A DNA stretch of 64,000 nt from Hymenobacter aerilatus. GTDB lineage: Bacteria > Bacteroidota > Bacteroidia > Cytophagales > Hymenobacteraceae. The stretch lies in contig NZ_CP095053.1 of assembly GCF_022921095.1 (NCBI RefSeq), forward strand, positions 310,001-374,000, in the 5' to 3' direction. The notes under the pieces were generated by a model, which saw only the letters and a program-made list of their open reading frames with translations, ran no database searches and was not told the origin of the DNA. Position numbers and translations under genes: made by a program. Shown piece by piece: positions 1 through 64,000 of this stretch (its first letter is position 1; every line of letters begins with the position of its first letter).

Positions 1-585
1 GCGGAACTGCGTGCCTGCAGCGCGTCGTAGGGTAGGGGCCAGCAGGCGCAGCGTGGTAGAGTCCGAAGGGAGGGCGTTGCCGAGCGTATCCTGGGCCAAG
101 AAATCGCGGGTGCTGAAGTGCAGCGTGTCGCGCAGACCCCGCGAAAAGTCGCTGGCCGCAATAAAGACGGTGTTGCCGCGGGCCACGTAGCGCAGCAGCG
201 TGTGCAGATCGGGACGGCTGACGTTGAATTCGGAGTTGATAAATACGTACTGGCCGCGCTCGGCCATCGGCAGCGCCGCCGTATCTACTTTCAGCTCTTC
301 TTCCAGCTCGGCGGCTTCTTGCTCGTCGGGGTCTGCCTCGCTGGCCTCAGCGGGGTCGGCATAGCCGTCAGCTAGCTCGTTGTAGATGGGCAGGCGCACG
401 GGCTGCACACGCGCGTCAAGCACCTCGGGTAGGGTTTGGAAGAGCACATAGGTGCCGTACGGGATTTTATCCTGGTTGCGAAAGGTAGGCGTCCAGTTGA
501 TGGGCTTGGGTCGATAATACTCCAGCGCCACGTAGCCCACGAAGAGCGCCACAAGTCCCAGCAGATACCAGCGAAAGGTTGTCAT
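1..585 (-). CDS. DUF4350 domain-containing membrane protein (3' end outside window)
   Basis: The gene starts with ATG at 585 and runs off the left edge, so only the first 195 residues are visible. One transmembrane segment lies at about residues 4-22, followed by a soluble region whose sequence (GTYVLFQTLPE, then a YVFINSEF and DLHTLLRYVARGN stretch) fits the DUF4350 family. DUF4350 proteins are membrane-anchored, with an extracytoplasmic domain of unknown function. The start lies 14 bp after the stop of the DUF4129 gene, so the two are almost certainly co-transcribed. In Bacteroidota and Actinobacteria this pairing commonly goes with MoxR ATPase and DUF58 genes, which would lie left of the window. 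The family is fairly secure; the function is unknown. Confidence 0.75.
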   Translation of the reverse strand, partial: MTTFRWYLLGLVALFVGYVALEYYRPKPINWTPTFRNQDKIPYGTYVLFQTLPEVLDARVQPVRLPIYNELADGYADPAEASEADPDEQEAAELEEELKVDTAALPMAERGQYVFINSEFNVSRPDLHTLLRYVARGNTVFIAASDFSRGLRDTLHFSTRDFLAQDTLGNALPSDSTTLRLLAPTLRRAAGTQFR

Positions 586-599
586 GAGCGGTTGTAGCG

Positions 600-1313
600 T
601 TAGGCGGCGCGTCGGTTAGTGAGCTGGGCCAGTAGGGCCTGCCGACTGGCGTGGGTATGGGCGTAGTGCTCGGGCGTGAGTGTCAGCTCGCCGTACCACA
701 CGTACTCAAACTGCCTGGATACCTCCGAGAAGGCCGTGCGTAAAGGACCAGCCGGCAACTCGCGCTCGTAGGCGAGGTTGGTTTTATCGGGTTGCCATTC
801 CAGATGGCCAGCGTCGGTGAGTTGCTTGAGGGCTTGCAGGTAGCCCAGGCGTACGGCCAAGCGGTAGTTGCCGGCGGCCTCGGCCTCGGCCAGCAGGGTA
901 GGGAAGTCTAGGGCGTGAATGTCTTCGGCCTCGGTATCGTAGGCTAGGGCGGCGCGGCGCGGGTTGCGGCCGAAGGCACCGGTAATGTCTACCTGCAAGA
1001 GTTTCAGAATCACAAAGACCAAAGCGCCCAGAAACAGGGCATAAAACACGTAGCGCCAGAACCCGTGGTAGCTGCGACTGCTCAGCCACTCGCCCACGCG
1101 CTGCCACACCCGCGCCCAAAACAGGTCCCACGGACTCATTTCGCTGCGTACCTCCACATACTGAAAATCCCGCTGCCCACGGAAGTCCCGTAGCTGCTCG
1201 GGGTCGGGTCGGCGCAGGCGCACGGGGGGTAGGGAAGTCGTAGTGAGGGTAGGGGGCGGGGTAGGAGCCGCACTGGCCGGCAGGCCACTCAGAAGCAAGA
1301 GCATCAGCAGCAT
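600..1313 (-). CDS. DUF4129 domain-containing protein
   Basis: About 237 residues from the ATG at 1313. A longer reading from a TTG at 1382 is possible, but the ATG gives a clean start into a hydrophobic signal segment (MLLMLLLLSG). A second membrane segment lies at about residues 85-107. The C-terminal part (about 136-209, containing LAVRLGYLQALKQL and a Trp/Tyr-rich end) matches DUF4129. That domain is found in membrane proteins linked to MoxR/DUF58 loci, sometimes fused to transglutaminases. It is tightly coupled to the downstream DUF4350 gene. No enzymatic motif is visible. The family is well supported; the function is unknown. Confidence 0.75.
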   Translation of the reverse strand: MLLMLLLLSGLPASAAPTPPPTLTTTSLPPVRLRRPDPEQLRDFRGQRDFQYVEVRSEMSPWDLFWARVWQRVGEWLSSRSYHGFWRYVFYALFLGALVFVILKLLQVDITGAFGRNPRRAALAYDTEAEDIHALDFPTLLAEAEAAGNYRLAVRLGYLQALKQLTDAGHLEWQPDKTNLAYERELPAGPLRTAFSEVSRQFEYVWYGELTLTPEHYAHTHASRQALLAQLTNRRAA

Positions 1314-1448
1314 CCTACCCCATCGAATCCAGAAAGAAGCCAAAGCAGATGCTGGTTTATTTGAAAAGTATTTGAGTTGCAAGTCGTGAGTTGTGTGCGG
1401 AGCCGCGTAAGGGCACCCTGAGTTATTCCTGCACCGCTAACTAACAAC

Positions 1449-2366
1449 TCAATACTCGCCTTCCTCATCAGGCCGGTAGGCGGCAGATGAAACTGTGGTA
1501 GCAGGCTGCTGCCCAATGCTGTCGACTAGGTGGCGCATGCCTACTCCATCTTTGCGTTCTACTAGGTTGAAGTATTGAAACAAGATGGCCAGCATGGTAG
1601 GGGTGTAGAGCAGCACCTGTCCTATCGTAGCGAATACCTGCGTGGCGATGGCCAGCATTTCTTCGCCGGGAATGGGAATGTGCGCCATCTTCAGTCCCAT
1701 CAGCAAGTAGGTAGGAATTTGAAAGATAAATCCCGCGAAGCTCTGAATTATCCACATAATGAACAGAAGGCCGAAGGTAGACCACCAATGCCCGCTCACC
1801 AGCTCGAAGCAACGGCTGAAGTTCTTGCTAAACCCATTGCGCTCCATAATCATCACGGCGAAGAACAAAGACAGCGCCACCGCTAAATACACGCCCGGAA
1901 AGAATAAAAAGACAAAGCCGAGACCCGTCAGGACGGTCAAGATAATGCCCGACAGTAGGATCCACCACACCGAGGAGCGCACCTGAGACCACACGAGAGC
2001 CGGCGTTACTTCCTCATCGGCGGGTAGGGTCATGCGCAGGCGCACGTACTCGTAGAGGGTAGCTGTGAGCAGCAAGTAGGTGAGGAGCGCCCCGCCTACC
2101 CCGGTCATGAAAGCCAGGCCACTGCTCACGGAACCAAACGCACCGGAAGCCAAACCACGGCGGCCTTGCCCAAGCAAGCTGAAAACGCCAGCCTGCCCGA
2201 TACCCATGCCAATACCGCTAAGCAGGGCCACAGGCAGCACTAGATAGAGTAGCACCCGGGTCAACGGCCTACCCTGGGCTTGAATAAAGGCAAACGTGGC
2301 GTTGATTTTCTGCCCGAAATCTCGCTCCTGACGGTAGTCTAATTCGTGCGTAAACGTATGGCGCAT
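1449..2366 (-). CDS. multi-pass membrane protein of unknown function
   Basis: About 305 residues, starting at the ATG at 2366 (MRHTFTHELDY). An in-frame extension to 2432 would overlap the SpoIIM gene and looks spurious. At least five hydrophobic segments are visible, including VLLYLVLPVALLSGIGMG near the N-terminus and a long one around WWILLSGIILTVL. The overall look recalls membrane domains of glycerophosphodiester phosphodiesterase-type proteins, but I see no catalytic residues. It sits between the SpoIIM-family and DUF4129 genes on the same strand, so it is probably part of that membrane operon. I do not recognise a named family with confidence. Confidence 0.65.
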   Translation of the reverse strand: MRHTFTHELDYRQERDFGQKINATFAFIQAQGRPLTRVLLYLVLPVALLSGIGMGIGQAGVFSLLGQGRRGLASGAFGSVSSGLAFMTGVGGALLTYLLLTATLYEYVRLRMTLPADEEVTPALVWSQVRSSVWWILLSGIILTVLTGLGFVFLFFPGVYLAVALSLFFAVMIMERNGFSKNFSRCFELVSGHWWSTFGLLFIMWIIQSFAGFIFQIPTYLLMGLKMAHIPIPGEEMLAIATQVFATIGQVLLYTPTMLAILFQYFNLVERKDGVGMRHLVDSIGQQPATTVSSAAYRPDEEGEY

Positions 2367-2385
2367 AGAATAAAAAATGAGTGTC

Positions 2386-3336
2386 TTACAGATGGTTGGC
2401 GCGACGCAGCACCAGCCGCGGGTACACCACAAAGTACCAGAGAATAAAGGCTGCCGACGTGCCTATAATCAGCAGACTAAGCGCCAGGGGCATTTCGGTA
2501 TGGCGCGTCACGAAGCCTTCTAAGAAGCCGGCTACCACAAAAATGGGCACCAGACCTATGGCAATCTTCACCCCGTCGCGGGCCGACTGTCGAAAGGCGA
2601 CGGCGCGGGAGTAGGTGCCCGGAAACAGAAAGCCCCGCGCCATCACCAGCCCTGCGCCGCCGGCCAGCACAATGGCCGATATTTCCAGCGTGCCATGTAT
2701 CCAGATGGTGAGCACCGAGGGTAGGAGCACACCTTTTTGGTAGAAGAAATACTGGAAAGACCCCAGCATCACGCCGTTGTGGAATAGCAGATACACAGTG
2801 CCCAGCCCTGCCGTAATGCCGGCGGCAAACGTCATGAGCGCCACCCGAATGTTGTTGACGGTGATAAACAGAAACATCGGGGTTTCGTCTTCGCCTTTAT
2901 ACACGGCCATGGGGTCGCCTTTGGCAATGTTGGCCAGGGTCTGGTTCACGTAGCCGTCGCCGAGCACCACGCGCACAAACGTGTCGTCGTAGGCAGCAGA
3001 CAGAGCACCCAGCGACGTGAACAGCAGAAACAGCAGCAACGCCGTGAGCAAGGTGCCGTGGTGGCGGGCTACTACTAGGGGCAACTCCTCGGCCCAAAAC
3101 TGCCGAAACCGCCCTGTACGCTCGGTTTTGTTTTTGTACAGCGCCTGGTGCAGCTTGCTGGTGAGGGCGTTCAGGTACTGCGTGGTAGGGGAGTCGGGGT
3201 AGAAGGTTTGGGCAAAAGCCAAGTCGTCGGTGAGGGCCACGAAGCGCGCCGCCAGCTCATCGGGACCGGCGGGAGGCTGTAGTTCGTACTGCCGCCAACG
3301 CTCCTCATTTTGCCGCAAAAAAATAGCTTCCCGCAT
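2386..3336 (-). CDS. stage II sporulation protein M (SpoIIM) family membrane protein
   Basis: About 316 residues from the ATG at 3336 (MREAIFLRQNEERW); the longer frame to 3399 adds an unlikely extension. The N-terminal third is soluble with conserved Trp/Arg residues. It is followed by four to five membrane helices, with the family-typical stretch around IWIHGTLEISAIVLAGGAG (a conserved His-Gly-Thr-x-Glu motif). In non-sporulating bacteria SpoIIM-family proteins almost always sit next to RDD-family genes, as here, where the RDD gene is divergent at 3532. It is 19 bp upstream of the next membrane gene. The family is secure, but its role outside sporulation is not established. Confidence 0.85.
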   Translation of the reverse strand: MREAIFLRQNEERWRQYELQPPAGPDELAARFVALTDDLAFAQTFYPDSPTTQYLNALTSKLHQALYKNKTERTGRFRQFWAEELPLVVARHHGTLLTALLLFLLFTSLGALSAAYDDTFVRVVLGDGYVNQTLANIAKGDPMAVYKGEDETPMFLFITVNNIRVALMTFAAGITAGLGTVYLLFHNGVMLGSFQYFFYQKGVLLPSVLTIWIHGTLEISAIVLAGGAGLVMARGFLFPGTYSRAVAFRQSARDGVKIAIGLVPIFVVAGFLEGFVTRHTEMPLALSLLIIGTSAAFILWYFVVYPRLVLRRANHL

Positions 3337-3531
3337 TATATTTCGACTAGTTATACCAGAGAAAGAACCTTTTTCGGGCCGAAACGTGGCAGCAGTCAAT
3401 TACATCTGCGTTTCGGCCTATTCCAGAGGTATTTCCCGTTCTAATGTCCAACCAAAATCTGCGGTACGCAACCCGGGTTCTATAAAAATTTGCCGTACTA
3501 ATAGCCGGCGGTATTCTTCTTCTACTTGTAT
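3337..3531. promoter_or_regulatory. divergent intergenic region between SpoIIM and RDD genes
   Basis: These 195 bp separate two divergently read genes and must hold promoters for both. The right part is AT-rich, but I could not pick out a convincing TTTG / TANNTTTG pair, so no exact element is called. Confidence 0.4.
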
Positions 3532-4245
3532 ATGAGTACGATTCGCATCCATACCACCCAAAACGTAACGCTGGAGTACGAAATAGCCAGTGTGGGCGAC
3601 CGGATAGTGGCAGCCCTGCTGGATTATCTGCTGTATGGCGTGTGGGTGCTGCTGTGGGTAGTGCTGGCCGCGCAGCTAAACCTCAACCCTGGACCCATTG
3701 GCATTTTTCTGCTGATACTCCCCACACTGCTCTATTTCCCGGCTTGCGAGCTATTCTTCAATGGCCAGAGCCTGGGCAAAAAAGCCCGCCACATTCGGGT
3801 GGTGCGGCTGGATGGCACGCCCGCTGGCCTCGGCGACTACCTACTGCGGTGGCTGCTGCGTCCCATCGAGATTGTGGCGTTTTCAGGAGCCATAGCGTTG
3901 CTTACTATTATTATCAACGGCCGTGGCCAGCGCCTCGGCGACCTAGCAGCCGGCACTACTGTGGTTAGCCTACGCCCCCGGGCCCAGCACGCCACCCCAG
4001 CCGCCTACCTCCCCGATACCAACTACCAAGTGGTATTCCCGCAAGCCGCTCAACTCTCCGACCACGACATAGCCCTGATTCGGCGGTTGCTGCAACAGGG
4101 TTTGCAGCGCAACAACTACTTGCTGCTGCACGAAGTGGCCAACAAAGTGAAAACCCTCACCACGATCCGCACCGACCTCCCCGACGAAACGTTCCTGCAA
4201 ACCGTCCTCCGCGACCACACGCATTTGGTGAGTGCGGGAGGGTAA
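3532..4245 (+). CDS. RDD family membrane protein
   Basis: About 237 residues from the ATG at 3532; an upstream in-frame start two codons earlier is less likely. The name-giving Arg and Asp residues appear in ASVGDRIVAALLDYLLYG near residues 20-40. Three hydrophobic segments follow in the first 150 residues, including LLRWLLRPIEIVAF and the conserved GQRLGDLAAGTTVV ending, typical of RDD domains. The last 80 residues are soluble and helical. RDD proteins are implicated in transport in a few species, but this one is not assignable. Divergence from the SpoIIM-family gene is a common Bacteroidota arrangement. Confidence 0.85.
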   Translation: MSTIRIHTTQNVTLEYEIASVGDRIVAALLDYLLYGVWVLLWVVLAAQLNLNPGPIGIFLLILPTLLYFPACELFFNGQSLGKKARHIRVVRLDGTPAGLGDYLLRWLLRPIEIVAFSGAIALLTIIINGRGQRLGDLAAGTTVVSLRPRAQHATPAAYLPDTNYQVVFPQAAQLSDHDIALIRRLLQQGLQRNNYLLLHEVANKVKTLTTIRTDLPDETFLQTVLRDHTHLVSAGG

Positions 4246-4273
4246 GCTGTAGGGTAGGAGGGTGTGGGGATGT

Positions 4274-4419
4274 GAGGGTAGGAAGTGAAACGATCTGTCA
4301 TCCTGAGCGCAGCGAAGGACCTTCTCACGATAGAACGACAAGCGCAACAACGACTCGTTCTGCGGGCATAAGGTCCTTCGCGCTGCTCAGGATGACAGAT
4401 CGTTTCACTTCCTACCCTC
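4274..4419. repeat. dispersed hairpin element, family A copy 1
   Basis: Long inverted repeat. The left arm contains TGTCATCCTGAGC followed by GAAGGACCTT, and the right arm is its complement. Here the arms extend outward into an extra matched stretch (GGTAGGAAGTGAAACGAT). The loop carries AACAACGACTCGTTC, shared with other copies. It lies in the space between convergent genes. Confidence 0.85.
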
Positions 4420-4426
4420 CTACCCT

Positions 4427-4463
4427 AAAAAAACAGCCGCCCGGAAAGTCCGAGCGGCTGTTT
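4427..4463 (-). terminator. rho-independent terminator of the GNAT-nitrilase gene
   Basis: Ten-bp stem (AAACAGCCGC at 4431-4440 with its complement at 4454-4463). Read on the minus strand it is followed by a run of seven T. It lies about 60 bp beyond the stop of the gene ending at 4526. Confidence 0.85.
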
Positions 4464-4525
4464 GGTATAGTGCACACGCTAAAAGATACGAAAGAACTTG
4501 CTAAAACGGTTTTGCTGAGAGGAAT

Positions 4526-6229
4526 CTACTCCGCCGAAGCCTTGCGACGGCTTGTTTTCGGGGCACGTTCGGCGCCCATTTCCAGTAGCTCGTCGGCGCG
4601 CTCGTTCTTACCTACCCAGCTCACCGAGTAGAGGTCCTTGCGCCGGTCGCGCAGGTTGCGCACGGCCCCGCTGGTATTCAGGTCTTTCAGCAAGTCCAGG
4701 TCGAGGTCGGCAATCAGAGTCATCTCCGTATTGGGCGTGGCCTCGGCTACAATGGCATCGTGGGGGAAGGCAAAGTCCGAGGGGCTAAACACAGCGCTTT
4801 GCGAGTACTGAATGTCCATGTTCTCGACGCGGGGCAGATTGCCCACCGAGCCGGTAATGGCTACGTAGCATTCGTTTTCGATGGCGCGGGCCTGGGCGCA
4901 AAGCCGCACGCGCTGGTAAGCGTTCTTGGTATCGGTCCAGAAAGGCACGAACAGAATTTTCATGCCTTCGTCGCTCAGCATGCGGGCTAGCTCCGGAAAC
5001 TCCGCGTCGTAGCAAATCAGGATGCCGATTTTACCAAAGTCCGTATCAAAGCATTTCAGCTTGTCGCCACCGCGCATGCCCCAATAGCTGGCTTCGTCGG
5101 GCGTTACGTGCAGCTTGTACTGCTCGTCCACGGTACCATCGCGGCGGCACAAGTAGCTAACGTTGTAAAGTTTGCCGTCTTCGTAGAGCGGCATGGAGCC
5201 GGCAATCACATTGATGTTATAGCTCACAGCCAACTCCATCATCTTGGTTTTGATGGGCTCCGTGTAGGCCGCCATCGAGCGAATGGCCACCGATGGCGAC
5301 TCCTCGTTGGTGAGGGCCATCATGGGCGCGTTGAAGAACTCCGGGAATAGCACACAGTCGGCCTTGTAGCCCGATACGGTATCCACGAAAAACTCCATTT
5401 GCTGGAAGAAATCCTCCAGGTTTTGCGTGGCGCGCATCTGCCACTGCACAATGCCAATGCGCACGTTCGACTTCTGGTTACCAATCAGCTTATCGGTTTC
5501 CTCATCGTAGTACACGTTAATCCACTCCAGCAGCGTGGCGTAAGCTTTGCTCTCGGAGTCGTAGGGTAGATAGCCCCGGATGAGCTTGCGTACGTAAAAA
5601 TCGTTGGCGAGCTGGAAGGTGAGAATGGGGTCGGTCAGCTCCTTGTTACGCACCATTTCCACGTACTTAGCCGGGGTCATTTCGTTGGCGTAGGTAGCGT
5701 AGCCGGGAATTCGGCCGCCGGCCACCATGGCGCGCAGGTTCAGGTTTTCGCAGAGCTCTTTGCGGGCATCGTAGAGACGGCGCCCCAGGCGGAGCGAGCG
5801 GTACTCGGGGTCCACAAACACGTCCACGCCGTAGAGGGTGTCGCCGTTGGCGTCGTGGGTGTCAAACTTGCCATTGCCCGTAATTTTGGCGTAGGTGTGC
5901 TTGTCGCCGAACTTGCTGTATTCCACGATGATAGCCAGCGCGGCGGCCACTACCTGGCCGTTGTCTTCAATACAGATCTGCCCTTCCGGAAATTTCTTCA
6001 GCAGGTTGTTGTACTCGTCCTGGGCCCAGGCACCTTCCATATTGGAATACACCTTGTCCATGATTTCTTTCACGGCTTTGAAGTCGCCGCGCTTCAGGGT
6101 GCGCAATACCAGCTTGTGGGCCGGCGTGGCGTCGTGGTTTAGTAGCTCGGGAGCGGCGGGCATGCCGGGTAGGGTTTGCTTTTTAGCGTGGCCGCCGCTG
6201 GTTTTCGTGTTAGGACTTGTTGCGGGCAT
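4526..6229 (-). CDS. fusion protein: GNAT acetyltransferase + carbon-nitrogen hydrolase (nitrilase superfamily)
   Basis: About 567 residues from the ATG at 6229 (a TTG two codons upstream is the alternative). Residues about 40-225 form a GNAT domain, with the acetyl-CoA loop near YRSLRLGRRLY. Residues about 255-545 form a nitrilase-fold hydrolase whose catalytic triad can be read: Glu297 in LFPEFF, Lys372 in YKLHVTP and Cys406 in LICYDAEFPE. The same two-domain protein is widespread in Bacteroidota and other phyla. The substrate is not known; an amide or a small acylated amine is plausible. It has its own terminator, so it is probably monocistronic. Both domain calls are secure; the physiological reaction is unknown. 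Confidence 0.9.
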   Translation of the reverse strand: MPATSPNTKTSGGHAKKQTLPGMPAAPELLNHDATPAHKLVLRTLKRGDFKAVKEIMDKVYSNMEGAWAQDEYNNLLKKFPEGQICIEDNGQVVAAALAIIVEYSKFGDKHTYAKITGNGKFDTHDANGDTLYGVDVFVDPEYRSLRLGRRLYDARKELCENLNLRAMVAGGRIPGYATYANEMTPAKYVEMVRNKELTDPILTFQLANDFYVRKLIRGYLPYDSESKAYATLLEWINVYYDEETDKLIGNQKSNVRIGIVQWQMRATQNLEDFFQQMEFFVDTVSGYKADCVLFPEFFNAPMMALTNEESPSVAIRSMAAYTEPIKTKMMELAVSYNINVIAGSMPLYEDGKLYNVSYLCRRDGTVDEQYKLHVTPDEASYWGMRGGDKLKCFDTDFGKIGILICYDAEFPELARMLSDEGMKILFVPFWTDTKNAYQRVRLCAQARAIENECYVAITGSVGNLPRVENMDIQYSQSAVFSPSDFAFPHDAIVAEATPNTEMTLIADLDLDLLKDLNTSGAVRNLRDRRKDLYSVSWVGKNERADELLEMGAERAPKTSRRKASAE

Positions 6230-6429
6230 ATACAAAAGAAGGTTGAATTGCAGGAATATAGCGCAGTATGAATACTGCTTGCTTGGGTACGCCTACGTAG
6301 AAACCGGCGTAGTTGATGTTAAAACTACGGATACAGTCAGACAGGAAGCAACCAGTAGGCGCACAGTATTCTACAACCTCCTACCCCGCGGATTCGTTTC
6401 GACAACCATACTCCTTATCCTAATCCCCG

Positions 6430-6669
6430 ATGCCAATGTCTACTCCTCGCCTTGCTTTGCTGGGGCTACTGGCCGCCGCTGCTAGCCTCAGCGCCTGCAA
6501 CTCCACCCCCGCCGACTCTACCACGGCCGCCAATGCCGATGTGGTAGTGCATCAGGATACCACCCAGCGCGACACCGTGCCCACCATGCCCGCCGCGGTG
6601 CCCTCCACCGAATACACGGCCCCCAACACCGTCGTGACCGAATCGGCCGACAGCTTGCATAAGAAGTAA
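6430..6669 (+). CDS. small lipoprotein, unknown function
   Basis: 79 residues, with an alternative start at 6436. The N-terminus is a classic lipoprotein signal: a hydrophobic stretch LALLGLLAAAASLSAC ending in a lipobox Cys near residue 24. The mature part is short, Thr/Ala-rich and low complexity, ending in Lys-Lys. I recognise no domain. It stands alone between the GNAT-nitrilase gene (divergent) and a hairpin element immediately downstream. Confidence 0.6.
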   Translation: MPMSTPRLALLGLLAAAASLSACNSTPADSTTAANADVVVHQDTTQRDTVPTMPAAVPSTEYTAPNTVVTESADSLHKK

Positions 6670-6688
6670 CGTAGGGGCGGTCAAATAG

Positions 6689-6785
6689 AACGTCATTCTG
6701 AGCTTGTCGAGGAATCTCGCGTGCTGACGGTGGATACTATCTTTCATCAGCACGCGAGATTCCTCAACAAGCTCAGAATGACGTT
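6689..6785. repeat. dispersed hairpin element, variant C
   Basis: Inverted repeat with arms starting AACGTCATTCTGAGC and continuing into GAGGAATCTCGCGTGCTGA; the right arm is nearly the exact complement. It is the same superfamily as the GTCATCCTGAGC elements but with a different inner arm (GAGGAATCTC rather than GAAGGACCTT). It lies between convergent genes. Confidence 0.85.
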
Positions 6786-6811
6786 TTGGTATCATCCCAA
6801 TAACTCCTACC

Positions 6812-7468
6812 TCACAGCTGCATCTCTGGCACATCACCCTTGGGTATCACCAGGCGGCCGGCTGTAGCAGCCTGTATTTGTTCTACGGATACGCCCGGTG
6901 CCCGCTCGCGCAGCACAAAACCGTCAGGCGTCACGTCGAGCACAGCTAGCTCCGTTACGATTTTCCTGACGCAGCGCACGCCCGTGAGGGGTAGGGTGCA
7001 GGCAGGGAGGAGCTTGCTGCTGCCGTCGCGAGCGGTGTGCTGCATGGCCACGATGATGTTGCGGGCCGAAGCTACCAGGTCCATGGCGCCGCCCATGCCT
7101 TTCACCATCTTGCCGGGTATCTTCCAGTTGGAAATGTCGCCGGTTTCGGATACCTCCATGGCACCCAAAATCGTCAGGTCCACGTGCTCGCCCCGGATCA
7201 TCGCAAACGAATCGGCCGAGCTGAAAATGCTGGAGCCGGGTAGCGTGGTCACGGTTTGCTTGCCGGCGTTGATAAGATCGGGGTCTACTTCGGCCTCCGT
7301 CGGAAACGGCCCCATGCCCAGCAGCCCGTTTTCGGATTGCAGCTCCACATTGATACCTTCAGGAATATAGTTGGCCACCAGGGTAGGGATGCCAATACCG
7401 AGGTTGACATAGTAGCCATCGCGCAGCTCCTGAGCAATGCGTTGGGCGATTTGGGTTTTTTCTAACAT
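6812..7468 (-). CDS. scoB: 3-oxoacid CoA-transferase subunit B
   Basis: 218 residues, the usual length for the B subunit. It carries the glycine-rich start [13 protein letters not shown] and the catalytic glutamate in QSENGLLG (Glu46), which forms the glutamyl-CoA thioester. It pairs with ScoA (7940-8635) to move CoA from succinyl-CoA to acetoacetate or a related 3-oxoacid in the cytoplasm. In most genomes scoA and scoB are adjacent or overlap; here 471 bp carrying a GxxExxY gene separate them. The start is the ATG at 7468, directly beside one arm of the inverted repeat. Identification is secure; the exact acid substrate is not proven. Confidence 0.92.
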
Positions 7469-7471
7469 GGT

Positions 7472-7940
7472 TTTTTTCGCGCGGAGCGCGCAGAGTTTTA
7501 GGGCGTCTGTCTTTATAGGCCGTTTACCAGGCGGGAGAGCTGGGAGCGGAGCAGCGCCGTGTTGAAATTCATGAGTAGACCGAGCTTGTAATAGGCGAGT
7601 TTCAGGTAGGTTAATAGCTGCTTGTGATGCACGGGCAGCAGCGTTTCAATGGATTTTAACTCGACTACTACTTTGTTTTCCACCAATAAGTCAAGTCGAA
7701 AGCCCAAATCCAGCTTTACCTCATCATAGATGACGGGAATGGGTTTCTGAGTTTCTACATGCAGTCCGTACTTACGCAGCTCATACGCCAAAACGGCTTC
7801 ATACACCGATTCCAACAACCCCGGCCCTAAAGCAGTGTGCACCTTGAAAGCCGCACCAATCACGCGGTCAGAAATTTGATTCTCGTGCATATGTTTTCCA
7901 GACAGACGCCCCAAAACTCTGCGTACTCCGCGCGAAAAAT
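7472..7940. mobile_element. putative mobile cassette: 41-bp inverted repeats flanking a GxxExxY gene
   Basis: The left arm (7472-7512) and the right arm (7900-7940, reverse-complemented) match at 37 of 41 positions, sharing CGCGCGGAG, CGCAGAGTTTT and GGGCGTCTGTCT. The arms sit directly outside the GxxExxY reading frame. The outer edges touch the scoA stop codon on one side and lie 3 bp from the scoB start on the other. A normally contiguous operon is thus interrupted by a repeat-bounded single gene without breaking either neighbour. No transposase is present and no clear target duplication can be read. Confidence 0.65.
7513..7890 (-). CDS. GxxExxY protein (PD-(D/E)xK-like, PDDEXK_3 family)
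   Basis: 125 residues from the ATG at 7890; the longer frame to 8007 would overlap scoA and is rejected. The motif that names the family is intact: Gly24-x-x-Glu27-x-x-Tyr30. A nuclease-like core follows with Asp67 and Glu77-x-Lys79 (RLDLLV...VELKS), fitting the PD-(D/E)xK fold. Family members are common in Bacteroidota and Planctomycetes, and their role is not established. It is inserted between scoA and scoB and bounded by inverted repeats, so its presence here looks acquired. The family is secure; nuclease activity is an inference from the motif. Confidence 0.9.
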
Positions 7941-8635
7941 TAACGCCGCACCGTACGCTGCTCAATTCGCTTCTCGTACTCCCTACCCTCAAAAATGCGC
8001 TGCACAAAAATGCCGGGGGTGTGGATGTGGTTAGGGTCTAGTTCGCCGGCTGGTACCAGCTCCTCCACCTCGGCCACCGTTATTTTGCCAGCGGTAGCCA
8101 TCATGGGGTTGAAGTTGCGGGCCGTGCCTTTGTAGATGAGGTTGCCAGCCGTGTCGCCGCGCCAGGCTTTCACGAGGGCAAAATCGGCGTGCAGGGCGGT
8201 TTCCAGCAGATACATCTTGCCATTGAACTCGCGGCTCTCTTTGCCTTCGCCTACCTCCGTACCGTAGCCAGCAGGCGTATAAAAGGCCGGAATACCCGCG
8301 CCGCCCGCCCGCACGCGTTCGGCCAGCGTGCCCTGCGGAATCAGCTCCACTTCCAGCTCTCCACTCAGCAACTGTCGCTCAAATTCAGCGTTTTCGCCCA
8401 CATAGCTGGAAATCATCTTGCGCACTTGCCGGGTTTGCAGCAGTAGCCCAATGCCAAAATCATCGACGCCCGCGTTGTTGCTGATGCACGTCAGCTCCCG
8501 CACGCCCCGGCGCAGAATTTCCTGAATGGCATTTTCGGGGATGCCGCACAGGCCGAAGCCGCCCAGCATCAGGGTCATGCCATCAGTGAGGCCCGCCAGC
8601 GCCGCCTGGGCATCGGGTACTACTTTGTTGATCAT
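7940..8635 (-). CDS. scoA: 3-oxoacid CoA-transferase subunit A
   Basis: 231 residues from the ATG at 8635. It shows the subunit A hallmark [10 protein letters not shown] near residues 24-34 and a normal C-terminus ([10 protein letters not shown]). It binds CoA and partners with ScoB in ketone-body or 3-oxoacid activation. The stop codon abuts the right arm of the 41-bp inverted repeat, so the inserted GxxExxY cassette did not truncate the protein. Co-transcription with scoB now has to pass through the inserted gene. Identification is secure. Confidence 0.92.
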
Positions 8636-8665
8636 GGGTGGGGGTAGAGTGGGTGGACGGGTAAG

Positions 8666-9874
8666 TTAGCGTTTCATACGCAACTCCGGCACCGGGGGCT
8701 GGTAATCCTGCGGCAGCAGCTCGCCTACCCGCTCGAAGCCCCAATAGCCCTCCGTGACCACCGCGCCCAGGGTGCGTATCACGCCGGCGGCCGTTACCTC
8801 CGCTTCTGGCATGCGCAGCTGCACCACCGAGCGTTGCGCACGAATATCGGCCCTTGGCCCTGGAAACAGCCGTTGATACGCCGGGTCTTTCTCTTCGCCC
8901 TCGTACGTCACGGCCAACAGTCCCCGGAACCGCAGCCACGTTTGGGGCGGCGCATACCGTCGCATGCTGTCACTGGGTAGCGCATCGGGGCTGAGGGCCG
9001 ACGTGATAGGCGGCTCGCGCAGGGCATGCACCACGGCCATGGGTAGGCCGCGGCTTTGTACGCCCAGCGTGCTGCGCGTCAGCATGTAGTTGACGGCCCA
9101 GGCGCGGTGCTGGTTTTCCTCGCGCTGCAAGCGCTGCACCCGAAAGCCCGCCTCTGCTACCTCATTGCGGTACACACTGCGCAGAAAATGCATGAACGAG
9201 CCCTGATACGCACGCTGTCGATTTTCGGCCCAGCGCCGGCGCTGCCGCTCGTTGCGCGGTGTCAGGTCCTGAAAGCTGACCTGACTATCGGTATAAGTGG
9301 TTTGCTGCCCGTAGTTCACTTGAAAATCCAGGTCATAAAACGTGACGCGGTAGCCCAGGGCCTCGTTGTCTACCTGTAGCTGGTAGGGCGTGTAGGCCAT
9401 AAGCACGTCTTTCTGGTCGTCGTACTCCACCACTACTCCATCTGGATTACGGATTTTACACTGCTTCGAAAAAGAAGAACTACCCAGAAAGCGTTGGGTG
9501 AACCGGGCGTAGTCGGCGGGGCGGTTGCGGTGGGGGCGCACCACCACTTCGCTAAGTTGGTTGGTGGTAGGCGCCAGCTGAATGATGAAGGTCTGCGGGG
9601 CGTCGGCTACCGTGATGGTCTGTTTGTAGAGCTGGTAGCCCAGGTGGGAAACCACTAATGTGTAAGAGCCCGCCTTCAGGGTAGGAAACGCAAATTTCCC
9701 CTGCGCATCTGTAGGGGTACCCACGGTGGTGTTGGCAAAAAAAACGTTGGCCATTTCCAGGGGCTTACTGCTCTGCGCGTCAAGTACTTGGCCGCTTAGT
9801 GTGCTTTGCCCCAGCGCATATTCATTAATCAGTGCAAATAACAGCAACAACCCAATGCGATAGATAGAAGGCAT
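8666..9874 (-). CDS. secreted CarboxypepD_reg-like domain protein, copy 1
   Basis: About 402 residues from the ATG at 9874 (MPSIYRIGLLLL); an extension to 9919 is possible. A signal peptide ending near ALGQ is followed by a CarboxypepD_reg-like beta-sandwich (about residues 23-105, with the GxxxPTDAQGKFAFPTL and SHLGYQ motifs). A region of about 290 residues with conserved RNPD and RxWAENR stretches follows. There is no TonB plug or barrel, so it is not a SusC-type receptor. It is homologous to the next gene and probably arose by tandem duplication. Such proteins are exported surface or periplasmic proteins of unknown function. Confidence 0.8.
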   Translation of the reverse strand: MPSIYRIGLLLLFALINEYALGQSTLSGQVLDAQSSKPLEMANVFFANTTVGTPTDAQGKFAFPTLKAGSYTLVVSHLGYQLYKQTITVADAPQTFIIQLAPTTNQLSEVVVRPHRNRPADYARFTQRFLGSSSFSKQCKIRNPDGVVVEYDDQKDVLMAYTPYQLQVDNEALGYRVTFYDLDFQVNYGQQTTYTDSQVSFQDLTPRNERQRRRWAENRQRAYQGSFMHFLRSVYRNEVAEAGFRVQRLQREENQHRAWAVNYMLTRSTLGVQSRGLPMAVVHALREPPITSALSPDALPSDSMRRYAPPQTWLRFRGLLAVTYEGEEKDPAYQRLFPGPRADIRAQRSVVQLRMPEAEVTAAGVIRTLGAVVTEGYWGFERVGELLPQDYQPPVPELRMKR

Positions 9875-9952
9875 AATAAGAAGATATAGCGTACTACTAA
9901 AAGCTGTCTGTAAGGACATAGCGCGTTTCGGGAGCAGGCCGCTGCTAAAACG

Positions 9953-11152
9953 CTATTGCTTCGGCGGAATATAGTCATAGGGTAGCATTTCACCCATTTT
10001 CTCGAAGCCCCAGTACCCATCGTTGTAAATAGCCAGCGGGTGCGCCAGGCGGCCGTTCGGGAAAATCTGCACGCTGGGCACTTGTAAGTAGAGAGTCGAT
10101 ACCTCCTCGGTAGGGGCGGGGCCGGGTTGCAGCTGGCCAGGTACTTCCGGCCGGTAGCGCGGGTCGGGCTTTTCGGGGAGGTAGGTGATTTGCAGCAGGT
10201 CGTGGAAGCGCAGCTGGCAGGTATCAGCCACCAACTGGCGCAGGCTGTCAATGGGTAGAGGGCGGGTGTAGAGGTAGCCGTAGCTGCGCGGCTCCTGCCG
10301 CTGGCGCTGTAACGAGTCAGGCAGTACCAACGATTGACCGGGTGGTAAGGTAGCCAGCAGATGCTGCATAATACTATCGGCGCGGGCCCGGCGTGGGTTG
10401 TCTACAATACGCAGCTTCTGCACTCGAAAGCCCTGGTCCTCCACCCGGTTTTCGTACACGCTGCGCAAAAAATGAATCTGCGAGCCATGGTAGGCCTGCC
10501 GGCGGTTGTCGGCCCAGCGCCGCTGCTGCCGGGCGTTGCGGGCACGCATTTCCTCAAATACCGGCGAACCGTAGAACTGTACAAACTGCCGCTTGAAATC
10601 GACCGAGAAGTGCAGGCCGTAGTACTTCACACGGTAGCCCAACGCTCGATTTTCCACCAGCACAAAGTCGCGGCTGGTGGCGGTCAGCTCCTTGGCCTGC
10701 GGGTCGTAGTCTACCAGCACGTCGTCGGGGTTGCGGATGCGACACTGCTGCGAGAAAGTAGTGGAACCTAGAAAATACTCCTCAAACGTGCGGTAGTCGT
10801 CGGGGTTATTTTTGTGGGGGCGCACTACCACTTCGGCTAGTTGCTGGGCAGTGGGCAGCAGCTGAGGATTGACGGTCAAGCTCTTATCCTGCACCAAAAT
10901 AGCCTTGCGGTAGAGCTGGTAGCCGAGGTAAGAAACCAGCAGCTCGTATGGCCCCGCTGCCACACCGCGCAACTCAAACCTACCCTGCGCATCGGTGGTA
11001 GCACCGTAGGTGGTGTTGGCCAAAAACACACTGGCAAACCCCAACGGCTCGTGCGTTAGCGAGTCGCGCGCCACACCGCGCACGGTGATTTGGGCGCTAG
11101 CTGCTTTGGCCAGGCAAAAAAAGAGTAGGAGTAGAAAGCCAACGCGCCGCAT
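9953..11152 (-). CDS. secreted CarboxypepD_reg-like domain protein, copy 2
   Basis: 399 residues, starting at the ATG at 11152 with a clear signal peptide (LLLLFFCLAKAASAQ). Domain order matches the downstream paralogue at 8666: an N-terminal CarboxypepD_reg-like domain (TDAQGRFELRG, SYLGYQLYRK), then the same distinctive region with QQCRIRNPDDV and RRWADNR. Both end in a Trp-Gly-Phe-Glu (YWGFEK/R) element. The intergenic gap to the paralogue is 78 bp, consistent with one transcript. Function unknown. Confidence 0.8.
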   Translation of the reverse strand: MRRVGFLLLLFFCLAKAASAQITVRGVARDSLTHEPLGFASVFLANTTYGATTDAQGRFELRGVAAGPYELLVSYLGYQLYRKAILVQDKSLTVNPQLLPTAQQLAEVVVRPHKNNPDDYRTFEEYFLGSTTFSQQCRIRNPDDVLVDYDPQAKELTATSRDFVLVENRALGYRVKYYGLHFSVDFKRQFVQFYGSPVFEEMRARNARQQRRWADNRRQAYHGSQIHFLRSVYENRVEDQGFRVQKLRIVDNPRRARADSIMQHLLATLPPGQSLVLPDSLQRQRQEPRSYGYLYTRPLPIDSLRQLVADTCQLRFHDLLQITYLPEKPDPRYRPEVPGQLQPGPAPTEEVSTLYLQVPSVQIFPNGRLAHPLAIYNDGYWGFEKMGEMLPYDYIPPKQ

Positions 11153-11220
11153 AACCGAGAGGTATGGATGGCTATACTACGAAAGTTTCGTAGAAGTTTC
11201 GATAAAGATAGTTAGGCGTA

Positions 11221-11359
11221 CATGGCGCGGGGCTGTGCCCCGTGCCAATTATTGGTAGGCCTCTGGCCTGCATTCATCTGAATGGTAGCAGCGTAATCGT
11301 GCTAGCGGGTGGGCCAGAGGCCCACGAATAGTCGGCACGGGGCACAGCCCCGCGCCATG
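11221..11359. repeat. large intergenic hairpin, family D
   Basis: Outer arms of 26 bp (11221-11246 and 11334-11359) are complementary and GC-rich, centred on GGGGCTGTGCCCC. An inner pair (GGCCTCTGGCC-like at about 11258 and GGGCCAGAGGCCC at about 11310) gives a nested palindrome. It is unrelated in sequence to the GTCATNCTGAGC elements. Confidence 0.8.
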
Positions 11360-11396
11360 CGCTTAAGATTACCCTTGCTGCTGCCGGGCAGCCTAA

Positions 11397-12344
11397 CTAT
11401 CCTAGTTGCTGCCGCGCAGCCTCAGCATCTAGTGCTAGCTGCGCTTTCAGAGCATCCAGGCCGTTGAATTTCTGTTCGTCGCGCAGGCGAGCTACAAACT
11501 CCACGGTAAGTAGTTGGTCGTACAGGTCACCGTCGAAGTCGAGCAGGTGGGCTTCTACAGTTTCAGCTAGATTACCGCCCACGGTGGGGCGTATGCCGAT
11601 ATTGAGCATGGCCGGGTGGGTGGTGCCGGCGGCCGTGGTGGCACGTACAGCGTACACGCCGCGGGCCGGAATCAGCTTCAGCGGCTCTGAGCACTGGATG
11701 TTAGCGGTAGGATAGCCAATGGTGCGGCCTAGTTGCTGGCCCTTCACTACAATGCCGGTGAAGGGGTAAGCGTAGCCGAGGTAGCGGTTGGCGGTGGCCA
11801 CGTCGCCGCTTTCCAGGGCGCGGCGGATGCGGGTGCTGCTCACGCCCACGGCGTCTACATCCTCGCGCGGAATTTCTTCTACGCGCATCCCGTAGCGGTC
11901 GGCGTGCTGGTGCAGGTAGTCGAAGCCGCCCTCACGGTTCTTGCCGAAGCGGTGGTCGTAGCCAATTACTAGCCGCTGCGTGCCCACCGTATCAAGCAGG
12001 ATTTTCTGGATAAATTCTTCCGACGTCCAGCTCGCGAATTCCTTGGTGAAAGGAATAATCAGCAGGTAGTCAATGCCGAAGTCGCGCAGCTTGGTTTCGC
12101 GCTCGGCTAGCGTATTCAGCAAGCGTAGCTCCAGCAGTTCGGGGTGGGAGGGAGGCGGCCCCAACACCAGACGCGGGTGCGGCCAGAAGGTAATGACCAC
12201 CGTGGGGCCGCCGTGCTGCTGACCCACCTTCAGCAGGCGGTGCAGAATTTTCTGATGGCCCAGGTGCACTCCATCGAACGTACCGCTGGTGACCACGGCA
12301 TTGCCGAGGTAGGGAAACTGCGCCGGGTCCCGAACGACGTGCAT
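11397..12344 (-). CDS. ribF: bifunctional riboflavin kinase / FAD synthetase
   Basis: 315 residues, normal for RibF. The N-terminal nucleotidyltransferase domain shows the nucleotide-binding signature GTFDGVHLGHQKIL (residues about 22-36, HxGH) and a later SSTRIRRAL motif. The C-terminal flavokinase domain begins near residue 180 with GRTIGYPTAN. The enzyme phosphorylates riboflavin to FMN and adenylates FMN to FAD in the cytoplasm. It is on the same strand as truB and uppP, but a hairpin element lies between it and truB. Identification is secure. Confidence 0.95.
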   Translation of the reverse strand: MHVVRDPAQFPYLGNAVVTSGTFDGVHLGHQKILHRLLKVGQQHGGPTVVITFWPHPRLVLGPPPSHPELLELRLLNTLAERETKLRDFGIDYLLIIPFTKEFASWTSEEFIQKILLDTVGTQRLVIGYDHRFGKNREGGFDYLHQHADRYGMRVEEIPREDVDAVGVSSTRIRRALESGDVATANRYLGYAYPFTGIVVKGQQLGRTIGYPTANIQCSEPLKLIPARGVYAVRATTAAGTTHPAMLNIGIRPTVGGNLAETVEAHLLDFDGDLYDQLLTVEFVARLRDEQKFNGLDALKAQLALDAEAARQQLG

Positions 12345-12443
12345 TTGTTAAGTAGAAATTAAGAGCTGTGAATTATGAATGGGCGGTGGGAGAGCGAACA
12401 AATATCGAGAGGGTTGTGCGAATTCGGAAAGTCTTTTATCCTT

Positions 12444-12572
12444 CATCTGCCATCCTGAGCATTCCGCGCATCAAGCGGCGACGAAGGTGCTTATGCCCGC
12501 AGAACGGCTGACGTACGAACGATTCGTTCTACTGTGAGAAGGCCCTTCGCAGGCTCAGGAGGATAGATTATT
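12444..12572. repeat. dispersed hairpin element, family A copy 2 (degenerate)
   Basis: The left arm has CCATCCTGAGC plus an ATTCCGCGCATCAAGCGG insertion; the right arm has GTGAGAAGG, CCCTTCGC and GCTCAGGAGGATAG. Several mismatches between arms suggest an old copy. The end of the truB reading frame lies inside its right arm. Confidence 0.7.
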
Positions 12573-13370
12573 TTCTTTCTGCTGCTCTGAGTTACTCCCA
12601 GAATTATTTTCGTAAAACTCGATGCCAGTGCGGGCTGGGCGCGGTTTACGCGGGCGCTCTGGGCGCGGGGCGCTACCCTCGGGCCGGGGCGGGCGCAGCG
12701 CCTGAATAGCTTCCATCGTAAAGGCGTCTTCTAGCCGGTACTCGCCAATGCGCGTGCGCACCAACTTGGTGAGGTGGGCGCCACAGCCCAGCGCCACGCC
12801 AAAATCGCGGGCGAGGCTGCGGATGTAGGTACCCTTGCTGCACACCACCCGGAAATCCACTTCTGGCAGCTCTATGCGCGTTAGCTCGAAGGCTTTGATG
12901 GTGATTTCCTTGCTCTTGATTTCGGCCTCGCCACCTCGGCGGGCTACCTCATAGGCCCGCTCGCCGTTCACCTTCACCGCCGAAAACAGCGGCGGCGTTT
13001 GCTGAATGGCGCCCACAAACTGCTGGGCAGCAGCCAGCAGGTCGGCTTCGGTGAGGTGCTGGTAGGGCGCCTCGTGGTCCACGGGCGTTTCCAGGTCAAA
13101 GCTGGGCGTGGTCTGGCCCAGGCGGAACGTGCCGGTGTACTCCTTTTCCTGCGCCTGAATCTGGTCGATTTGCTTGGTGAGCTTGCCCGTGCACAAGATC
13201 AGCAAGCCGGTAGCCAGTGGGTCTAGCGTGCCGGCGTGCCCAATTTTACGGGGCCGCAAGGTGTTTTTCACCTTGCGCACCACATCAAACGAACTCCAGG
13301 TGAGCGGCTTGTCTACCAACAGGACTTCGCCCGCTTCAAAGTCGAAATCAGCCAAGGTTCTCGTGCTCAT
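12555..13370 (-). CDS. truB: tRNA pseudouridine(55) synthase
   Basis: 271 residues from the ATG at 13370; the longer frame to 13760 overlaps uppP and is an artefact. The catalytic motif HAGTLDPLATG is present with Asp50. The enzyme converts U55 to pseudouridine in the tRNA T-loop. A basic, Pro/Arg-rich tail of about 45 residues follows the catalytic core, and the last codons and the stop are supplied by a family A hairpin element. The start is 2 bp from the uppP stop, so the genes are translationally coupled. Identification is secure. Confidence 0.95.
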   Translation of the reverse strand: MSTRTLADFDFEAGEVLLVDKPLTWSSFDVVRKVKNTLRPRKIGHAGTLDPLATGLLILCTGKLTKQIDQIQAQEKEYTGTFRLGQTTPSFDLETPVDHEAPYQHLTEADLLAAAQQFVGAIQQTPPLFSAVKVNGERAYEVARRGGEAEIKSKEITIKAFELTRIELPEVDFRVVCSKGTYIRSLARDFGVALGCGAHLTKLVRTRIGEYRLEDAFTMEAIQALRPPRPEGSAPRPERPRKPRPARTGIEFYENNSGSNSEQQKENNLSS

Positions 13371-13372
13371 AC

Positions 13373-14203
13373 CTATACCAGTTGCAGGTTGATTTTCAGA
13401 CCAATCAGCAGCAACAGAATACCGCCCACAATAATCCGGTAGACACCGAAGGCGCGGAAACCATACTTGGCCACAAAATTCACGAACAGCCGGATAGCCA
13501 GCAGCGCCACTACAAAGGCCACCACGTTGCCTACTAGGAGCTGCATTATTTCGTCGCGTGAAAACAAATCTCCCAGCTGAATGCCTTGCTCGGAGGCCTC
13601 CTGGTAGTAATCGAGGAGGTCTTTGGCGGCAGCGGCAGTCATGGTAGGCATAGCCAGAAAGAAGGCAAACTCGGCAGCAGCGCGGCGGGTCAGCTTCTGC
13701 GTAAGGCCCCCAATAATGGTAGCGGCCGACCGGCTTACGCCCGGCACTACGGCAATACACTGAAACAAGCCAATTATAAAGGCCTCGCGGTAGCTAGGCG
13801 TCGTTACGGGGTGGCCGCCGCGTTCCTGCTGCTGTTGCGGAAACCACTTATCTACAAACAGCAGCACTACGCCGCCTACCACCAGCATCAGCGCCACCAC
13901 CGTCACCGATTCCAGCAACGCATCGATGTGCTTTTTTAGCAGCAGCCCTACCACCACAATGGGCAGAAAAGCCACCAGCAGCTTCAGGTAGAAATCGAAG
14001 CTCTGGAAAAACCGGCGCCAGTACACCACCAGCACCGACAGAATGGCCCCCAGCTGAATAACCACCAGGTAGAGTTTGGTGAACGACGTCGCCGTGATGC
14101 CCAGCAGGGCCGACGTGATAATCATGTGCCCGGTGCTCGACACGGGCAAAAACTCGGTGAGTCCCTCCACAATGGCCAGGAGGATGGCTTGCCAATACGT
14201 CAT
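13373..14203 (-). CDS. uppP: undecaprenyl-diphosphate phosphatase
   Basis: 276 residues, a polytopic membrane protein with about seven to eight helices. Both active-site motifs are visible: [14 protein letters not shown] (Glu13, Glu17, His26) and PGVSRSAAT (Arg158). It recycles the lipid carrier for peptidoglycan and other envelope glycans by removing a phosphate from undecaprenyl diphosphate. It lies in the Bacteroidota order ftsX, DUF3098, uppP, truB. Identification is secure. Confidence 0.95.
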
Positions 14204-14284
14204 TGTGCGTAAGCTGATAGCCGATAGCGGTTAGCTACTAGCTTTGGTTCTGACTAGCAGAAATGTAAAAGATGCGTGCGCCCT

Positions 14285-14608
14285 CTAGGAGCGCGGCTTG
14301 TTGTAGGTAGGGCGCGGCGCCGGCGTGGGTGGCGCAACGGGCGTAGTGGGTGGGGTAGCCAGGGGGGTAGGCATGGTATCCTGGGTAGGCTTGGGCGTTT
14401 CGACAGGGCCGCCGGGCTTGGCCATAATGGCCCAGAACTCAATCAGAAATCCGATAACCAGCAGAATCGGCCCGAGCGTGATACCCAGGAATCCTTCGCC
14501 GTAATCGGTCGAGTCGAGGGTCATGGTAATGAAACCGGCCGCTAGCACTGCCAGTCCAATAAACATCAGGCGGTAGTTGCGGGGACCAAAAGCAAAGCGT
14601 TGATTCAT
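14285..14608 (-). CDS. DUF3098 domain-containing small membrane protein
   Basis: 107 residues with two transmembrane segments (about 14-31 and 42-62) separated by a short loop, followed by a Pro/Thr-rich tail. The N-terminal FAFGPRNYRLMFIGL and the two-helix layout match DUF3098, a Bacteroidota family nearly always found between ftsX and uppP, as here. A role connected with cell division or the envelope is suggested only by context. Confidence 0.85.
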   Translation of the reverse strand: MNQRFAFGPRNYRLMFIGLAVLAAGFITMTLDSTDYGEGFLGITLGPILLVIGFLIEFWAIMAKPGGPVETPKPTQDTMPTPLATPPTTPVAPPTPAPRPTYNKPRS

Positions 14609-14680
14609 GAGAGTAGAGGTCTTGGAGGCGGAGGGGCTTGGTTGGATGTTCTATAGATAACCAAAAGCCTAAGAATCTAT

Positions 14681-15574
14681 TTAATACAAATCGTCCAGCG
14701 ACAAGCGCAGATATTTCTTCACGGCGCGATAGGAGCTGAAAAAGCCGATACTGGCTCCTAACGCTACCATCACCACAAACAGGACCAAAAGGAGGCGCTG
14801 ATCTAGAAATAGTTGAATTTCGGGTACGTTGAGAGCCGCGTATTGCAGCAAGCCCCACAGCAGCAACCCGCTCAGCACGCCGCTAGCCACGCCCTGCCAG
14901 GTAGCACGCCTGAGAAACGGCCACTGAATAAAAGCCGAGGTAGCGCCCACCAACTGCATACTCCGAATCAGGAAACGTTGGGAGAACAGGGCTAGCTTGA
15001 TGGTATTGTTGATGAGAATGACCACAACCACCGTGAGCACCACTGCAAAGCCCAACAGCACCAGACTGAAGCGGCGCAGGTTCTGGTTGATGGAATCGAT
15101 GAGGCTCTGCACGTACTGCACCTCAAACACGCCGTCTTGCTTTTTCAACTCCTGCACAATGCGGCCTAGCTGCACCGAGTCGGCATAGTCAGCATTGATG
15201 CGGAGGATATAGGCATCGCGCAAGGGGTTGTCGCCCAGAAATTGTTGAAAATCCTCGCCGGTCTGGTCAATCAATTCCTTGGCGCCTTCTTCTTTGGAGA
15301 GAAACCGCACCTGCGGCTGGTTGCCTTTGTAGGCGATGTACGGTTTGCTGGCAAAGTCCTGCTGCAAGCGCAGAAGCTGGGTTTCGGGTAGGCCGCGCTC
15401 TAGATACACCTGCATTTCGATGCTCTCCTTCACGAGGTTAGAGATTTTGTAGCCCGAAATCAGTAAAGTGCCAAACAACCCCACCACCAGCAGCGCCAGC
15501 GTAATGCTGAACACCACCATCGTATGCGGATAGCTACCGAGAGTCTTTTTGCGAATGGAGCGCGCCTGGGCCAT
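14681..15574 (-). CDS. ftsX: cell division protein FtsX (permease)
   Basis: About 297 residues from the ATG at 15574 (MAQARSIRKKTLGSYPH); the longer frame to 15694 runs into a degenerate hairpin and is rejected. The topology is one N-terminal membrane helix, an extracytoplasmic domain of about 120 residues, then three C-terminal helices, typical of FtsX. With FtsE it regulates peptidoglycan hydrolysis at the division site; ftsE is not in the window. It is the first gene of the ftsX, DUF3098, uppP, truB run. Confidence 0.9.
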   Translation of the reverse strand: MAQARSIRKKTLGSYPHTMVVFSITLALLVVGLFGTLLISGYKISNLVKESIEMQVYLERGLPETQLLRLQQDFASKPYIAYKGNQPQVRFLSKEEGAKELIDQTGEDFQQFLGDNPLRDAYILRINADYADSVQLGRIVQELKKQDGVFEVQYVQSLIDSINQNLRRFSLVLLGFAVVLTVVVVILINNTIKLALFSQRFLIRSMQLVGATSAFIQWPFLRRATWQGVASGVLSGLLLWGLLQYAALNVPEIQLFLDQRLLLVLFVVMVALGASIGFFSSYRAVKKYLRLSLDDLY

Positions 15575-15652
15575 ACCGGCAAAAGTAACGTGAAGTTTTT
15601 GAAGTGTTGCTTTTTGAGGCCTTGGGGTTTTGGGGTCTGGGGGTAGGGTAGA

Positions 15653-15686
15653 GCTGTCATGTTGAGCGGAGCCGAAACATGATAGC
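15653..15686. repeat. short degenerate hairpin related to the dispersed elements
   Basis: GCTGTCATGTT and AACATGATAGC pair with one mismatch around GAGCGGAGCCG. The arms begin like the GTCATGCTGAGC (family B) elements, suggesting a remnant or half copy upstream of ftsX. Confidence 0.5.
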
Positions 15687-15709
15687 CGTATCATCTGCTA
15701 TTCATCATT

Positions 15710-18703
15710 TTACCGCAGGTAGGGCGCCAGCAACTGATAAGCACGTTCGGCTCGGTGGGTGTCGCCTATTCGTTGGGCGGCTAGGTAGAGCTGTTGCGCC
15801 GTGCCCATGTGTTGACCTACCTCCCGTTCCATCAGGGGGTTGGGGTGACTGGTGTAGTAGGTTAGCGCCCGTTGAGTACGGTCCAGGAGCACATCCATTA
15901 ACTGCTGAGCGCGCTTGACCTCGCCGCCGGCTACCAATGCGGGTACCAGCGCCGGCGAGTAATAATCGTATGGAATGGCTGCATCGGGTAGCACCGCTAG
16001 GCACTTATCAGCAACCTGCCGGGCGGTGGCAGTGTCGCCGGCGGCAAGGTAGGCGTTGGCCAGGCGTACGAATTTATCGCGGTAGCTGGCTGGAAACATC
16101 AGGTTGGTTTCGTCGTGGTAGACGTTGGGGTTGTTGAGGCCGCGGTAGGCGAAGCGCTGCATCAGATTTTGGTATAGTAGTTCTTTCGCCACATAGCCAT
16201 CGTCGTTGCCACGCGGGTCGTAATCGGGGTTGCGCAACGGGAGCACGCGCCAGGCCAGCCCTTCTAACTGGAAATACGGCTCCAGCCCCAAGTGGTCCTG
16301 CGACAGCGCCACGCTGGTAGCGAAGTAGACGGGCCGCTTCCAGTTATTGGTGGCGAGTATATCCAGAATAGCCAAGCTCTTTTTCTCCAATGCCCGTTTG
16401 CTTACGTTGAACTCCATTTTGCTGACCAACTGGCTGCGTCGCTCTTTCGGGATGCTACCGCTTTGCAGTACGGCCGCGGTATCGACGGGCAGGTAGAAAT
16501 TGGGCGATGGGAAAGAAAGTAGGGTAGGGCCACCTTCGCCGTAACTGACTTTGAGCAAGTCGCTATCTTCCTGCACCAAGCGCAGAAAGTCTTTTAGGTT
16601 TACTTCTGATACGCTCGGGTTTTCGACGTACGGCAGGTAGTCGTTGGTGCCCTGCGTGTAGCGCGAGCTGCTCAGAGAAAGTGCTACCGGCGCCGATTGA
16701 TAACTACGCTGCCTCATCTGATCGATGTGCCAATCGGTATTCATATAGGGTAGCACCGCTATGCGCACGTCGGTGCGAAAACCCTCGACCTCCTGGGCAT
16801 ACCACAGCGGGAAGGTGTCGTTGTCGCCGTTGGTGAACAAGATGGCGTTCGGGGCGCAGGAATTGAGTAGATTCTTGGCCGAATCCACGGAGTTGTAGCG
16901 GTCCGAGCGGTCGTGGTCGTCCCAGCCCTGGGCCAGCAAGATGCCCGGTGCCAGCAGCCCGAGCAGCGTCACGGCGCCAGCGCGGGCTGCGTCGGCTTTG
17001 ACGAGCTTGCCCAGCAAGTCAGCCAGCGCGAGCACGCCCAGCCCGATCCAGATAGCAAAGGCATAGGTAGCGCCCGTGAAAGTGTAGTCGCGCTCCCGGG
17101 GCTCGATGGGGGGCTGGTTCAGGTACACGACGATGGCTAGGCCCGTGAAGACGAACAGCAGGCCCACGATCAAGGCGTTCTTGCCGTCGCTGCGGGCCTG
17201 GTAGAACAAGCCCAGCAAGCCCAGCAGCAGCGGGATGGCGAAGAACTGGTTGCGGGCCTTGCTCTCGGCCACGCGCTCGGGCAGGCCCTGGCTGGTCTCG
17301 GTGGGCCACACAGTGCCGGCCTGCTGCACGTCTGATTCGCGGCCAGCATAGTTCCACAGGAAGTAGCGCCAGAACATGTGCCCCATCTGGTAGCGGAACA
17401 GAAACGACAGGTTCTGCCCCATGGTCGGCTTTACCTCCTCCCGAATGTCTACCCATTTCTGATAGTACGATACCCGCTGAGCAGCACCAGCATCCGTATA
17501 TATGCGGGGTAGGATCATTTTATCCTGATCCTGGTACACGAGTTCCTGCTTCTGCTCGGCCACCACATACTTATCGCCCTGGCGCACGTAGCGCGGGCCG
17601 GCATCTACCTGATCAATTGGCTGCGCAAACACGTGGGGTCCATACAGCAACGGCCGCGACCCGTACTGCTCGCGCTTGAGGTAGCTCACGAAGGAGAGTA
17701 CATCCTCGGGATTGTTCTCGTTGATGGTAGGATGGTAGGAACTGCGAATTGGCACGATCAGGTAGGACGAGTAGCCGATCAAAATGAACACGAAGCACAG
17801 CATGAACGTGTTCAGCAGCTGACTGCGCCGCTGAAAGCTCTGCCGAAAGCCCACCCAAATCAGTCCTATCAACAACGCCATAAACAAGACCAATCCGGCA
17901 TTAAACGGCAACCCAACCGAGTTGACAAAGAACACCTCAAAGCTGCCGGCCAGCGTAGGCAAACCAGGGATAATGCCGACTAGAATAGCGCCTACGATAC
18001 CTAACCCTACCCCTAGTGTAAGCACACCGCCCCACAGGGTAGGCCGCGGCTGGCGACGGAAGTAGTAGAGAAAGCCCAGGGCCGGGATGGCCAGCAGGTT
18101 CAACAGGTGCACGCCGATGCTCAGGCCGATGACATACGCCAGCAGCACCAGCCACTTGTCACTGTCGGCCTCATCGGCGCGGTTTTCCCACTTCAGCATC
18201 AGCCATACCACCGCCGCCGTGCCCAAGGCCGACATGGCATACACCTCAGCCTCCTCGGCGTTGAACCAGAACGAGTCGGAGAAGGCAAACGAGAGCGCGC
18301 CCACTGCGCCCGCGCCCACAATCAGCAGGCTCTGCCCGAAGGTCGGCGTCAGGCCCCGGTCGTCATGCAGGCCGGGGCGGCGCAGCACCAGCTTTTTGGC
18401 GAGCAGCGTGATGGACCAAAACAGAAACAAGACGGTGAAGGCGCTGCTCACGGCCGACAGGCCGTTGACGAGCACGGCCACTTTCGTTACGTCGCCGAAG
18501 CTGAGCAGCGACACGAGGCGCCCCAGCAGCAGGAAGGTGGGGGCGCCGGGCGGGTGGGGCACGAGCAGCTTGTAGGAGCAGGCGATGAACTCGCCGCAGT
18601 CCCAGAACGAGGCCGTGGGCTCCAACGTGAGCAGGTACACCAGCAGGCTCAGGGCAAACACGCCCCAGCCCACACCATTATTCAATCGAGAATACGAACG
18701 CAT
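15710..18703 (-). CDS. DUF2723 domain-containing large membrane protein
   Basis: 997 residues from the ATG at 18703. The N-terminal DUF2723 core (about residues 1-180) has the diagnostic SFWDCGEFIACSYKL and PHPPGAPTFLLLGR motifs and resembles GT39/PMT-type glycosyltransferases that use lipid-linked sugars. Roughly a dozen membrane helices are followed by a soluble part with conserved FTNGDNDTFPLWY, then a helical C-terminus that resembles tetratricopeptide repeats. Bacteroidota genomes usually carry one or two of these. Protein O-glycosylation is an attractive but unproven role. The family is secure. Confidence 0.88.
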   Translation of the reverse strand: MRSYSRLNNGVGWGVFALSLLVYLLTLEPTASFWDCGEFIACSYKLLVPHPPGAPTFLLLGRLVSLLSFGDVTKVAVLVNGLSAVSSAFTVLFLFWSITLLAKKLVLRRPGLHDDRGLTPTFGQSLLIVGAGAVGALSFAFSDSFWFNAEEAEVYAMSALGTAAVVWLMLKWENRADEADSDKWLVLLAYVIGLSIGVHLLNLLAIPALGFLYYFRRQPRPTLWGGVLTLGVGLGIVGAILVGIIPGLPTLAGSFEVFFVNSVGLPFNAGLVLFMALLIGLIWVGFRQSFQRRSQLLNTFMLCFVFILIGYSSYLIVPIRSSYHPTINENNPEDVLSFVSYLKREQYGSRPLLYGPHVFAQPIDQVDAGPRYVRQGDKYVVAEQKQELVYQDQDKMILPRIYTDAGAAQRVSYYQKWVDIREEVKPTMGQNLSFLFRYQMGHMFWRYFLWNYAGRESDVQQAGTVWPTETSQGLPERVAESKARNQFFAIPLLLGLLGLFYQARSDGKNALIVGLLFVFTGLAIVVYLNQPPIEPRERDYTFTGATYAFAIWIGLGVLALADLLGKLVKADAARAGAVTLLGLLAPGILLAQGWDDHDRSDRYNSVDSAKNLLNSCAPNAILFTNGDNDTFPLWYAQEVEGFRTDVRIAVLPYMNTDWHIDQMRQRSYQSAPVALSLSSSRYTQGTNDYLPYVENPSVSEVNLKDFLRLVQEDSDLLKVSYGEGGPTLLSFPSPNFYLPVDTAAVLQSGSIPKERRSQLVSKMEFNVSKRALEKKSLAILDILATNNWKRPVYFATSVALSQDHLGLEPYFQLEGLAWRVLPLRNPDYDPRGNDDGYVAKELLYQNLMQRFAYRGLNNPNVYHDETNLMFPASYRDKFVRLANAYLAAGDTATARQVADKCLAVLPDAAIPYDYYSPALVPALVAGGEVKRAQQLMDVLLDRTQRALTYYTSHPNPLMEREVGQHMGTAQQLYLAAQRIGDTHRAERAYQLLAPYLR

Positions 18704-18743
18704 ATAGACAGTGGTCGGATGGATATTTCAGTGAAAAGCCACT

Positions 18744-18843
18744 TGTCATCCTGAGCTTGCGAAGGACCTTCTCACGCTAGAACAAGTCGTTGTTACGAGC
18801 ATCGTGCTGACGTGAGAAGGTCCTTCGCAAGCTCAGGATGACA
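18744..18843. repeat. dispersed hairpin element, family A copy 3 (reverse orientation)
   Basis: Near-perfect arms (TGTCATCCTGAGC, GAAGGACCTTCTCACG). The loop contains AAGTCGTTGTTACGAG, the reverse complement of the AACAACGACT loop in other copies, so this copy sits in the opposite orientation. It lies between two divergently read genes. Confidence 0.88.
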
Positions 18844-18989
18844 GATGATTTTATCGGTAATTGCACTGGTGCAAAGGACCCTCAAGCGCACGTAAACGAC
18901 TGTTATTTTGTGTTAAAGAATGTTAACGGCTTGATTCCCTACCCCCACCGGCCGTACTTGCAGGTACTCGCCCTTCAGCCGTGCCGCCC

Positions 18990-20372
18990 ATGAAAAGTCG
19001 CCTGCGTGTTATCTTCTGGCTGATTAGCCTGTGTATGCTGGGTATCAATGGGTTTCAAGCCTATTGGCTCTACACTACGTACCAACTAAACACAGCGCAA
19101 TTTGCCCGCACGGCCCACGAAGCGCTGCTGGCGGTGGTGCAGCGCCAACAGCTGGCAGCCGCGCAAATACTGCTGCAACCGGCCGCTACGGGCAGCCGCT
19201 ACGGCCACGTAGCCCTACCCATCCGGCAACTGGATGCAGCCGACCGAAGCCAGCTGCAACAGCTCTGGCAAGCGGGCAGCCAACGGCCAGTTGGTGCCTT
19301 GGCAGCCCGCCGGCACGACGATAGCGTGGCCCAGGCGTTTCTGCAACTGCTCCTGCGCCACGCCGGCACGCCTACACTCAACCTCAGCCAGCTAGCCGAG
19401 GCCTATCAAACCGAGCTGCGCCAGCGCCAGGCCGAAACCGCGTTTCTGTTTGATACCCTAGCTACGGCCACCAACCAGCGCGCCCAACAGGTGGCCGCGC
19501 CGATGGGCTACCCCGTGCAGACGCCCGCCGTGGCCTTACCCCACCTGCCGGGCGTGGCCGTGCGGGCTTCCTTCCAGCCGCCGGTGCCCTACCTGCTGCG
19601 GCAGATGGGGGGCTTGCTGGCGGGTTCGGTTGGCTTGTTGGTGTTGACAACAGCGTGTTTCGGGTTGATGCTGAGCACGATTCTGCGCCAGAAGAAGCTG
19701 TCGGAGATTCGGGAAGATTTCATCAACAACATGACCCACGAGCTGAAAACGCCCATTGCCACCGTATCGGCGGCGGTGGAGGCTTTGCAGCACTTTGGGG
19801 CGTTGCAAAACCCGCAGCGGGCCAAAGCCTACCTCGCCATTTCGCAGCAGGAGCTGACACGGCTGTCGGGGCTGGTGGAGCACGTGCTGCACATGGCCGT
19901 GGCCGAGCGCGAGCCACTCCGACTGACGCCCGAAACCGTGCAACCTGCTGAGTTGGTAGCTGAGCTGGTGCAGCAGCACCAACTCACCAGCGCCAAGCCT
20001 GTGCATTTTGATGTAGACGTAGCCGCTACCGCGGTGCACTGCGACCGACTGCACCTGCGCAACGTCATTAGCAACCTCATTGACAACGCCATTAAATACT
20101 CCCGCGAGCAGGTTACCATCCGCATTCAGGGCCAGCCCGAGCCTAGCGGCTGGCGCCTCACCGTGGCCGACGACGGTATTGGCATTCCGGCCAGCTACCA
20201 GCCCGCCGTATTCGACCGTTTCTTTCGGGTGCCTACCGGCAACCTGCACCCTGTCAAGGGGTTCGGATTGGGCCTGTACTATGTGCGCCAAGTGGTGGAG
20301 CGACACGGCGGCCACTTGCACCTGCAAAGCGAGCAGGGTAGGGGTAGCACGTTTTCATTATGGCTACCGTAG
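18990..20372 (+). CDS. sensor histidine kinase
   Basis: About 460 residues from the ATG at 18990 (a GTG three codons earlier is the alternative). It has two membrane helices (about 7-25 and 208-231) bracketing an extracytoplasmic sensor region rich in Gln/Ala with no known fold. A HisKA dimerisation domain follows with phospho-acceptor His250 in NMTHELKTPIA. The HATPase domain shows N box NLIDNAIKYS, G1 VADDGIGIP and G2 GFGLGLYYV. A response regulator follows 115 bp downstream. The stimulus is unknown. Identification is secure. Confidence 0.92.
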   Translation: MKSRLRVIFWLISLCMLGINGFQAYWLYTTYQLNTAQFARTAHEALLAVVQRQQLAAAQILLQPAATGSRYGHVALPIRQLDAADRSQLQQLWQAGSQRPVGALAARRHDDSVAQAFLQLLLRHAGTPTLNLSQLAEAYQTELRQRQAETAFLFDTLATATNQRAQQVAAPMGYPVQTPAVALPHLPGVAVRASFQPPVPYLLRQMGGLLAGSVGLLVLTTACFGLMLSTILRQKKLSEIREDFINNMTHELKTPIATVSAAVEALQHFGALQNPQRAKAYLAISQQELTRLSGLVEHVLHMAVAEREPLRLTPETVQPAELVAELVQQHQLTSAKPVHFDVDVAATAVHCDRLHLRNVISNLIDNAIKYSREQVTIRIQGQPEPSGWRLTVADDGIGIPASYQPAVFDRFFRVPTGNLHPVKGFGLGLYYVRQVVERHGGHLHLQSEQGRGSTFSLWLP

Positions 20373-20487
20373 GAGCACGTTGTATGCGCACGCCATTGCT
20401 GATGTCTTCACTGACTGGCCCTCCACCCTATATCCACTCAAAAGCCCACCGCAACAGGCAGTTGCAAGCTGCCCCTATACCTGATCC

Positions 20488-21168
20488 ATGCCTACCGTAC
20501 TGCTCATCGAAGACGAAGCCTCGCTGGCTTTGATTATCAAAGACAGCCTAGAGGTACGTGGGTTTGCGGTAGAGCACGCTGCTGATGGAGAAGAAGGGCT
20601 ACGCCTGTTTCGCCAAACCACACCTGATATCGTGGTGGCCGATGTAATGCTGCCGCGCCTAGATGGTTTCTCACTAGCCGAACAGTTGCGGCGCGAAAAC
20701 ACCACGGTGCCCATCATCTTTCTCACGGCACGCTCCCAACCCGCCGACGTCGTGCGCGGCTTTGAGTTGGGCGGCAACGACTACCTCAAGAAGCCTTTCA
20801 GTATAGACGAGCTGGTAGTGCGCATCCGGGCGCTGCTGCAACGCTCCGTGCCTGCCACCAGCACGGCGCCCCAGGAGCTTTTGCAAATAGGACGCTACGT
20901 ATTCGCGCCTACCCAACAAAAACTGCGGCTGGCCGACACCGAAATCGAGCTGACGCACCGCGAATCGGAACTGCTCCGGCGCCTCTACGACCACCGCAAC
21001 CACGTGCTGGAGCGCTCCACGGTGCTACTCGACCTCTGGGGGCAGGACCATTTTTTCAATGGCCGTAGCCTCGATGTATTCATCACCCGCCTGCGCCGCT
21101 ACCTCCGCGCCGACCCGCAGGTACAAATCCTAAACGTGCGCGGTATTGGCTATAAGCTGGTGATGTAG
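20488..21168 (+). CDS. OmpR/PhoB-type response regulator
   Basis: 226 residues: a receiver domain (phospho-acceptor Asp52, switch Thr80, conserved Lys101/102 in YLKKPFS) followed by a winged-helix DNA-binding domain (about 128-226, ending DVFITRLRRYLRADP...GIGYKLVM). It is cognate to the kinase immediately upstream. It probably activates transcription on phosphorylation; no target site can be inferred here. It ends 20 bp from the convergent tamB gene. Identification is secure. Confidence 0.94.
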   Translation: MPTVLLIEDEASLALIIKDSLEVRGFAVEHAADGEEGLRLFRQTTPDIVVADVMLPRLDGFSLAEQLRRENTTVPIIFLTARSQPADVVRGFELGGNDYLKKPFSIDELVVRIRALLQRSVPATSTAPQELLQIGRYVFAPTQQKLRLADTEIELTHRESELLRRLYDHRNHVLERSTVLLDLWGQDHFFNGRSLDVFITRLRRYLRADPQVQILNVRGIGYKLVM

Positions 21169-21187
21169 GGTTTTCTGCAACGCGTCC

Positions 21188-24100
21188 CTACTTGATGTTC
21201 GTGCGCGGGTCGTCGTCGATGTTCAACTCTTTGCGAGTGGCATCGCGGCGGCGGACGCGTTTACGGGCAAATAGCTCCCTAAAAGTGTTGAACTGCTCAG
21301 TGTGCAGCAAGCTTATGCCGGCACGCTGCTGGTTTTGCAAGTTGGCAATAGACGAGTAGTCGCGCGGGGTTGTCTCATAGCGCAGGCGTGCCCGGAATTT
21401 ACCATCGGGACGCAGGTAGTATTCCAGGCTTAGGTCGCCAAGCAGAGAGCCTTGCACCTGTGCCGTATTGGTAGGATTAGAAATGGTGCTATTATTATAA
21501 TTAGTAGTGAAACCACCCTCGCGGGTGATTCGCAGTCGGCCGTTCAGGAAAGAATAGCTCAGACGCACTTGCAAGGCCTGCAACTGCTCGGCGCTCAAAC
21601 CATTCAGATTGAAGCTGATTTCTAGATTGGGGTCGATTTGCGATGTGAGCACACTGAGCTGGGTACTCAGCACCTGCCCCACGCTATTGCCAAACGCGTT
21701 ATCCGAACCTCGAAACGACACCGACGACAACGTGCCTGGCGATGTAAGCTGCCGGAATACAATCAAGCTGAATACCTGCCGGTTCAGCTCCTGCTCATCG
21801 TTGCGCAACGCCGATAGGAACGGCGCCAAATCCCCTTCCAGCGACGAGGGAATATCGTTGAACTCCAGATTCAGGTTGATCTGGGGTAGGAGTAGGGGGC
21901 CGCTCAGGTTCATCACCGCCGTTACGGGCACCACCGACGAGTTGCCGGCCAGCAGCGGCGCTACCGAGGTGCGCTGCGTGTAGGCGGCCGTCAGGTTCAT
22001 CTGACCTTGCAGCGGGTCGCCGTTCCAGGCAATGGTACCGCCCGGCCGCACGATAAATTCTTTATTGACAAGGCCTTGTAGGGTAAAGTTGTAAGCGCCG
22101 CGCACAATTTCAATCTGCCCGTACATGTTGAAGTCGCCGCGGGTGTCGATGTTCAAGCGGAGCTGCCCGCTGGCCGTGCCGCGGATGATGTCGCCGGTGC
22201 TTTCGTCCAGCAGAATCTCCACGTAGGCATCAGGCGTCACGTCCAGGTTCATGTTCAGGCGCAGCCCCGAAAGATCTACCTTGGCCGTGTCGGTGGTAGC
22301 TACCTGCACGGTCGTCGTGTCCCGAATGTTGTGGTTGACAAACCGGATATAATTGGCCTGTTGGGCCTTAGCCGCGTTATCAAAGGGTAGGAATACCCGC
22401 GTGCCCGCTTCGCTTCGAGCCGATACGTTCACCAGCAAATCGTCGGTAGGGCCCGATACGCGGGCCGTACCCGTGGCGTAGGCCGTCCCGAAGTACAGGT
22501 CATTGTCGCGGCGCGTGGTGTTCAGGGCTTGCAGCTTGCGGAAGTTGGCCCGCAAATCCAGCCGCATATTCTGGAAGCCGTCGTGGTAAATGTTGCCATC
22601 CACGGTGCCAGAGTTGCCAAGCGGGTCCGACAGCCGGATGTTGTTCAGAGCAATTCGGTCGTCGGTGAAGGTGATGCGGTCGGAGAACGTATAGGTGGTG
22701 CCCAGGTAGATAAAGGTGAGCTTGCCGTCGGCCACGTCCAGTGTGCCTACCAGGTGAGGTGCGGCCAGCCTACCCGTCAGTTGCAGCCTACCCACGGCCG
22801 TGCCACCCAAGTCCTTAAACAGTGTACTGAGAATAGGCTCGGCCAGCTTCACGGGGGCCTCGTCGAGCACACCAATCAGATTGAGCTGGTTGGGTACGTC
22901 CTGGGGCGTCAAGGTGCCGGTCACGTTCACCACGCGGTGGTTGTCGCGCTCCACATCCAGGTTCACGGCCATGCGGGCGTTGGGTGCGTCCCAGGTGCCC
23001 TTGCCTTTTACGCTGCCCAGCAGCACGTTGTCGAGGCGCAGTGAATCTACCTTCAGTTCAGTGTCGAGCGCTAGTTGGTTGAACACGCCACTTACAGTGC
23101 CTTGCATGTTCACGCGGCCTTTCAGGCGGTTATCGGTGAAGTCGCCCAGCGTTTGCAGCTCAAAGTTCTGCACGTTGATGGCCAGCTCCTTCGCTGGGTC
23201 GCGCGAGATGGCGCCCTGCGCGCTGATACTCTGCGCGCCGTTGGAAAAAACAAAGTTCTTGATGTCGACTTCCTTCCCGCCGTTGGAAATCATCACCGAG
23301 TTATCGGCCGCTATGGTCCACTGCTTACCCAGCAAGTTCACGCCCGACTGCCGAAAAATAACCTGCACGGCATCGGGTAGGAAACCCAGCGACCCATTAA
23401 TCTGGGCGCGGTTGGTGGTATTGGTTTGCGCCAGGGCCGTTGAGAAGTTGATTTTCTCCTGATCCCACACACCTTCCACGTAGAAGTTCTCGGTGGCACC
23501 CAGCCCCGGCAAGTGCTGCTGCGCCGACGTGATGCTGGCCTGGGCCAGCACCTCGGGCTGGTTGGGCAGCTTGGAGGTAGTCACGCTGAAATCGGTGTCC
23601 TGCACCCGCACCGAGTCGTAACGAATCTCGTCAAAATGCCCGCCCAGCGTGAAAATAGACGTGTTGCCGTTGCGGAACGACCCATCCACCCGCGAGTAAT
23701 CCGACACGGTGAGCTGGGGCATAAACAACTGCAGCACCGGGTTGGCCTGTTTGATATACAAGTCCAGATCAATCTGATACTCGGGGGTAGGGCGTAGGCG
23801 CTTGCGGCGGTAGTAGTCGGCAATGGCCGCGTCGTTGCTCTCAAAGTTGAGGCGGTATTCCTGTACCAAACGCTCCACATCGTCAATCACGCGGGTGTAG
23901 TCGAAGTTGCCCTTGGCGCGCAGGTCCAGCACTTCCGAGCGCAGGGTAGTGAGGCGCTGCCCGTCCTGGCGCGTGCTCACCACATCAAAGGTATCGATGG
24001 GTACGGTGTTGCCCTGGTAGCCGAGGCGGGAGTTGCGCAGCAGTACCCTACCCTCCAGCTCGTCGAGGCGTAGGCCCTGAAACTGCACGTCGGCCGTGGT

Positions 24101-25747
24101 GGCCAGCGTCACGTTCTGACTGGTGAGGCCCAGGGCGCGCAGGTTGGCGCGGTCCACATCAGCGCGCAGGTCGAAGGCCTCAGCACCGGTGCGCAGGTTC
24201 ACGGTGCCGTTGGCGGCCAGCTTCACGTTGGGGTCATTTACCGACACCTTGCCCTGAAATGCCTGCTGGCGGAAGTTGCCGTTGATGGCGATGTTGCGGT
24301 AGCGGTAGCCATTCAGCCAGATGCGCTGCACGGTGGCATTGGCCTGCACCCGCGCCGCCTCCTTGATGAAGCCCACGCCCTGCACGCGCCCGTTCAGAGT
24401 CACGTCCCGAATCACACTTTGGTCGCCCAGCAGGCGGCCCAGTTGGAAATCGGTGGTCTTGACCTGGCCCTCGTAGCTGGAATAGCGCGGGTCGGTTTTA
24501 AACTTCAGGTTGACGTCCGATACAACCTTTCCTAGTTGGGTGTCAAACGAGCCGTTGGCTACAAAGTCGTTGTAGTAGCCCAAAAACTGTCCATTCAGTT
24601 TCACCGCGCCCAGGCGGTCTACGTAGCCGCGCCCGCTGGCCGGGATGTAGCGCCGCAGGTCGCGCCCATCTACCACTGAGTTGCGCAAGCGAGCCTCAAC
24701 AAAGCTTTCCGTGAAATTGGGTAGGCCATCCACGTTGATGTCGCCCACCACGTGGGTGTTGCGGCCGTAGCGCACGTCGAGGTTTTTGGTACTGAAGCGC
24801 CGCACGTAGCCCTTGGCCTGGCCGGAGATGAGCACGGTTTCGTTCAGATCCTCAATCTGCGGGGCAAACTTGGCAATGTCGTCGGAGTACAGGCGCGAGG
24901 GTTGCAGCCGCGCCGTCACCTGCACCGAGTCGTTGAAATCGGCAAAATTTAAGAAGTGGTTGTAGTCGAAGCGGACGTAGTTGCTGATACGGCTGTTCTG
25001 CACGCGCAGCATCAGGTCCGCAAACTCCCAGAACTTAGGCGCATAGATCATAGCCGCCGACAACTCCCGCACGCGGGTATCGGAGTTGCTTTCGGTGGTG
25101 CGCAGCCCCTGAATACGCGCCGCCACCGTGTCGCCTACCAGCCGGATGTTGCTGAAATCGGCGTAGATGCTGTCCACGCGCATGTGGGCATAGTCCACGG
25201 CCTGCCCGTAGGTAGGGGCGCGGGGCACGTCGCGCCGGTCCAGGATAAAGCGGCCGTTGCGCAGACCGATACTTTCTATTTGGAAATCAAACGGCTTGCT
25301 GACTTTGGTGGTGTCGCTCGGCCCGACCAGCCGTCGCACTGCGCTCAGAAATTGCGACAGGTTGGTGGAGTCGGGCTGGTTGGCGTAAGTAATCAGCGCG
25401 AAGCGCGGCTCCTCCAGCGTGAGCTTGCCTACGTGCAAGTGGCTTGGGTCGAACACCGAAAATAGGCTGATGTCGGCATCGGCTCGGCCAATATTAAAGA
25501 GCTCATTGCCACGCCTATCCAACACCTGCACGCCCTCGAGCAGCACCCTGGAAAACGGCCGGATGTCTACCCGGTCGATGCGCACGGGCTGGCCCAGCTT
25601 TTCCGTGAGCACCGTGGCGGCGCGTTGCACCAGCCGCGTTTGCACGGTCGGGATGCGCAGCGCAATCAGCAAGCCCACCACCAACAGCAGCACCAACCCA
25701 ACCAGGCCCAGTAGTGCTTTGAGAGTGATGAAGAGGAAACGAGGCAC
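21188..25747 (-). CDS. TamB-family translocation/assembly module protein (DUF490)
   Basis: 1519 residues. The start appears to be a GTG at 25747, because the signal-anchor follows directly (MPRFLFITLKALLGLVGLVLLLVVGLL, split here only for display) and no ATG lies near it. The long middle is beta-rich and repetitive, as expected for the TamB groove. The C-terminal about 350 residues carry the DUF490 signature region (GGTIAWNGDPLQGQMNLTA, then FRQLTSPG and a GLSAEQLQALQVRLSYSF end). TamB-like proteins span the periplasm and take part in outer-membrane protein or phospholipid delivery. It is probably monocistronic. The family is secure. Confidence 0.92.
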   Translation of the reverse strand: MPRFLFITLKALLGLVGLVLLLVVGLLIALRIPTVQTRLVQRAATVLTEKLGQPVRIDRVDIRPFSRVLLEGVQVLDRRGNELFNIGRADADISLFSVFDPSHLHVGKLTLEEPRFALITYANQPDSTNLSQFLSAVRRLVGPSDTTKVSKPFDFQIESIGLRNGRFILDRRDVPRAPTYGQAVDYAHMRVDSIYADFSNIRLVGDTVAARIQGLRTTESNSDTRVRELSAAMIYAPKFWEFADLMLRVQNSRISNYVRFDYNHFLNFADFNDSVQVTARLQPSRLYSDDIAKFAPQIEDLNETVLISGQAKGYVRRFSTKNLDVRYGRNTHVVGDINVDGLPNFTESFVEARLRNSVVDGRDLRRYIPASGRGYVDRLGAVKLNGQFLGYYNDFVANGSFDTQLGKVVSDVNLKFKTDPRYSSYEGQVKTTDFQLGRLLGDQSVIRDVTLNGRVQGVGFIKEAARVQANATVQRIWLNGYRYRNIAINGNFRQQAFQGKVSVNDPNVKLAANGTVNLRTGAEAFDLRADVDRANLRALGLTSQNVTLATTADVQFQGLRLDELEGRVLLRNSRLGYQGNTVPIDTFDVVSTRQDGQRLTTLRSEVLDLRAKGNFDYTRVIDDVERLVQEYRLNFESNDAAIADYYRRKRLRPTPEYQIDLDLYIKQANPVLQLFMPQLTVSDYSRVDGSFRNGNTSIFTLGGHFDEIRYDSVRVQDTDFSVTTSKLPNQPEVLAQASITSAQQHLPGLGATENFYVEGVWDQEKINFSTALAQTNTTNRAQINGSLGFLPDAVQVIFRQSGVNLLGKQWTIAADNSVMISNGGKEVDIKNFVFSNGAQSISAQGAISRDPAKELAINVQNFELQTLGDFTDNRLKGRVNMQGTVSGVFNQLALDTELKVDSLRLDNVLLGSVKGKGTWDAPNARMAVNLDVERDNHRVVNVTGTLTPQDVPNQLNLIGVLDEAPVKLAEPILSTLFKDLGGTAVGRLQLTGRLAAPHLVGTLDVADGKLTFIYLGTTYTFSDRITFTDDRIALNNIRLSDPLGNSGTVDGNIYHDGFQNMRLDLRANFRKLQALNTTRRDNDLYFGTAYATGTARVSGPTDDLLVNVSARSEAGTRVFLPFDNAAKAQQANYIRFVNHNIRDTTTVQVATTDTAKVDLSGLRLNMNLDVTPDAYVEILLDESTGDIIRGTASGQLRLNIDTRGDFNMYGQIEIVRGAYNFTLQGLVNKEFIVRPGGTIAWNGDPLQGQMNLTAAYTQRTSVAPLLAGNSSVVPVTAVMNLSGPLLLPQINLNLEFNDIPSSLEGDLAPFLSALRNDEQELNRQVFSLIVFRQLTSPGTLSSVSFRGSDNAFGNSVGQVLSTQLSVLTSQIDPNLEISFNLNGLSAEQLQALQVRLSYSFLNGRLRITREGGFTTNYNNSTISNPTNTAQVQGSLLGDLSLEYYLRPDGKFRARLRYETTPRDYSSIANLQNQQRAGISLLHTEQFNTFRELFARKRVRRRDATRKELNIDDDPRTNIK

Positions 25748-25826
25748 AGGATACAGTGAGAAACGCGAATTGAAGAAACGAAGATGCGGATTTTAACGCG
25801 GGGTAGAATGAAATAACTAACAGAAC

Positions 25827-25915
25827 GTCATGCTGAGCTTGCCGAAGCATCTCTACCGCTTCGTTGTTATTAGAATTTAGTCACGGTAGAGATGCTTCGG
25901 CAAGCTCAGCATGAC
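25827..25915. repeat. dispersed hairpin element, family B copy 1
   Basis: Arms GTCATGCTGAGCTTGCCGAAGCATCTCTACCG and complement, almost perfect. The loop has TCGTTGTTAT, the reverse complement of the ATAACAACGA seen in family A loops. This ties the two families together and again indicates opposite orientation. It lies in the 347-bp divergent gap between tamB and tsaD; nothing else is clear in that gap. Confidence 0.88.
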
Positions 25916-26094
25916 AGTCGCCAGGAGTAAACGCTCCGCATAGCCGGGCACCCAAGCCCTACACGAATTGTTCAGGTAAAAGTTTGACGATTGTCCTGCT
26001 TTAGGGTTTAACGTTTTCCGCGACCTTTGCAGTCTGTACCGTTGGTTGTCTTGCCAATCAAGTACGCCACCGGTGCCGCTTTTAGTTTCTGATT

Positions 26095-27102
26095 ATGAAT
26101 GCTCCTCTTATTCTGGCCATTGAGTCGTCGTGCGATGACACCTCGGCGGCCGTGATGGCCAACGGCGAAATCCTGTCCAACGTGGTGGCCACACAGCAAG
26201 TGCACGAGCAGTACGGCGGGGTAGTGCCCGAGCTGGCCTCGCGCGCCCACCAGCAACACCTGATTCCGGTGGTGCAGGAGGCGCTACGCCGCGCAAAGGT
26301 AGCGAAAACCGACCTCGACGCGGTGGCGTTTACGCAGGGGCCGGGCCTTTTAGGGTCGTTGCTGGTGGGTAGCATGTTTGCCAAAACGTTTGCCCTGGCC
26401 CTGGACAAACCGCTGCTGGCCGTTAACCACATGCGGGCGCACATTCTAGCCCACTTCATCAAGGACCCGAAGCCTGCCTTTCCGTTTCTGTGCCTCACCG
26501 TGAGCGGCGGCCACACCCAGCTGGTGGTGGTGCGCAGCGCCATGGAAATGGAAATCATCGGTCAGACCATCGACGACGCGGCCGGCGAGGCCTTCGACAA
26601 AACCGCCAAGCTGCTGGGCTTGCCCTACCCCGGTGGCCCCCACCTCGACAAGCTGGCCCGCCAGGGCAACCCTACCCGCTTCGCGTTTCCGGTGGGCGCC
26701 ATGCCGGGCTACGACTTTTCGTTCAGCGGCCTGAAAACGTCGGTGCTGTATTTCCTGCGTCAGCAAACGCAGCAAAACGAAAACTTTGTGCAGGAAAACC
26801 TGGCTGACCTCTGCGCCAGTATTCAATACACCATCATTCAAACCTTGATGCGTCAGCTGCGCCGCGCTGCCCACGACCAGCAGCTCCGGCAAGTGGCCCT
26901 GGCCGGCGGGGTGGCCGCCAACTCGGGCCTGCGCACGGCCTTGCAAGAGCTGGCCGCCGAGGAAGGCTGGCAGGTGTTTATCCCCGACTTTGAGTTCTGC
27001 ACCGACAACGCCGCCATGGTCGCCATGACCGGCCACTTCCAGTACCAGGCCGGCCAATTTACCGACCAACTCATCAGCCCCGACCCGCGCCTGAAGCTGT
27101 GA
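26095..27102 (+). CDS. tsaD: tRNA N6-adenosine threonylcarbamoyltransferase
   Basis: 335 residues. Metal-binding His112 and His116 are in NHMRAHILAH, and the ATPase-like loops read ESSCDDTSAAV at the start and TVSGGHTQLV in the middle. With TsaB and TsaE it attaches threonylcarbamoyl to A37 of ANN-decoding tRNAs. The start is the ATG at 26095, divergent from tamB. Identification is secure. Confidence 0.96.
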   Translation: MNAPLILAIESSCDDTSAAVMANGEILSNVVATQQVHEQYGGVVPELASRAHQQHLIPVVQEALRRAKVAKTDLDAVAFTQGPGLLGSLLVGSMFAKTFALALDKPLLAVNHMRAHILAHFIKDPKPAFPFLCLTVSGGHTQLVVVRSAMEMEIIGQTIDDAAGEAFDKTAKLLGLPYPGGPHLDKLARQGNPTRFAFPVGAMPGYDFSFSGLKTSVLYFLRQQTQQNENFVQENLADLCASIQYTIIQTLMRQLRRAAHDQQLRQVALAGGVAANSGLRTALQELAAEEGWQVFIPDFEFCTDNAAMVAMTGHFQYQAGQFTDQLISPDPRLKL

Positions 27103-27276
27103 GTAGGGTAGGGGGCGGGCTAATGGTGAGCTTGAGAAAAAGCTCTTTCGCCGAATAGTCTATTTGGCGCAACGCCGCCGTTCCCTTACCGTTGTAGTGA
27201 GTCCCTATATCCCTACCCACTCCGCGAAGGCCCTACCTGGCTGGCCGCGCAATCCCGAGAATCTGCACCATCTGCA

Positions 27277-27744
27277 ATGAAGAAAGAAGAGAAACCCAAG
27301 CGCATTAATATTCTAAACCGCCGCGCCAGCCACGAATACGCGTTTCTGGTGAAGTACGACGCTGGTATGATGCTGCAAGGCACTGAGATAAAAAGCATCC
27401 GCGAGGGCAACGTGAACTTGCAGGATGGCTTCTGCACGTTCCACGGTGATGGCAGTCTGTGGGTGCACAACCTGCGCATTGCTCAATACACTGAAGGAAC
27501 CTACAATAATCACGAGCCCACCCGCGAGCGGAAGCTGCTACTCAATAAGAAGGAGTTGCGCCAACTGGCCGGCAAAGCCCAAGAGCAAGGCCTCACCATC
27601 ATTCCCATCCGCCTGTTTGTGAACGACCGGGGCTTTGCCAAACTGGAAATTGCGCTAGCTAAGGGTAAAAAGCTCTACGACAAGCGCGAAGATCTGAAAG
27701 CCAAAGACCAGAAGCGCGAAATGGCCCGCGCGCGGGAATACTAA
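27277..27744 (+). CDS. smpB: SsrA-binding protein (trans-translation)
   Basis: 155 residues, normal length. Family motifs are visible: NRRASHEY near the start, GTEIKSIREGNVNL, and the basic tail KKLYDKREDLKAKD. It binds tmRNA and delivers it to stalled ribosomes. The tmRNA gene (ssrA) is not in this window. A long stem-loop follows immediately after the stop and may terminate the transcript. Identification is secure. Confidence 0.96.
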   Translation: MKKEEKPKRINILNRRASHEYAFLVKYDAGMMLQGTEIKSIREGNVNLQDGFCTFHGDGSLWVHNLRIAQYTEGTYNNHEPTRERKLLLNKKELRQLAGKAQEQGLTIIPIRLFVNDRGFAKLEIALAKGKKLYDKREDLKAKDQKREMARAREY

Positions 27745-27747
27745 AAG

Positions 27748-27808
27748 GTGAAGGTAGAAAGGCGACATTGAGAAAATCGTTTTCGTCAATGCACCTTTCT
27801 ACCTTCAC
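27748..27808 (+). terminator. stem-loop between smpB and the NlpC/P60 gene
   Basis: A 15-bp perfect stem (GTGAAGGTAGAAAGG and its complement) is extended by ACATTG/CAATG across a loop containing AAAATCGTTTTCG. There is no clear T-run directly after it, so it could be a terminator, a processing site or a repeat. The arm motif is echoed in the next 25 bp (TTCATCTTTCAC, TTTCACCTTTT). Confidence 0.5.
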
Positions 27809-27834
27809 AACTTCATCTTTCACAATTTCACCTT

Positions 27835-28632
27835 TTGGAACACGGAATCTGTGCGTTGAGCACCATGCCGGTGCGGGCCGAGCCCAGCGACAAGGCCGAG
27901 CTGGTAACGGAGCTGGTGTTTGGCGAGTGCTACTCCATTTTGCTGGTGCAAGGCGCCTGGCAACAAATCCGCAGCACTGCCGACGAGTACGTGGGCTGGA
28001 TTGATGGTAAGCAGCACACGCCCGTGTCGGCGGAGTACCTGGACGCGTGGAAAGCCCAGGACCACCCCCGTAGCCTGGACCTAGTGCAGATAGTGAGCGA
28101 CGCCACTACCCGCGTGCCCGTTATTATTGGCTCGCGCCTACCCTTTTTCGATGGCATGACCCTGCGCCTGGGCGAGCAGCAGCTCTTCTACAACGGTGCC
28201 GCCACCAACCCCCAAAATGGTCACGGCCCGCACGGCGACCTAGACAAGCGCCTCGCGCTGCTTCTGAAGGTAGGGCAGTTGCACCTGAAAGCGCCCTACG
28301 TATGGGGCGGCAAGAGCCTGTTCGGCATCGACTGCTCGGGGCTGATGCAGCAACTCTTTGGGCTGGTGGGTGTGCAGCTCCCCCGCGATGCCCGCCAACA
28401 GGTAGAACTGGGCCAAACGGTGCATTTCGTGACCCAGGCCCGCCCCGGCGACCTGGCCTTTTTTGATAATGCTGAGGGGCGCATCATCCACGTGGGCATG
28501 GTGCTGGAAGACCAGCGCATCCTGCACGCCAGCGGCGAGGTACGCATCGACCCCCTAGACCACAACGGCATCTTCCGCCGCGACCGGCAAAAATATTCCC
28601 ACACCCTGCGCCTCATTCGGCGGGTGCTATAG
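27835..28632 (+). CDS. C40 family peptidase (NlpC/P60), probable cell-wall hydrolase
   Basis: 265 residues from a TTG start at 27835; no in-frame ATG precedes it, and the N-terminus GICALSTMPVRAEPSD is the normal family beginning. An SH3b-like N-terminal region (about 5-75) precedes the NlpC/P60 domain (about 145-262). Cys167 in FGIDCSGL and His219 in RIIHVGMV form the catalytic pair. There is no signal peptide, so the export route is unclear; some Bacteroidota homologues act in the cytoplasm on recycled muropeptides. Identification of the family is secure; the substrate is inferred. Confidence 0.9.
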   Translation: MEHGICALSTMPVRAEPSDKAELVTELVFGECYSILLVQGAWQQIRSTADEYVGWIDGKQHTPVSAEYLDAWKAQDHPRSLDLVQIVSDATTRVPVIIGSRLPFFDGMTLRLGEQQLFYNGAATNPQNGHGPHGDLDKRLALLLKVGQLHLKAPYVWGGKSLFGIDCSGLMQQLFGLVGVQLPRDARQQVELGQTVHFVTQARPGDLAFFDNAEGRIIHVGMVLEDQRILHASGEVRIDPLDHNGIFRRDRQKYSHTLRLIRRVL

Positions 28633-28655
28633 GTGAGATTGAGTTACTAATACGG

Positions 28656-28759
28656 CTGTCGTCCTGAGCAGCGCGAAGGACCCTCTCACGTGTGAACGAC
28701 GCTCGTAACAACGACTCGTTTTATCATGAGAAGGTCCTTCGCGCTGCTTAGGTGGACAA
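28656..28759. repeat. dispersed hairpin element, family A copy 4
   Basis: Arms CTGTCGTCCTGAGC ... GAAGGACCCTCTCACG and their near complement; the loop includes TAACAACGACTCG. A few substitutions are present (GTCGTCC rather than GTCATCC). Confidence 0.82.
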
Positions 28760-28768
28760 GCCTCCTAA

Positions 28769-28832
28769 CGACTCGTCCTGGCGTTCATCGTTCTGCCGTG
28801 AGAAGGTCCTTCGCAAACTCAGAAGGACAGAC
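28769..28832. repeat. partial family A hairpin element (half copy)
   Basis: It begins in loop-like sequence CGACTCGT and continues GTGAGAAGGTCCTTCGC to CTCAGAAGGACAG, i.e. the right half of the element, 10 bp after copy 4. No left arm accompanies it. Confidence 0.7.
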
Positions 28833-28922
28833 GCTTTTTTGTGAACCATTTACACCACTTTACTGCTTGTTTATACGCTGAGAATCACCTAGCTTTCGTT
28901 GGTTAGATTCCTCATAAAGTGT

Positions 28923-29417
28923 ATGGATCAGAAAGTGCTTGTCTTGAACGGCGACTACACCGCCATTACTCTGTGTAGCGTGCAAAAGGCGTTTGTGCTG
29001 CTCTACCTCGACAAAGCCGAAATGGTGGCTAACTCCGAGCACGGCGCCCTGCGCACCATCAGTCAGTCCTACCCTAAGCCGAGCATCATCCGGTTGCAGC
29101 GCTACGTGCGGGTGCCCTACAAAGGCATCACCCTAAGCCGCCACAACATCATGAAGCGCGACAACTTTGAGTGCCAGTACTGCGGCTCCACCAAAAACCT
29201 GACGCTCGACCACGTGCTGCCCCGCTCGCGCGGCGGCACTTCCAACTGGGACAATCTGCTTACGGCCTGCTCGCGCTGCAACCACAGCAAGGGCCACCGC
29301 ACCCCCCAAGAGGCCGGCCTCGTCATTAGACAGATGCCCAAGAAGCCTACCCTCTCTGGTTTCCTCAAGCTCAGTGCCGGCACCATAGATCAGAACTGGC
29401 ACGCCTATCTCAACTAA
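28923..29417 (+). CDS. HNH endonuclease family protein
   Basis: About 164 residues from the ATG at 28923 (MDQKVLVLNGDY); an earlier TTG at 28899 is less likely. The HNH core is clear: zinc cysteines Cys84/Cys87, the DH of LTLDHVLPRSRGG (Asp96-His97), the Asn of SNWDNLL, and Cys116/Cys119 with His121 (CSRCNHSKGH). The N-terminal VLNGDYTAI region is conserved in a Bacteroidota/Cyanobacteria housekeeping subfamily of unknown role. It is not in a restriction locus or an intron. It has a strong terminator and is flanked by hairpin elements on both sides. Confidence 0.88.
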   Translation: MDQKVLVLNGDYTAITLCSVQKAFVLLYLDKAEMVANSEHGALRTISQSYPKPSIIRLQRYVRVPYKGITLSRHNIMKRDNFECQYCGSTKNLTLDHVLPRSRGGTSNWDNLLTACSRCNHSKGHRTPQEAGLVIRQMPKKPTLSGFLKLSAGTIDQNWHAYLN

Positions 29418-29444
29418 GCCGGTAGCGCTGCTACCGGCTTTTTT
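29416..29444 (+). terminator. rho-independent terminator of the HNH gene
   Basis: Eleven-bp perfect stem (AAGCCGGTAGC and complement) around a 3-nt loop, followed by a T-run. It begins at the stop codon. Confidence 0.92.
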
Positions 29445-29473
29445 GTGCTCTTTTTTTGAGAAGGAGGCTAAAA

Positions 29474-29588
29474 ACCCGTCTGTCATCCTGAGCAGCGCGA
29501 AGGGCCTTCTCACGTGAGAGCAGCAGGCGTCACAACGACTCGTTCTGCGGGTATAAGGTCCTTCGCGCTGCTCAGGATGACAGGCGGG
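29474..29588. repeat. dispersed hairpin element, family A copy 5
   Basis: Arms ACCCGTCTGTCATCCTGAGC and complement, with GCGCGAAGGGCCTTCTCACG inside; the loop has CACAACGACTCGTTCTGCGG, nearly identical to the loop at 4274-4419. It lies between convergent genes. Confidence 0.88.
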
Positions 29589-29599
29589 TGTAGAAGTAA

Positions 29600-29634
29600 A
29601 AAACTCTCCCCAGACATTGTCCGAGGAGAGTTTT
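29600..29634 (-). terminator. terminator of the alpha/beta hydrolase gene
   Basis: Stem AAAACTCTCC / GGAGAGTTTT around a 15-nt loop; T-rich ends on both strands make it bidirectional. It is 26 bp past the stop at 29660. Confidence 0.82.
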
Positions 29635-29659
29635 ACTAGTGCTTTAAAGGTGATTCAGC

Positions 29660-30538
29660 CTAGTACTGATCCTGCTCCGAATCGGTGCGGTCGAAGCTTT
29701 CGGAACCGTGGGCGAAGGTGAGTAGGTCTTGGCTGAGCTTCTCCTTATCGGTCACGAGTAGGCCGTGGGGGGCGCCGTCGTACACGATTTGGGTGGCGTG
29801 GCTTAGGTACTGATCTAGGCGCTTGGCGCTGTTCTTATACGGTACCGTTTTGTCATCCTCGCCGTGGATAGACAGCACGGGTACTTTGATAGTCTGTAGA
29901 TCTTGGCGGAAGTCGGTTTCGCTGAAGGCGCGGGCGCACTGCTCGGAGGCGTAAGGCGCCCCCTGCAAGGCCAACGACTGCGACCAGTCGAGGGTAGCCT
30001 GACTAACGGGGTTGCTCAGCAAGCCGTCGCCGTAGAACTGCTTGCCGAAGGTGGTCAGGAAATCGGGACGGTCTTTCTTGAGGCCGTCTACCATATCGTC
30101 GAACGTCGATTTGTCAACACCGTCGGGGTTGTCGTCAGTTTTCAGCAGGTAGGGCGTCACGGCCGAAACGAAGGCTACGCGAGACACGCGCGCGCCCTGA
30201 TGGCGGCTCATGTAGCGGGCCACTTCGCCGCCACCCATCGAGAAGCCTACCAGCGTTACGTCTTGCAGGTCGAGGCCTTCGAGCACGGCTTTCAGGTCGT
30301 CGGACAGGGTATCGTAATCGTAGCCATTCCAGGGCTTATCGGAGTGGCCGAAGCCCCGGCGGGTGTAGGCCACTACGCGCACGCCATTCTTCGGCAATTC
30401 GTTCAGTTGATACTCCCAGGACTCGTAGCTTAGTGGCCAGCCGTGAATGAGTACAACGGTTGGGCCTTGTCCCAAATCGACGTAGTGTAAGTTGATATCT
30501 TGACCTTTGGCATCTTGGCCAACGCTGATAAAGCTCAT
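29660..30538 (-). CDS. alpha/beta hydrolase (non-heme chloroperoxidase/esterase type)
   Basis: 292 residues from the ATG at 30538, no signal peptide. The catalytic triad is readable: Ser100 in VGFSMGGGEV, Asp228 in HGEDDKTVP, His258 in GAPHGL; the oxyanion stretch is IHGWPLS. The GFSMGGGE nucleophile elbow is typical of cofactor-free haloperoxidase-like esterases. A C-terminal extension of about 20 acidic residues is present. It is probably a cytoplasmic carboxyl-ester hydrolase; the substrate is unknown. It is divergent from the DUF3298 lipoprotein gene. Confidence 0.88.
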   Translation of the reverse strand: MSFISVGQDAKGQDINLHYVDLGQGPTVVLIHGWPLSYESWEYQLNELPKNGVRVVAYTRRGFGHSDKPWNGYDYDTLSDDLKAVLEGLDLQDVTLVGFSMGGGEVARYMSRHQGARVSRVAFVSAVTPYLLKTDDNPDGVDKSTFDDMVDGLKKDRPDFLTTFGKQFYGDGLLSNPVSQATLDWSQSLALQGAPYASEQCARAFSETDFRQDLQTIKVPVLSIHGEDDKTVPYKNSAKRLDQYLSHATQIVYDGAPHGLLVTDKEKLSQDLLTFAHGSESFDRTDSEQDQY

Positions 30539-30655
30539 GGTAGGGGAGTTTGGTTGTGGAAAACTAAATGCGTTTGTGACCTATACGGTGCAGCTTTGCG
30601 TAGAGAAGGCCGATGTCAAGATTTTATACGAGCTTGTGCTTTTCCTTTCTTTTCC

Positions 30656-31879
30656 ATGTCTCTCAGAAGAAACAACAGCTGTTGCGCGGTCCTGATCGGT
30701 CTATATCTAATGGGCTGCCAGTCTGATACATCCAGCCAGCATACCGCTGCTGGTACTACCGCAGCCACCTCCAAACCCGCGGCCTCCGCCGCACCTGCTG
30801 TTTGGTACCGGCAATACCACACCCTGCTGCCCGGCGCTACCGATAGCGTAACGGTGCACTTGCAAAACCTAGGGAGCGGGGGCGATGCACCGTCTATCGG
30901 GCGGGTGATTGGCTTCTACGCCGGTCCCGACGGGCAGCCTTTCGAGCTGGCCAGCAGCCCAACCGGCACCCTCGACAGCCTGGTGCTGCGCGACGCCAGC
31001 CACGCACACTTGAACGCCAACGGCTACGGCCCGGTGTGGCGTCTGCGCCGGGAGGGCACGGCCTGGGTAGGCACGCGGGCAGGCCGGGCCGTGCGCCTCC
31101 AGCCTCTCTCTGCCAGTGAGGGCATTGCTTTCGACGCGCAGGTGTTCCGCGACTCAGTACGCGCCCGACCCCAGCACCCCGCCGACAGCGTATGGGGCCG
31201 CATCAGCCTGCACGCGCTCCTACCCACTAGCAACCAGCAACCCCTCGCCAGCAACCTGCTGCACCTGCTGCGCGGCGACACGGTGTTTGCGGGAAGTGCG
31301 CCGGCTTTGCCTACTATCTGGGAAAACATGCGGCGGGTCTTCTTCAACGATTATCAGGAGGATATGAAGGCGGTGTTTCAGCAGATGGAGGCCGATACCA
31401 GCCGCGCCAGCCGCCGTCCCATGGCCATGCTGAACTACACCGACGAGCGCGACACCTACGTGCTCTGGAATGCGGGTAACTTATTGAGCCTGGGTATTTT
31501 CAACTATTCCTACACTGGCGGCGCCCACGGTAACTATGGTACTCACGTGCTTAGCTTCGATACCCGCACCGGCCGCCCGCTGCCGTATGCGGCCATCTTC
31601 CGGCCCGAGGCTGCGCCGCGCCTGGAAGCGCTACTGGCACGCTACGCTCGCCCTAGCCTGGGCCTGAAGCCCAACGAGCCGCTGCGCAATGCCCTGTTCG
31701 ACGAAACGCTACCTGTGACGCGCAATGTGTACCTGACTAGCGGCGGGGCCGTGTTCGTATACCAGCCCTATGAGGTGGCCGCCTATGCGTATGGCGAAGT
31801 CCGGGTGTTTGTGCCACTGCGGGAGCTGCGGCCATTGCTGCAACCCGGTCTGCCTCTGGAAGAGGGTAGGGCCCTATAA
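30656..31879 (+). CDS. lipoprotein with DUF3298 (RsiV-like) C-terminal domain
   Basis: About 407 residues from the ATG at 30656; the frame open from 30500 overlaps the divergent hydrolase and is not used. The lipobox is at Cys21 or nearby (LYLMGCQSD). An N-terminal region of unknown fold (about 45-200) is followed by a region with FNYSYTGGAHGNYGTHVLSFD and PYEVAAYAYGEVRVFVPL, diagnostic of DUF3298, which binds lysozyme in RsiV of Bacillus. No sigma factor is nearby, so an anti-sigma role is not supported. Probably a periplasmic or outer-membrane-anchored protein. Confidence 0.82.
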   Translation: MSLRRNNSCCAVLIGLYLMGCQSDTSSQHTAAGTTAATSKPAASAAPAVWYRQYHTLLPGATDSVTVHLQNLGSGGDAPSIGRVIGFYAGPDGQPFELASSPTGTLDSLVLRDASHAHLNANGYGPVWRLRREGTAWVGTRAGRAVRLQPLSASEGIAFDAQVFRDSVRARPQHPADSVWGRISLHALLPTSNQQPLASNLLHLLRGDTVFAGSAPALPTIWENMRRVFFNDYQEDMKAVFQQMEADTSRASRRPMAMLNYTDERDTYVLWNAGNLLSLGIFNYSYTGGAHGNYGTHVLSFDTRTGRPLPYAAIFRPEAAPRLEALLARYARPSLGLKPNEPLRNALFDETLPVTRNVYLTSGGAVFVYQPYEVAAYAYGEVRVFVPLRELRPLLQPGLPLEEGRAL

Positions 31880-31899
31880 GTTGCGGATAGTGCAGATAT

Positions 31900-32083
31900 G
31901 TAGGGTGGCCGCGTAGCGGCCGAAGGGTTGTAGGAAATGCTGTCTTTAAAATGATGCGTCGCGTAGCGGCGCAAGAAGTATCTGTGCTGCATCCTCGCCC
32001 TTGTAGCAGCCTTGTACCGCTATCCAGCGCGGCTCTTTTCATCTGGCCTAGCTACAACCCTTTGGCCGCTACGCGGCCAACCC
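31900..32083. repeat. large intergenic hairpin, family E
   Basis: Outer arms of about 34 bp (31900-31934 and 32050-32083) share GGCCGCGTAGCGGCC and GGGTTGTAG. An inner palindrome TCGCGTAGCGGCG lies at about 31959. It is unrelated to the GTCATNCTGAGC family and to the hairpin at 11221. It separates the DUF3298 gene from the desaturase-family gene. Confidence 0.78.
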
Positions 32084-32113
32084 ACGTATCAACAATTCAC
32101 AACTCAACATCCC

Positions 32114-32995
32114 ATGCGTTTTTTCTCCGTCAACTCGCCGCTGCTGAAACAGTTTGACCGTTGGGCAACACCGGTGCTGGCGGTGGTAGCTGTAGCTGTA
32201 TTTGTGGGCGAAACGGTGTGGCCGTTGCGGCGGCGCACCCGGCCACGTACCGAGCGGTGGCCGCGTAATGTAGGCGTGTCGGTGCCCTCGCTCGTGGGGC
32301 TGCGCCTGGGGTTGTTGCCGGCTATGGTAGGCCTCACGCAGGTGGCGGCCCGTCGGCGCTGGGGGCTGAATCGCCTGGGATGGCCAGAGCCGGTGCGCTT
32401 GCTGTCCGAGCTGCTCATTCTGGATTACGTGGCCTACTCCTGGCACCGCCTGCTGCACGCGCCGCTGCTATGGCGCCTGCACCGCGTGCACCACACCGAC
32501 CTGGACATGGACCTGAGCACGGGCTGGCGCTTCCATGTGGGCGAGATGCTGGCCAGCATCCCGTACCGCGGTGGCGTGCCCATGCTGCTGGGCGTGCGGC
32601 CCGGCGTGCTGCTTGCCTACGAGGCGGTGTTTGAGGCCTGCACTGCCTTCCATCATTCCAACACCCGCCTACCCGTAGTGGTGGAACGCCCGTTGGCCGC
32701 GTGGATGATTACGCCGCGGGCGCACGGCATTCATCATTCCGTAGTGCACCGCGAAACGCAAAGCAATTTTGGGGTGGTGCTAAGCCTGTGGGACCGGCTG
32801 CACCGCACGCTGCGCCTCAACGTGCCGCAGCAGCAAGTGGAAATCGGTATGCCGGCCTACCCCGATGCGGCCGCGCAAACCGTGCGTCATCTGCTCGTCA
32901 TGCCCATCGAGCCGCTCCAGCCCTGGACCCGCTTTGACGGCACTGTGCCCGACCGGCCCTGGCCTACCACCCCGCTCGACGAACTGGCCGGGTAG
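32114..32995 (+). CDS. sterol desaturase / fatty acid hydroxylase family protein
   Basis: About 293 residues from the ATG at 32114; upstream in-frame codons lie in a hairpin repeat. The eight-histidine di-iron pattern is present: HRLLH (His111, 115), HRVHH (His123, 126, 127), FHHSN (His180, 181) and HGIHH (His204, 207, 208). It has several membrane helices. The family hydroxylates or desaturates membrane lipids; the substrate cannot be told from sequence (hopanoid, sphingolipid or carotenoid are all possible). It is convergent with the porin gene. Confidence 0.9.
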   Translation: MRFFSVNSPLLKQFDRWATPVLAVVAVAVFVGETVWPLRRRTRPRTERWPRNVGVSVPSLVGLRLGLLPAMVGLTQVAARRRWGLNRLGWPEPVRLLSELLILDYVAYSWHRLLHAPLLWRLHRVHHTDLDMDLSTGWRFHVGEMLASIPYRGGVPMLLGVRPGVLLAYEAVFEACTAFHHSNTRLPVVVERPLAAWMITPRAHGIHHSVVHRETQSNFGVVLSLWDRLHRTLRLNVPQQQVEIGMPAYPDAAAQTVRHLLVMPIEPLQPWTRFDGTVPDRPWPTTPLDELAG

Positions 32996-33005
32996 GGACT
33001 GCAGC

Positions 33006-34217
33006 TTAAAAGTTTACCTGGGCCTGCAAGCGCAGCAAACCGCCGCGCTGGTGGTTGTCGGGCCGCTGAAAGTCCTCGAACCGGCGCGAAGACAGTGTGT
33101 ACATCGTGACTAACTCGAAAGCGGGAAAAGGCTGCCACTCCACACCAAACTCGGCTTCGTGCACCGTGTGGCTGCGTGCGTCGCGCTCGTGCTTTTTACC
33201 GCCATCGTAGTACTGCGCCCGCACAAAGGGGTAGAACTGCTGCTGCCGGAAGTGCAAGCGGTAGTTGAGCATGATGTAGCCCCCGTGCAAGCGGCGGGTT
33301 TCGATGCTGTCGGTGCGCGGGTTGAACTCGGGGCCGCGACCTATGTTGTACTCAGCCTGCACGCCAAAGGGCTGGGGGTAGAGCACAAAGGTGGCCGCCA
33401 TGCGTTGGTCGGGGTAGCGCAAATCGGGGCGGTGTTTCACGCCGCTGGACAGCTGGTCTTTGCCCACCACATATTCGCCGGTATACGCCTGCAAGCCCGG
33501 CTCGATGATGTGCTGGCCTACCTCCAGCGGGTACGTAACGCGGGCTACCACGTGGCGCTGGTTGTTCAGGTCGGGCCGGTTGGCCGTTTGGCCATTAAAC
33601 ACGCCCACGCCCACTACGCCGTAGTCGCCGGAGCCTTTCAGGCCGTCTTTCACCAGCTTCGCAAACCGCTTGCGCACGGCGGTGGGGGCCCAGTATACAA
33701 AAGCCCCCAGGTCCCGCTCGTTGGCCACGGAGCTGTTGAGTGCGTCGTTGCGGTCCAGGGGTAGGCGGTTTTGGCTGGATTGCATGTTCTCGAAACCGTA
33801 TGGAATCTTGCTCTGCCCTACCCGCACCCGAAACTGACTGGCTTTGTCCAGCCCTACATCAATATAGGCATCGCGCAGCAGACCTACGTGCAGGGTAGAG
33901 CTGCCGCTGACGGTGCTGGCAAAATCGGGCTGGATGTAGAAATAGACTCGCTCGTGCAGCTGGCCAAAAAAGATGAGGCGCACCCGCCGCAGGGAAAGGC
34001 CCCCGTTGCGCCCCCACGACTTATCGCACTGCTCGCACGTCAGGTCGGGGTTGGTTTCCAGCAATCGGTTGTAGCGCGCCTGCGCGTAGCCGCGCACCGA
34101 TACCGACTGAAACCACTGCTTGGCGGGGGCCTGCTCAGGAGAAACCGGCGCGCTGGTCGTTTGGCCGTACACCGTTCCGGCAATGAGCAGCAGAAAGAGG
34201 AATAACAGTTTCTTCAT
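33006..34217 (-). CDS. outer-membrane porin (phosphate-selective porin O/P family)
   Basis: About 403 residues from the ATG at 34217 (MKKLLFLFLLLIAGTVYGQ, a signal peptide). Mature strands show alternating aromatic/polar residues (YFYIQPDF, FRVRVGQSKIPYGFENMQSS, RLPLDR), characteristic of OprO/OprP-type porins. A CEQCDK pair of cysteines near residue 62 is unusual for a porin. It ends in a Phe, as expected for beta-barrel recognition. The transported ion is not predicted. It is probably monocistronic. Confidence 0.85.
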   Translation of the reverse strand: MKKLLFLFLLLIAGTVYGQTTSAPVSPEQAPAKQWFQSVSVRGYAQARYNRLLETNPDLTCEQCDKSWGRNGGLSLRRVRLIFFGQLHERVYFYIQPDFASTVSGSSTLHVGLLRDAYIDVGLDKASQFRVRVGQSKIPYGFENMQSSQNRLPLDRNDALNSSVANERDLGAFVYWAPTAVRKRFAKLVKDGLKGSGDYGVVGVGVFNGQTANRPDLNNQRHVVARVTYPLEVGQHIIEPGLQAYTGEYVVGKDQLSSGVKHRPDLRYPDQRMAATFVLYPQPFGVQAEYNIGRGPEFNPRTDSIETRRLHGGYIMLNYRLHFRQQQFYPFVRAQYYDGGKKHERDARSHTVHEAEFGVEWQPFPAFELVTMYTLSSRRFEDFQRPDNHQRGGLLRLQAQVNF

Positions 34218-34337
34218 GATTAGGTAATGCTGACGCAAAGTGCGGCATTACCTATTACTTGATTGTTGCCCTGTTATTAAGCGAATGTTACCAATTGTAA
34301 GTTGGGTGGTTGAGCGTCAATGATTAATAACGCATAC

Positions 34338-34365
34338 GGGCGGCCCTACCTTGGTAGAGCCGCCC
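34338..34365 (-). terminator. possible terminator hairpin after the 233-residue gene
   Basis: Stem GGGCGGCCCTACC / GGTAGAGCCGCCC with one mismatch and a 2-nt loop, 22 bp past the stop at 34387. There is no T-run, so it is a weak terminator call. Confidence 0.5.
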
Positions 34366-34386
34366 ATATCAGTGCCTGATGACGGA

Positions 34387-35088
34387 TTATTCCTCGTCGG
34401 TAGCGGCCGCTGTATCAGGCTGCGTGGTGGCCTCGTAGGTGTCAGCATATTTGAAGTCATCGAGCCAGTAGGCTGAGCTAACCACATCAAATACCACCGA
34501 CGTTTCTGCTTGCTGGCTGGGCGTGAGCTGCCAGAGAATAGCTGGAGCTTCGGGAAAGCTATTGCCATCAAGCTGCTCGTGAAACAGGCGCTTCAGAAGC
34601 GTGTTGTCGGGCATACCTTGGGCAAGCAGACGTAGTAGCGGTGCTTCGGGCGCCGTGTCGAAAATAGATAGCGCCGCCGCGTCGGGGGCCGTAAGTTTCA
34701 CCTGAAACTGCACCGCTTCGGCGCGCGGAAACTTACCATTATAGGCGGTGTAGAGTAGTTGTGTGGCCTTGAAAAATCCTTCGTGCTGGTCCAGCTCCGG
34801 GTTTTCTTCCCACAGCTTCTCGGTCAGCATCTGGTGAGCCAGGTTTTCTATCTGGCCTGCCGTCAACTGGTCTTCAAATAGATGTTCCAATACTAGCTGA
34901 GCCGCTTCGGCGGGTTCCAGATCGGTGAGGCTCATCAGGGCCATATCCTTCAGTTCGTTGGGCGCTATTTCGTCGGGATTGTCGTAGCCAGTTCTTACGA
35001 GAAGGGCTTTATAGTCCTGCGGCTGCCAGGAGTTGGGCAGCTCCGTGAGGGTATCAAAAGACAGGCGCTCTACGGTGAATGTATACAT
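34387..35088 (-). CDS. hypothetical protein, unknown
   Basis: 233 residues, acidic, mostly helical, with no signal peptide or membrane segment. Repeated Leu/Ala-rich helices (AEAAQLVLEHLFEDQL, IENLAHQMLTEKLW) and a Gly/Tyr-rich middle are visible. The C-terminal tail is Thr/Ala/Asp-rich and disordered. I do not recognise a family. It is followed by a 13-bp stem-loop and preceded by 389 bp without a gene, so it is likely expressed on its own. Confidence 0.7.
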   Translation of the reverse strand: MYTFTVERLSFDTLTELPNSWQPQDYKALLVRTGYDNPDEIAPNELKDMALMSLTDLEPAEAAQLVLEHLFEDQLTAGQIENLAHQMLTEKLWEENPELDQHEGFFKATQLLYTAYNGKFPRAEAVQFQVKLTAPDAAALSIFDTAPEAPLLRLLAQGMPDNTLLKRLFHEQLDGNSFPEAPAILWQLTPSQQAETSVVFDVVSSAYWLDDFKYADTYEATTQPDTAAATDEE

Positions 35089-35477
35089 GCGAAGGGTAGG
35101 GAAGGTGAAGGTCGTGCCTGGGTTTGTGCAAGGCGTACCGATGAGCTATGTACGGCAAGCAGACCAGATTCGTCGGAAGGCTCGTTGCCAATGCAGATAA
35201 AATATTCATGAGCTATAGGCTAAAACCAAAACGCCTACCTCATCCTGTGAATGGGGAGGAGACGCTCTGACTGCCAAGCGTTTCTTGAGCTGCCGCCGTG
35301 GCTTAGGCAAGGAGGCAGTGCAGACAGTAGGCAAACCAGGCTACTCCGCAGTGGCTCGAGCTACATGGAGTGGGGAATAACCTTGCGCGGAAGCTCGCGT
35401 TGAAATAATCCCTGTTCCCTACCTGCCTTTCTGAGAAGGTACCCAGGAATACATTACACAAACAGCCTTAGAATATC
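35089..35477. other. 389-bp gap between divergent genes
   Basis: No convincing reading frame, RNA fold or repeat seen. It must carry promoters for the 35088 and 35478 genes. AT-rich patches occur near 35195-35235, but no clear promoter pair was found. Confidence 0.4.
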
Positions 35478-35891
35478 ATGCAACATACCCGCACGCTCGA
35501 AGATCTGCTGAATACGCAACAGAAGAAACTCGCCTTTTTTCAGAACCTGCTTTTACTGGCCGCCGCCGATGGTGAGCTGCAAGAAGAAGAAAGCCAGTTT
35601 CTAATTGAAGTAGGCAATCGGATAGGCCTCACGGCCAAAGAAGTAGCGCCCTTAGCCGATAATCTGGCGGTACTCAGCTTCATTGTACCCGCCGATGGAC
35701 CACAGAAAACCCTGGAGCTGCAAACGCTGGTGCAAATGATGTTGCAGGATGGCAACATGGACGCTCGCGAGTACGATCTGTGTCTGGACTACGCGCGGCG
35801 TATTGGCTACAGCAAACAACTGCTCGACGATATGGTCAGTCAATTGTCAGGCAATGGTCCCGTCCCCAATAACCCACCTACGGTAAGCTAA
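35478..35891 (+). CDS. TerB-like (tellurite resistance family) protein
   Basis: 137 residues, all-helical. FFQNLLLLAAADGELQEEE at residues about 20-38 is the TerB hallmark (a helix followed by ADG and acidic residues); a second acidic repeat, MLQDGNMDAREYDLCLDYA, follows at about 90-110. TerB-fold proteins are thought to bind metal or sense envelope stress, and most, including orphan copies like this, have no proven link to tellurite. There are no other ter genes nearby. A 32-bp perfect palindrome follows the gene. Confidence 0.75.
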   Translation: MQHTRTLEDLLNTQQKKLAFFQNLLLLAAADGELQEEESQFLIEVGNRIGLTAKEVAPLADNLAVLSFIVPADGPQKTLELQTLVQMMLQDGNMDAREYDLCLDYARRIGYSKQLLDDMVSQLSGNGPVPNNPPTVS

Positions 35892-35904
35892 GCGAAAACC
35901 GCAC

Positions 35905-35973
35905 GCCTACCCCTACAAAGCAGCAGGTGCCTGATAGCCTGTATCAGGCACCTGCTGCTTTGTAGGGGTAGGC
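35905..35973. terminator. 32-bp perfect palindrome between convergent genes
   Basis: Arms 35905-35936 and 35942-35973 are perfectly complementary around GCCTG. The stem includes CTACAAAGCAGCAGGTGCC. It ends on the stop codon of the minus-strand hydrolase and follows the TerB-like gene by 13 bp, so it may be a bidirectional terminator, though no T-run is present. Confidence 0.65.
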
Positions 35974-36779
35974 TATTGAAAGGGTGCCCGAAAAAACTGG
36001 TTGACTTTTCGGTTGAACTCGTCGGCGTGCTCTTGCAGAGTGCCGTGGCTGCTGTTGGGCACAATCCAGAGCCAGGCGCGGGGTAGGCTCTGGTAAATAG
36101 CCACCGTATGATCGGCCCGAATCACGTCTCGGTCGCCAGCAATGATGAAAGCAGGCGCCTTGATACTGGCTAGCGCTGAAAGCGGCACGTGCGGCTCCTT
36201 CCAATCGAGCAAGAATACTTTCCAGTCGTTTCGGCGCTTGGCGTCGGTGAAAGTCTGGCCCTGGCCTTCGCGGTAGCCGCGGCGCATCTGCTGCCACAGC
36301 TCCGGGGTGAGGGCGGTAGAGTCGGGCCACAGGTTGGCGCCGGTGGCAGCCAGTCGTTTCACTTTGCCAGGGTGGCGTAGGGCCAGCACCAGCGCCGTAA
36401 TGCCGCCGTCGCTCCAACCCAGCACGTAGGCCGAATCGAGACGCAACTGAGTGAGCAGGGCGGCGCAGTCGTCGGCCATCATCTCGAAGCTCAACGAGTC
36501 GCCAGCATCCACGGAGCGGCCGTGGGCGCGGCTGTCGAGCGCAATCACGCGGTAGTGCTTGGCGAAGTAGGGGATGTTTTTCGCAAAGTCTTGGCTGCTA
36601 CCCCCGTTGCCGTGCAATAACAGTAGGGGGGCGCCCGCACCGTAGGTTTCGTAGTATAGCTTCACGCCGCGTACGGTAGCATAGTGGCCGGCGGCGGTAT
36701 TATGGCCGTAGGGTACGGCCTTCTGCCCGTGCACCAACTGGCTCAGTAGCAAAAATAAAAAAGTAATATAGCAGCGCAT
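35973..36779 (-). CDS. secreted alpha/beta hydrolase
   Basis: 268 residues with a signal peptide (ITFLFLLLSQLVHGQ). The nucleophile elbow is LGWSDGG (Ser123), the oxyanion region is LLHGNGGSSQ, the acid is in AGDRDVI and the histidine is in NSSHGT. The ALDSRAHGRS stretch is typical of the family. It is exported to the periplasm; the ester or lactone substrate is unknown. Its stop codon lies at the foot of a long palindrome. Confidence 0.87.
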   Translation of the reverse strand: MRCYITFLFLLLSQLVHGQKAVPYGHNTAAGHYATVRGVKLYYETYGAGAPLLLLHGNGGSSQDFAKNIPYFAKHYRVIALDSRAHGRSVDAGDSLSFEMMADDCAALLTQLRLDSAYVLGWSDGGITALVLALRHPGKVKRLAATGANLWPDSTALTPELWQQMRRGYREGQGQTFTDAKRRNDWKVFLLDWKEPHVPLSALASIKAPAFIIAGDRDVIRADHTVAIYQSLPRAWLWIVPNSSHGTLQEHADEFNRKVNQFFRAPFQ

Positions 36780-36801
36780 AGCAGCAGATTAATAGCCGAA
36801 T

Positions 36802-36910
36802 AGAACGGTCATGCTGAGCGCAGTCGAAGCATCTCTACCGTAGCAGTAATTTAATCGTCAGAAGTTACTCATGGTAGAGATGCTTCGACTGTGCTCAGCA
36901 TGACCGTTCT
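36802..36910. repeat. dispersed hairpin element, family B copy 2
   Basis: Arms AGAACGGTCATGCTGAGC followed by CGAAGCATCTCTACC, with near-complementary right arm. The loop (AGTAATTTAATCGTCAGAAG) differs from the family A loop. It lies between two genes on the same strand. Confidence 0.87.
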
Positions 36911-36936
36911 AACGCAATCCACCCTACCCCCAGCGC

Positions 36937-37959
36937 CTACCTACGCCCCATGTACAGCAGGGTAGACCTCCCGGAAGGACCGTACTTATCGTTAATCAGG
37001 AAATAGCCGCCGCGGTAGGCTGCTAAGCCTTCCCAATTGTAGGTCATATACTCACGAGGTAGCTCAAGCAAGGGCTTCCAACTAATCTTATCGCGTTTGT
37101 AGTGCAGGCTGATGAGGCGGCAGTAGTTCTGATACTTGCCGTTGCCATCCAGCACCAGGCGAGCATTGGGGTCGGTGGGGGTAGGGCGGTACACGCTGTC
37201 GTCGGCGCCGTTGTAGAAGTAGTTGATGGCCGTGAAGCGGTTCTTGCCCTCATACACCAAATCGGTGATGCGGAAGGGTAGGCGCTGTACCGGTACCTGC
37301 TGCGGGATATCGGGCAGGCGAGTGGCGTTGGGGATGCGCAAGGCGTAGTTGTCGTGCCGAAAGTAGTTGTACTCAAAGAACAGCAACAGGCTCTTGTTGT
37401 AGCCCGTAGCCGCCTCGAAACCGGCGTTGTGAATGTGAGAGTTGTCCGTAAGGGCCGGCTTGGGCAGCGGCACCAGGTAGTCCGTATCCAGCACGATGGT
37501 GGCGCTGGCTGCGTGCACCGCGCCTTTGATCAGGTAGCAATAGGTGGAGGGGGTAGTGGTTTCGATGGTGAAATACGCCGTGTCGCCTACCAACGTAATG
37601 CCCTCCAGCCCCTCGTATTCCTGACAAGCCGAGTCGAGGCGGGCGCGTATCTTATCCAGGTGCTGGATAGCGTATTTCTGATACGTCAGCGCCTGCGTGG
37701 TATCTGCCAACTGCCGGTCCAGGCTGGGTAGGTCGATGCCGTACACCTTAGCCTCCGCCCGGTCCTGCAACCGGCTCTCGGAGAGTAATAGCAGTTGATT
37801 GCCGTAGGTAAACAGCCCAGAAAACTGGTTGTTGCGGTCGGCTATTTCTGCGGGTAGGCGGAGCGTGTGGATGCTGAGCGGAGCTTTCCGCTGGGCGCTG
37901 GTCAACGTGGCGGGTAGGAGAAGCAGCAGGACAAGAGCAATCCGGTAAGAACGCAGCAT
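36937..37959 (-). CDS. secreted protein, phytase-type esterase-like
   Basis: 340 residues with a signal peptide (IALVLLLLLPATLTSAQ). Two Glu-Gly elements, EGLEGITL and WEGLAAYRGG, and a C-terminal FLINDKYG fit the propeller repeats of the 'esterase-like activity of phytase' family. Catalytic residues cannot be assigned from the sequence alone. Periplasmic or surface location is expected. The family call is tentative. Confidence 0.55.
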   Translation of the reverse strand: MLRSYRIALVLLLLLPATLTSAQRKAPLSIHTLRLPAEIADRNNQFSGLFTYGNQLLLLSESRLQDRAEAKVYGIDLPSLDRQLADTTQALTYQKYAIQHLDKIRARLDSACQEYEGLEGITLVGDTAYFTIETTTPSTYCYLIKGAVHAASATIVLDTDYLVPLPKPALTDNSHIHNAGFEAATGYNKSLLLFFEYNYFRHDNYALRIPNATRLPDIPQQVPVQRLPFRITDLVYEGKNRFTAINYFYNGADDSVYRPTPTDPNARLVLDGNGKYQNYCRLISLHYKRDKISWKPLLELPREYMTYNWEGLAAYRGGYFLINDKYGPSGRSTLLYMGRR

Positions 37960-38089
37960 CGGCAGGAGCAGTTAGGGCAAAGCAACGTGCAAAGATTGCC
38001 AAGCGCCCGCCCGGCTCCAACTTCTGCGTGACTAACTCCATCAGCGTACTGCAATTCGGGGCTAATTTTCCAGTGTAGTTCGGTAGCCT

Positions 38090-38223
38090 CTATGCCTGCG
38101 GTAGTACAGGTGGCGTTTGGTAATGCGCTTGCAGTAGATTCGTCAGGTGCGCTTCCAGCAGGCTCTCCAGGCTGCGGCCCGTTGGACTAAGTCGTCGGGT
38201 AGGGTGATAGTGAGCTGGGTCAT
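38090..38223 (-). pseudogene. degenerate antitoxin-like gene (ribbon-helix-helix / VapB type)
   Basis: From the ATG at 38223 the frame reads MTQLTITLPDDLVQRA, the start of a small DNA-binding antitoxin. It stops after 26 codons (TGA at 38143-38145). In another frame, entered near 38170, the reading resumes as LESLLEAHLTNLLQAHY and ends at a TAG at 38090-38092. The two pieces joined make a normal small antitoxin, so a frameshift or small deletion is inferred. No partner toxin is adjacent. Confidence 0.6.
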
Positions 38224-38306
38224 GGCGGTAGTGGTTGGGTAAGGAAGACAGCTGCTATTATGTAATTTAGAATCTTGAATCTTCGGCGACACTTACCTAC
38301 TGCAAC

Positions 38307-39173
38307 ATGGGATTATTTGACTTCTTCAAAAAAGAAACTAAACCGGATAAGCAAGAGGAAGATACTGTGGAAAATGTTCCGCAAATGCTTTACGCCAAGC
38401 TCTTGTTTGCTGATGAAATACAATTAGATAAAGAGCGAATAGTTGCTGAGTTACGAAAGGAGTTTAAAAATTTTGAAGAAGCAGATAATCTAGAGCGCAC
38501 CTTACTCTATATCTTTTCTGATTATGTATTTAATTATCAAGATGGTGGTGTTCCAGCACAAGGCGCACTATTTATGGCAGAAGATTCAACGTTTGACCCG
38601 CAATCCGTAGCGGTAGCGTTGACCCAGAGCTGGCATTGGCCTGAGGCTGCGGATGTTATTAAAACATGTAAACAGGAATGTTTGGTTACCGATTTTATGT
38701 CGCGCGGCTTAGATTACGAAAAGCGCGTGGAGTACTTCCAAAAATTCCTCTCGGCCCTAATCAAAGCTACCAAACCACAGGCGGTTTATTTTACGCAGAG
38801 CGATAAGCTGGTAGAGCCATTTGCCTATGTATTCGCTCTGGCAGAGGAAGAACCAGATGTGCTGAATGGATTGGTAAACGTGCGCTTTTTTAATGTCGCT
38901 AATAGCACGGAGGAGGAAATGTTTGTGGATACATTAGGACTGCATTCCTTAGGTCTGCCAGATTTTCAGATTCGTTTTCGGGATTTTGAACCGAACGAAG
39001 TAGTAGGTAAACTGTGGAGTTATGCTAACTACATTTATCAAAACGGAGCTGTCATCGAACCAGGAAATACAATTCAAGGTCTCTCGGTGAACGACAAGTG
39101 GACCTGCTATTACGCTGATGCGGCAGTAGCACCTACGCGCATTGTCATCGATTTGGAAACACAGGCTTCATAA
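38307..39173 (+). CDS. DUF4261 domain-containing protein
   Basis: 288 residues. The N-terminus MGLFDFFKK plus a charged linker precedes a body that ends with the DUF4261 signature near residues 235-275 (NEVVGKLWSYANYIYQNG, then PGNTIQGL). No signal peptide or membrane helix. Codon usage is visibly more AT-rich (AAA, GAA, TTT, ATA) than the neighbours, suggesting later acquisition. It follows a broken antitoxin-like gene and converges on an ABC transporter with a 7-bp gap. The function of DUF4261 is unknown; some occurrences sit in effector or immunity contexts. Family good, role unknown. Confidence 0.8.
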   Translation: MGLFDFFKKETKPDKQEEDTVENVPQMLYAKLLFADEIQLDKERIVAELRKEFKNFEEADNLERTLLYIFSDYVFNYQDGGVPAQGALFMAEDSTFDPQSVAVALTQSWHWPEAADVIKTCKQECLVTDFMSRGLDYEKRVEYFQKFLSALIKATKPQAVYFTQSDKLVEPFAYVFALAEEEPDVLNGLVNVRFFNVANSTEEEMFVDTLGLHSLGLPDFQIRFRDFEPNEVVGKLWSYANYIYQNGAVIEPGNTIQGLSVNDKWTCYYADAAVAPTRIVIDLETQAS

Positions 39174-39180
39174 TTCTTTT

Positions 39181-40992
39181 CTACCCCGCCGTATCTGCCA
39201 CCTCATCCCCATCATCCACCAGCACCCGCGCCAGCTTCTCGATATTAAGGCTCCGCGCTGAGGCATCGAAGATTTCGCGGTAGGTCCCTTTTAGATCGTA
39301 TAGCTCGTCGTGGGTGCCGCTTTCCACCATGCGGCCTTGCTTCATCACGTAGATGCAGTCCGAATCTACGATTTGGGCGAGGCTGTGGGAGATGATGACC
39401 ACCGTGCGGCCTTGCTTGATGGCATCAAGGGAATTTTTGATTTGCTCGGTGGCAATGGCGTCGAGGGAGGCCGTGGGCTCGTCGAGGAAGATGATGGGCG
39501 GGTTTTTCAGGAACAGGCGCGCAATGGCAATGCGCTGCTGCTGCCCGCCCGAGAGCTGCTGAGCGTCGCTCTGGTACTGCTGGGGTAGGGCCACAATCTG
39601 GTCGTGGAGGTAGGCGCTGCGGGCAGCGGCCTGCACCTGCTCAAAGCTAGCCGAGAAGTTGCCGTAGCGGATATTCTCCTCAATGGTGCCCTTGAAAATG
39701 TGGTTTTTCTGTAGCACCAGGCCCAAGCTCTGGCGCAGGGCGTGGGTGTCGTAGTCGCACAGGGGCTGGCCGTCGAGGGTGAGCGTGCCGCTGTCGGGCG
39801 TGTAGAACTTGCAAAGCAGGTTGATAATGGTGCTCTTGCCGGCGCCCGAGAGGCCTACCAGCGCCGTGGTCTTGCCAGCTTCAATGCGCATGTTTACCCC
39901 GTGCAGGGCGGCCGTGCCGCTGGGGTAGGCAAACGACACATCGTGCAGCTCGAAGGTGCCGTGCAGGTGGTCGGGGAGGAGGGCACCGGTAGGCTCGGTC
40001 TGGTCCTCGGCGTCGAGGATGCTGAAGAAACCCTCGGAGTAGGTGAGGGCGTCGTTCATCTCGTCGTAGATGCGGTGCAGTTGTCGGATGGGCGCCGACA
40101 CGTTGTTGAACAGCAGAATGTGGAACATAATGGCCCCAATACTGATCTGCCGGTCGAGCACCAGGTAGGCCGTCAGGATGATGATGAGCACCACGCCTAC
40201 CTGCTCCACAAAGGTCTTGAGGCCGTCGTAGAGAAAGTTGGTTTTGCGCGTTTGGAGCTGGGCCGTTACCAGCTGCTGTTGCAGACCATTCTGCTTTTCC
40301 TCCTCATAATCTTCGCGCACAAAGCTCTTGATGACCACCGCCGAATCAATAATATTGACGAGGCCCTGGTTTTTCTCCTCGCGCAGGCGGCGCAGCGTGC
40401 GCCGCACCCCGTTGAGCTTATCGGCCTGGGCGTAGCTAAGCCAGAAGTAGATGGGTAGGATGAGCACGGCCGTGATTCCCACGTACACGTTGGCAAAAAA
40501 CATGACTACCAGCGCCACCACGGCATTGGCAAACAGCGGCAGAATGTCGATGAAGAAGTTCTGCACCAGCTTCATCAGGCTCTCCACGCCCCGGTCGATG
40601 CGGGTTTGGAGCTTGCCCGTCTGGTTGCCGCCGCTAGCGTAAAAGCCCAATTGGTAACTCAGTATCTTATGAATAGCGGCCTGCGAGAGAGTAGTGGAAA
40701 TGCTAATGCGAATCCGCTCCCCGTAGAACTTCTGCCCAAACTGGATGAAGGCATTCACTACCTCCTTCACCAATAGCACCGCGCTAATGCCCGCCAGCAG
40801 CGTAGCGCCCTGTGCCAAGGCTTGGTTCCGGTTGAGCATGGTTTGCACCGTATCCACGGTGTAGCGCAGCACAAACGGATTCACCTGCGCCGCCAGCGAC
40901 CCGACTAGTGTGAGTAACAAGGTGCCCAGCACCAGCCGCCAGTAGGGCCGGACGTAGGGTAGGAGGCGTTGGATAATTTGCCAGAGGCTCAT
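39181..40992 (-). CDS. ABC transporter, fused permease and ATPase (exporter)
   Basis: 603 residues: a six-helix transmembrane domain (about 1-320) followed by an ATPase domain with Walker A GLSGAGKST, signature LSGGQQQR, Walker B IIFLDEP and the switch His in VIISHS. It is a type IV exporter half-transporter that should dimerise; MsbA-like lipid or drug export is the usual role of this group, but the substrate is not determined. No partner transporter lies nearby. Identification of the class is secure. Confidence 0.93.
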   Translation of the reverse strand: MSLWQIIQRLLPYVRPYWRLVLGTLLLTLVGSLAAQVNPFVLRYTVDTVQTMLNRNQALAQGATLLAGISAVLLVKEVVNAFIQFGQKFYGERIRISISTTLSQAAIHKILSYQLGFYASGGNQTGKLQTRIDRGVESLMKLVQNFFIDILPLFANAVVALVVMFFANVYVGITAVLILPIYFWLSYAQADKLNGVRRTLRRLREEKNQGLVNIIDSAVVIKSFVREDYEEEKQNGLQQQLVTAQLQTRKTNFLYDGLKTFVEQVGVVLIIILTAYLVLDRQISIGAIMFHILLFNNVSAPIRQLHRIYDEMNDALTYSEGFFSILDAEDQTEPTGALLPDHLHGTFELHDVSFAYPSGTAALHGVNMRIEAGKTTALVGLSGAGKSTIINLLCKFYTPDSGTLTLDGQPLCDYDTHALRQSLGLVLQKNHIFKGTIEENIRYGNFSASFEQVQAAARSAYLHDQIVALPQQYQSDAQQLSGGQQQRIAIARLFLKNPPIIFLDEPTASLDAIATEQIKNSLDAIKQGRTVVIISHSLAQIVDSDCIYVMKQGRMVESGTHDELYDLKGTYREIFDASARSLNIEKLARVLVDDGDEVADTAG

Positions 40993-41293
40993 GCGAATCG
41001 GCTTGGAGGAGAAGTAGCCGGTTAGACGCGGGAGCAGGGCGTGGGGTTATTCAGTAGCTAGATAGCCGCGCTCTACCAACGAACGTTTGTGTATGCTTGC
41101 AATTGATTCCAGCAGAGTAGTAGTTAGAACAATAGTAGTTTTCTCATGCAATAGCAGCCGGCAAAGGAAATGCTGCTGATCCAGAAAAATCAGGGGTAGG
41201 AAATGCTGTTCAGGCTGTCAGCTGCGCTATTTTTACAGCAGCAGTCTGCCTGCTTGGCCACACCTTTTCTGTCATTTCGTCTTTGCTCTGGGC
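40993..41293. other. gap between ABC exporter and TPR kinase genes
   Basis: About 300 bp between divergent genes with no supported reading frame. A small palindrome (CTGATCC...AATCAG) occurs near 41170. No promoter pair could be assigned with confidence. Confidence 0.35.
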
Positions 41294-43366
41294 ATGAAGC
41301 ACCGTCTACTTTTCTTGTGCTGGTGGGCGATGCTGCTAACCGGAACAGCGCGGGCCCAAAGTCCGCAAACAAAGGCACTACACCAAGCTCTGGCCCAAGC
41401 CACTGCCGATACCAGCCGGGTGCTGCTGCTGGCCGACCTCAGCGCTTCCTACCGCTACTCCCGCCTCGACTCGGTGCAGTATTACGCCCGGCAGGGGCTG
41501 CGCCTGGCTCAGCAGTTGTCCTACCCCAAGGGCGAGGGGCGGTGCCTGTCGCGCATTGGGATGCTGCTGGGCGAGTGGGGCAATCTGCCCCAGGCCCTGC
41601 GGGTGAACCTGCAGGCTCTGCGCCTCAACGAGGCCGGCCACGACCAGGAAGGCACTGCCCGCACCCTCAACCAAACCGGCCTGCTCTACTACGCTCTCGA
41701 CGATGGCCAGCCTGCGCTAGACTATTTTTTCCAGGCGCAGCGCATCTATGAAAAAGGTATTGGCGACGATTCGCAGCTGATCAGTGTGCTCACCAATATC
41801 GGCACCAGCTACATGCTGCTGAATCGGCTGGACGCGGCCGAGCTGTTTCTGCGACGCGCGTATGGGCTGACGGTTCGCTCACGCACGGTAGGCCATAGCT
41901 GCTGGGGCACCCCACTACCCTACGTACTGCGTGAAATGGGACTGCTGGCCAGCATGCGGAATCAGCCAGATAAAGCCATGCGTTACTACCACCTGAGCGC
42001 CCAGGCGGCCGTGCCCGAAAACGACCGGCGCAGCCAGAGTCGGGCCTACCAGTATTTGGCCGAGCTATATCAGCTCCGCCAGCAGCCAGACTCCAGCATC
42101 TACTACGCCCGCAAAGCCCTGGCCGTGGGGCAGTCGTTGCCGTTTATGGTAGGTGTGATGCGCAACAGCAACTTGTTGGCTGCACTCTTTACCAACCGCG
42201 GACAAAACGATAGCACGCTGAAATACATGCGCATTATGGTAGCCGCGGCCGATAGTCTGCACAATCCGCAGCGCATCAAGCAGCTGGACGCTATTGGCTT
42301 TGCTGAGCAGCAGCGCTTGCAGCTGCTGGAAGAGAGACAGGCGCAACTGCAACAGCACATACGGGTAGCTGTGTTGGTGGCGGTGGTAAGTGTGCTGGCA
42401 CTGGCTACGTTGCTGCTCTGGCGCAGAAACCGGGTGCAGCGCTTGGCCAACCATCGATTGCAGGGCCTCAACGCGAAAATATCGCGGCAGGCCTCCGAGC
42501 TTACCCAGCAGCGCGACGAACTGGGCCGCACCCTGCAAGAACTGAAGATAGCCCAGAGCCAGCTGGTACTGCGCGAGCGAATGGCCGCCCTGGGCGACCT
42601 CATGAACGGCGTGGCCCAGGAGGTGCGCCACCCTGTGCAGCGCGTGCGCGAGCTGGCCGGCATCAGCGAGCAGCTGTGCCAGGAGCTGCGCGGCGAGTTT
42701 TCCCGGTGCGCCACCTACCTGGAAGACGGGGAATATCTGGATGAGATGCTGCAAAACCTGGCCCAGCACCAGACCAATATTGTGCAGGCCGGCCAGCGAG
42801 CCGATGTGATTGTACGCGGTATGCTGGAATATGCCAGCGCCCAGCCGGGGCCGCGCCAACCCACCGCCCTCAACGGGTTTGCCGAGGACTACCTGCGCAT
42901 CACCTACCACGACCTGCGCGCTAAGCACCGCTACCTTGCGGTGGCCCTGTTTTTTGAGCTTGACCCGGCCGTGGGCAGCGTACCCGTGGTGCGCCACGAC
43001 CTAGGTAGGGCGCTGATCGGCTTGTTTGCCAACGCGTTCTACGCCGTGCAGCAGCGCCAGCAGCAGCTGCCCGGCGAAGAGTACGTGCCGCAGGTGAAGC
43101 TAAGCACCAAACGCACCGCAGGGCAGGTGGAAATCCGGGTGCGCGACAACGGGCCGGGTATTCCGGCGGCCGACCTACCCAATATTTTCCAACGCTTCTT
43201 CACCACCAAGCCCGCCGGCGAGGGCACGGGGCTGGGCCTGTCGCTAAGCTACGACATCATCACGCGAGGCCACGGCGGCACGCTCACAGTAGAGAGCGAG
43301 GTAGGAGAGTGCACGGAGTTCTGCGTCACGCTGCCGGATGCCGAGATGAACCCGGCGCAACCGTAA
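41294..43366 (+). CDS. TPR sensor histidine kinase with degenerate phospho-acceptor site
   Basis: 690 residues: a signal peptide (ending ARAQS), tetratricopeptide repeats (about 45-330), a membrane helix (357-377), a coiled coil (about 385-430), a dimerisation region and a HATPase domain. ATP-binding motifs are intact (NAFYAV, VRDNGPGIP, FFTTKPAGEGTGLGLSLSY). At the H-box, where the family reads AHExxNP, this protein has AQEVRHP: Gln442 replaces the acceptor His and His446 sits where Asn is usual. No response regulator is adjacent. The M28 peptidase follows 73 bp downstream. Confidence 0.88.
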   Translation: MKHRLLFLCWWAMLLTGTARAQSPQTKALHQALAQATADTSRVLLLADLSASYRYSRLDSVQYYARQGLRLAQQLSYPKGEGRCLSRIGMLLGEWGNLPQALRVNLQALRLNEAGHDQEGTARTLNQTGLLYYALDDGQPALDYFFQAQRIYEKGIGDDSQLISVLTNIGTSYMLLNRLDAAELFLRRAYGLTVRSRTVGHSCWGTPLPYVLREMGLLASMRNQPDKAMRYYHLSAQAAVPENDRRSQSRAYQYLAELYQLRQQPDSSIYYARKALAVGQSLPFMVGVMRNSNLLAALFTNRGQNDSTLKYMRIMVAAADSLHNPQRIKQLDAIGFAEQQRLQLLEERQAQLQQHIRVAVLVAVVSVLALATLLLWRRNRVQRLANHRLQGLNAKISRQASELTQQRDELGRTLQELKIAQSQLVLRERMAALGDLMNGVAQEVRHPVQRVRELAGISEQLCQELRGEFSRCATYLEDGEYLDEMLQNLAQHQTNIVQAGQRADVIVRGMLEYASAQPGPRQPTALNGFAEDYLRITYHDLRAKHRYLAVALFFELDPAVGSVPVVRHDLGRALIGLFANAFYAVQQRQQQLPGEEYVPQVKLSTKRTAGQVEIRVRDNGPGIPAADLPNIFQRFFTTKPAGEGTGLGLSLSYDIITRGHGGTLTVESEVGECTEFCVTLPDAEMNPAQP

Positions 43367-43439
43367 TGCAGGTTCTGTGTCCCTCATCCGCGGCCACCGT
43401 GCGCCGCGTTCTGTTCCAAAACCATTCTTCGCGAAGAGT

Positions 43440-45011
43440 ATGAAAAACGTAGTACTACCCCTGCTGGGCGTGCTGGCGTGCAGTGCCCCGGCGCTGGCGC
43501 AACAGGCCGAAAAGGTAGATCAGGCCATGGTCGCCAAGATCAAAGATGAAGGCATGAACCGCTCCAAGGTGATGGAAACGGCCTTCTATCTGACCGATGT
43601 GAGCGGCCCGCGCTTGGCTAACTCACCTGGCCTGATGCGCGCCAGCGAGTGGGCCAAAAAGCAGCTCACCGACTGGGGCCTCGCCAAGGCTAACATCGAG
43701 GCGTGGGGTGATTTTGGTCGGGGCTGGGAAATTGAAAAGTCCTACGTAGCCATGACCAAGCCCTACTATCAGGCTATGCTGGGCACGCCGAAGGCCTGGA
43801 CGCCCTCCACCAACGGCCCCGTCAAAAAGCAAGTGGTGCTGGTGAAAGTGGGTTCGGAGGCTGATCTGGACAAATACAAAGGCCAGCTGCGCGATAAGGT
43901 GATTATAACCGAAGTAACCTCCATGCCGAAGCTGGGCCTGGAGCCCGATGCCCGCCGCTACACCGATGAGGAGCTGCAAAAAATGGCCGCGCCCGTAGCC
44001 GCCGACGCTACCCCCCGCCGCCCCTCCATGACCGACGAGCAACGCGAAATCATGCGCGCCCGCGCCGCGCTGCGCAGCAAGCTGGCACCGTTCTTCATTA
44101 GCGAAGGCGCCGCTGCCGTGCTCAGCAACCCCCGCGGTGGCTCGGTAGGCACCTACTTCACCAGCAACGGCGCCCCCTACGCCGCCGATGCTCAGCCGGT
44201 GCTACCCGAGCTGGAAATGGCCACCGAAGACCAACTACGCATGGTTCGGTTGGTAGAGGCAGGCATTCCGGTGGAAGTGGAGCTGGAAACCAAAACCAAG
44301 TTTCAGACCCAGGACCTGAAGGGCTACAACGTGGTAGCCGAAATCCCCGGCACCGACCGGAAGCTGAAAAACGAAATCGTGATGCTGGGTGGCCACCTCG
44401 ACTCCTGGCACGCCGCCACCGGCGCCACCGACAACGCCGCTGGCTGCGCCATCATGATGGAAGCCGTTCGCATCCTGGAAGCTCTGAAAGTGAAGCCCCG
44501 CCGCACCATTCGCATTGCGCTGTGGAGCGCCGAGGAACAAGGATTGCACGGCTCCAAAAACTACGTGAAAAACCACTTCGCCGACCCTGCTACCATGCAG
44601 CTCAAGCCCGAGCACGAGAAGCTGGCGGCCTACTTCAACCTCGACAATGGTGCCGGTAAAATCCGTGGTATCTATGCCCAGGGCAACGAGGGCGTGATGC
44701 CCATCTTCGCCTCCTGGCTCCAGCCCCTCAACGACTTGGGCGCTACCACCGTTACGGCCCGCACCACCGGCGGCACCGACCACCTGTCGTTTGACGCGGT
44801 GGGCCTGCCTGGCTTTCAGTTCATCCAGGACCCACTCGACTACGGCACGCGTACCCACCACACCAACATGGACACCTACGAGCGCCTACCCCCCGAAGAC
44901 CTCAAGCAGGCTTCGGTGGTAGTAGCCACCTTCGTATATAACGCCGCCATGCGCGACCAAAAGCTACCCCGCAAAGCCCTATCCACTGCCAAGACAGTAG
45001 GTCAGCGGTAA
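43440..45011 (+). CDS. secreted M28 family zinc aminopeptidase
   Basis: About 523 residues from the ATG at 43440; the frame open from 43377 (GTG) adds nothing plausible. A signal peptide ends near PALAQQ. The co-catalytic zinc site is readable: His in LGGHLDSWH, bridging Asp in GATDNAAG, the Glu pair in WSAEEQG, Asp in NLDNGAG and His in GGTDHLSFD. A PA-like insert lies between the N-terminal region and the peptidase core. It probably trims peptides in the periplasm or outside. A strong terminator follows. Confidence 0.92.
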   Translation: MKNVVLPLLGVLACSAPALAQQAEKVDQAMVAKIKDEGMNRSKVMETAFYLTDVSGPRLANSPGLMRASEWAKKQLTDWGLAKANIEAWGDFGRGWEIEKSYVAMTKPYYQAMLGTPKAWTPSTNGPVKKQVVLVKVGSEADLDKYKGQLRDKVIITEVTSMPKLGLEPDARRYTDEELQKMAAPVAADATPRRPSMTDEQREIMRARAALRSKLAPFFISEGAAAVLSNPRGGSVGTYFTSNGAPYAADAQPVLPELEMATEDQLRMVRLVEAGIPVEVELETKTKFQTQDLKGYNVVAEIPGTDRKLKNEIVMLGGHLDSWHAATGATDNAAGCAIMMEAVRILEALKVKPRRTIRIALWSAEEQGLHGSKNYVKNHFADPATMQLKPEHEKLAAYFNLDNGAGKIRGIYAQGNEGVMPIFASWLQPLNDLGATTVTARTTGGTDHLSFDAVGLPGFQFIQDPLDYGTRTHHTNMDTYERLPPEDLKQASVVVATFVYNAAMRDQKLPRKALSTAKTVGQR

Positions 45012-45025
45012 GCTGATACCTTTAA

Positions 45026-45074
45026 GGTTACAACAAAAAAGGCGGTCAAGTTGACCGCCTTTTTTGTTGTAACC
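45026..45074 (+). terminator. terminator of the M28 peptidase gene
   Basis: Long perfect hairpin, GGTTACAACAAAAAAGGCGG paired with its complement around TCAAGTTGA, with an internal T-run. It lies 14 bp past the stop. Confidence 0.92.
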
Positions 45075-45098
45075 ATTTGTTATACTGAAATAATCGTG

Positions 45099-45234
45099 TG
45101 TCATCCTGAGCATTCCGCGCATCAAGCGGCGACGAAGGACCTTCTCACACTAGAACGACCATCATAACAACGACTCGTTCTTGCGTGAGAAGGTCCTTCG
45201 TCGCCGCTTGATGCGCGGAATGCTCAGGATGACA
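45099..45234. repeat. dispersed hairpin element, family A copy 6 (long-arm form)
   Basis: Arms TGTCATCCTGAGCATTCCGC, continuing GCATCAAGCGGCGACGAAGG then ACCTTCTCAC, fully complementary on the right. The loop has ATAACAACGACTCGTTC. It carries the same ATTCCGCGCATCAAGCGG arm insertion as the copy at 12444. It is the cleanest copy in the window and lies between convergent genes. Confidence 0.92.
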
Positions 45235-45242
45235 GAGAATAT

Positions 45243-46712
45243 TTATAGTACCACCAGCTTCTTCACTACCTTTTCCGTAGCACTAGACACCTGCACCATA
45301 TACACGCCACTGGGTAGGGTAGCTTTTTTACCTAGATCTAAGGTGCTTTCGGAAGTAGTTTGCTGCCACACCTGCTGCCCGTTTGCATTGGTAACGCGCA
45401 CCGTGAGCGGGGTAGTTGGGTCAGGGTTTTGCAAGCGCAGTAGCAGCGGCGTGCCCGCCGCCCGCGGGTTAGGGTACACCTCTACGCCCAGCGAGGTAGG
45501 CAAGGTAGCGGCTGCCGCGCCGCCGTCTTTGGCAGTGGCTGCGGCAGAGAGGGTAGCCGTTGTCACCTTTGTGATGCGTAGCCAGTTGAAGTTCCAGCCG
45601 CCGGTTTGGGCAAACACGCCGAAGTTGTAGGTGCCCGCATTCACGTTCACGGTCTGCGACACGGTGGTCCAGTTCTGCCAGCCGCCCGTGGCCGGAATGC
45701 TCACATTTCCGAGTTGGGTGGAGCCTGCGTTTAGGTCCGACGACAGGGTAGCGCCACTGGGGCTGGCCACGCGGTACTCAATCTTGTAGGCGCCGGAAGT
45801 AGGGAAGCTCACGTTGTTGTAGGCCATCCAGTCGCCGGCGTCGATGTAGGCTACGTTCTGGCCGCCGCCCGTATCGGTGGTGTTTTCCAGCTGCACGCCG
45901 TTCATGCTGCCGTAGCTCTCAGCCTGAATGGTAGTGGAGGTAGGCGTCGTGGTACCGCCGGTTTTCTGGTATACCCGCACGTAGTCGACATACATGGTAG
46001 CGGGCAGCTTGCTTTCGTCTACGGTCTGGCCGGGCCAGTTGCCGGCCACAGCCAGGTTCAGCAGCAAGAAAAACGGTCGGTGAAATTCCTCGGTACTACC
46101 CACGTTGTTGAGAATGCTCATCTCGTGGTACTTCACGCCATCCACAAACCAGCGGATGGCGCTGGCGTCCCACTCCACCGAGTACACATGGTAGCCCGAG
46201 AGGTCGAGGGAGGTGTTGCCGCCGTATTCGGCGTGGCCATTGCTGTCCCAGTGCGGCGTGCCGTAGATTTTATTTTCGGAGTTGATGTGCTCCATGATGT
46301 CGATTTCACCGCAACGAGGCCAGCTTACTTGGTCGATGTTGCCGCCCAGCATCCAAAACGCCGGCCACAGGCCTTGGCCCAGCGGTACCTTGATGCGGGC
46401 CTCCATCTTGCCGTAGGTGAACTCCTTGATGCCCTTGGTAATCATGCGAGCCGAGGTGTAGGGCATGCCGCCTACCGTCTGCTTCCGGGCCGTGATTTGT
46501 AAGATGCCGTTGGCTACCGTAGCATTGGCGGCCTGATAATACTGCTTCTCATTGTTGCCCCAGCCGCCACCGCCGGTTTCAAATTTCCAGCTGGAGCTGA
46601 TGCCGTTGGTAAACTCATCGGCCCACACCTGCTGGTAGGTTTGGGCCTGCACGGCCACTGGGCCAGCTAAGCATAGTGCAGCGCCCAGAAGTTTGGTAAG
46701 CGTGTTTTTCAT
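45243..46712 (-). CDS. GH16 beta-glucanase with CBM6 and type IX secretion C-terminal domain
   Basis: About 489 residues from the ATG at 46712 (MKNTLTKLLGAAL, signal peptide); the longer frame to 46895 is rejected. The GH16 domain (about 25-265) contains the catalytic GEIDIMEH (Glu136, Asp138, Glu141). A CBM6-like domain follows (about 275-395, AESYGSMNG and YIDAGDWMAY). The last about 75 residues (VEVYPNP...SGVYMVQVSS...KLVVL) are a type A sorting domain for type IX secretion. It probably cleaves laminarin or mixed-linkage beta-glucan outside the cell. Presence of the sorting domain implies a type IX system elsewhere in the genome. Confidence 0.92.
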   Translation of the reverse strand: MKNTLTKLLGAALCLAGPVAVQAQTYQQVWADEFTNGISSSWKFETGGGGWGNNEKQYYQAANATVANGILQITARKQTVGGMPYTSARMITKGIKEFTYGKMEARIKVPLGQGLWPAFWMLGGNIDQVSWPRCGEIDIMEHINSENKIYGTPHWDSNGHAEYGGNTSLDLSGYHVYSVEWDASAIRWFVDGVKYHEMSILNNVGSTEEFHRPFFLLLNLAVAGNWPGQTVDESKLPATMYVDYVRVYQKTGGTTTPTSTTIQAESYGSMNGVQLENTTDTGGGQNVAYIDAGDWMAYNNVSFPTSGAYKIEYRVASPSGATLSSDLNAGSTQLGNVSIPATGGWQNWTTVSQTVNVNAGTYNFGVFAQTGGWNFNWLRITKVTTATLSAAATAKDGGAAAATLPTSLGVEVYPNPRAAGTPLLLRLQNPDPTTPLTVRVTNANGQQVWQQTTSESTLDLGKKATLPSGVYMVQVSSATEKVVKKLVVL

Positions 46713-47105
46713 AGAAGTGGAGATTTTGGTGGAAAGGAAAGAAAGAGCAAGGGTAGGGGGCCGGCAGAGGCGGCACAGAGGGTGGGGCCAAGGCCCGGTC
46801 AGCATTGGTACCGAGTAGGGTAGCACAGCACCGAAAGCAACCAAATGTTCCAACTTTCCGGACAAAATACAATAGCTCACGCCGCGCCGCCGCACACAGA
46901 AAATACTTCGGTCATACTATGCGTATCCGCAGCTATACACTTGCCGCACACGTGGCGCGGGCCTGCATTTCCGACTGCACGGGTAAAAGTGCCTCTGTTG
47001 TCTGCATGCACCTACTGCCTACTAAACAAGGGAAACAAGCCGCGTACGCCGAAATTTTTTCGAAAAAAATCTGCAGCTCGCCAATCAGGAAAGTACTAAA
47101 AAGCA
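46713..47105. other. gap upstream of the GH16 gene
   Basis: Nearly 400 bp with no supported gene. It should hold the GH16 promoter on the minus strand; a CAAATGTT (minus-strand AACATTTG, one base off TANNTTTG) lies near 46841. AT-rich sequence occurs near 47050-47090. Confidence 0.35.
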
Positions 47106-47140
47106 CATTGCCCTACCCCCAGGCGGTGGGTAGGGCAATG
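47106..47140 (-). terminator. hairpin after the mutarotase gene
   Basis: Stem CATTGCCCTACCC and complement around a 9-nt loop, 28 bp past the stop at 47168. No strong T-run; probable terminator. Confidence 0.6.
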
Positions 47141-47167
47141 CAAGGGCAGCTGAGGAGTAGCCTGCGG

Positions 47168-47542
47168 CTATACGTCCATGGTGTAGATGCGCTCCATCAG
47201 GCGCCACTTTTCGGCGGCGGTGGCCGTGGCGGTAGTTTGCTGGCATGCCGATACCACGGCTTCCCACTCGGCCTGCCGAGGCTTGGTGGCCAGGGTTTGC
47301 ATAGCGGTATCGTGGTCGAAGTCAGGCACAGTGTCCATAATCATAAAGGCTTGATTATCGACTAGGTAGATTTCCATGTGCAGGATGCCCACCTCCCGCA
47401 TTCCCTGCGCTATTTCGGGCCAAACGCCCTCGGGGGAGTGCAGTTTCCGGTAAGTAGCCAGCAGTTCCGGATTGGGCTGGAGGCTAAGGGCTTTGCAGTA
47501 GCGTTTGTAAGGGGTAGGGTGGGGTTTTTCAGGGTATCCCAT
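47168..47542 (-). CDS. L-rhamnose mutarotase family protein
   Basis: 124 residues from the ATG at 47542; the longer frame overlaps the upstream gene. Family features include YKRYCKALSLQPNPELLATYRK near the start (shown here in two parts: YKRYCKAL, SLQPNPELL), WPEIAQGMREVGILHMEIYL in the middle, and a Trp-Arg-Leu-Met-Glu end. RhaM-family enzymes interconvert sugar anomers. No rhamnose catabolic genes are nearby, so the sugar is unproven. It is 79 bp downstream of the dienelactone hydrolase on the same strand, possibly co-transcribed. Confidence 0.8.
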   Translation of the reverse strand: MGYPEKPHPTPYKRYCKALSLQPNPELLATYRKLHSPEGVWPEIAQGMREVGILHMEIYLVDNQAFMIMDTVPDFDHDTAMQTLATKPRQAEWEAVVSACQQTTATATAAEKWRLMERIYTMDV

Positions 47543-47621
47543 TTGTGCAAGAGAAAGTGAACAGAGGAAAAGTCTCGCGAGGAGGTGAGGTGGTGCGGGC
47601 GTTGTCAGTGGTGGTTTGGGC

Positions 47622-48482
47622 TTAGCCCAGCTGCTTTTTGAACAGCTCCAGCGTGCGTTGCCAGGCCAGCTGCGCAGCAGCGGCATTGTAGCGGGCCGGG
47701 GAGGTGTCGTTGTTGAAGGCGTGGTTCACACCCTCGTACACGTAGAGCTGGTAGGGAATGTTGGCGGCCTTCAGGGCGGCCTCGTAGGCCGGGATGCCGG
47801 CATTTACTCGCTCGTCCAGGCCGGCGTAGTGCAGCAACAGGCGAGCTTTGATGTTGGGCACATCTTCGGCCTTAGGCTGGGTGCCGTAGTACGCCACGGC
47901 TGCGTCCAGCTTGGGGTCGTGGGTAGCGAGCTTGTTGGCCATAGCGCCGCCCCAGCAGAAGCCTACGCAGCCGGTGCGGCCGTTGCAGTCGGGACGAGCG
48001 CGCAGGTAGGCGAGGGCCGCCAGGTAGTTTTGGAGGGTTTTGTCGGCGTCGAGCTTGCCAATGAGCTGGCGGCCCTCGTCCTCGTTGGCCGGCGTGCCGC
48101 CAAACTCCGACAGCGCATCTACACCCAGAGCTAGGTAGCCGGCCTGAGCCACGCGCCGCGTCACGTCCTGAATATGCGGCGTCAAGCCTCGGTTTTCGTG
48201 AATCACCACCACCGCCCCGCGCTTCTTCTTTTTCTTCGGCTGCGCCAGGTAGCCCTTCATGGTCACGCCGGCCGCGCCAGGCCACGTCACGGTTTCCGTC
48301 AGTAAGTCGTCAGCGGTGGTGTCTATAGTAGCGGCTTGAGCGTAGCCGGGCTCCAGGGCGGCCAGGGCCGTGGCGGCCAGCGCCGTGCTACCCACCAGCT
48401 TGGTTAGCCGCTCCAGAAACTCCTTGCGCGAGAGCGGGGCGTGGGTGTATTCATCAAATAGATTGATAATGCGCTGATCCAT
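47622..48482 (-). CDS. dienelactone hydrolase family protein, exported
   Basis: 286 residues. An N-terminal segment with SRKEFLERL and a hydrophobic run ending YAQA resembles a Tat-like signal. The catalytic nucleophile is Cys176 in GFCWGGAM, as in true dienelactone hydrolases, with acid in GLDERV and His in GVNHAF. A KKKKK run near residue 83 is odd. Reaction: hydrolysis of a lactone or ester; the natural substrate is unknown. It is divergent from the carboxylesterase gene. Confidence 0.88.
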   Translation of the reverse strand: MDQRIINLFDEYTHAPLSRKEFLERLTKLVGSTALAATALAALEPGYAQAATIDTTADDLLTETVTWPGAAGVTMKGYLAQPKKKKKRGAVVVIHENRGLTPHIQDVTRRVAQAGYLALGVDALSEFGGTPANEDEGRQLIGKLDADKTLQNYLAALAYLRARPDCNGRTGCVGFCWGGAMANKLATHDPKLDAAVAYYGTQPKAEDVPNIKARLLLHYAGLDERVNAGIPAYEAALKAANIPYQLYVYEGVNHAFNNDTSPARYNAAAAQLAWQRTLELFKKQLG

Positions 48483-48694
48483 AGAAGGAAGAAAACGGTG
48501 AGAGGGTAGGGGTGAGGCAAGCCGTAGGCAACGCCGGGGTAGACAGCATACATGCCCGCGAGGGCTCCTTGGTAGAAGCGGTAGTCTAATATAGAGCAGG
48601 TAGCTTGCATTTGGTGCGTATTCCTGCTAACATCAGCAAACGGGGCCACAGGCCACGCGTATGTATTGCTCTTTTCCCTTCCCATCCCTATCCT

Positions 48695-50335
48695 ATGAAG
48701 CTATTCGTTTTCGCGGCCCTACTGGCGGTGCCGCTGGTGCCAGCCACTGCCATAGCGCAAACCAAAACGGCCCCTGCCACCGACCTCACCCGCAACCGGG
48801 TGCAAACGGCCAACGGGCCGCTGGAAGGCGCCACAGCAGCCAGCGGCATCCACGAGTTTAAGGGCGTGCCGTTTGCGGCGCCGCCCATAGGCGGACTGCG
48901 CTGGCGCGAGCCGCAGCCCGTGAAAAACTGGACTACCGTACGTTCTGCCAAGCAGTTCGGCCCGCGCGCCATGCAGCTCCCCCTATTTGGCGACATGAAT
49001 TTCCGCTCTGACGGTGTGAGCGAGGACTGTCTTTACCTGAACGTGTGGACCCCCGCCAAAACGGGCCGCGAAAAGCTGCCGGTACTGGTGTATTTCTACG
49101 GTGGCGGCTTTGTGGCCGGCGACGGCTCGGAGCCGCGTTACGACGGCGAGAGCATGGCACGGCGCGGCATCGTGGCCGTCACGGTCAACTACAGACTGGG
49201 CGTATTCGGCTTCCTGGCCCACCCCGAGTTGACCAAAGAGTCGCCCCACCATGCCTCCGGCAACTACGGCTTTCTGGACCAGAGTGCGGCCCTGCGCTGG
49301 GTGCAGCAAAACATTGCGGCCTTCGGCGGCGACCCAAAGCAAGTGACTATTGCCGGGGAGTCGGCCGGGTCGATGTCGGTGAGTGCGCAGATGGCCTCGC
49401 CGCTGTCTAAAGCATTGTTTGCGCGGGCTATTGGCGAGAGTGGCTCCATGCTGAACACGAGTTTCGGGCCTGTGCCTTTGGCCGAAGCTGAGCAAACCGG
49501 GGTAGCCTTTGCTACCAGCCTGGGCGCTGGTTCGTTGGCCGCGCTGCGCGCGCTGCCGGCCCAGCAACTGCTAGAGGCTACCGGCAAGCCGGGAACGGCC
49601 CGCTTCGCGCCTACCCTCGATGGCTACTTTTTTACGAAGATGCCCACGGCCACGTTTGTCGCAAGCGAGCAGGCGCGTGTGCCGCTGCTGGTAGGTTGGA
49701 ACTCGCAGGAAATGGGCTACCAGGCGCTGCTGGGTCAGGATCAGCCCACGGTGGCCAATTACACCAAAACCTTGCAGAAGCTCTACGGCGACCAGGCTGC
49801 TGCCGCGCAAAAAGCCTACCCTGCTACCACCGACGCCGAAGTGGAGCAGGCCGCTACTGACTTGGCCGGCGACCGGTTCATTGCCTATAGCACTTGGAAG
49901 TGGGCCGAAATGCAGCAGCAAACCGGTGGCCAGCCCGTCTACCGCTACCTCTATGCGCGTCCCCGCCCCGCCATGACGCCCGAAATGGGCAACGCCACCG
50001 CCGGCTTGGCTGGAGGCGTGGTAAAGCAAGCTGCTGATGCTCCCAAGGCGCCCCCAGCAAAAGGAGCAGTGCACTCTGCCGAAATAGAATACGCCCTCGG
50101 CAACCTGAGCACCAACAAAGTATACGCCTGGACTCCGGATGACCGCCAAGTGTCCAACACATTGCAAACGTACTTTGCCAACTTCATCAAAACTGGCAAC
50201 CCCAACGGGGCCGGACTGCCCACCTGGCCTCAGGCCAGCAGCGGGCAGGTACTGCGCATTGATGTGAAAACGCAGGCCGAACCTGATAAAACCCGCCCGC
50301 GCTACTTGTTTATGGAACAGCAAAGAAGCAGATAA
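48695..50335 (+). CDS. type B carboxylesterase, secreted
   Basis: About 546 residues from the ATG at 48695 (MKLFVFAALLAVPLVPATAIA, signal peptide, split for display as MKLFVFAALL and AVPLVPATAIA). Family motifs: EDCLYLNVWTP, the oxyanion YFYGGGF, and the nucleophile Ser223 in IAGESAGSMS; the C-terminal His lies in the GAVHSAEIEY region. It hydrolyses carboxylic esters in the periplasm or outside; the substrate is unknown. A terminator follows. Confidence 0.92.
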   Translation: MKLFVFAALLAVPLVPATAIAQTKTAPATDLTRNRVQTANGPLEGATAASGIHEFKGVPFAAPPIGGLRWREPQPVKNWTTVRSAKQFGPRAMQLPLFGDMNFRSDGVSEDCLYLNVWTPAKTGREKLPVLVYFYGGGFVAGDGSEPRYDGESMARRGIVAVTVNYRLGVFGFLAHPELTKESPHHASGNYGFLDQSAALRWVQQNIAAFGGDPKQVTIAGESAGSMSVSAQMASPLSKALFARAIGESGSMLNTSFGPVPLAEAEQTGVAFATSLGAGSLAALRALPAQQLLEATGKPGTARFAPTLDGYFFTKMPTATFVASEQARVPLLVGWNSQEMGYQALLGQDQPTVANYTKTLQKLYGDQAAAAQKAYPATTDAEVEQAATDLAGDRFIAYSTWKWAEMQQQTGGQPVYRYLYARPRPAMTPEMGNATAGLAGGVVKQAADAPKAPPAKGAVHSAEIEYALGNLSTNKVYAWTPDDRQVSNTLQTYFANFIKTGNPNGAGLPTWPQASSGQVLRIDVKTQAEPDKTRPRYLFMEQQRSR

Positions 50336-50367
50336 GTGCAAGGGGGTAGGCGCTACTTACTGCGCAA

Positions 50368-50399
50368 CCGCCCCGAACCAGACATGTGGTTCGGGGCGG
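50368..50399 (+). terminator. hairpin after the carboxylesterase gene
   Basis: Stem CCGCCCCGAACCA and complement around GACATG, 33 bp past the stop. No T-run, but stability and position suggest termination. Confidence 0.65.
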
Positions 50400-50531
50400 T
50401 GTGGTAAACTACTACGCGTACAGGCTGCGCAATACGACTAGTAGTGGCAGAAGCGCAACAGTAGAATCAAACAAAAAAATCTGGTTAGTAAGTTGTTGTG
50501 TTTATATTATACTAATTATATATCATACGCA

Positions 50532-51209
50532 ATGCTTTCCTCCGCTGATCTGATTCCTGCCGATGATGAGGCTCGGCTACGGGCGCTGGTGCCTTTTCAG
50601 GAGTTGCTGGCGCTACCCGATGTGGTCTTCGATGCATTTATTGAGCTTATTGCCTTAGCGTTCAATGCGCCGGTTGCCATGCTGTCGTTTGTGGATGCCG
50701 ACTCGGTGTGGATGAAGGCGCTGTATGGTCTATCGGAGCCCCGGCGGGTGCCCCGTACGCAGAGCCTATGCTCTATTACCATTCTGCACGAGGGAACCAC
50801 TGTCGTACACGATTTAAGCACCGCAGTGCTACCTACTCCCATAAGCGACCTGCTCAACGAGATGCTGCACCTGCGTTTCTACGCTGGGCACCCGCTGCAA
50901 ACACCGCAGGGCTACAACATTGGTGTGCTAGGCATTGCCGGGCGCGCAGCCCGCGCTTTCGATGAAGACCAGCAGCAGCGGCTGTGTAAGTTGGCTTCAG
51001 TAGCCATCCAATTGCTACAGTTGCGGCTTATTCTACCCCATAGCAAGGCCAAACCTTCGCCGGCCTGGATTTTTTTCCATGATGAGCTAACGCAGTGCAT
51101 CGTGCAGTTGGAGGCTGGTAGCACAGGCACCCGCCTAGAGCAAATTGATCTAATTGCTGAGCTATTGCAGCGCGACCTGAACTACATAAACCAGACATTG
51201 CGCACATGA
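50532..51209 (+). CDS. GAF domain-containing protein
   Basis: About 225 residues from the ATG at 50532; the frame from 50493 is unlikely. The GAF domain (about 30-175) shows FDAFIELIALAFNAPVAMLSFVD and the RTQSLCSITIL and FYAGHPLQTPQGYNIGVLGI blocks typical of stand-alone GAF proteins. Pocket cysteines (SLCS) are present, but a ligand cannot be inferred. There is no output domain, so it may act as a small-molecule sensor partner. The upstream DNA is notably AT-rich (50490-50530). Confidence 0.85.
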   Translation: MLSSADLIPADDEARLRALVPFQELLALPDVVFDAFIELIALAFNAPVAMLSFVDADSVWMKALYGLSEPRRVPRTQSLCSITILHEGTTVVHDLSTAVLPTPISDLLNEMLHLRFYAGHPLQTPQGYNIGVLGIAGRAARAFDEDQQQRLCKLASVAIQLLQLRLILPHSKAKPSPAWIFFHDELTQCIVQLEAGSTGTRLEQIDLIAELLQRDLNYINQTLRT

Positions 51210-51252
51210 TGCGCTAGTCAGCGAGTGCATAGACGTCGTTTTCTGGCAGCAG

Positions 51253-51624
51253 TTACTCCGCTTCCCGGTTCACCGTATCAGGGCTGAAGGCCGGCACGCA
51301 AATAGACCAATACTCGCACTCCTCCGCAAACGGATTGGAGTAGCGCACCCGGGCGCCCGCCTGTATCAGGAGCGACTCGCCCGCACCCAGTTCCAGCACG
51401 TCGCCATCCACCTCGAAGCGCTTGCGCCCCCTGACAATCAGCGTAATCTCATCGAAGGCCGGCGTTTGATGCGGCTCGCTCCAATGCGGTGGGGCCACCA
51501 TGTGGGCCACGCTGTACTGCGGCGTGTGCGTGCTGGCCAGGCCAATATGCTCTTCGATGAGCTTGCCATCGGTGGTGGGCACCCGGAAGGGAGCCTGCTG
51601 GCGGAAGTAGCGCTTTTCGGACAT
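51253..51624 (-). CDS. cupin domain-containing protein
   Basis: 123 residues from the ATG at 51624. A double cupin-type beta fold is suggested by HTPQYSVAHMVAPPHWSEPHQTP (metal-ligand histidines; given here in parts: HMVAPPHW, SEPHQTPAFDE) and by LELGAGESLLIQAGARVRY. It probably binds a metal and either regulates or modifies a small molecule. It lies 20 bp downstream of the Kazal lipoprotein gene on the same strand, so co-transcription is likely. The reaction is unknown. Confidence 0.82.
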   Translation of the reverse strand: MSEKRYFRQQAPFRVPTTDGKLIEEHIGLASTHTPQYSVAHMVAPPHWSEPHQTPAFDEITLIVRGRKRFEVDGDVLELGAGESLLIQAGARVRYSNPFAEECEYWSICVPAFSPDTVNREAE

Positions 51625-51644
51625 GGGGAGGGTAGGGGCGGTGG

Positions 51645-51890
51645 TTATTTGGATGTAGTGTCCGCGCAGGCGCCGCGGGTGTAGCTCGTCACGCCGGCAT
51701 TGTCGGCGGCGCAGCTGTTGGAGTACGTTTTGCCGTCGCAGCCACACACGGGGTCATAGTTCATGGGGCACATGGCATCCTTGCGGATTTTAGCCGGATC
51801 GATGCAGGCCGTAGCCGAGGTAGGCGGAGTAGCGCGGTTGCAGGCAGCGCTGCTCAGCAGCAGGCAGGCAAAAAAGAATTTAGAAAGCAT
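51645..51890 (-). CDS. Kazal-type protease-inhibitor domain lipoprotein
   Basis: 81 residues from the ATG at 51890. A lipoprotein signal ends at Cys17 (LLLSSAAC). The rest is one Kazal domain with six cysteines (29, 41, 49, 51, 60, 75) and the family core CPMNYDPVCGCDGKTYSNSC. Kazal domains inhibit serine proteases, and a lipid-anchored copy could protect the cell surface from outside or self-made proteases. It is short and lies in a compact pair with the cupin gene. Confidence 0.85.
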   Translation of the reverse strand: MLSKFFFACLLLSSAACNRATPPTSATACIDPAKIRKDAMCPMNYDPVCGCDGKTYSNSCAADNAGVTSYTRGACADTTSK

Positions 51891-52133
51891 AGACGAGCAA
51901 ACAGATAGCGTGGCCGCAAAGCGCGGTTCTAGCAGCAAGTACGAAATAAGCAGGTAGCCGTTGAAATATTCGGGTATTCCTATTTTTTGGCGGCTGGCGT
52001 AAACCTCGGCTCCCGGCCTTCGTATAGAAAGGCAGATTGCTACCCTGCTGGCGTGTAGCCTAGCGCTGATGCTCCTGTAAGCGGTTGCCAATCGTTCATC
52101 TGATTCTACACACAACTTTTCTCTCCTAACACA

Positions 52134-52568
52134 ATGTCCTATCAAGAAGAAGACAACACGGGTAAAATCCTTCTCGCTGCTCTTGCTGGTGCAGCCGCTG
52201 GTATCGTAACTGGTCTGCTCATTGCACCCGAAAAAGGTAAAGAAACCCGCGAAAACCTGAAAAGCGCCGCCACCAAATACAGCGGTCAGCTAGGTGAACA
52301 GTTGTCGAAATATGGCGAAGAGCTGGATTCTAAGTTCAAAGGCTACGTTGAGAAACTAGAAGATCTGGGTATCGGCGAAGTAGGCAGCAGCCTGAATCTA
52401 AAAGGCAACTGGGACGAAGCGAAAGGCAAGCTGAAGCAGCAATACGCACAGCTCACCGACGAAGACCTGGAGTATGCCGATGGCAAAGGCGACGAGCTAG
52501 TAGGCCGCTTGCAGCAGAAACTGGGCAAAGGCAAAAAAGAAATCGTAAAGCTGCTCAACGACCTGTAG
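52134..52568 (+). CDS. YtxH domain-containing protein, copy 1
   Basis: 144 residues. The N-terminal YtxH block (about 8-40) has a hydrophobic Gly/Ala-rich helix (ILLAALAGAAAGIVTGLLIAP) followed by EKGKETRENLK. The rest is charged and helical. YtxH proteins are general-stress associated in several phyla. A paralogue with the same first block lies 135 bp downstream on the same strand, after a terminator, so the two are separate transcripts. Confidence 0.87.
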   Translation: MSYQEEDNTGKILLAALAGAAAGIVTGLLIAPEKGKETRENLKSAATKYSGQLGEQLSKYGEELDSKFKGYVEKLEDLGIGEVGSSLNLKGNWDEAKGKLKQQYAQLTDEDLEYADGKGDELVGRLQQKLGKGKKEIVKLLNDL

Positions 52569-52589
52569 GTCTGGCAACTTTTCCCACTG

Positions 52590-52624
52590 AAAAAAGGCCT
52601 GACGTAACACGTCAGGTCTTTTTT
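52590..52624 (+). terminator. terminator of the first YtxH gene
   Basis: Stem AAAAAAGGCCTGACG paired with CGTCAGGTCTTTTTT (one wobble/mismatch), loop TAACA, then T-rich sequence. It is 21 bp past the stop. Confidence 0.9.
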
Positions 52625-52703
52625 GTTACCCCTGGGTTAACCCTAGCTACCTAGGTTGCGTTATTCGCTGACAGACTGCCTTTTCACTCTTTTCCCTATT
52701 CTC

Positions 52704-53402
52704 ATGAAGGACAATAAAGACAACGCCGGTAAAATTATCCTCTCCCTGCTCATTGGCGCTACTGCTGGCGCTGTAGCTGGCTTGCTGCTGGCACCCGAAG
52801 CAGGCGAAGAAACCCGCGCTAACTTGAAGAAGTCGGCCGCCAAGCTTGGCGAAGACGTAAACAAGCTGCTGCAAAAAGGTCAGGAAAGCATCGACCAAGC
52901 CAAGACCAATGCTGCTGGTCTAGTAGAGCAGGGTCGGACTGCTGCTAACGACGCCTTGGCTTCGCTGTCGGCGGAGGCGCAGGGCTTGGCTGGCAAAGCC
53001 ACTGACCTAGCCCACCAGGCTACCGAGCAAGCTAAAAAGGTAGCCGACGAGGTAAGCAGCAAAGCGCAAGCGCTGGCTGGTACTGCCACTGACAAAGCGC
53101 AGGCGGCTGCTGATACTGTAACTGGACAAGCAAAGGGTTTGGTTGACCAAGCGAAAGATGTAGCCGACAAAGTAACTGGCCAAGCAAAGGACCTGGCCGG
53201 ATCCGCGGCCGATAAAGGTGAAGACGTAGCCGAGCAGGCTGAAACAGAACTGAACAGCGCTACGGCCGAGGCAAAGCACATTGTAGACCACGCAAAGACG
53301 GCTACAATTAACAAACCCGCAGGACCACAGCCTACCCCCAAAGTAGACCCCATAGAAGCCAAAGCGCATCATAACGCCAACACAAACGGTGACGTAGCGT
53401 AA
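52704..53402 (+). CDS. YtxH domain protein with LEA/apolipoprotein-like repeats, copy 2
   Basis: About 232 residues from the ATG at 52704. The YtxH block (about 9-38, SLLIGATAGAVAGLLLAPEAG) is followed by a long Ala/Lys/Asp/Gln-rich stretch (about 55-190) with repeating 11-residue units such as KAQALAGTATDKAQ and QAKGLVDQAKDVADKVTG. These are amphipathic helices as in LEA and apolipoprotein-like stress proteins. It is probably involved in desiccation, osmotic or membrane stress. Translated repeats may differ in number between strains. Confidence 0.85.
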   Translation: MKDNKDNAGKIILSLLIGATAGAVAGLLLAPEAGEETRANLKKSAAKLGEDVNKLLQKGQESIDQAKTNAAGLVEQGRTAANDALASLSAEAQGLAGKATDLAHQATEQAKKVADEVSSKAQALAGTATDKAQAAADTVTGQAKGLVDQAKDVADKVTGQAKDLAGSAADKGEDVAEQAETELNSATAEAKHIVDHAKTATINKPAGPQPTPKVDPIEAKAHHNANTNGDVA

Positions 53403-53623
53403 CTTTTTTCGAAAAAGTTATCAGTTTTGTAACCCTACCCTGAGCTAGCCGTTAAAGAATATATAACCGGCTTAAATAGATGAACGGATAGTTGTTTGTC
53501 GTAAAATTGCCGACAGTAGGAGCTTCTGCCTGAACTGGTCAAACATTCAGGTCGTAAAATCATACTTGTCCATCGCAAGCTTCTGCAAACAGACCGTTCT
53601 GAATGGTTAGCCGATTAGATTCG
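53403..53623. other. AT-rich non-coding DNA after the second YtxH gene
   Basis: AACTTTTTTCGAAAAAGTT (53402-53420) is a small palindrome at the stop codon. Beyond it lie about 200 bp of AT-rich sequence without a supported gene. Confidence 0.4.
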
Positions 53624-53656
53624 AAAGGCCGCCCGCAATTACTGCGAGCGGCCTTT
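53624..53656. terminator. stem-loop in the YtxH-lysS gap
   Basis: AAAGGCCGC / GCGGCCTTT around a 15-nt loop. T-rich at the plus-strand 3' side (CTTTCCTCGTTTG). It may act on transcripts from either side. Confidence 0.65.
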
Positions 53657-53690
53657 CCTCGTTTGTAGTATGCTTGTTTGAACTATGATA

Positions 53691-53764
53691 CTAAGTAAAG
53701 CCGAAGCATCTCTACTGGTGGTAAATCAATTACTCACAGTAAAAGATACTTCGGCTTTACTTAG
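53691..53764. repeat. dispersed hairpin element, family B variant
   Basis: Arms CTAAGTAAAGCCGAAGCATCTCTACTG and near complement. The inner CGAAGCATCTCTAC is as in family B, but the outer GTCATGCTGAGC is replaced by CTAAGTAAAGC. It lies 38 bp past the lysS stop. Confidence 0.75.
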
Positions 53765-53802
53765 CAGAGAGTGCAGGACGCAACGCTAGCAACTAACCCG
53801 AC

Positions 53803-55359
53803 TTACGCCTCCGGGTGCGGAGCATTTTCCGATTTAGTGTACTCCGGCTTCATCTGCGGGAAAAACAGCACATCTTGGATAGATGTAGAGTTCGTCATAA
53901 TCATGCTCAGACGGTCGATGCCGATGCCCAGGCCGGCCGTGGGTGGCATGCCATACTCTAGGGCCCGGAGGAAGTCCTCGTCGAGCACCATGGCTTCAGT
54001 GTCGCCGCGCTTGCCTAACTCCAGCTGTTCCTCAAAGCGGGCACGCTGGTCAATGGGGTCATTCAACTCGGAGAAGGCGTTGCAGATTTCTTTGCCATTG
54101 CAAATAGCCTCGAAGCGCTCTACCAAGCCCGGCTTGTCGCGGTGCTTCTTCGCCAGCGGCGACATCTCCACAGGGTAATCGGTGATGAAGGTAGGCTGAA
54201 TCAGCTTCGGCTCTACGTGCTCTCCAAAAATCTCATCAATGATTTTGGCTTTGCCCATGCTGGGGTCCAGCCCTACTTTCAGGTCCTTGGCAGCAGCGCG
54301 CAGCTCTTCTTCGTTCTTGCCATCAATGCTGAAGCCGGTGTAATGCTCAATGGCTTCGGCCATCGTGAAGCGCTTCCAGGGGCGCTGGAAGTTGATAACG
54401 TTTTCGCCTACCTGCACTTCGGTTTTGCCGTGCAGAGCCAACGCCACGCGTTCCACCATTTCCTCTACCAGGTCCATCATCCAGTAGTAGTCCTTGTACG
54501 CTACGTACAGCTCCATCTGGGTGAACTCGGGGTTGTGGAAGCGCGACATGCCCTCATTGCGGAAGTCCTTCGAGAACTCATACACCCCATCGAAACCACC
54601 CACAATTAGGCGTTTCAGGTATAGCTCGTTGGCAATGCGCAGGTAGAGCGTCATGTCCAGCGTGTTGTGGTGCGTTTTGAAGGGACGCGCGGCGGCACCA
54701 CCGTACAAGGGCTGCAGGATGGGTGTTTCCACCTCCAGGTAGCCTTTGTCGTTGAGGTAGTTGCGCATGGCTTGCACCAGTTGCGTACGCTTCACAAAAG
54801 CGTCGCGCACGTGCGGGTTCACCACCAAGTCTACATAGCGCTGGCGGTAGCGCTGCTCAGGGTCCGTAAAGGCGTCGTAAGTTACTTTTTCGCCGGTAGC
54901 CTCGTCTACGCGCTCTTTCACTACAGGTAGAGGGCGCAAGGCTTTGCTCAGCAGCTTGAAGTTCTTCACGTGTACTGAGGTTTCGCCCACCATCGTTTTG
55001 AACACGTAGCCTTCTACCCCCACGAAGTCGCCTAGGTCAAGCAGTTTCTTAAAGACGGTATTGTACAGCTCCTTGTCCTCGCCGGGGCAGATTTCGTCGC
55101 GATTCACGTAGAGCTGAATGCGGCCGGAGGCGTCCTGCAACTCGGCAAACGAGGCCTTGCCCTTCACCCGAATCGACATCAGGCGGCCAGCCAGGCGTAC
55201 CTCCTGGAAGTTGTTCAGCTCGGGGTGGTAGTTATCGTGAATTTCCTGGGCGTAGAAGTTCACGTCAAACAGCTCCGATGGATACGGCTCGATGCCGAGC
55301 TTGTGTAGTTCGTCCAGCTTCTGGCGACGAATCAGCTCCTGTTCGCTAAGATGATGCAT
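53803..55359 (-). CDS. lysS: lysine--tRNA ligase (class II)
   Basis: About 518 residues from the ATG at 55359; the longer frame to 55428 covers the promoter. The OB-fold anticodon domain (about 55-165) is followed by the class II catalytic core with motif 1 near [14 protein letters not shown], motif 2 [15 protein letters not shown], and motif 3 [11 protein letters not shown]. It charges tRNA-Lys. A good -7 promoter element lies about 50 bp upstream. Identification is secure. Confidence 0.97.
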
Positions 55360-55404
55360 AGGGTAGGGGTATGGCAAACGGCGGCAGCCGCTAAAGTCAG
55401 GCTG

Positions 55405-55412
55405 CAAAGGTA
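55405..55412 (-). promoter_or_regulatory. -7 promoter element of lysS (TACCTTTG)
   Basis: On the minus strand TACCTTTG is a perfect match to the Bacteroidota TANNTTTG consensus, 46 bp upstream of the lysS ATG. A T-rich block containing TTTG lies upstream but closer than the usual -33 spacing, and it overlaps the preceding terminator. Confidence 0.55.
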
Positions 55413-55429
55413 AACCATGGCGCAACAAA

Positions 55430-55456
55430 AAACGCTGGTCTAGCAGACCAGCGTTT
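55430..55456 (-). terminator. terminator of the 346-residue unknown gene
   Basis: Stem AAACGCTGGTC and complement around a 5-nt loop, followed on the minus strand by a run of six T. It is 38 bp past the stop at 55494. Confidence 0.88.
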
Positions 55457-55493
55457 ACGTATATATGCAGTAGGGCTGTTATAAGTAGTTGGA

Positions 55494-56534
55494 TTAGGCA
55501 GCTACGCCAAGTTGCGGCTCATGCTGCTCGCCGGTCAGCTGCGGCTCTACCCGTGTGCGGAGGCGCTCCTGCACAAAGCCGTGCTGCAAGTGCTTAGGCA
55601 GATCGGCTATAAGCTGCTGGTAGCGTTCCAGACCTATAGCCTTGGCTACATAAGTTTCGTGAATGCCATTGAGGTAGCTCACCACATGCAGCAGCGACTC
55701 GTGGAACAGTTTGAAGTCGATGTCGGCCTCTACGTAGCGCTCAATCTCGCGGCTGGTCTGGGAGATCTGCAAGCGACCCAACAGATCAAAAATGGTAGTG
55801 TAGCCTAGGCGCCAAGTAATCTGCTGCCAGTGCGCAGCCGTCCACTTATCCAACGGCTTGCCAGTCTTTTGGCTACGGATGGCCGTGTTGGGATTGTTCT
55901 GCACCTGCTGGCGCGTCCACTGCGCTTTCATCTTGCGCGTGGTGCGCAAAAACTGACCAATCTGGGCCTGTGCCTCAATCTCCTTGCCGGCAATGTGCAG
56001 CCCTGCCTTATAGCCCGCCAAGGGTAGGCGGTGGATGCTAAAGTCGCCGTAGCTGCCAGCAGCGTAGAATGATACCGGCCGTGGGTAAGCATTACGCACT
56101 ACCAAGCGTCCTACCTCCCGCCGAATAAGCGAGGGGTTGTTGCTGCGCACACCCGTGGTATACAGGAACGCCTGCAAACCAGCTAAGATAGTGTGATAGG
56201 CCTGCGGGAAAGTCCAGTGCAGAGCATTGCGCAAGTAGTCCTCGTCGCCTAGCTCGGCAGTAGCGCGCAAAGCGTACTCAGTGCTCCAGCACGCATGCAA
56301 CAGACGCGTAATGTTCTGCACATCTGCATCCGTCAGCTCGGCCTCATGGGCACGGAAGTAGGGAAGATGCTGCAAGCCACCCAGCGCATCATCACCTTCC
56401 TGGATATGGTAATTCAGGGCGAAGAAGTAGTTGAGGAACACCTGGGCCGGAATGGATTTTCGCCACGTTTCCTCAGCTTGTTTCTGCTCGTCCGTTACGA
56501 GCGGAATGATCGGGGTTTCCATTGTCGTCGTCAT
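55494..56534 (-). CDS. hypothetical protein, possibly HEPN-like helical
   Basis: 346 residues from the ATG at 56534. It is all-helical by appearance, with no signal peptide or membrane segment. [20 protein letters not shown] near residues 108-127 recalls the helix pair of HEPN-type proteins (a nucleotidyltransferase-partner or RNase fold), but the classic RxxxxH RNase motif is not clear. The C-terminal half has [19 protein letters not shown] and a basic middle ([14 protein letters not shown]). It is preceded by unusually AT-rich DNA and has its own terminator. I do not recognise it with confidence. Confidence 0.7.
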
Positions 56535-56709
56535 GCTAAGTAAACAGGTAATGGTCGCTTATTAGTTGCATATTTACTAAAAATATTCGTAATATATTAT
56601 TGGTTGTAAATGTTTGATTTTAAGGTTAATACGAATAAATAATATCTTGTAAATATTTAAGTATTCTCAAGGATATTTGCTAATAGTATTGGTCATAGTA
56701 CTTGGAAAC
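56535..56709. promoter_or_regulatory. AT-rich leader with inverted repeat upstream of the 346-residue gene
   Basis: About 175 bp of strongly AT-rich sequence. TATTCGTA (56584-56591) and TACGAATA (56630-56637) form an 8-bp inverted repeat, and TTGTAAAT occurs twice (about 56604 and 56647). A regulator-binding region is plausible. Confidence 0.4.
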
Positions 56710-56748
56710 AAAAAAGCCCCGGCACCACAAGGGTACCGGGGCTTTTTT
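56710..56748 (-). terminator. terminator of the Prc protease gene
   Basis: Stem AAAAAAGCCCCGG and complement around a 13-nt loop, ending in a T-run on either strand. It begins 17 bp past the stop at 56765. Confidence 0.92.
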
Positions 56749-56764
56749 CTCAGACGAAAATCGT

Positions 56765-58915
56765 TTAGGCTTCGTCCTGGATAACTAGTACGGCCTCACG
56801 CAAGGTCATGTCCTTACGCAATGGCTTCACAAAACGAACGGCACGATTCACCTTTATCGTATCGCTACCCTGAGCTTGAATGTCGGTAGCCAACGCACTG
56901 ATATTGATGGTAGCCGCCGCTTTCTGCGCAGCTTCAAACTTATCCGATTCAATTTTGGCCTTGTCCTGCTCGGCTTTGTACGTCGTCAGCTTCAGCGACA
57001 CGCTGGTGTCGTTCTTGCGCTGTACCATACGCTGCACCATCTCGCTCATCAGCTTGAATCGCGGGTCGGTAGCTACGCGTTTCTGGCTGGCCGCGGTTAG
57101 CTTGGCTACGTTTGGCGCATCGGCCCAGGTTTTGTAGCGAGCAGGCGCAATTTCGTCCCATTTCAAAGGGTACTCCGATTCTTTCTCGCCTTGGTCGAGG
57201 TAGCTATACGGGTCAGGCAGCACAATGTCCGACATCACCCCTTTGAACTGCGTAGAGCCACCGTTGATGCGGTAGAACTTCTGCGTTGTCAGCTTCAGCG
57301 AACCGAAAGGCTTAATGCTATTGAACTCAGCGGGTAGGGCATCGTCCAGATCGAAGATGCGCTGTACAGTGCCTTTGCCATACGTGCTAGTCGAGCCCAT
57401 CACAATGCCCCGCTTGTAGTCTTGGATGGCCGCGGCTAGAATTTCGGAGGCCGAAGCGCTGAACTTGTTCACTAGTACCACTAGTGGGCCCGTGTACTGC
57501 ACGCGAGGGTCACGGTCGTTGAGGACGGTAGCAGCACCCTGGCGGCTACGCACCTGCACTACCGGACCGCTATCGATAAACAGACCAGCCATTTCTACAG
57601 CATCAGTTAGTGAGCCACCGCCGTTGAAGCGCAAGTCAAGTACTAAGCCCTGGATATTTTCTTTCTGTAATTTCTCCAGCTCTTTCTTTACATCACCAGC
57701 TGAGCTGCGGCCACCGTTGTCGTTGAAATCGGCATAGAAAGAAGGCAGCTTGATGTAGCCGTACTTCTTCCCATTTTCGTTGATGGTAGCCGATTGGGCG
57801 TAGGTGTCTTCAATGATAACCACGTCGCGGATAATCGGGATAATCTTCGTGCTACCATCAGATTTCTTCACCGTGAGGCGTACCTCCGTGCCTTTCTTGC
57901 CTTTGATGAGCACAATAGCCTTATCCAGGCGCATGCCTTCTACAGACACTGGCACTTCAGCGCCCTGGCCTACCCGTGTAATGATATCGCCGGCTTTCAG
58001 CTCGCCCTGACGATAGGAAGCACTACCCGGAATGATATCAGCCACTTTAATCTGGCCGTCTTTCTCTTGTAAAGAGGCACCAATGCCTTCAAAACGACCT
58101 GTCATGGCCTGATCGAAGTTGTCTTTGTCGCGGGGAGCGAAGTATTCGGTGTGGGGGTCGTAGGTATTAGCTACCACGTTGGCATACATCGCCAGGCGGT
58201 CGTTAGCATCAGTTTGCAGCAGGTCGCGGAACTGGTCGTCGTAGTACTTCAGCACACGTTTGCGAGCTTCGGCCTCCATTTGCTCAGGCGTGCGGTTGGG
58301 CTCGTTGGTTGTGAGGGTAGCACTGTTGGCAGTAGAAGCAGCTAAGTTGCCTTTGCCAGTGCGCTTGGCTTGCTCATCTATTATCTCCGACATCTGCACC
58401 AGAGTGCGGTATTTCAGAAACTTGCGCCAGTCCTCACGCTGGGCGGCCTTATCAGCCGGAAAAACCATCTTTTCCGGATCGGTTTCCATCTTTTCCTCCA
58501 CAGTAAAGTCAAATGGCTTGGTCAGGATGTCGCGGTACAGGGCCTGAATATCCTTCACCCGCTGATCCATCAACTGCGTGCTCATATCCAGAAACTCGTG
58601 CGACCCACGTTTCACCTGGTCGTCGATGTCTGATTGATACTTGCTGAGCTGCGCCACATCTGACTTCAACAGAAACTTCTTGTTGACGTCAATACGCTTG
58701 AGATACAGATCAAACACGCGCTTCGAGAAAGTATCGTCTATCTTTTCGGGCTGGTAATGCGCGATATTGAGCCCGCTTAGCATTACTTTGATCAGCACAT
58801 CGTCTTTTTGGGGCGCAGTAGCATCGTTGCGCTGGTACAGCTTATAAGAAGCCAGCACAAAGATGGCCATCACCAACGAGGCGTACAGGCCTATTTTGAG
58901 TCGTGGGGAAGACAT
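56765..58915 (-). CDS. prc: carboxy-terminal processing protease (Prc/Tsp, S41)
   Basis: 716 residues, the full length of the Prc subfamily. N-terminal membrane anchor (about 8-25), helical N-terminal domain, PDZ domain (about 272-350, GIGASLQEKDG and GSASYRQGELKAGD), and the S41 protease with Ser488 in KFSASASEI and Lys514 in TYGKGTVQ. It degrades or trims periplasmic proteins. The start is the ATG at 58915, with a good -7 box upstream. Identification is secure. Confidence 0.94.
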   Translation of the reverse strand: MSSPRLKIGLYASLVMAIFVLASYKLYQRNDATAPQKDDVLIKVMLSGLNIAHYQPEKIDDTFSKRVFDLYLKRIDVNKKFLLKSDVAQLSKYQSDIDDQVKRGSHEFLDMSTQLMDQRVKDIQALYRDILTKPFDFTVEEKMETDPEKMVFPADKAAQREDWRKFLKYRTLVQMSEIIDEQAKRTGKGNLAASTANSATLTTNEPNRTPEQMEAEARKRVLKYYDDQFRDLLQTDANDRLAMYANVVANTYDPHTEYFAPRDKDNFDQAMTGRFEGIGASLQEKDGQIKVADIIPGSASYRQGELKAGDIITRVGQGAEVPVSVEGMRLDKAIVLIKGKKGTEVRLTVKKSDGSTKIIPIIRDVVIIEDTYAQSATINENGKKYGYIKLPSFYADFNDNGGRSSAGDVKKELEKLQKENIQGLVLDLRFNGGGSLTDAVEMAGLFIDSGPVVQVRSRQGAATVLNDRDPRVQYTGPLVVLVNKFSASASEILAAAIQDYKRGIVMGSTSTYGKGTVQRIFDLDDALPAEFNSIKPFGSLKLTTQKFYRINGGSTQFKGVMSDIVLPDPYSYLDQGEKESEYPLKWDEIAPARYKTWADAPNVAKLTAASQKRVATDPRFKLMSEMVQRMVQRKNDTSVSLKLTTYKAEQDKAKIESDKFEAAQKAAATINISALATDIQAQGSDTIKVNRAVRFVKPLRKDMTLREAVLVIQDEA

Positions 58916-58941
58916 GAGAAAAAAATAAAATGGAGGAAAAC

Positions 58942-58949
58942 CAAATATA
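58942..58949 (-). promoter_or_regulatory. -7 promoter element of prc (TATATTTG)
   Basis: Perfect TANNTTTG on the minus strand, 27 bp upstream of the ATG. I could not place a matching -33 TTTG at the right distance. The palindrome-like CTACGTACGTGCGTAC lies just beyond. Confidence 0.5.
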
Positions 58950-59136
58950 GGGAAAACACACTCTATCTACGTACGTGCGTACAAATTGCGTGGTTCAGCC
59001 TTAGAACGCCCAAAGCAGGCAAATAAGTGCCTTATGTTTAGCAGTGATTGCAGGTAGAAGAGACTGCTTCGCAGTTGAGCAACCGCTACTTGCTGAACAA
59101 TAAAAAGACAGTACAAAAATTCAGCCCGAAACACAA

Positions 59137-59167
59137 AGAAGCCTTTCCTGAATCAGGAAAGGCTTCT
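59137..59167 (-). terminator. hairpin after the YflT-like gene
   Basis: Fifteen-bp perfect stem (AGAAGCCTTTCCTGA and complement) with a 1-nt loop core, 35 bp past the stop at 59202. On the minus strand it is followed by TTTGTGTTTCG. Probable terminator. Confidence 0.8.
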
Positions 59168-59201
59168 GTAGTATATCTACCTAAGCAGGTAGAACGTGTT
59201 T

Positions 59202-60011
59202 CTAGTACTTATAGATACGGTCGCCTTGATTGCGACGGAATTCCTCTTCAAAGTAGCGAGCATCTTCTTCGTTGCGGGGTTTTACACCCATTACGATGCC
59301 GCCGTCTTTTACGTCCTGCTCATATTCAGCAGCGTGCTCCTCAGGAATACCCGAGCCTACCAGCGCGCCTACTAGGCCACCCGTCAAGCCACCAGCACCA
59401 GCACCAGCCAGCGCAGCGGCAATAGGACCAGCAATTACCAAGCCCAAGCCGGGTAGAGCTACTGAAGTACCAATGGCAGCAATAGCACCAATCACGGCAC
59501 CAGCAGTACCACCAATAGCCGAGCCTACACCAGCGCCTTCCATAGCTTTGTCGCCTAAATCAGTCGCAGGGGTGTCTTCGCCGAAGTGCGTTTTGCGCGT
59601 TTCGTCCGACATCAACAGGTTAACGTCGTCCTTGCTGTAACCACGCGAAGACAATGAGTTATAAGCATTTTCAGCGCTGCTCCGGTCACGGAAAGTAGAG
59701 GTTATCATGCTGCCCGAACGATAAGGCTCGCCAGTTACAGCGTGTGCAGCCTCGTCGGCCGTATTTTGAATGCCATCAATACCGCGGCCTACTGCAGCAC
59801 CAACCGAACCAGCTACTGCCGCACCTTTAGCAGTAGCGCTGTAGTCGTCGCCGTCAATAGCAGGGCTAGCGCCTGTGCCAGCATTATAGCTGGTGCCTTC
59901 ATTGCTCGTGCTGGAGCTGTTGCCTACCCCTGTGCCAGTGTTAGTAGTACCATAGTTAGCACCGGCACCGGTGCCCATATTTTGCGGGTTGTTGCGGTCG
60001 TTCGTGTTCAT
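59202..60011 (-). CDS. YflT-like general stress protein with glycine-rich membrane-like segment
   Basis: 269 residues. The first about 90 residues are Gly/Asn/Thr/Ser-rich and disordered. A YflT/DUF1269-like ferredoxin-type domain follows (about 100-150, FRDRSSAENAYNSLSSRGYSKDDVNLLM, given here as FRDRSSAENAYN and SLSSRGYSKDDVNL). A Gly/Ala-rich hydrophobic stretch follows (about 158-225), then IVMGVKPRNEEDARYFEEEF. Such proteins are induced by heat, salt or starvation in several bacteria. It has its own terminator. The family is likely; the function is inferred. Confidence 0.75.
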   Translation of the reverse strand: MNTNDRNNPQNMGTGAGANYGTTNTGTGVGNSSSTSNEGTSYNAGTGASPAIDGDDYSATAKGAAVAGSVGAAVGRGIDGIQNTADEAAHAVTGEPYRSGSMITSTFRDRSSAENAYNSLSSRGYSKDDVNLLMSDETRKTHFGEDTPATDLGDKAMEGAGVGSAIGGTAGAVIGAIAAIGTSVALPGLGLVIAGPIAAALAGAGAGGLTGGLVGALVGSGIPEEHAAEYEQDVKDGGIVMGVKPRNEEDARYFEEEFRRNQGDRIYKY

Positions 60012-60196
60012 TAGGAAAGAGTCTTAGAGGTGATAAGTAAAAAGGTGTATCTCAGACCAGTGCATGCACTGCATGCCTGAATCTTGAAATACACCTGTTT
60101 TAACGAGGGCAGTACTACAGGGTTGCAATGGGCGCTGTAGTTGCCCTTATTTTGCACTCTTACCTTGTTTAATTGTATCTGGAAGCGGGCTATTGC

Positions 60197-60565
60197 CTAT
60201 AGGAACTGATGATAATTCTCGTCGTTTTGCCAAAAATCACGGCATTCATTCCGTAGTGAGTTCACAAATTCAGGGTCTTGCTTCAGCTGTCGCCACTCAC
60301 CCATACCCAACCGCTCACACATCTTAAAGAAATTATCGCCTTGGCCTTTAGCACCTTTAATCTTCACTAAGCAGCTCAGTAGCGGACGTTTGGCGTGAAA
60401 TTCCGATTCGGATATTTCGGCTAGAATTTCAACCAAACGCGACTTTTCGTGGGAGATATCCAGGTTCAGTCCTAGTTCTGCTTCTTGAATGAGATTCAAA
60501 AAGCTGGTAGTACCAACTTGCTGACGGGCAAAGCGAATAAGATGCGTACGGACGCGATTAATCAT
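60197..60565 (-). CDS. small hypothetical protein, unknown
   Basis: About 122 residues from the ATG at 60565 (MINRVRTHLIRFARQQ). Helical, no signal peptide or membrane segment. It contains LVEILAEISESEF, a KIKGAKGQGDNFFKMCERLGM middle (Lys/Gly-rich; given in parts: KIKGAKGQG, DNFFKMCERLGM) and EFVNSLRNECRDFW near the end. I recognise no family. It lies 88 bp downstream of the proline dehydrogenase stop on the same strand. Confidence 0.6.
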   Translation of the reverse strand: MINRVRTHLIRFARQQVGTTSFLNLIQEAELGLNLDISHEKSRLVEILAEISESEFHAKRPLLSCLVKIKGAKGQGDNFFKMCERLGMGEWRQLKQDPEFVNSLRNECRDFWQNDENYHQFL

Positions 60566-60653
60566 GTGGGAAAAACAGGGGTGGAACAAATACCCCGGGT
60601 GGTAGGGGCACAACGACAAGGGGAGCTAAAACTATGCCGTTCCCGGTGGCATA

Positions 60654-61853
60654 TCAAACCGACATCCGCCGCCGTGCTATCTCCTTCTGAATCAATAAAA
60701 ACTCGCGGCTGCTCTGCCCGGCAATAGCCGTGTTTTCGTCGGCGCGGCGCAGGAGGTAGGGCATCACAGCGGCTACTGGGCCATAGGGCACGTACTTGGC
60801 CGTATTGTAGCCCGCGTGCGCTAGATTGTAGGTAAGGTTGTCGCTCATACCGTATAGCTGGGCAAACCATACGCGGGGGTCGGCAGGTGCAATTCGGCGG
60901 GCTTGCATCAGCTTTGTGAGTAGGAGGGAGCTAGCTTCATTGTGGGTACCCGCACACAGGCTGATACGGTCCAGGTGGTCAACGCAGTAGCGCAGGGCAT
61001 CGTCGTAGAGCTGGTCGGTAGCGGCTTTGGTAGTGTTGATGGGGTTGGTGTAGCCGCGCTGGGCGGCAATACGGCTCTCCTTTTCCATATAGGCACCACG
61101 CACCAGCTTGCCGCCGAGGTAGTAACCTTCGGCCTTGGCGGTGTCGTGCGCCTGTTGCAGGGCTTCCAGTCGGTCGTGGCGGTAGAGTTGGTAAGTATTC
61201 CAGACAATAGCCGACTCACGGTTGTATTTGGCCATCATCTCATACGTTAGCGCGTCGATGGTGTCTTGAAACCAGCTTTCCTCTGCATCAATAAATACTC
61301 GTACTCCGTGGCGATGCGCCAAGCCGCAAATGGCATCGATGCGGGCGTGGGCGCGCTCGTAACTAGCTTGCTCGGCAGGCGTGAGGGGCTTGCCAGCCTG
61401 CTTCTTTTCGAGCACGGCACTGTCGGCTACTCCCGTTACTTTAAAAACTGAAAACGGAATGTGCTTAGAGCGATGGGCCAGCTCTATAGTTGCCAGTAGC
61501 TCGTCGCGGGTGCGGTCGAAACTCCGGTCATTGCCCTCGCCTTCCACAGAATAGTCGAGAATAGTGCCAATGTTATAGCGGCCCAGCTCCTCAATCACCG
61601 GTTTGCATTCCTCAATAGTTTCGCCCCCGCAGAACTGCGAAAAAATACTGTGCTTTACCAAGAATTTGACGCCAGGAATGTGCCACCGTAAGGCGGTTTT
61701 CATAAGGGAGCCGCCTGCCTTCACAGTGGCTGGGCTGTTCATGGCCGCAAACAGGGCGTAGGTTTTGCGCAGGTCCGCGTCCGACTTGGCGGCGAAGGCA
61801 ACAGCAGTATCCTCAAATGAGACGGGCGGAGCTTGGGTAGCAGGAGCAGGCAT
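60654..61853 (-). CDS. proline dehydrogenase (flavin-dependent)
   Basis: About 399 residues from the ATG at 61853 (MPAPATQAPPVSF); M at 61892 is possible. TIM-barrel ProDH with GKLVRGAYMEKE, YGMSDNLTYNLA, KYVPYGPV and RRADENTAI motifs binding FAD and proline. It oxidises proline to pyrroline-5-carboxylate, passing electrons to the respiratory chain. The pyrroline-5-carboxylate dehydrogenase is not fused and not in the window. Identification is secure. Confidence 0.93.
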   Translation of the reverse strand: MPAPATQAPPVSFEDTAVAFAAKSDADLRKTYALFAAMNSPATVKAGGSLMKTALRWHIPGVKFLVKHSIFSQFCGGETIEECKPVIEELGRYNIGTILDYSVEGEGNDRSFDRTRDELLATIELAHRSKHIPFSVFKVTGVADSAVLEKKQAGKPLTPAEQASYERAHARIDAICGLAHRHGVRVFIDAEESWFQDTIDALTYEMMAKYNRESAIVWNTYQLYRHDRLEALQQAHDTAKAEGYYLGGKLVRGAYMEKESRIAAQRGYTNPINTTKAATDQLYDDALRYCVDHLDRISLCAGTHNEASSLLLTKLMQARRIAPADPRVWFAQLYGMSDNLTYNLAHAGYNTAKYVPYGPVAAVMPYLLRRADENTAIAGQSSREFLLIQKEIARRRMSV

Positions 61854-61980
61854 ACAAGAAGCAAATCGGGAATAAGGCAGCGAAAAAGCCATTTTCGCAG
61901 GGCGAAGATACCTTTTTAACACTGTTTTCTCCGGCAGAGTTGCACCTGCTTGAAGGCACTACATCCGGGTGGTATCTTCC

Positions 61981-62433
61981 TTATTGGGTAGGGTAGGAAA
62001 TAGCGGGATACCCTGCCACAGATGGCGTCGGCCGTTTGCGGGCGAACATATGTCCGCGCCCCTCCGAGTCTGTATCGCGCAGGTAGAGGCGGTTGCCAAC
62101 AATGGTGTAGTACTGATGCGCCCGATATCCATGGTACACAATCAGTTGCTTGCGCCGGCTGCGGCGACGCAGCGAGAACTGCGCTGCCCCAGTCATAGAG
62201 TTGTCCTGGTAGAAGCGGGCTCGGCCGCGCCGGTCAAAATCTACGGCACTGGTATGTCCTACTACGGCAGGCGTCAGTTTTAAGGAGTCGGAAGGCAATG
62301 TAGTTTCCACCCATTCCCAGCGGCCTACCAACTGGTCTTCCACACCCGCCACCGAATCCCGACTGCAGCCTGTTGTTAGGAAACCGCCCACGCACAGAAG
62401 TATAAGGCTTCCCTTTGCGTATAGTTTGTTCAT
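61981..62433 (-). CDS. lipoprotein, possibly lipocalin-like, unknown
   Basis: 150 residues. The signal ends in a lipobox Cys23 (GGFLTTGCSRD). The mature part starts with LVGRWEWVETT, the beginning seen in lipocalin-like proteins, and is beta-rich with a basic RRRSRRKQ loop. The function is not predictable. It is divergent from aroB with 141 bp between, and same strand as the proline dehydrogenase. Confidence 0.7.
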   Translation of the reverse strand: MNKLYAKGSLILLCVGGFLTTGCSRDSVAGVEDQLVGRWEWVETTLPSDSLKLTPAVVGHTSAVDFDRRGRARFYQDNSMTGAAQFSLRRRSRRKQLIVYHGYRAHQYYTIVGNRLYLRDTDSEGRGHMFARKRPTPSVAGYPAISYPTQ

Positions 62434-62574
62434 AAATAGATACTTAGATAGTGTAATAGAAACCCCACGCTAACATGATTCAATAAAGCCACGAAAGGTT
62501 GCAGCAAATCACGCTATTTTTACCGGAGTCCTTGCGGATTTTATGCAAAAAATTTACCAGAAAATTCAATAGCT

Positions 62575-63615
62575 GTGGTAGCTCCTCTTTTCATCGGCTC
62601 CGAATCGTTGGCTGAACTGGCTGCTTTGCTGGCACGCCCTGCCGTAGGGCAGGTAATAGTAGTAACAGACGACAACACGCAACGCCTGTGTTACCCCTTA
62701 CTACGGCCCTACCTGCCCGCCAAGCACAGCGTAGTGGTACTACCGGCAGGAGAGGAGTTTAAGACACTTAGTAGTTGCGAGTTGGTGTGGAACGAACTTA
62801 CGACGGAGCGCGCCGACCGGTTTGCTGTGGTCGTGAACCTGGGTGGCGGGGTAATCACGGACCTAGGTGGCTTCAGCGCAGCCCTATATAAACGGGGCAT
62901 CCGGTTTATGCAAGTGCCCACTACCTTGCTGGCACAGGTAGATGCCAGCGTGGGTGGCAAAACCGGTGTGGACTACCAAGGCTTCAAAAATCACATTGGC
63001 GTGTTCCAGGAGCCGGCGGGCGTGTTCATCGACCCACAATTTTTACAAACGTTGGACCCGCGGCAGCTCAAATCGGGATACGCAGAGATTGTGAAGCACT
63101 GGCTGATTGCCGATGCCGACGCCTTTGCCACTGGCCGCCACATAGGTCTATTTGTGGAAGACTGGACGCCAATAATTCGGGCATCAGTAAAAACTAAAGA
63201 GGCAATTGTAGCGCAAGACCCATTGGAAAGTGGCTTGCGCAAAATTCTGAATTTCGGCCACACGGTGGGTCACGCACTGGAAAGCTACCTGCTCACGCAG
63301 CCCAGCCGCGAGATTCTGCACGGCGAGGCCGTGGCCGCGGGCATGATCTGCGAAAGCTGGCTATCGGTGCAGAAAGGTCTGCTGAGCCCCGAAGAGCTGG
63401 ACAAGATTGAAACGTTCTTGTTCTCAATTTATGAGAAGGTGCCGTTCGTATCGCTGGAAACGGAAGCCATTGCCGATTTTGCCCGGCAGGATAAGAAAAA
63501 CGCCGGTACTACCATCAACTGCACGCTGCTAGAGGCCATTGGCCGCGCCGTATACGATCAGCCTATTACGGTGCAGGATGTAGCCGATTCGCTGCGTTAC
63601 TACCAAAAGATATAG
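62575..63615 (+). CDS. aroB: 3-dehydroquinate synthase
   Basis: 346 residues from a GTG at 62575; no in-frame ATG precedes it and the start fits the family (APLFIGSESL). NAD and zinc motifs: NLGGGVITDLGGF, GGKTGVDYQG, GYAEIVKHW, FGHTVGHALES and HGEAVAAGM. It makes 3-dehydroquinate from DAHP, shikimate pathway step 2, in the cytoplasm. It stops with TAG and is followed, in the same frame, by aroA. Identification is secure. Confidence 0.95.
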   Translation: MVAPLFIGSESLAELAALLARPAVGQVIVVTDDNTQRLCYPLLRPYLPAKHSVVVLPAGEEFKTLSSCELVWNELTTERADRFAVVVNLGGGVITDLGGFSAALYKRGIRFMQVPTTLLAQVDASVGGKTGVDYQGFKNHIGVFQEPAGVFIDPQFLQTLDPRQLKSGYAEIVKHWLIADADAFATGRHIGLFVEDWTPIIRASVKTKEAIVAQDPLESGLRKILNFGHTVGHALESYLLTQPSREILHGEAVAAGMICESWLSVQKGLLSPEELDKIETFLFSIYEKVPFVSLETEAIADFARQDKKNAGTTINCTLLEAIGRAVYDQPITVQDVADSLRYYQKI

Positions 63616-63726
63616 CAAGTAATAGTCGCGCCGGTTTTGCTTAAGCAATGGCATTTCCAAAAACGGTCGGCGCACAGGCTTACAGCATACAGTACCCGAT
63701 CTTTCACACCTAATGTACCCTTTCTT

Positions 63727-64000
63727 TTGTCTACTACCCTTACTTGGTCTAATCAGCCTTTGAGCGGCACGGCACAGCTGCCGGCTTCTAAAAGCGAAAG
63801 CAACCGCGCCCTCATCATTCGGGCGCTGGCGGGCGGTGGCCAACTCGACAACCTATCCGATGCCAACGACACGCAGCTAATGCAGCGCCTGCTAGCCAAC
63901 CCCGCGGCTACAGAATTCGACGCGGAAGATGCCGGCACAGTGATGCGCTTTCTAACCGCCTACCTTGCCGCCACCAATAGCCACGGCCTGCTCACGGGCA
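63727..64000 (+). CDS. aroA: 3-phosphoshikimate 1-carboxyvinyltransferase (EPSP synthase), 5' part
   Basis: The right edge cuts the gene. Translation from a TTG at 63727 gives MSTTLTWSNQPLSGTAQLPASK and then SESNRALIIRALAGGG (displayed in parts: MSTTLTWSNQPL, GTAQLPASKS, ESNRALIIRAL), the diagnostic EPSP synthase N-terminus with the phosphate-binding Lys-Ser-x-Ser-Asn-Arg. AGTVMRFLTAYLAAT follows (the PEP-site region). There is no ATG in this frame between the aroB stop and here, so TTG is the likely start. It shares the operon with aroB. Confidence 0.9.
   Translation, partial: MSTTLTWSNQPLSGTAQLPASKSESNRALIIRALAGGGQLDNLSDANDTQLMQRLLANPAATEFDAEDAGTVMRFLTAYLAATNSHGLLTG

Follow-up and report, generated by a model that had tools for sequence, protein, structure and literature searches.

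We propose that the GxxExxY gene lying between scoA and scoB in Hymenobacter aerilatus and the two inverted arms around it form an exchangeable unit, in which a predicted nuclease gene is combined with its cognate arms of iterated CRCRGAK units and which works in the manner of REP/RAYT, the nuclease taking the part of the transposase; we put the probability of this reading at about 0.5. Sequence comparison establishes the architecture and its generality, the coupling of arms to protein clade, the replacement of whole units between intact genes, the near-empty sites, the gene-less copies with matching arms and the purifying selection on the protein. The presence of different variants at one site in related species, or the absence of the arm-boxed unit there, suggests on sequence comparison an undescribed kind of mobile DNA.

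The window, a stretch of 64,000 nt (G000:C1:310001-374000), comes from a genome of 5.28 Mb. In it the GxxExxY gene (PDDEXK_3; TIGR04256, PF13366, ORF bounds) encodes 125 amino acids and occupies 7513 to 7890 on the minus strand, start and stop codons included. The flanking genes, both on the minus strand and outside the unit, encode 3-oxoacid CoA-transferase subunits A (scoA, 7940 to 8635, TIGR02429) and B (scoB, 6812 to 7468, TIGR02428). Repeat search and arm score placed one arm 5' of the GxxExxY gene, at 7900 to 7939 on the minus strand, abutting the scoA stop, and the other 3' of it, at 7473 to 7512 on the plus strand, abutting the scoB start, so that coding genes stand directly outside both, as an earlier note on this DNA had described. 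Its count of 37 matching positions also stands, but over an arm length of 40 (37/40) rather than 41; the repeat search gave 40 nt for each arm, 93% complementarity and a spacing of 387 nt. These 387 nt are filled by the GxxExxY frame, and no transposase gene was found within the terminal inverted repeats. Read from the sequence, the 5'-side arm holds the units CGCGGAG (7926-7932) and CGCAGAG (7917-7923) on the minus strand, and the 3'-side arm holds CGCGGAG (7480-7486) and CGCAGAG (7489-7495) on the plus strand.

Other palindromes occur in the window. One without a gene, of a kind found between scoA and scoB in other species, lies directly downstream of scoB at 6689-6785. Six further long palindromes, also with no gene between their arms, lie at 4274-4419, 18735-18852, 25827-25915, 29474-29589, 36801-36911 and 45083-45250, and several of these are of the GTCATnCTGAGC type.

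The GxxExxY protein of the window gave strong matches to TIGR04256 (E 4.4e-43, 146.3 bits against a cut-off of 35) and PF13366 (E 1.1e-41, 142.3 bits against a cut-off of 22). PF13366 was its sole clear Pfam match, with Cas_Cas4 a weak second (E 0.25), and the PADLOC defence library returned Cas4 only (E 0.026). Columns invariant among 34 sequences include H18, G22, G24, E27, Y30, D67, E77, K79 and Q91. An AlphaFold2 model (pLDDT 94.1) had its best structure match in SSO0001 (4ic1; Foldseek E 2.5e-3; VIA Z 9.6, rmsd 3.2 over 99 residues), which we take to be a Cas4 protein, and the next matches were other PD-(D/E)xK proteins; no Foldseek match to the model had an E value of 0.001 or better. 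The PD-(D/E)xK core ascribed to the family earlier is borne out by the invariant D67, E77, K79 and Q91 and by the fold matches; going by the model, the protein belongs to the PD-(D/E)xK nuclease superfamily and is a predicted nuclease. It has a 97% identical match in Hymenobacter profundi, and dN/dS was 0.01-0.09 in 12 same-site pairs, chosen among the most similar; values this low indicate strong purifying selection, and thus a protein that has been kept functional.

Arms accompany GxxExxY genes throughout the genus. TIGR04256 matches were present in 82 of 120 genus genomes, 195 matches in total, and 112 of these, from 64 genomes, were examined; since they are mostly the best-scoring of the 195, decayed copies are under-represented. 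The arm score of a locus is that of the highest inverted match obtained on comparing its two 300-nt flanks; the threshold was 18, and windows further out within each locus served as controls. The score was 18 or more at 110 of the 112 loci (median 38.5; window locus 32.5) and at none of 331 control comparisons (maximum 17.5). The two exceptions, L040 (12) and L151 (15), lack clear arms, and the control gene scoB in the same genus reached 15 at 0/30 loci. A check of other GxxExxY genes of the genus, which the earlier note had proposed, thus turned up inverted arms at nearly all of them, but the one fixed 41-bp sequence it had envisaged gave way to a family of arms composed of short repeated units: the sequence varies between loci, and the two arms of one locus match each other. 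The genome of the window illustrates this, having three GxxExxY genes, all three with arms and each pair different in sequence. The same genome holds L002-type arms as an inside-out pair (L015, C1:3189256), a gene-less palindrome of 66 nt (L022, C1:3039985) and a solo arm (L020, C1:2688161). At L045, L098, L104 and other loci, the GxxExxY frame extends into the 3' arm, which is translated as a Pro-Ser-Ala-rich tail.

The arms range from 26 to 99 nt and are built of short units, roughly CRCRGAK, whose spacing is mostly 9-12 nt within Hymenobacter and 8-12 nt in other taxa. Inward-facing C[AG]C.[AG]A[GT] occurred 4.48 times per genus locus versus 0.97 in control regions. The unit motif was defined after the arms had been seen, so that a phylum sample alone serves as a test after it was fixed: TIGR04256 was present in 101 of 198 genomes there, and at least four inward units were found at 28 of 30 loci versus 2 of 30 control regions. 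The arm score in this sample reached 15 at 20 of 30 loci versus 2 of 90 controls, one control scoring 31.5. A wider set was formed by the best 80 of 337 relatives from a single-protein query, which favours close relatives, and included Bacteroidota, Cyanobacteria, Ignavibacteria/Chlorobiota, Acidobacteria, Verrucomicrobia and Deltaproteobacteria/Geomonas, among others. The arm score was at least 15 at 57 of these 80 and below 15 at the other 23, versus at least 15 in 4 of 214 controls. Among the 68 loci from outside Hymenobacter, 45 scored 15 or more and 29 scored 18 or more; inward units averaged 6.99 per locus versus 0.85 in controls, and 61/68 loci had at least four versus 2/68 controls. 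Outward units were also raised at these loci (2.69 versus 0.99), and at eight of them they outnumbered the inward ones.

As far as the sequences tell, the type of arm goes with the clade of the protein. GAG-type arms went with protein clade 1 at 72 of 72 loci and GATT-type arms with clade 2 (IYQR/VYQR) at 35 of 37, both classifications being post hoc and covering 109 loci, without L040, L151 and L117. The Mantel correlation reached 0.675 with arm sequence, compared with 0.376 when sequence beyond the arms was used; none of 2000 permutations attained either value. Within the arms, the variable half of the units agreed at 0.506 between units of the same arm and at 0.508 between units of different rank in opposite arms, but at 0.130 between contexts; agreement so much higher within an element indicates concerted change of its units, which is what one would expect if a single protein reads them.

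Comparison of loci at shared sites points to replacement of the whole unit. In 8 of 527 same-site pairs, mean flank identity was 0.90 or higher. The unit interior was 0.64-0.69 identical in five of the eight (L035/L114, L037/L088, L046/L104, L027/L115 and L024/L131) and 0.88-0.97 identical in the remaining three. The flanks of these five pairs were compared over ∼880-985 nt per side. In all five, identity dropped and recovered near the arms within ∼100-200 nt; across all same-site pairs, flank identity was barely predictive of unit identity (Spearman 0.11). Checked by windows, L032 proved to be inverted relative to the other units at its shared site. Reversal was flagged in 45 pairs, of which 19 involve L032 and 4 involve L117, whose strand was mis-called; L150/L030 aligned too poorly to judge. 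At scoA-scoB itself, the genes of G000 (the genome of the window) and G016 are 0.88-0.90 identical, and the arms and GxxExxY interior are 0.73-0.75 identical, the G016 copy being frameshifted. Between G000 and G055, identity is 0.87-0.89 for the genes and 0.89-0.95 for the unit, similar values that fit common descent. Judged from such alignments, whole units are exchanged between intact genes, and no second recognisable gene was found inside; in both respects the minimal unit conceived earlier holds up. Many same-site units are common to several species, so turnover may be slow.

These exchanges have also to be weighed against a homing-like drive, in which the nuclease would cut alleles that have another unit or none, and incoming homologous DNA would serve as the template for repair, so that the unit is copied together with its flanking tracts, with no transposition proper and with new sites rare. 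G071 and G072 are the reason to take homing by recombination as a serious rival: their far flanks are identical (1.00), and at one site a core of 0.53-0.68 identity is surrounded by a tract of 0.83-0.96, which extends on either side into the flanking gene. The exchange looks like a mosaic tract produced by homologous recombination, and to that extent it goes against the nuclease-driven spread that the earlier note had raised as a possibility; the same tract could, however, be the product of ordinary recombination without any drive. Reuse of sites is also in keeping with homing, 110 loci falling into 31 contexts, the largest with 35, where contexts were formed by single linkage, which may merge sites, and L117 is included in the counts. 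The five swaps, however, have their edges at the arms and no graded tracts, and the reversed L032 and the gene-less copies at many places would need more than allele conversion. Overall we consider homing unlikely. A GxxExxY gene in G072 is seemingly interrupted by an additional ∼1.2 kb, which the near-identical G071 lacks (L350 versus L353).

Sites with and without the unit were compared at the scoA-scoB joint and elsewhere. scoB is present in all 120 genus genomes; 90 scoB joints were taken, and scoA was within reach in 53. The joint is nearly empty in L278 (12 nt). It is occupied by a GxxExxY gene in three cases (L053-L055), by a four-helix-bundle gene in three (L062, L301 and L320), by a gene-less CGCAGTG palindrome in three (L279, L291 and L305) and by a gene-less unit with GATT arms in one (L074); others hold further palindromes or other genes. 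Four further GxxExxY sites have counterparts in other species with 45-170 nt in place of the unit. The insertion into an operon joint posited in the earlier note implied sites that lack the unit, and the 12-nt joint and these four counterparts are such sites. The unit replaces the stop-to-start spacer, most clearly in L097 versus L361. Among five filled/empty comparisons we saw no target duplication, although the replaced spacer could hide one, and caught no fresh insertion. Across L053-L082 and L273-L332, the scoA-scoB joint is a natural hot spot: besides GxxExxY and four-helix-bundle units, palindromes of many unrelated families are found there from one species to another.

Copies of the arms without a gene were sought with the pattern TTTAGCCCGCAGANGNCGC, which was found in 44 of 120 genus genomes; the reversed control had none among the matches listed. 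In the 150 matches listed, at least 11 inward pairs are 447-456 nt apart, a distance that the gene fits, 10 of them coinciding with known TIGR04256 matches and the eleventh, in G040, being without a listed one. At least nine inward pairs, at 67-102 nt, are too short for the gene; at least two are longer (2.7 and 4.5 kb), at least six pairs face outward at 31-34 nt, and 94 of the 150 copies are unpaired. The gene-less joints L279, L291, L305 and L074 match GxxExxY arms at 30.5-45.5, and Y1_Tnp or four-helix arms at 10.5 or less, with 10 or less for RAYT arms taken alone. Such gene-less copies qualify as MITEs in carrying the ends of a putatively autonomous element, a definition under which the window unit itself does not come.

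Two other small gene families in Hymenobacter are bracketed by arms. Y1_Tnp (PF01797) matches were found in 83 of 120 genus genomes and served as a positive control, the arm score being 18 or more at 18 of 26 genes, as expected for RAYT-like genes (four of the 30 loci were left out because they were short). The inverted repeats around these genes (L456-L477) contain GTAG or are palindromic, an arrangement suggestive of a RAYT system in Hymenobacter. Four-helix-bundle genes (TIGR02436) occur in 99 of 120 genus genomes, and among 30 of them (L163-L192) the arm score was at least 18 in 14 and at least 15 in 26, compared with at least 18 in 1 of 90 controls. Their arms are made of TTAG-type short units, a second small gene family of the same design. 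We rejected RAYT-driven movement of the GxxExxY unit: a PF01797 search gave no Y1_Tnp match in the genome of the window, and RAYT arms do not match GxxExxY arms.

That several gene families are bracketed in this way lends some weight to the idea that GxxExxY is a passenger, the cargo of palindromic MITE-like elements moved by a transposase encoded elsewhere, and so do the unrelated gene-less palindrome families at the scoA-scoB joint and the many unpaired arm copies. A passenger would not be expected to have arms that follow its own clade, however, or to be accompanied by a CRCRGAK-type unit in other phyla as well. RAYT arms in Hymenobacter differ in kind, the Y1_Tnp search of the window's own genome was negative, and, apart from the two longer ones, the inward pairs among the matches listed are either gene-sized or too short for the gene. 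We consider it unlikely that GxxExxY is cargo. Still more improbable is an RNA-level device, in which the arms would pair in the transcript and RNase III would cut there, rendering an insertion in an operon harmless: the unit does lie between two genes of one operon, and as a single strand it folds far better than shuffled sequence (z -7.5, reached by 0 of 100 shuffles, with DNA parameters), but only 95 of the arm mismatches could form G.U pairs in sense RNA, versus 148 of the A.C type (L117 left out), the reverse of what sense-RNA pairing predicts, and pairing alone leaves the unit motif shared across phyla unexplained.

For the nuclease-and-arms unit, the simplest reading is that it would be excised or copied through action of the nuclease on arm units that it recognises. 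The protein may bind the units and cut there, its target being either the arms as such or the hairpin or cruciform into which they might fold; host recombination would then place the DNA in stop-to-start joints, where no gene is harmed, and gene-less copies could be carried in trans. Weighing against this reading are the lack of a duplication or a fresh insertion in the five filled/empty comparisons, the sharing of same-site units across species, the G071/G072 tract and the low arm scores of L040, L151 and 23 of the 80 relatives; a transposase of a family other than Y1_Tnp may also help in trans. A bolder version, which we offer tentatively and think somewhat less probable than not, holds that minimal mobile elements in several phyla make up a new superfamily, with GxxExxY genes as its autonomous members. 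Their stand-alone Cas4-like nuclease would read iterated 7-nt units in the long arms and spread itself and gene-less satellites through operon joints with no transposase; four-helix-bundle genes, with their TTAG-type arms, would form a second superfamily alongside. To our knowledge no role has been assigned to the GxxExxY (PDDEXK_3) family, widespread as it is. We found no paper on such a role, and no description of flanks or arms of GxxExxY genes, in the open-access literature searched, where PDDEXK_3, TIGR04256 and five arm strings gave no paper either and PF13366 none among the papers listed; most subscription journals lay outside the search. The cognate arms provide a testable substrate for the protein, and if it acts on them, a large family gains a function. 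If the proposal is true, a class of intergenic palindromes would be satellites of a nuclease-run element, and DNA could spread through a nuclease and host recombination alone.

Several known systems resemble the unit in part. Rpn (recombination-promoting nuclease) proteins have a PD-(D/E)xK fold but belong to family PF04754, unlike the window protein (PF13366). One paper links Rpn proteins with horizontal transfer (PMC5350276), and another describes them as toxin-antitoxin systems that fight phages (PMC10327210). Casposons, on which there are two papers (PMC4046053, PMC4150552), are elements built on a CRISPR adaptation enzyme, whereas the GxxExxY unit is without a Cas1 or polymerase gene. The likeness to Cas4 lies in the best structure match of the modelled protein, which at 124 residues, versus 202 in 4ic1_G, is shorter and has a weak sequence match to Cas4 models. 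The BrickBuilt MITE of Porphyromonas gingivalis, also in the Bacteroidota, combines intergenic inverted repeats with internal tandem repeats; going by the abstract of its description (PMC4596501), it has no GxxExxY gene, and its repeat unit is 23 nt long, in contrast to the 7-nt units of GxxExxY arms.

Intervening sequences of 23S rRNA with an S23 ORF, regarded as a selfish element (PMC4990558), likewise place a small ORF between complementary arms. They are located in 23S rRNA and excised by RNase III, whereas the GxxExxY unit lies between scoA and scoB and carries a predicted nuclease; four-helix-bundle genes, as in intervening sequences, stand alone with arms in Hymenobacter. Homing endonuclease genes cleave the empty allele and co-convert its flanks; on the latter point one mosaic tract here stands against five sharp-edged swaps. 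In REP/RAYT systems, as in ours, a small gene lies between inverted repeats in intergenic DNA, and gene-less copies are found elsewhere. RAYT is a Y1 tyrosine transposase, however, and the GxxExxY unit encodes a PD-(D/E)xK protein matched by PF13366 only; REPs are tagged by GTAG, which inspection did not find in the window arms (7473-7512 and 7900-7939), whereas GxxExxY arms are iterations of the CRCRGAK unit.
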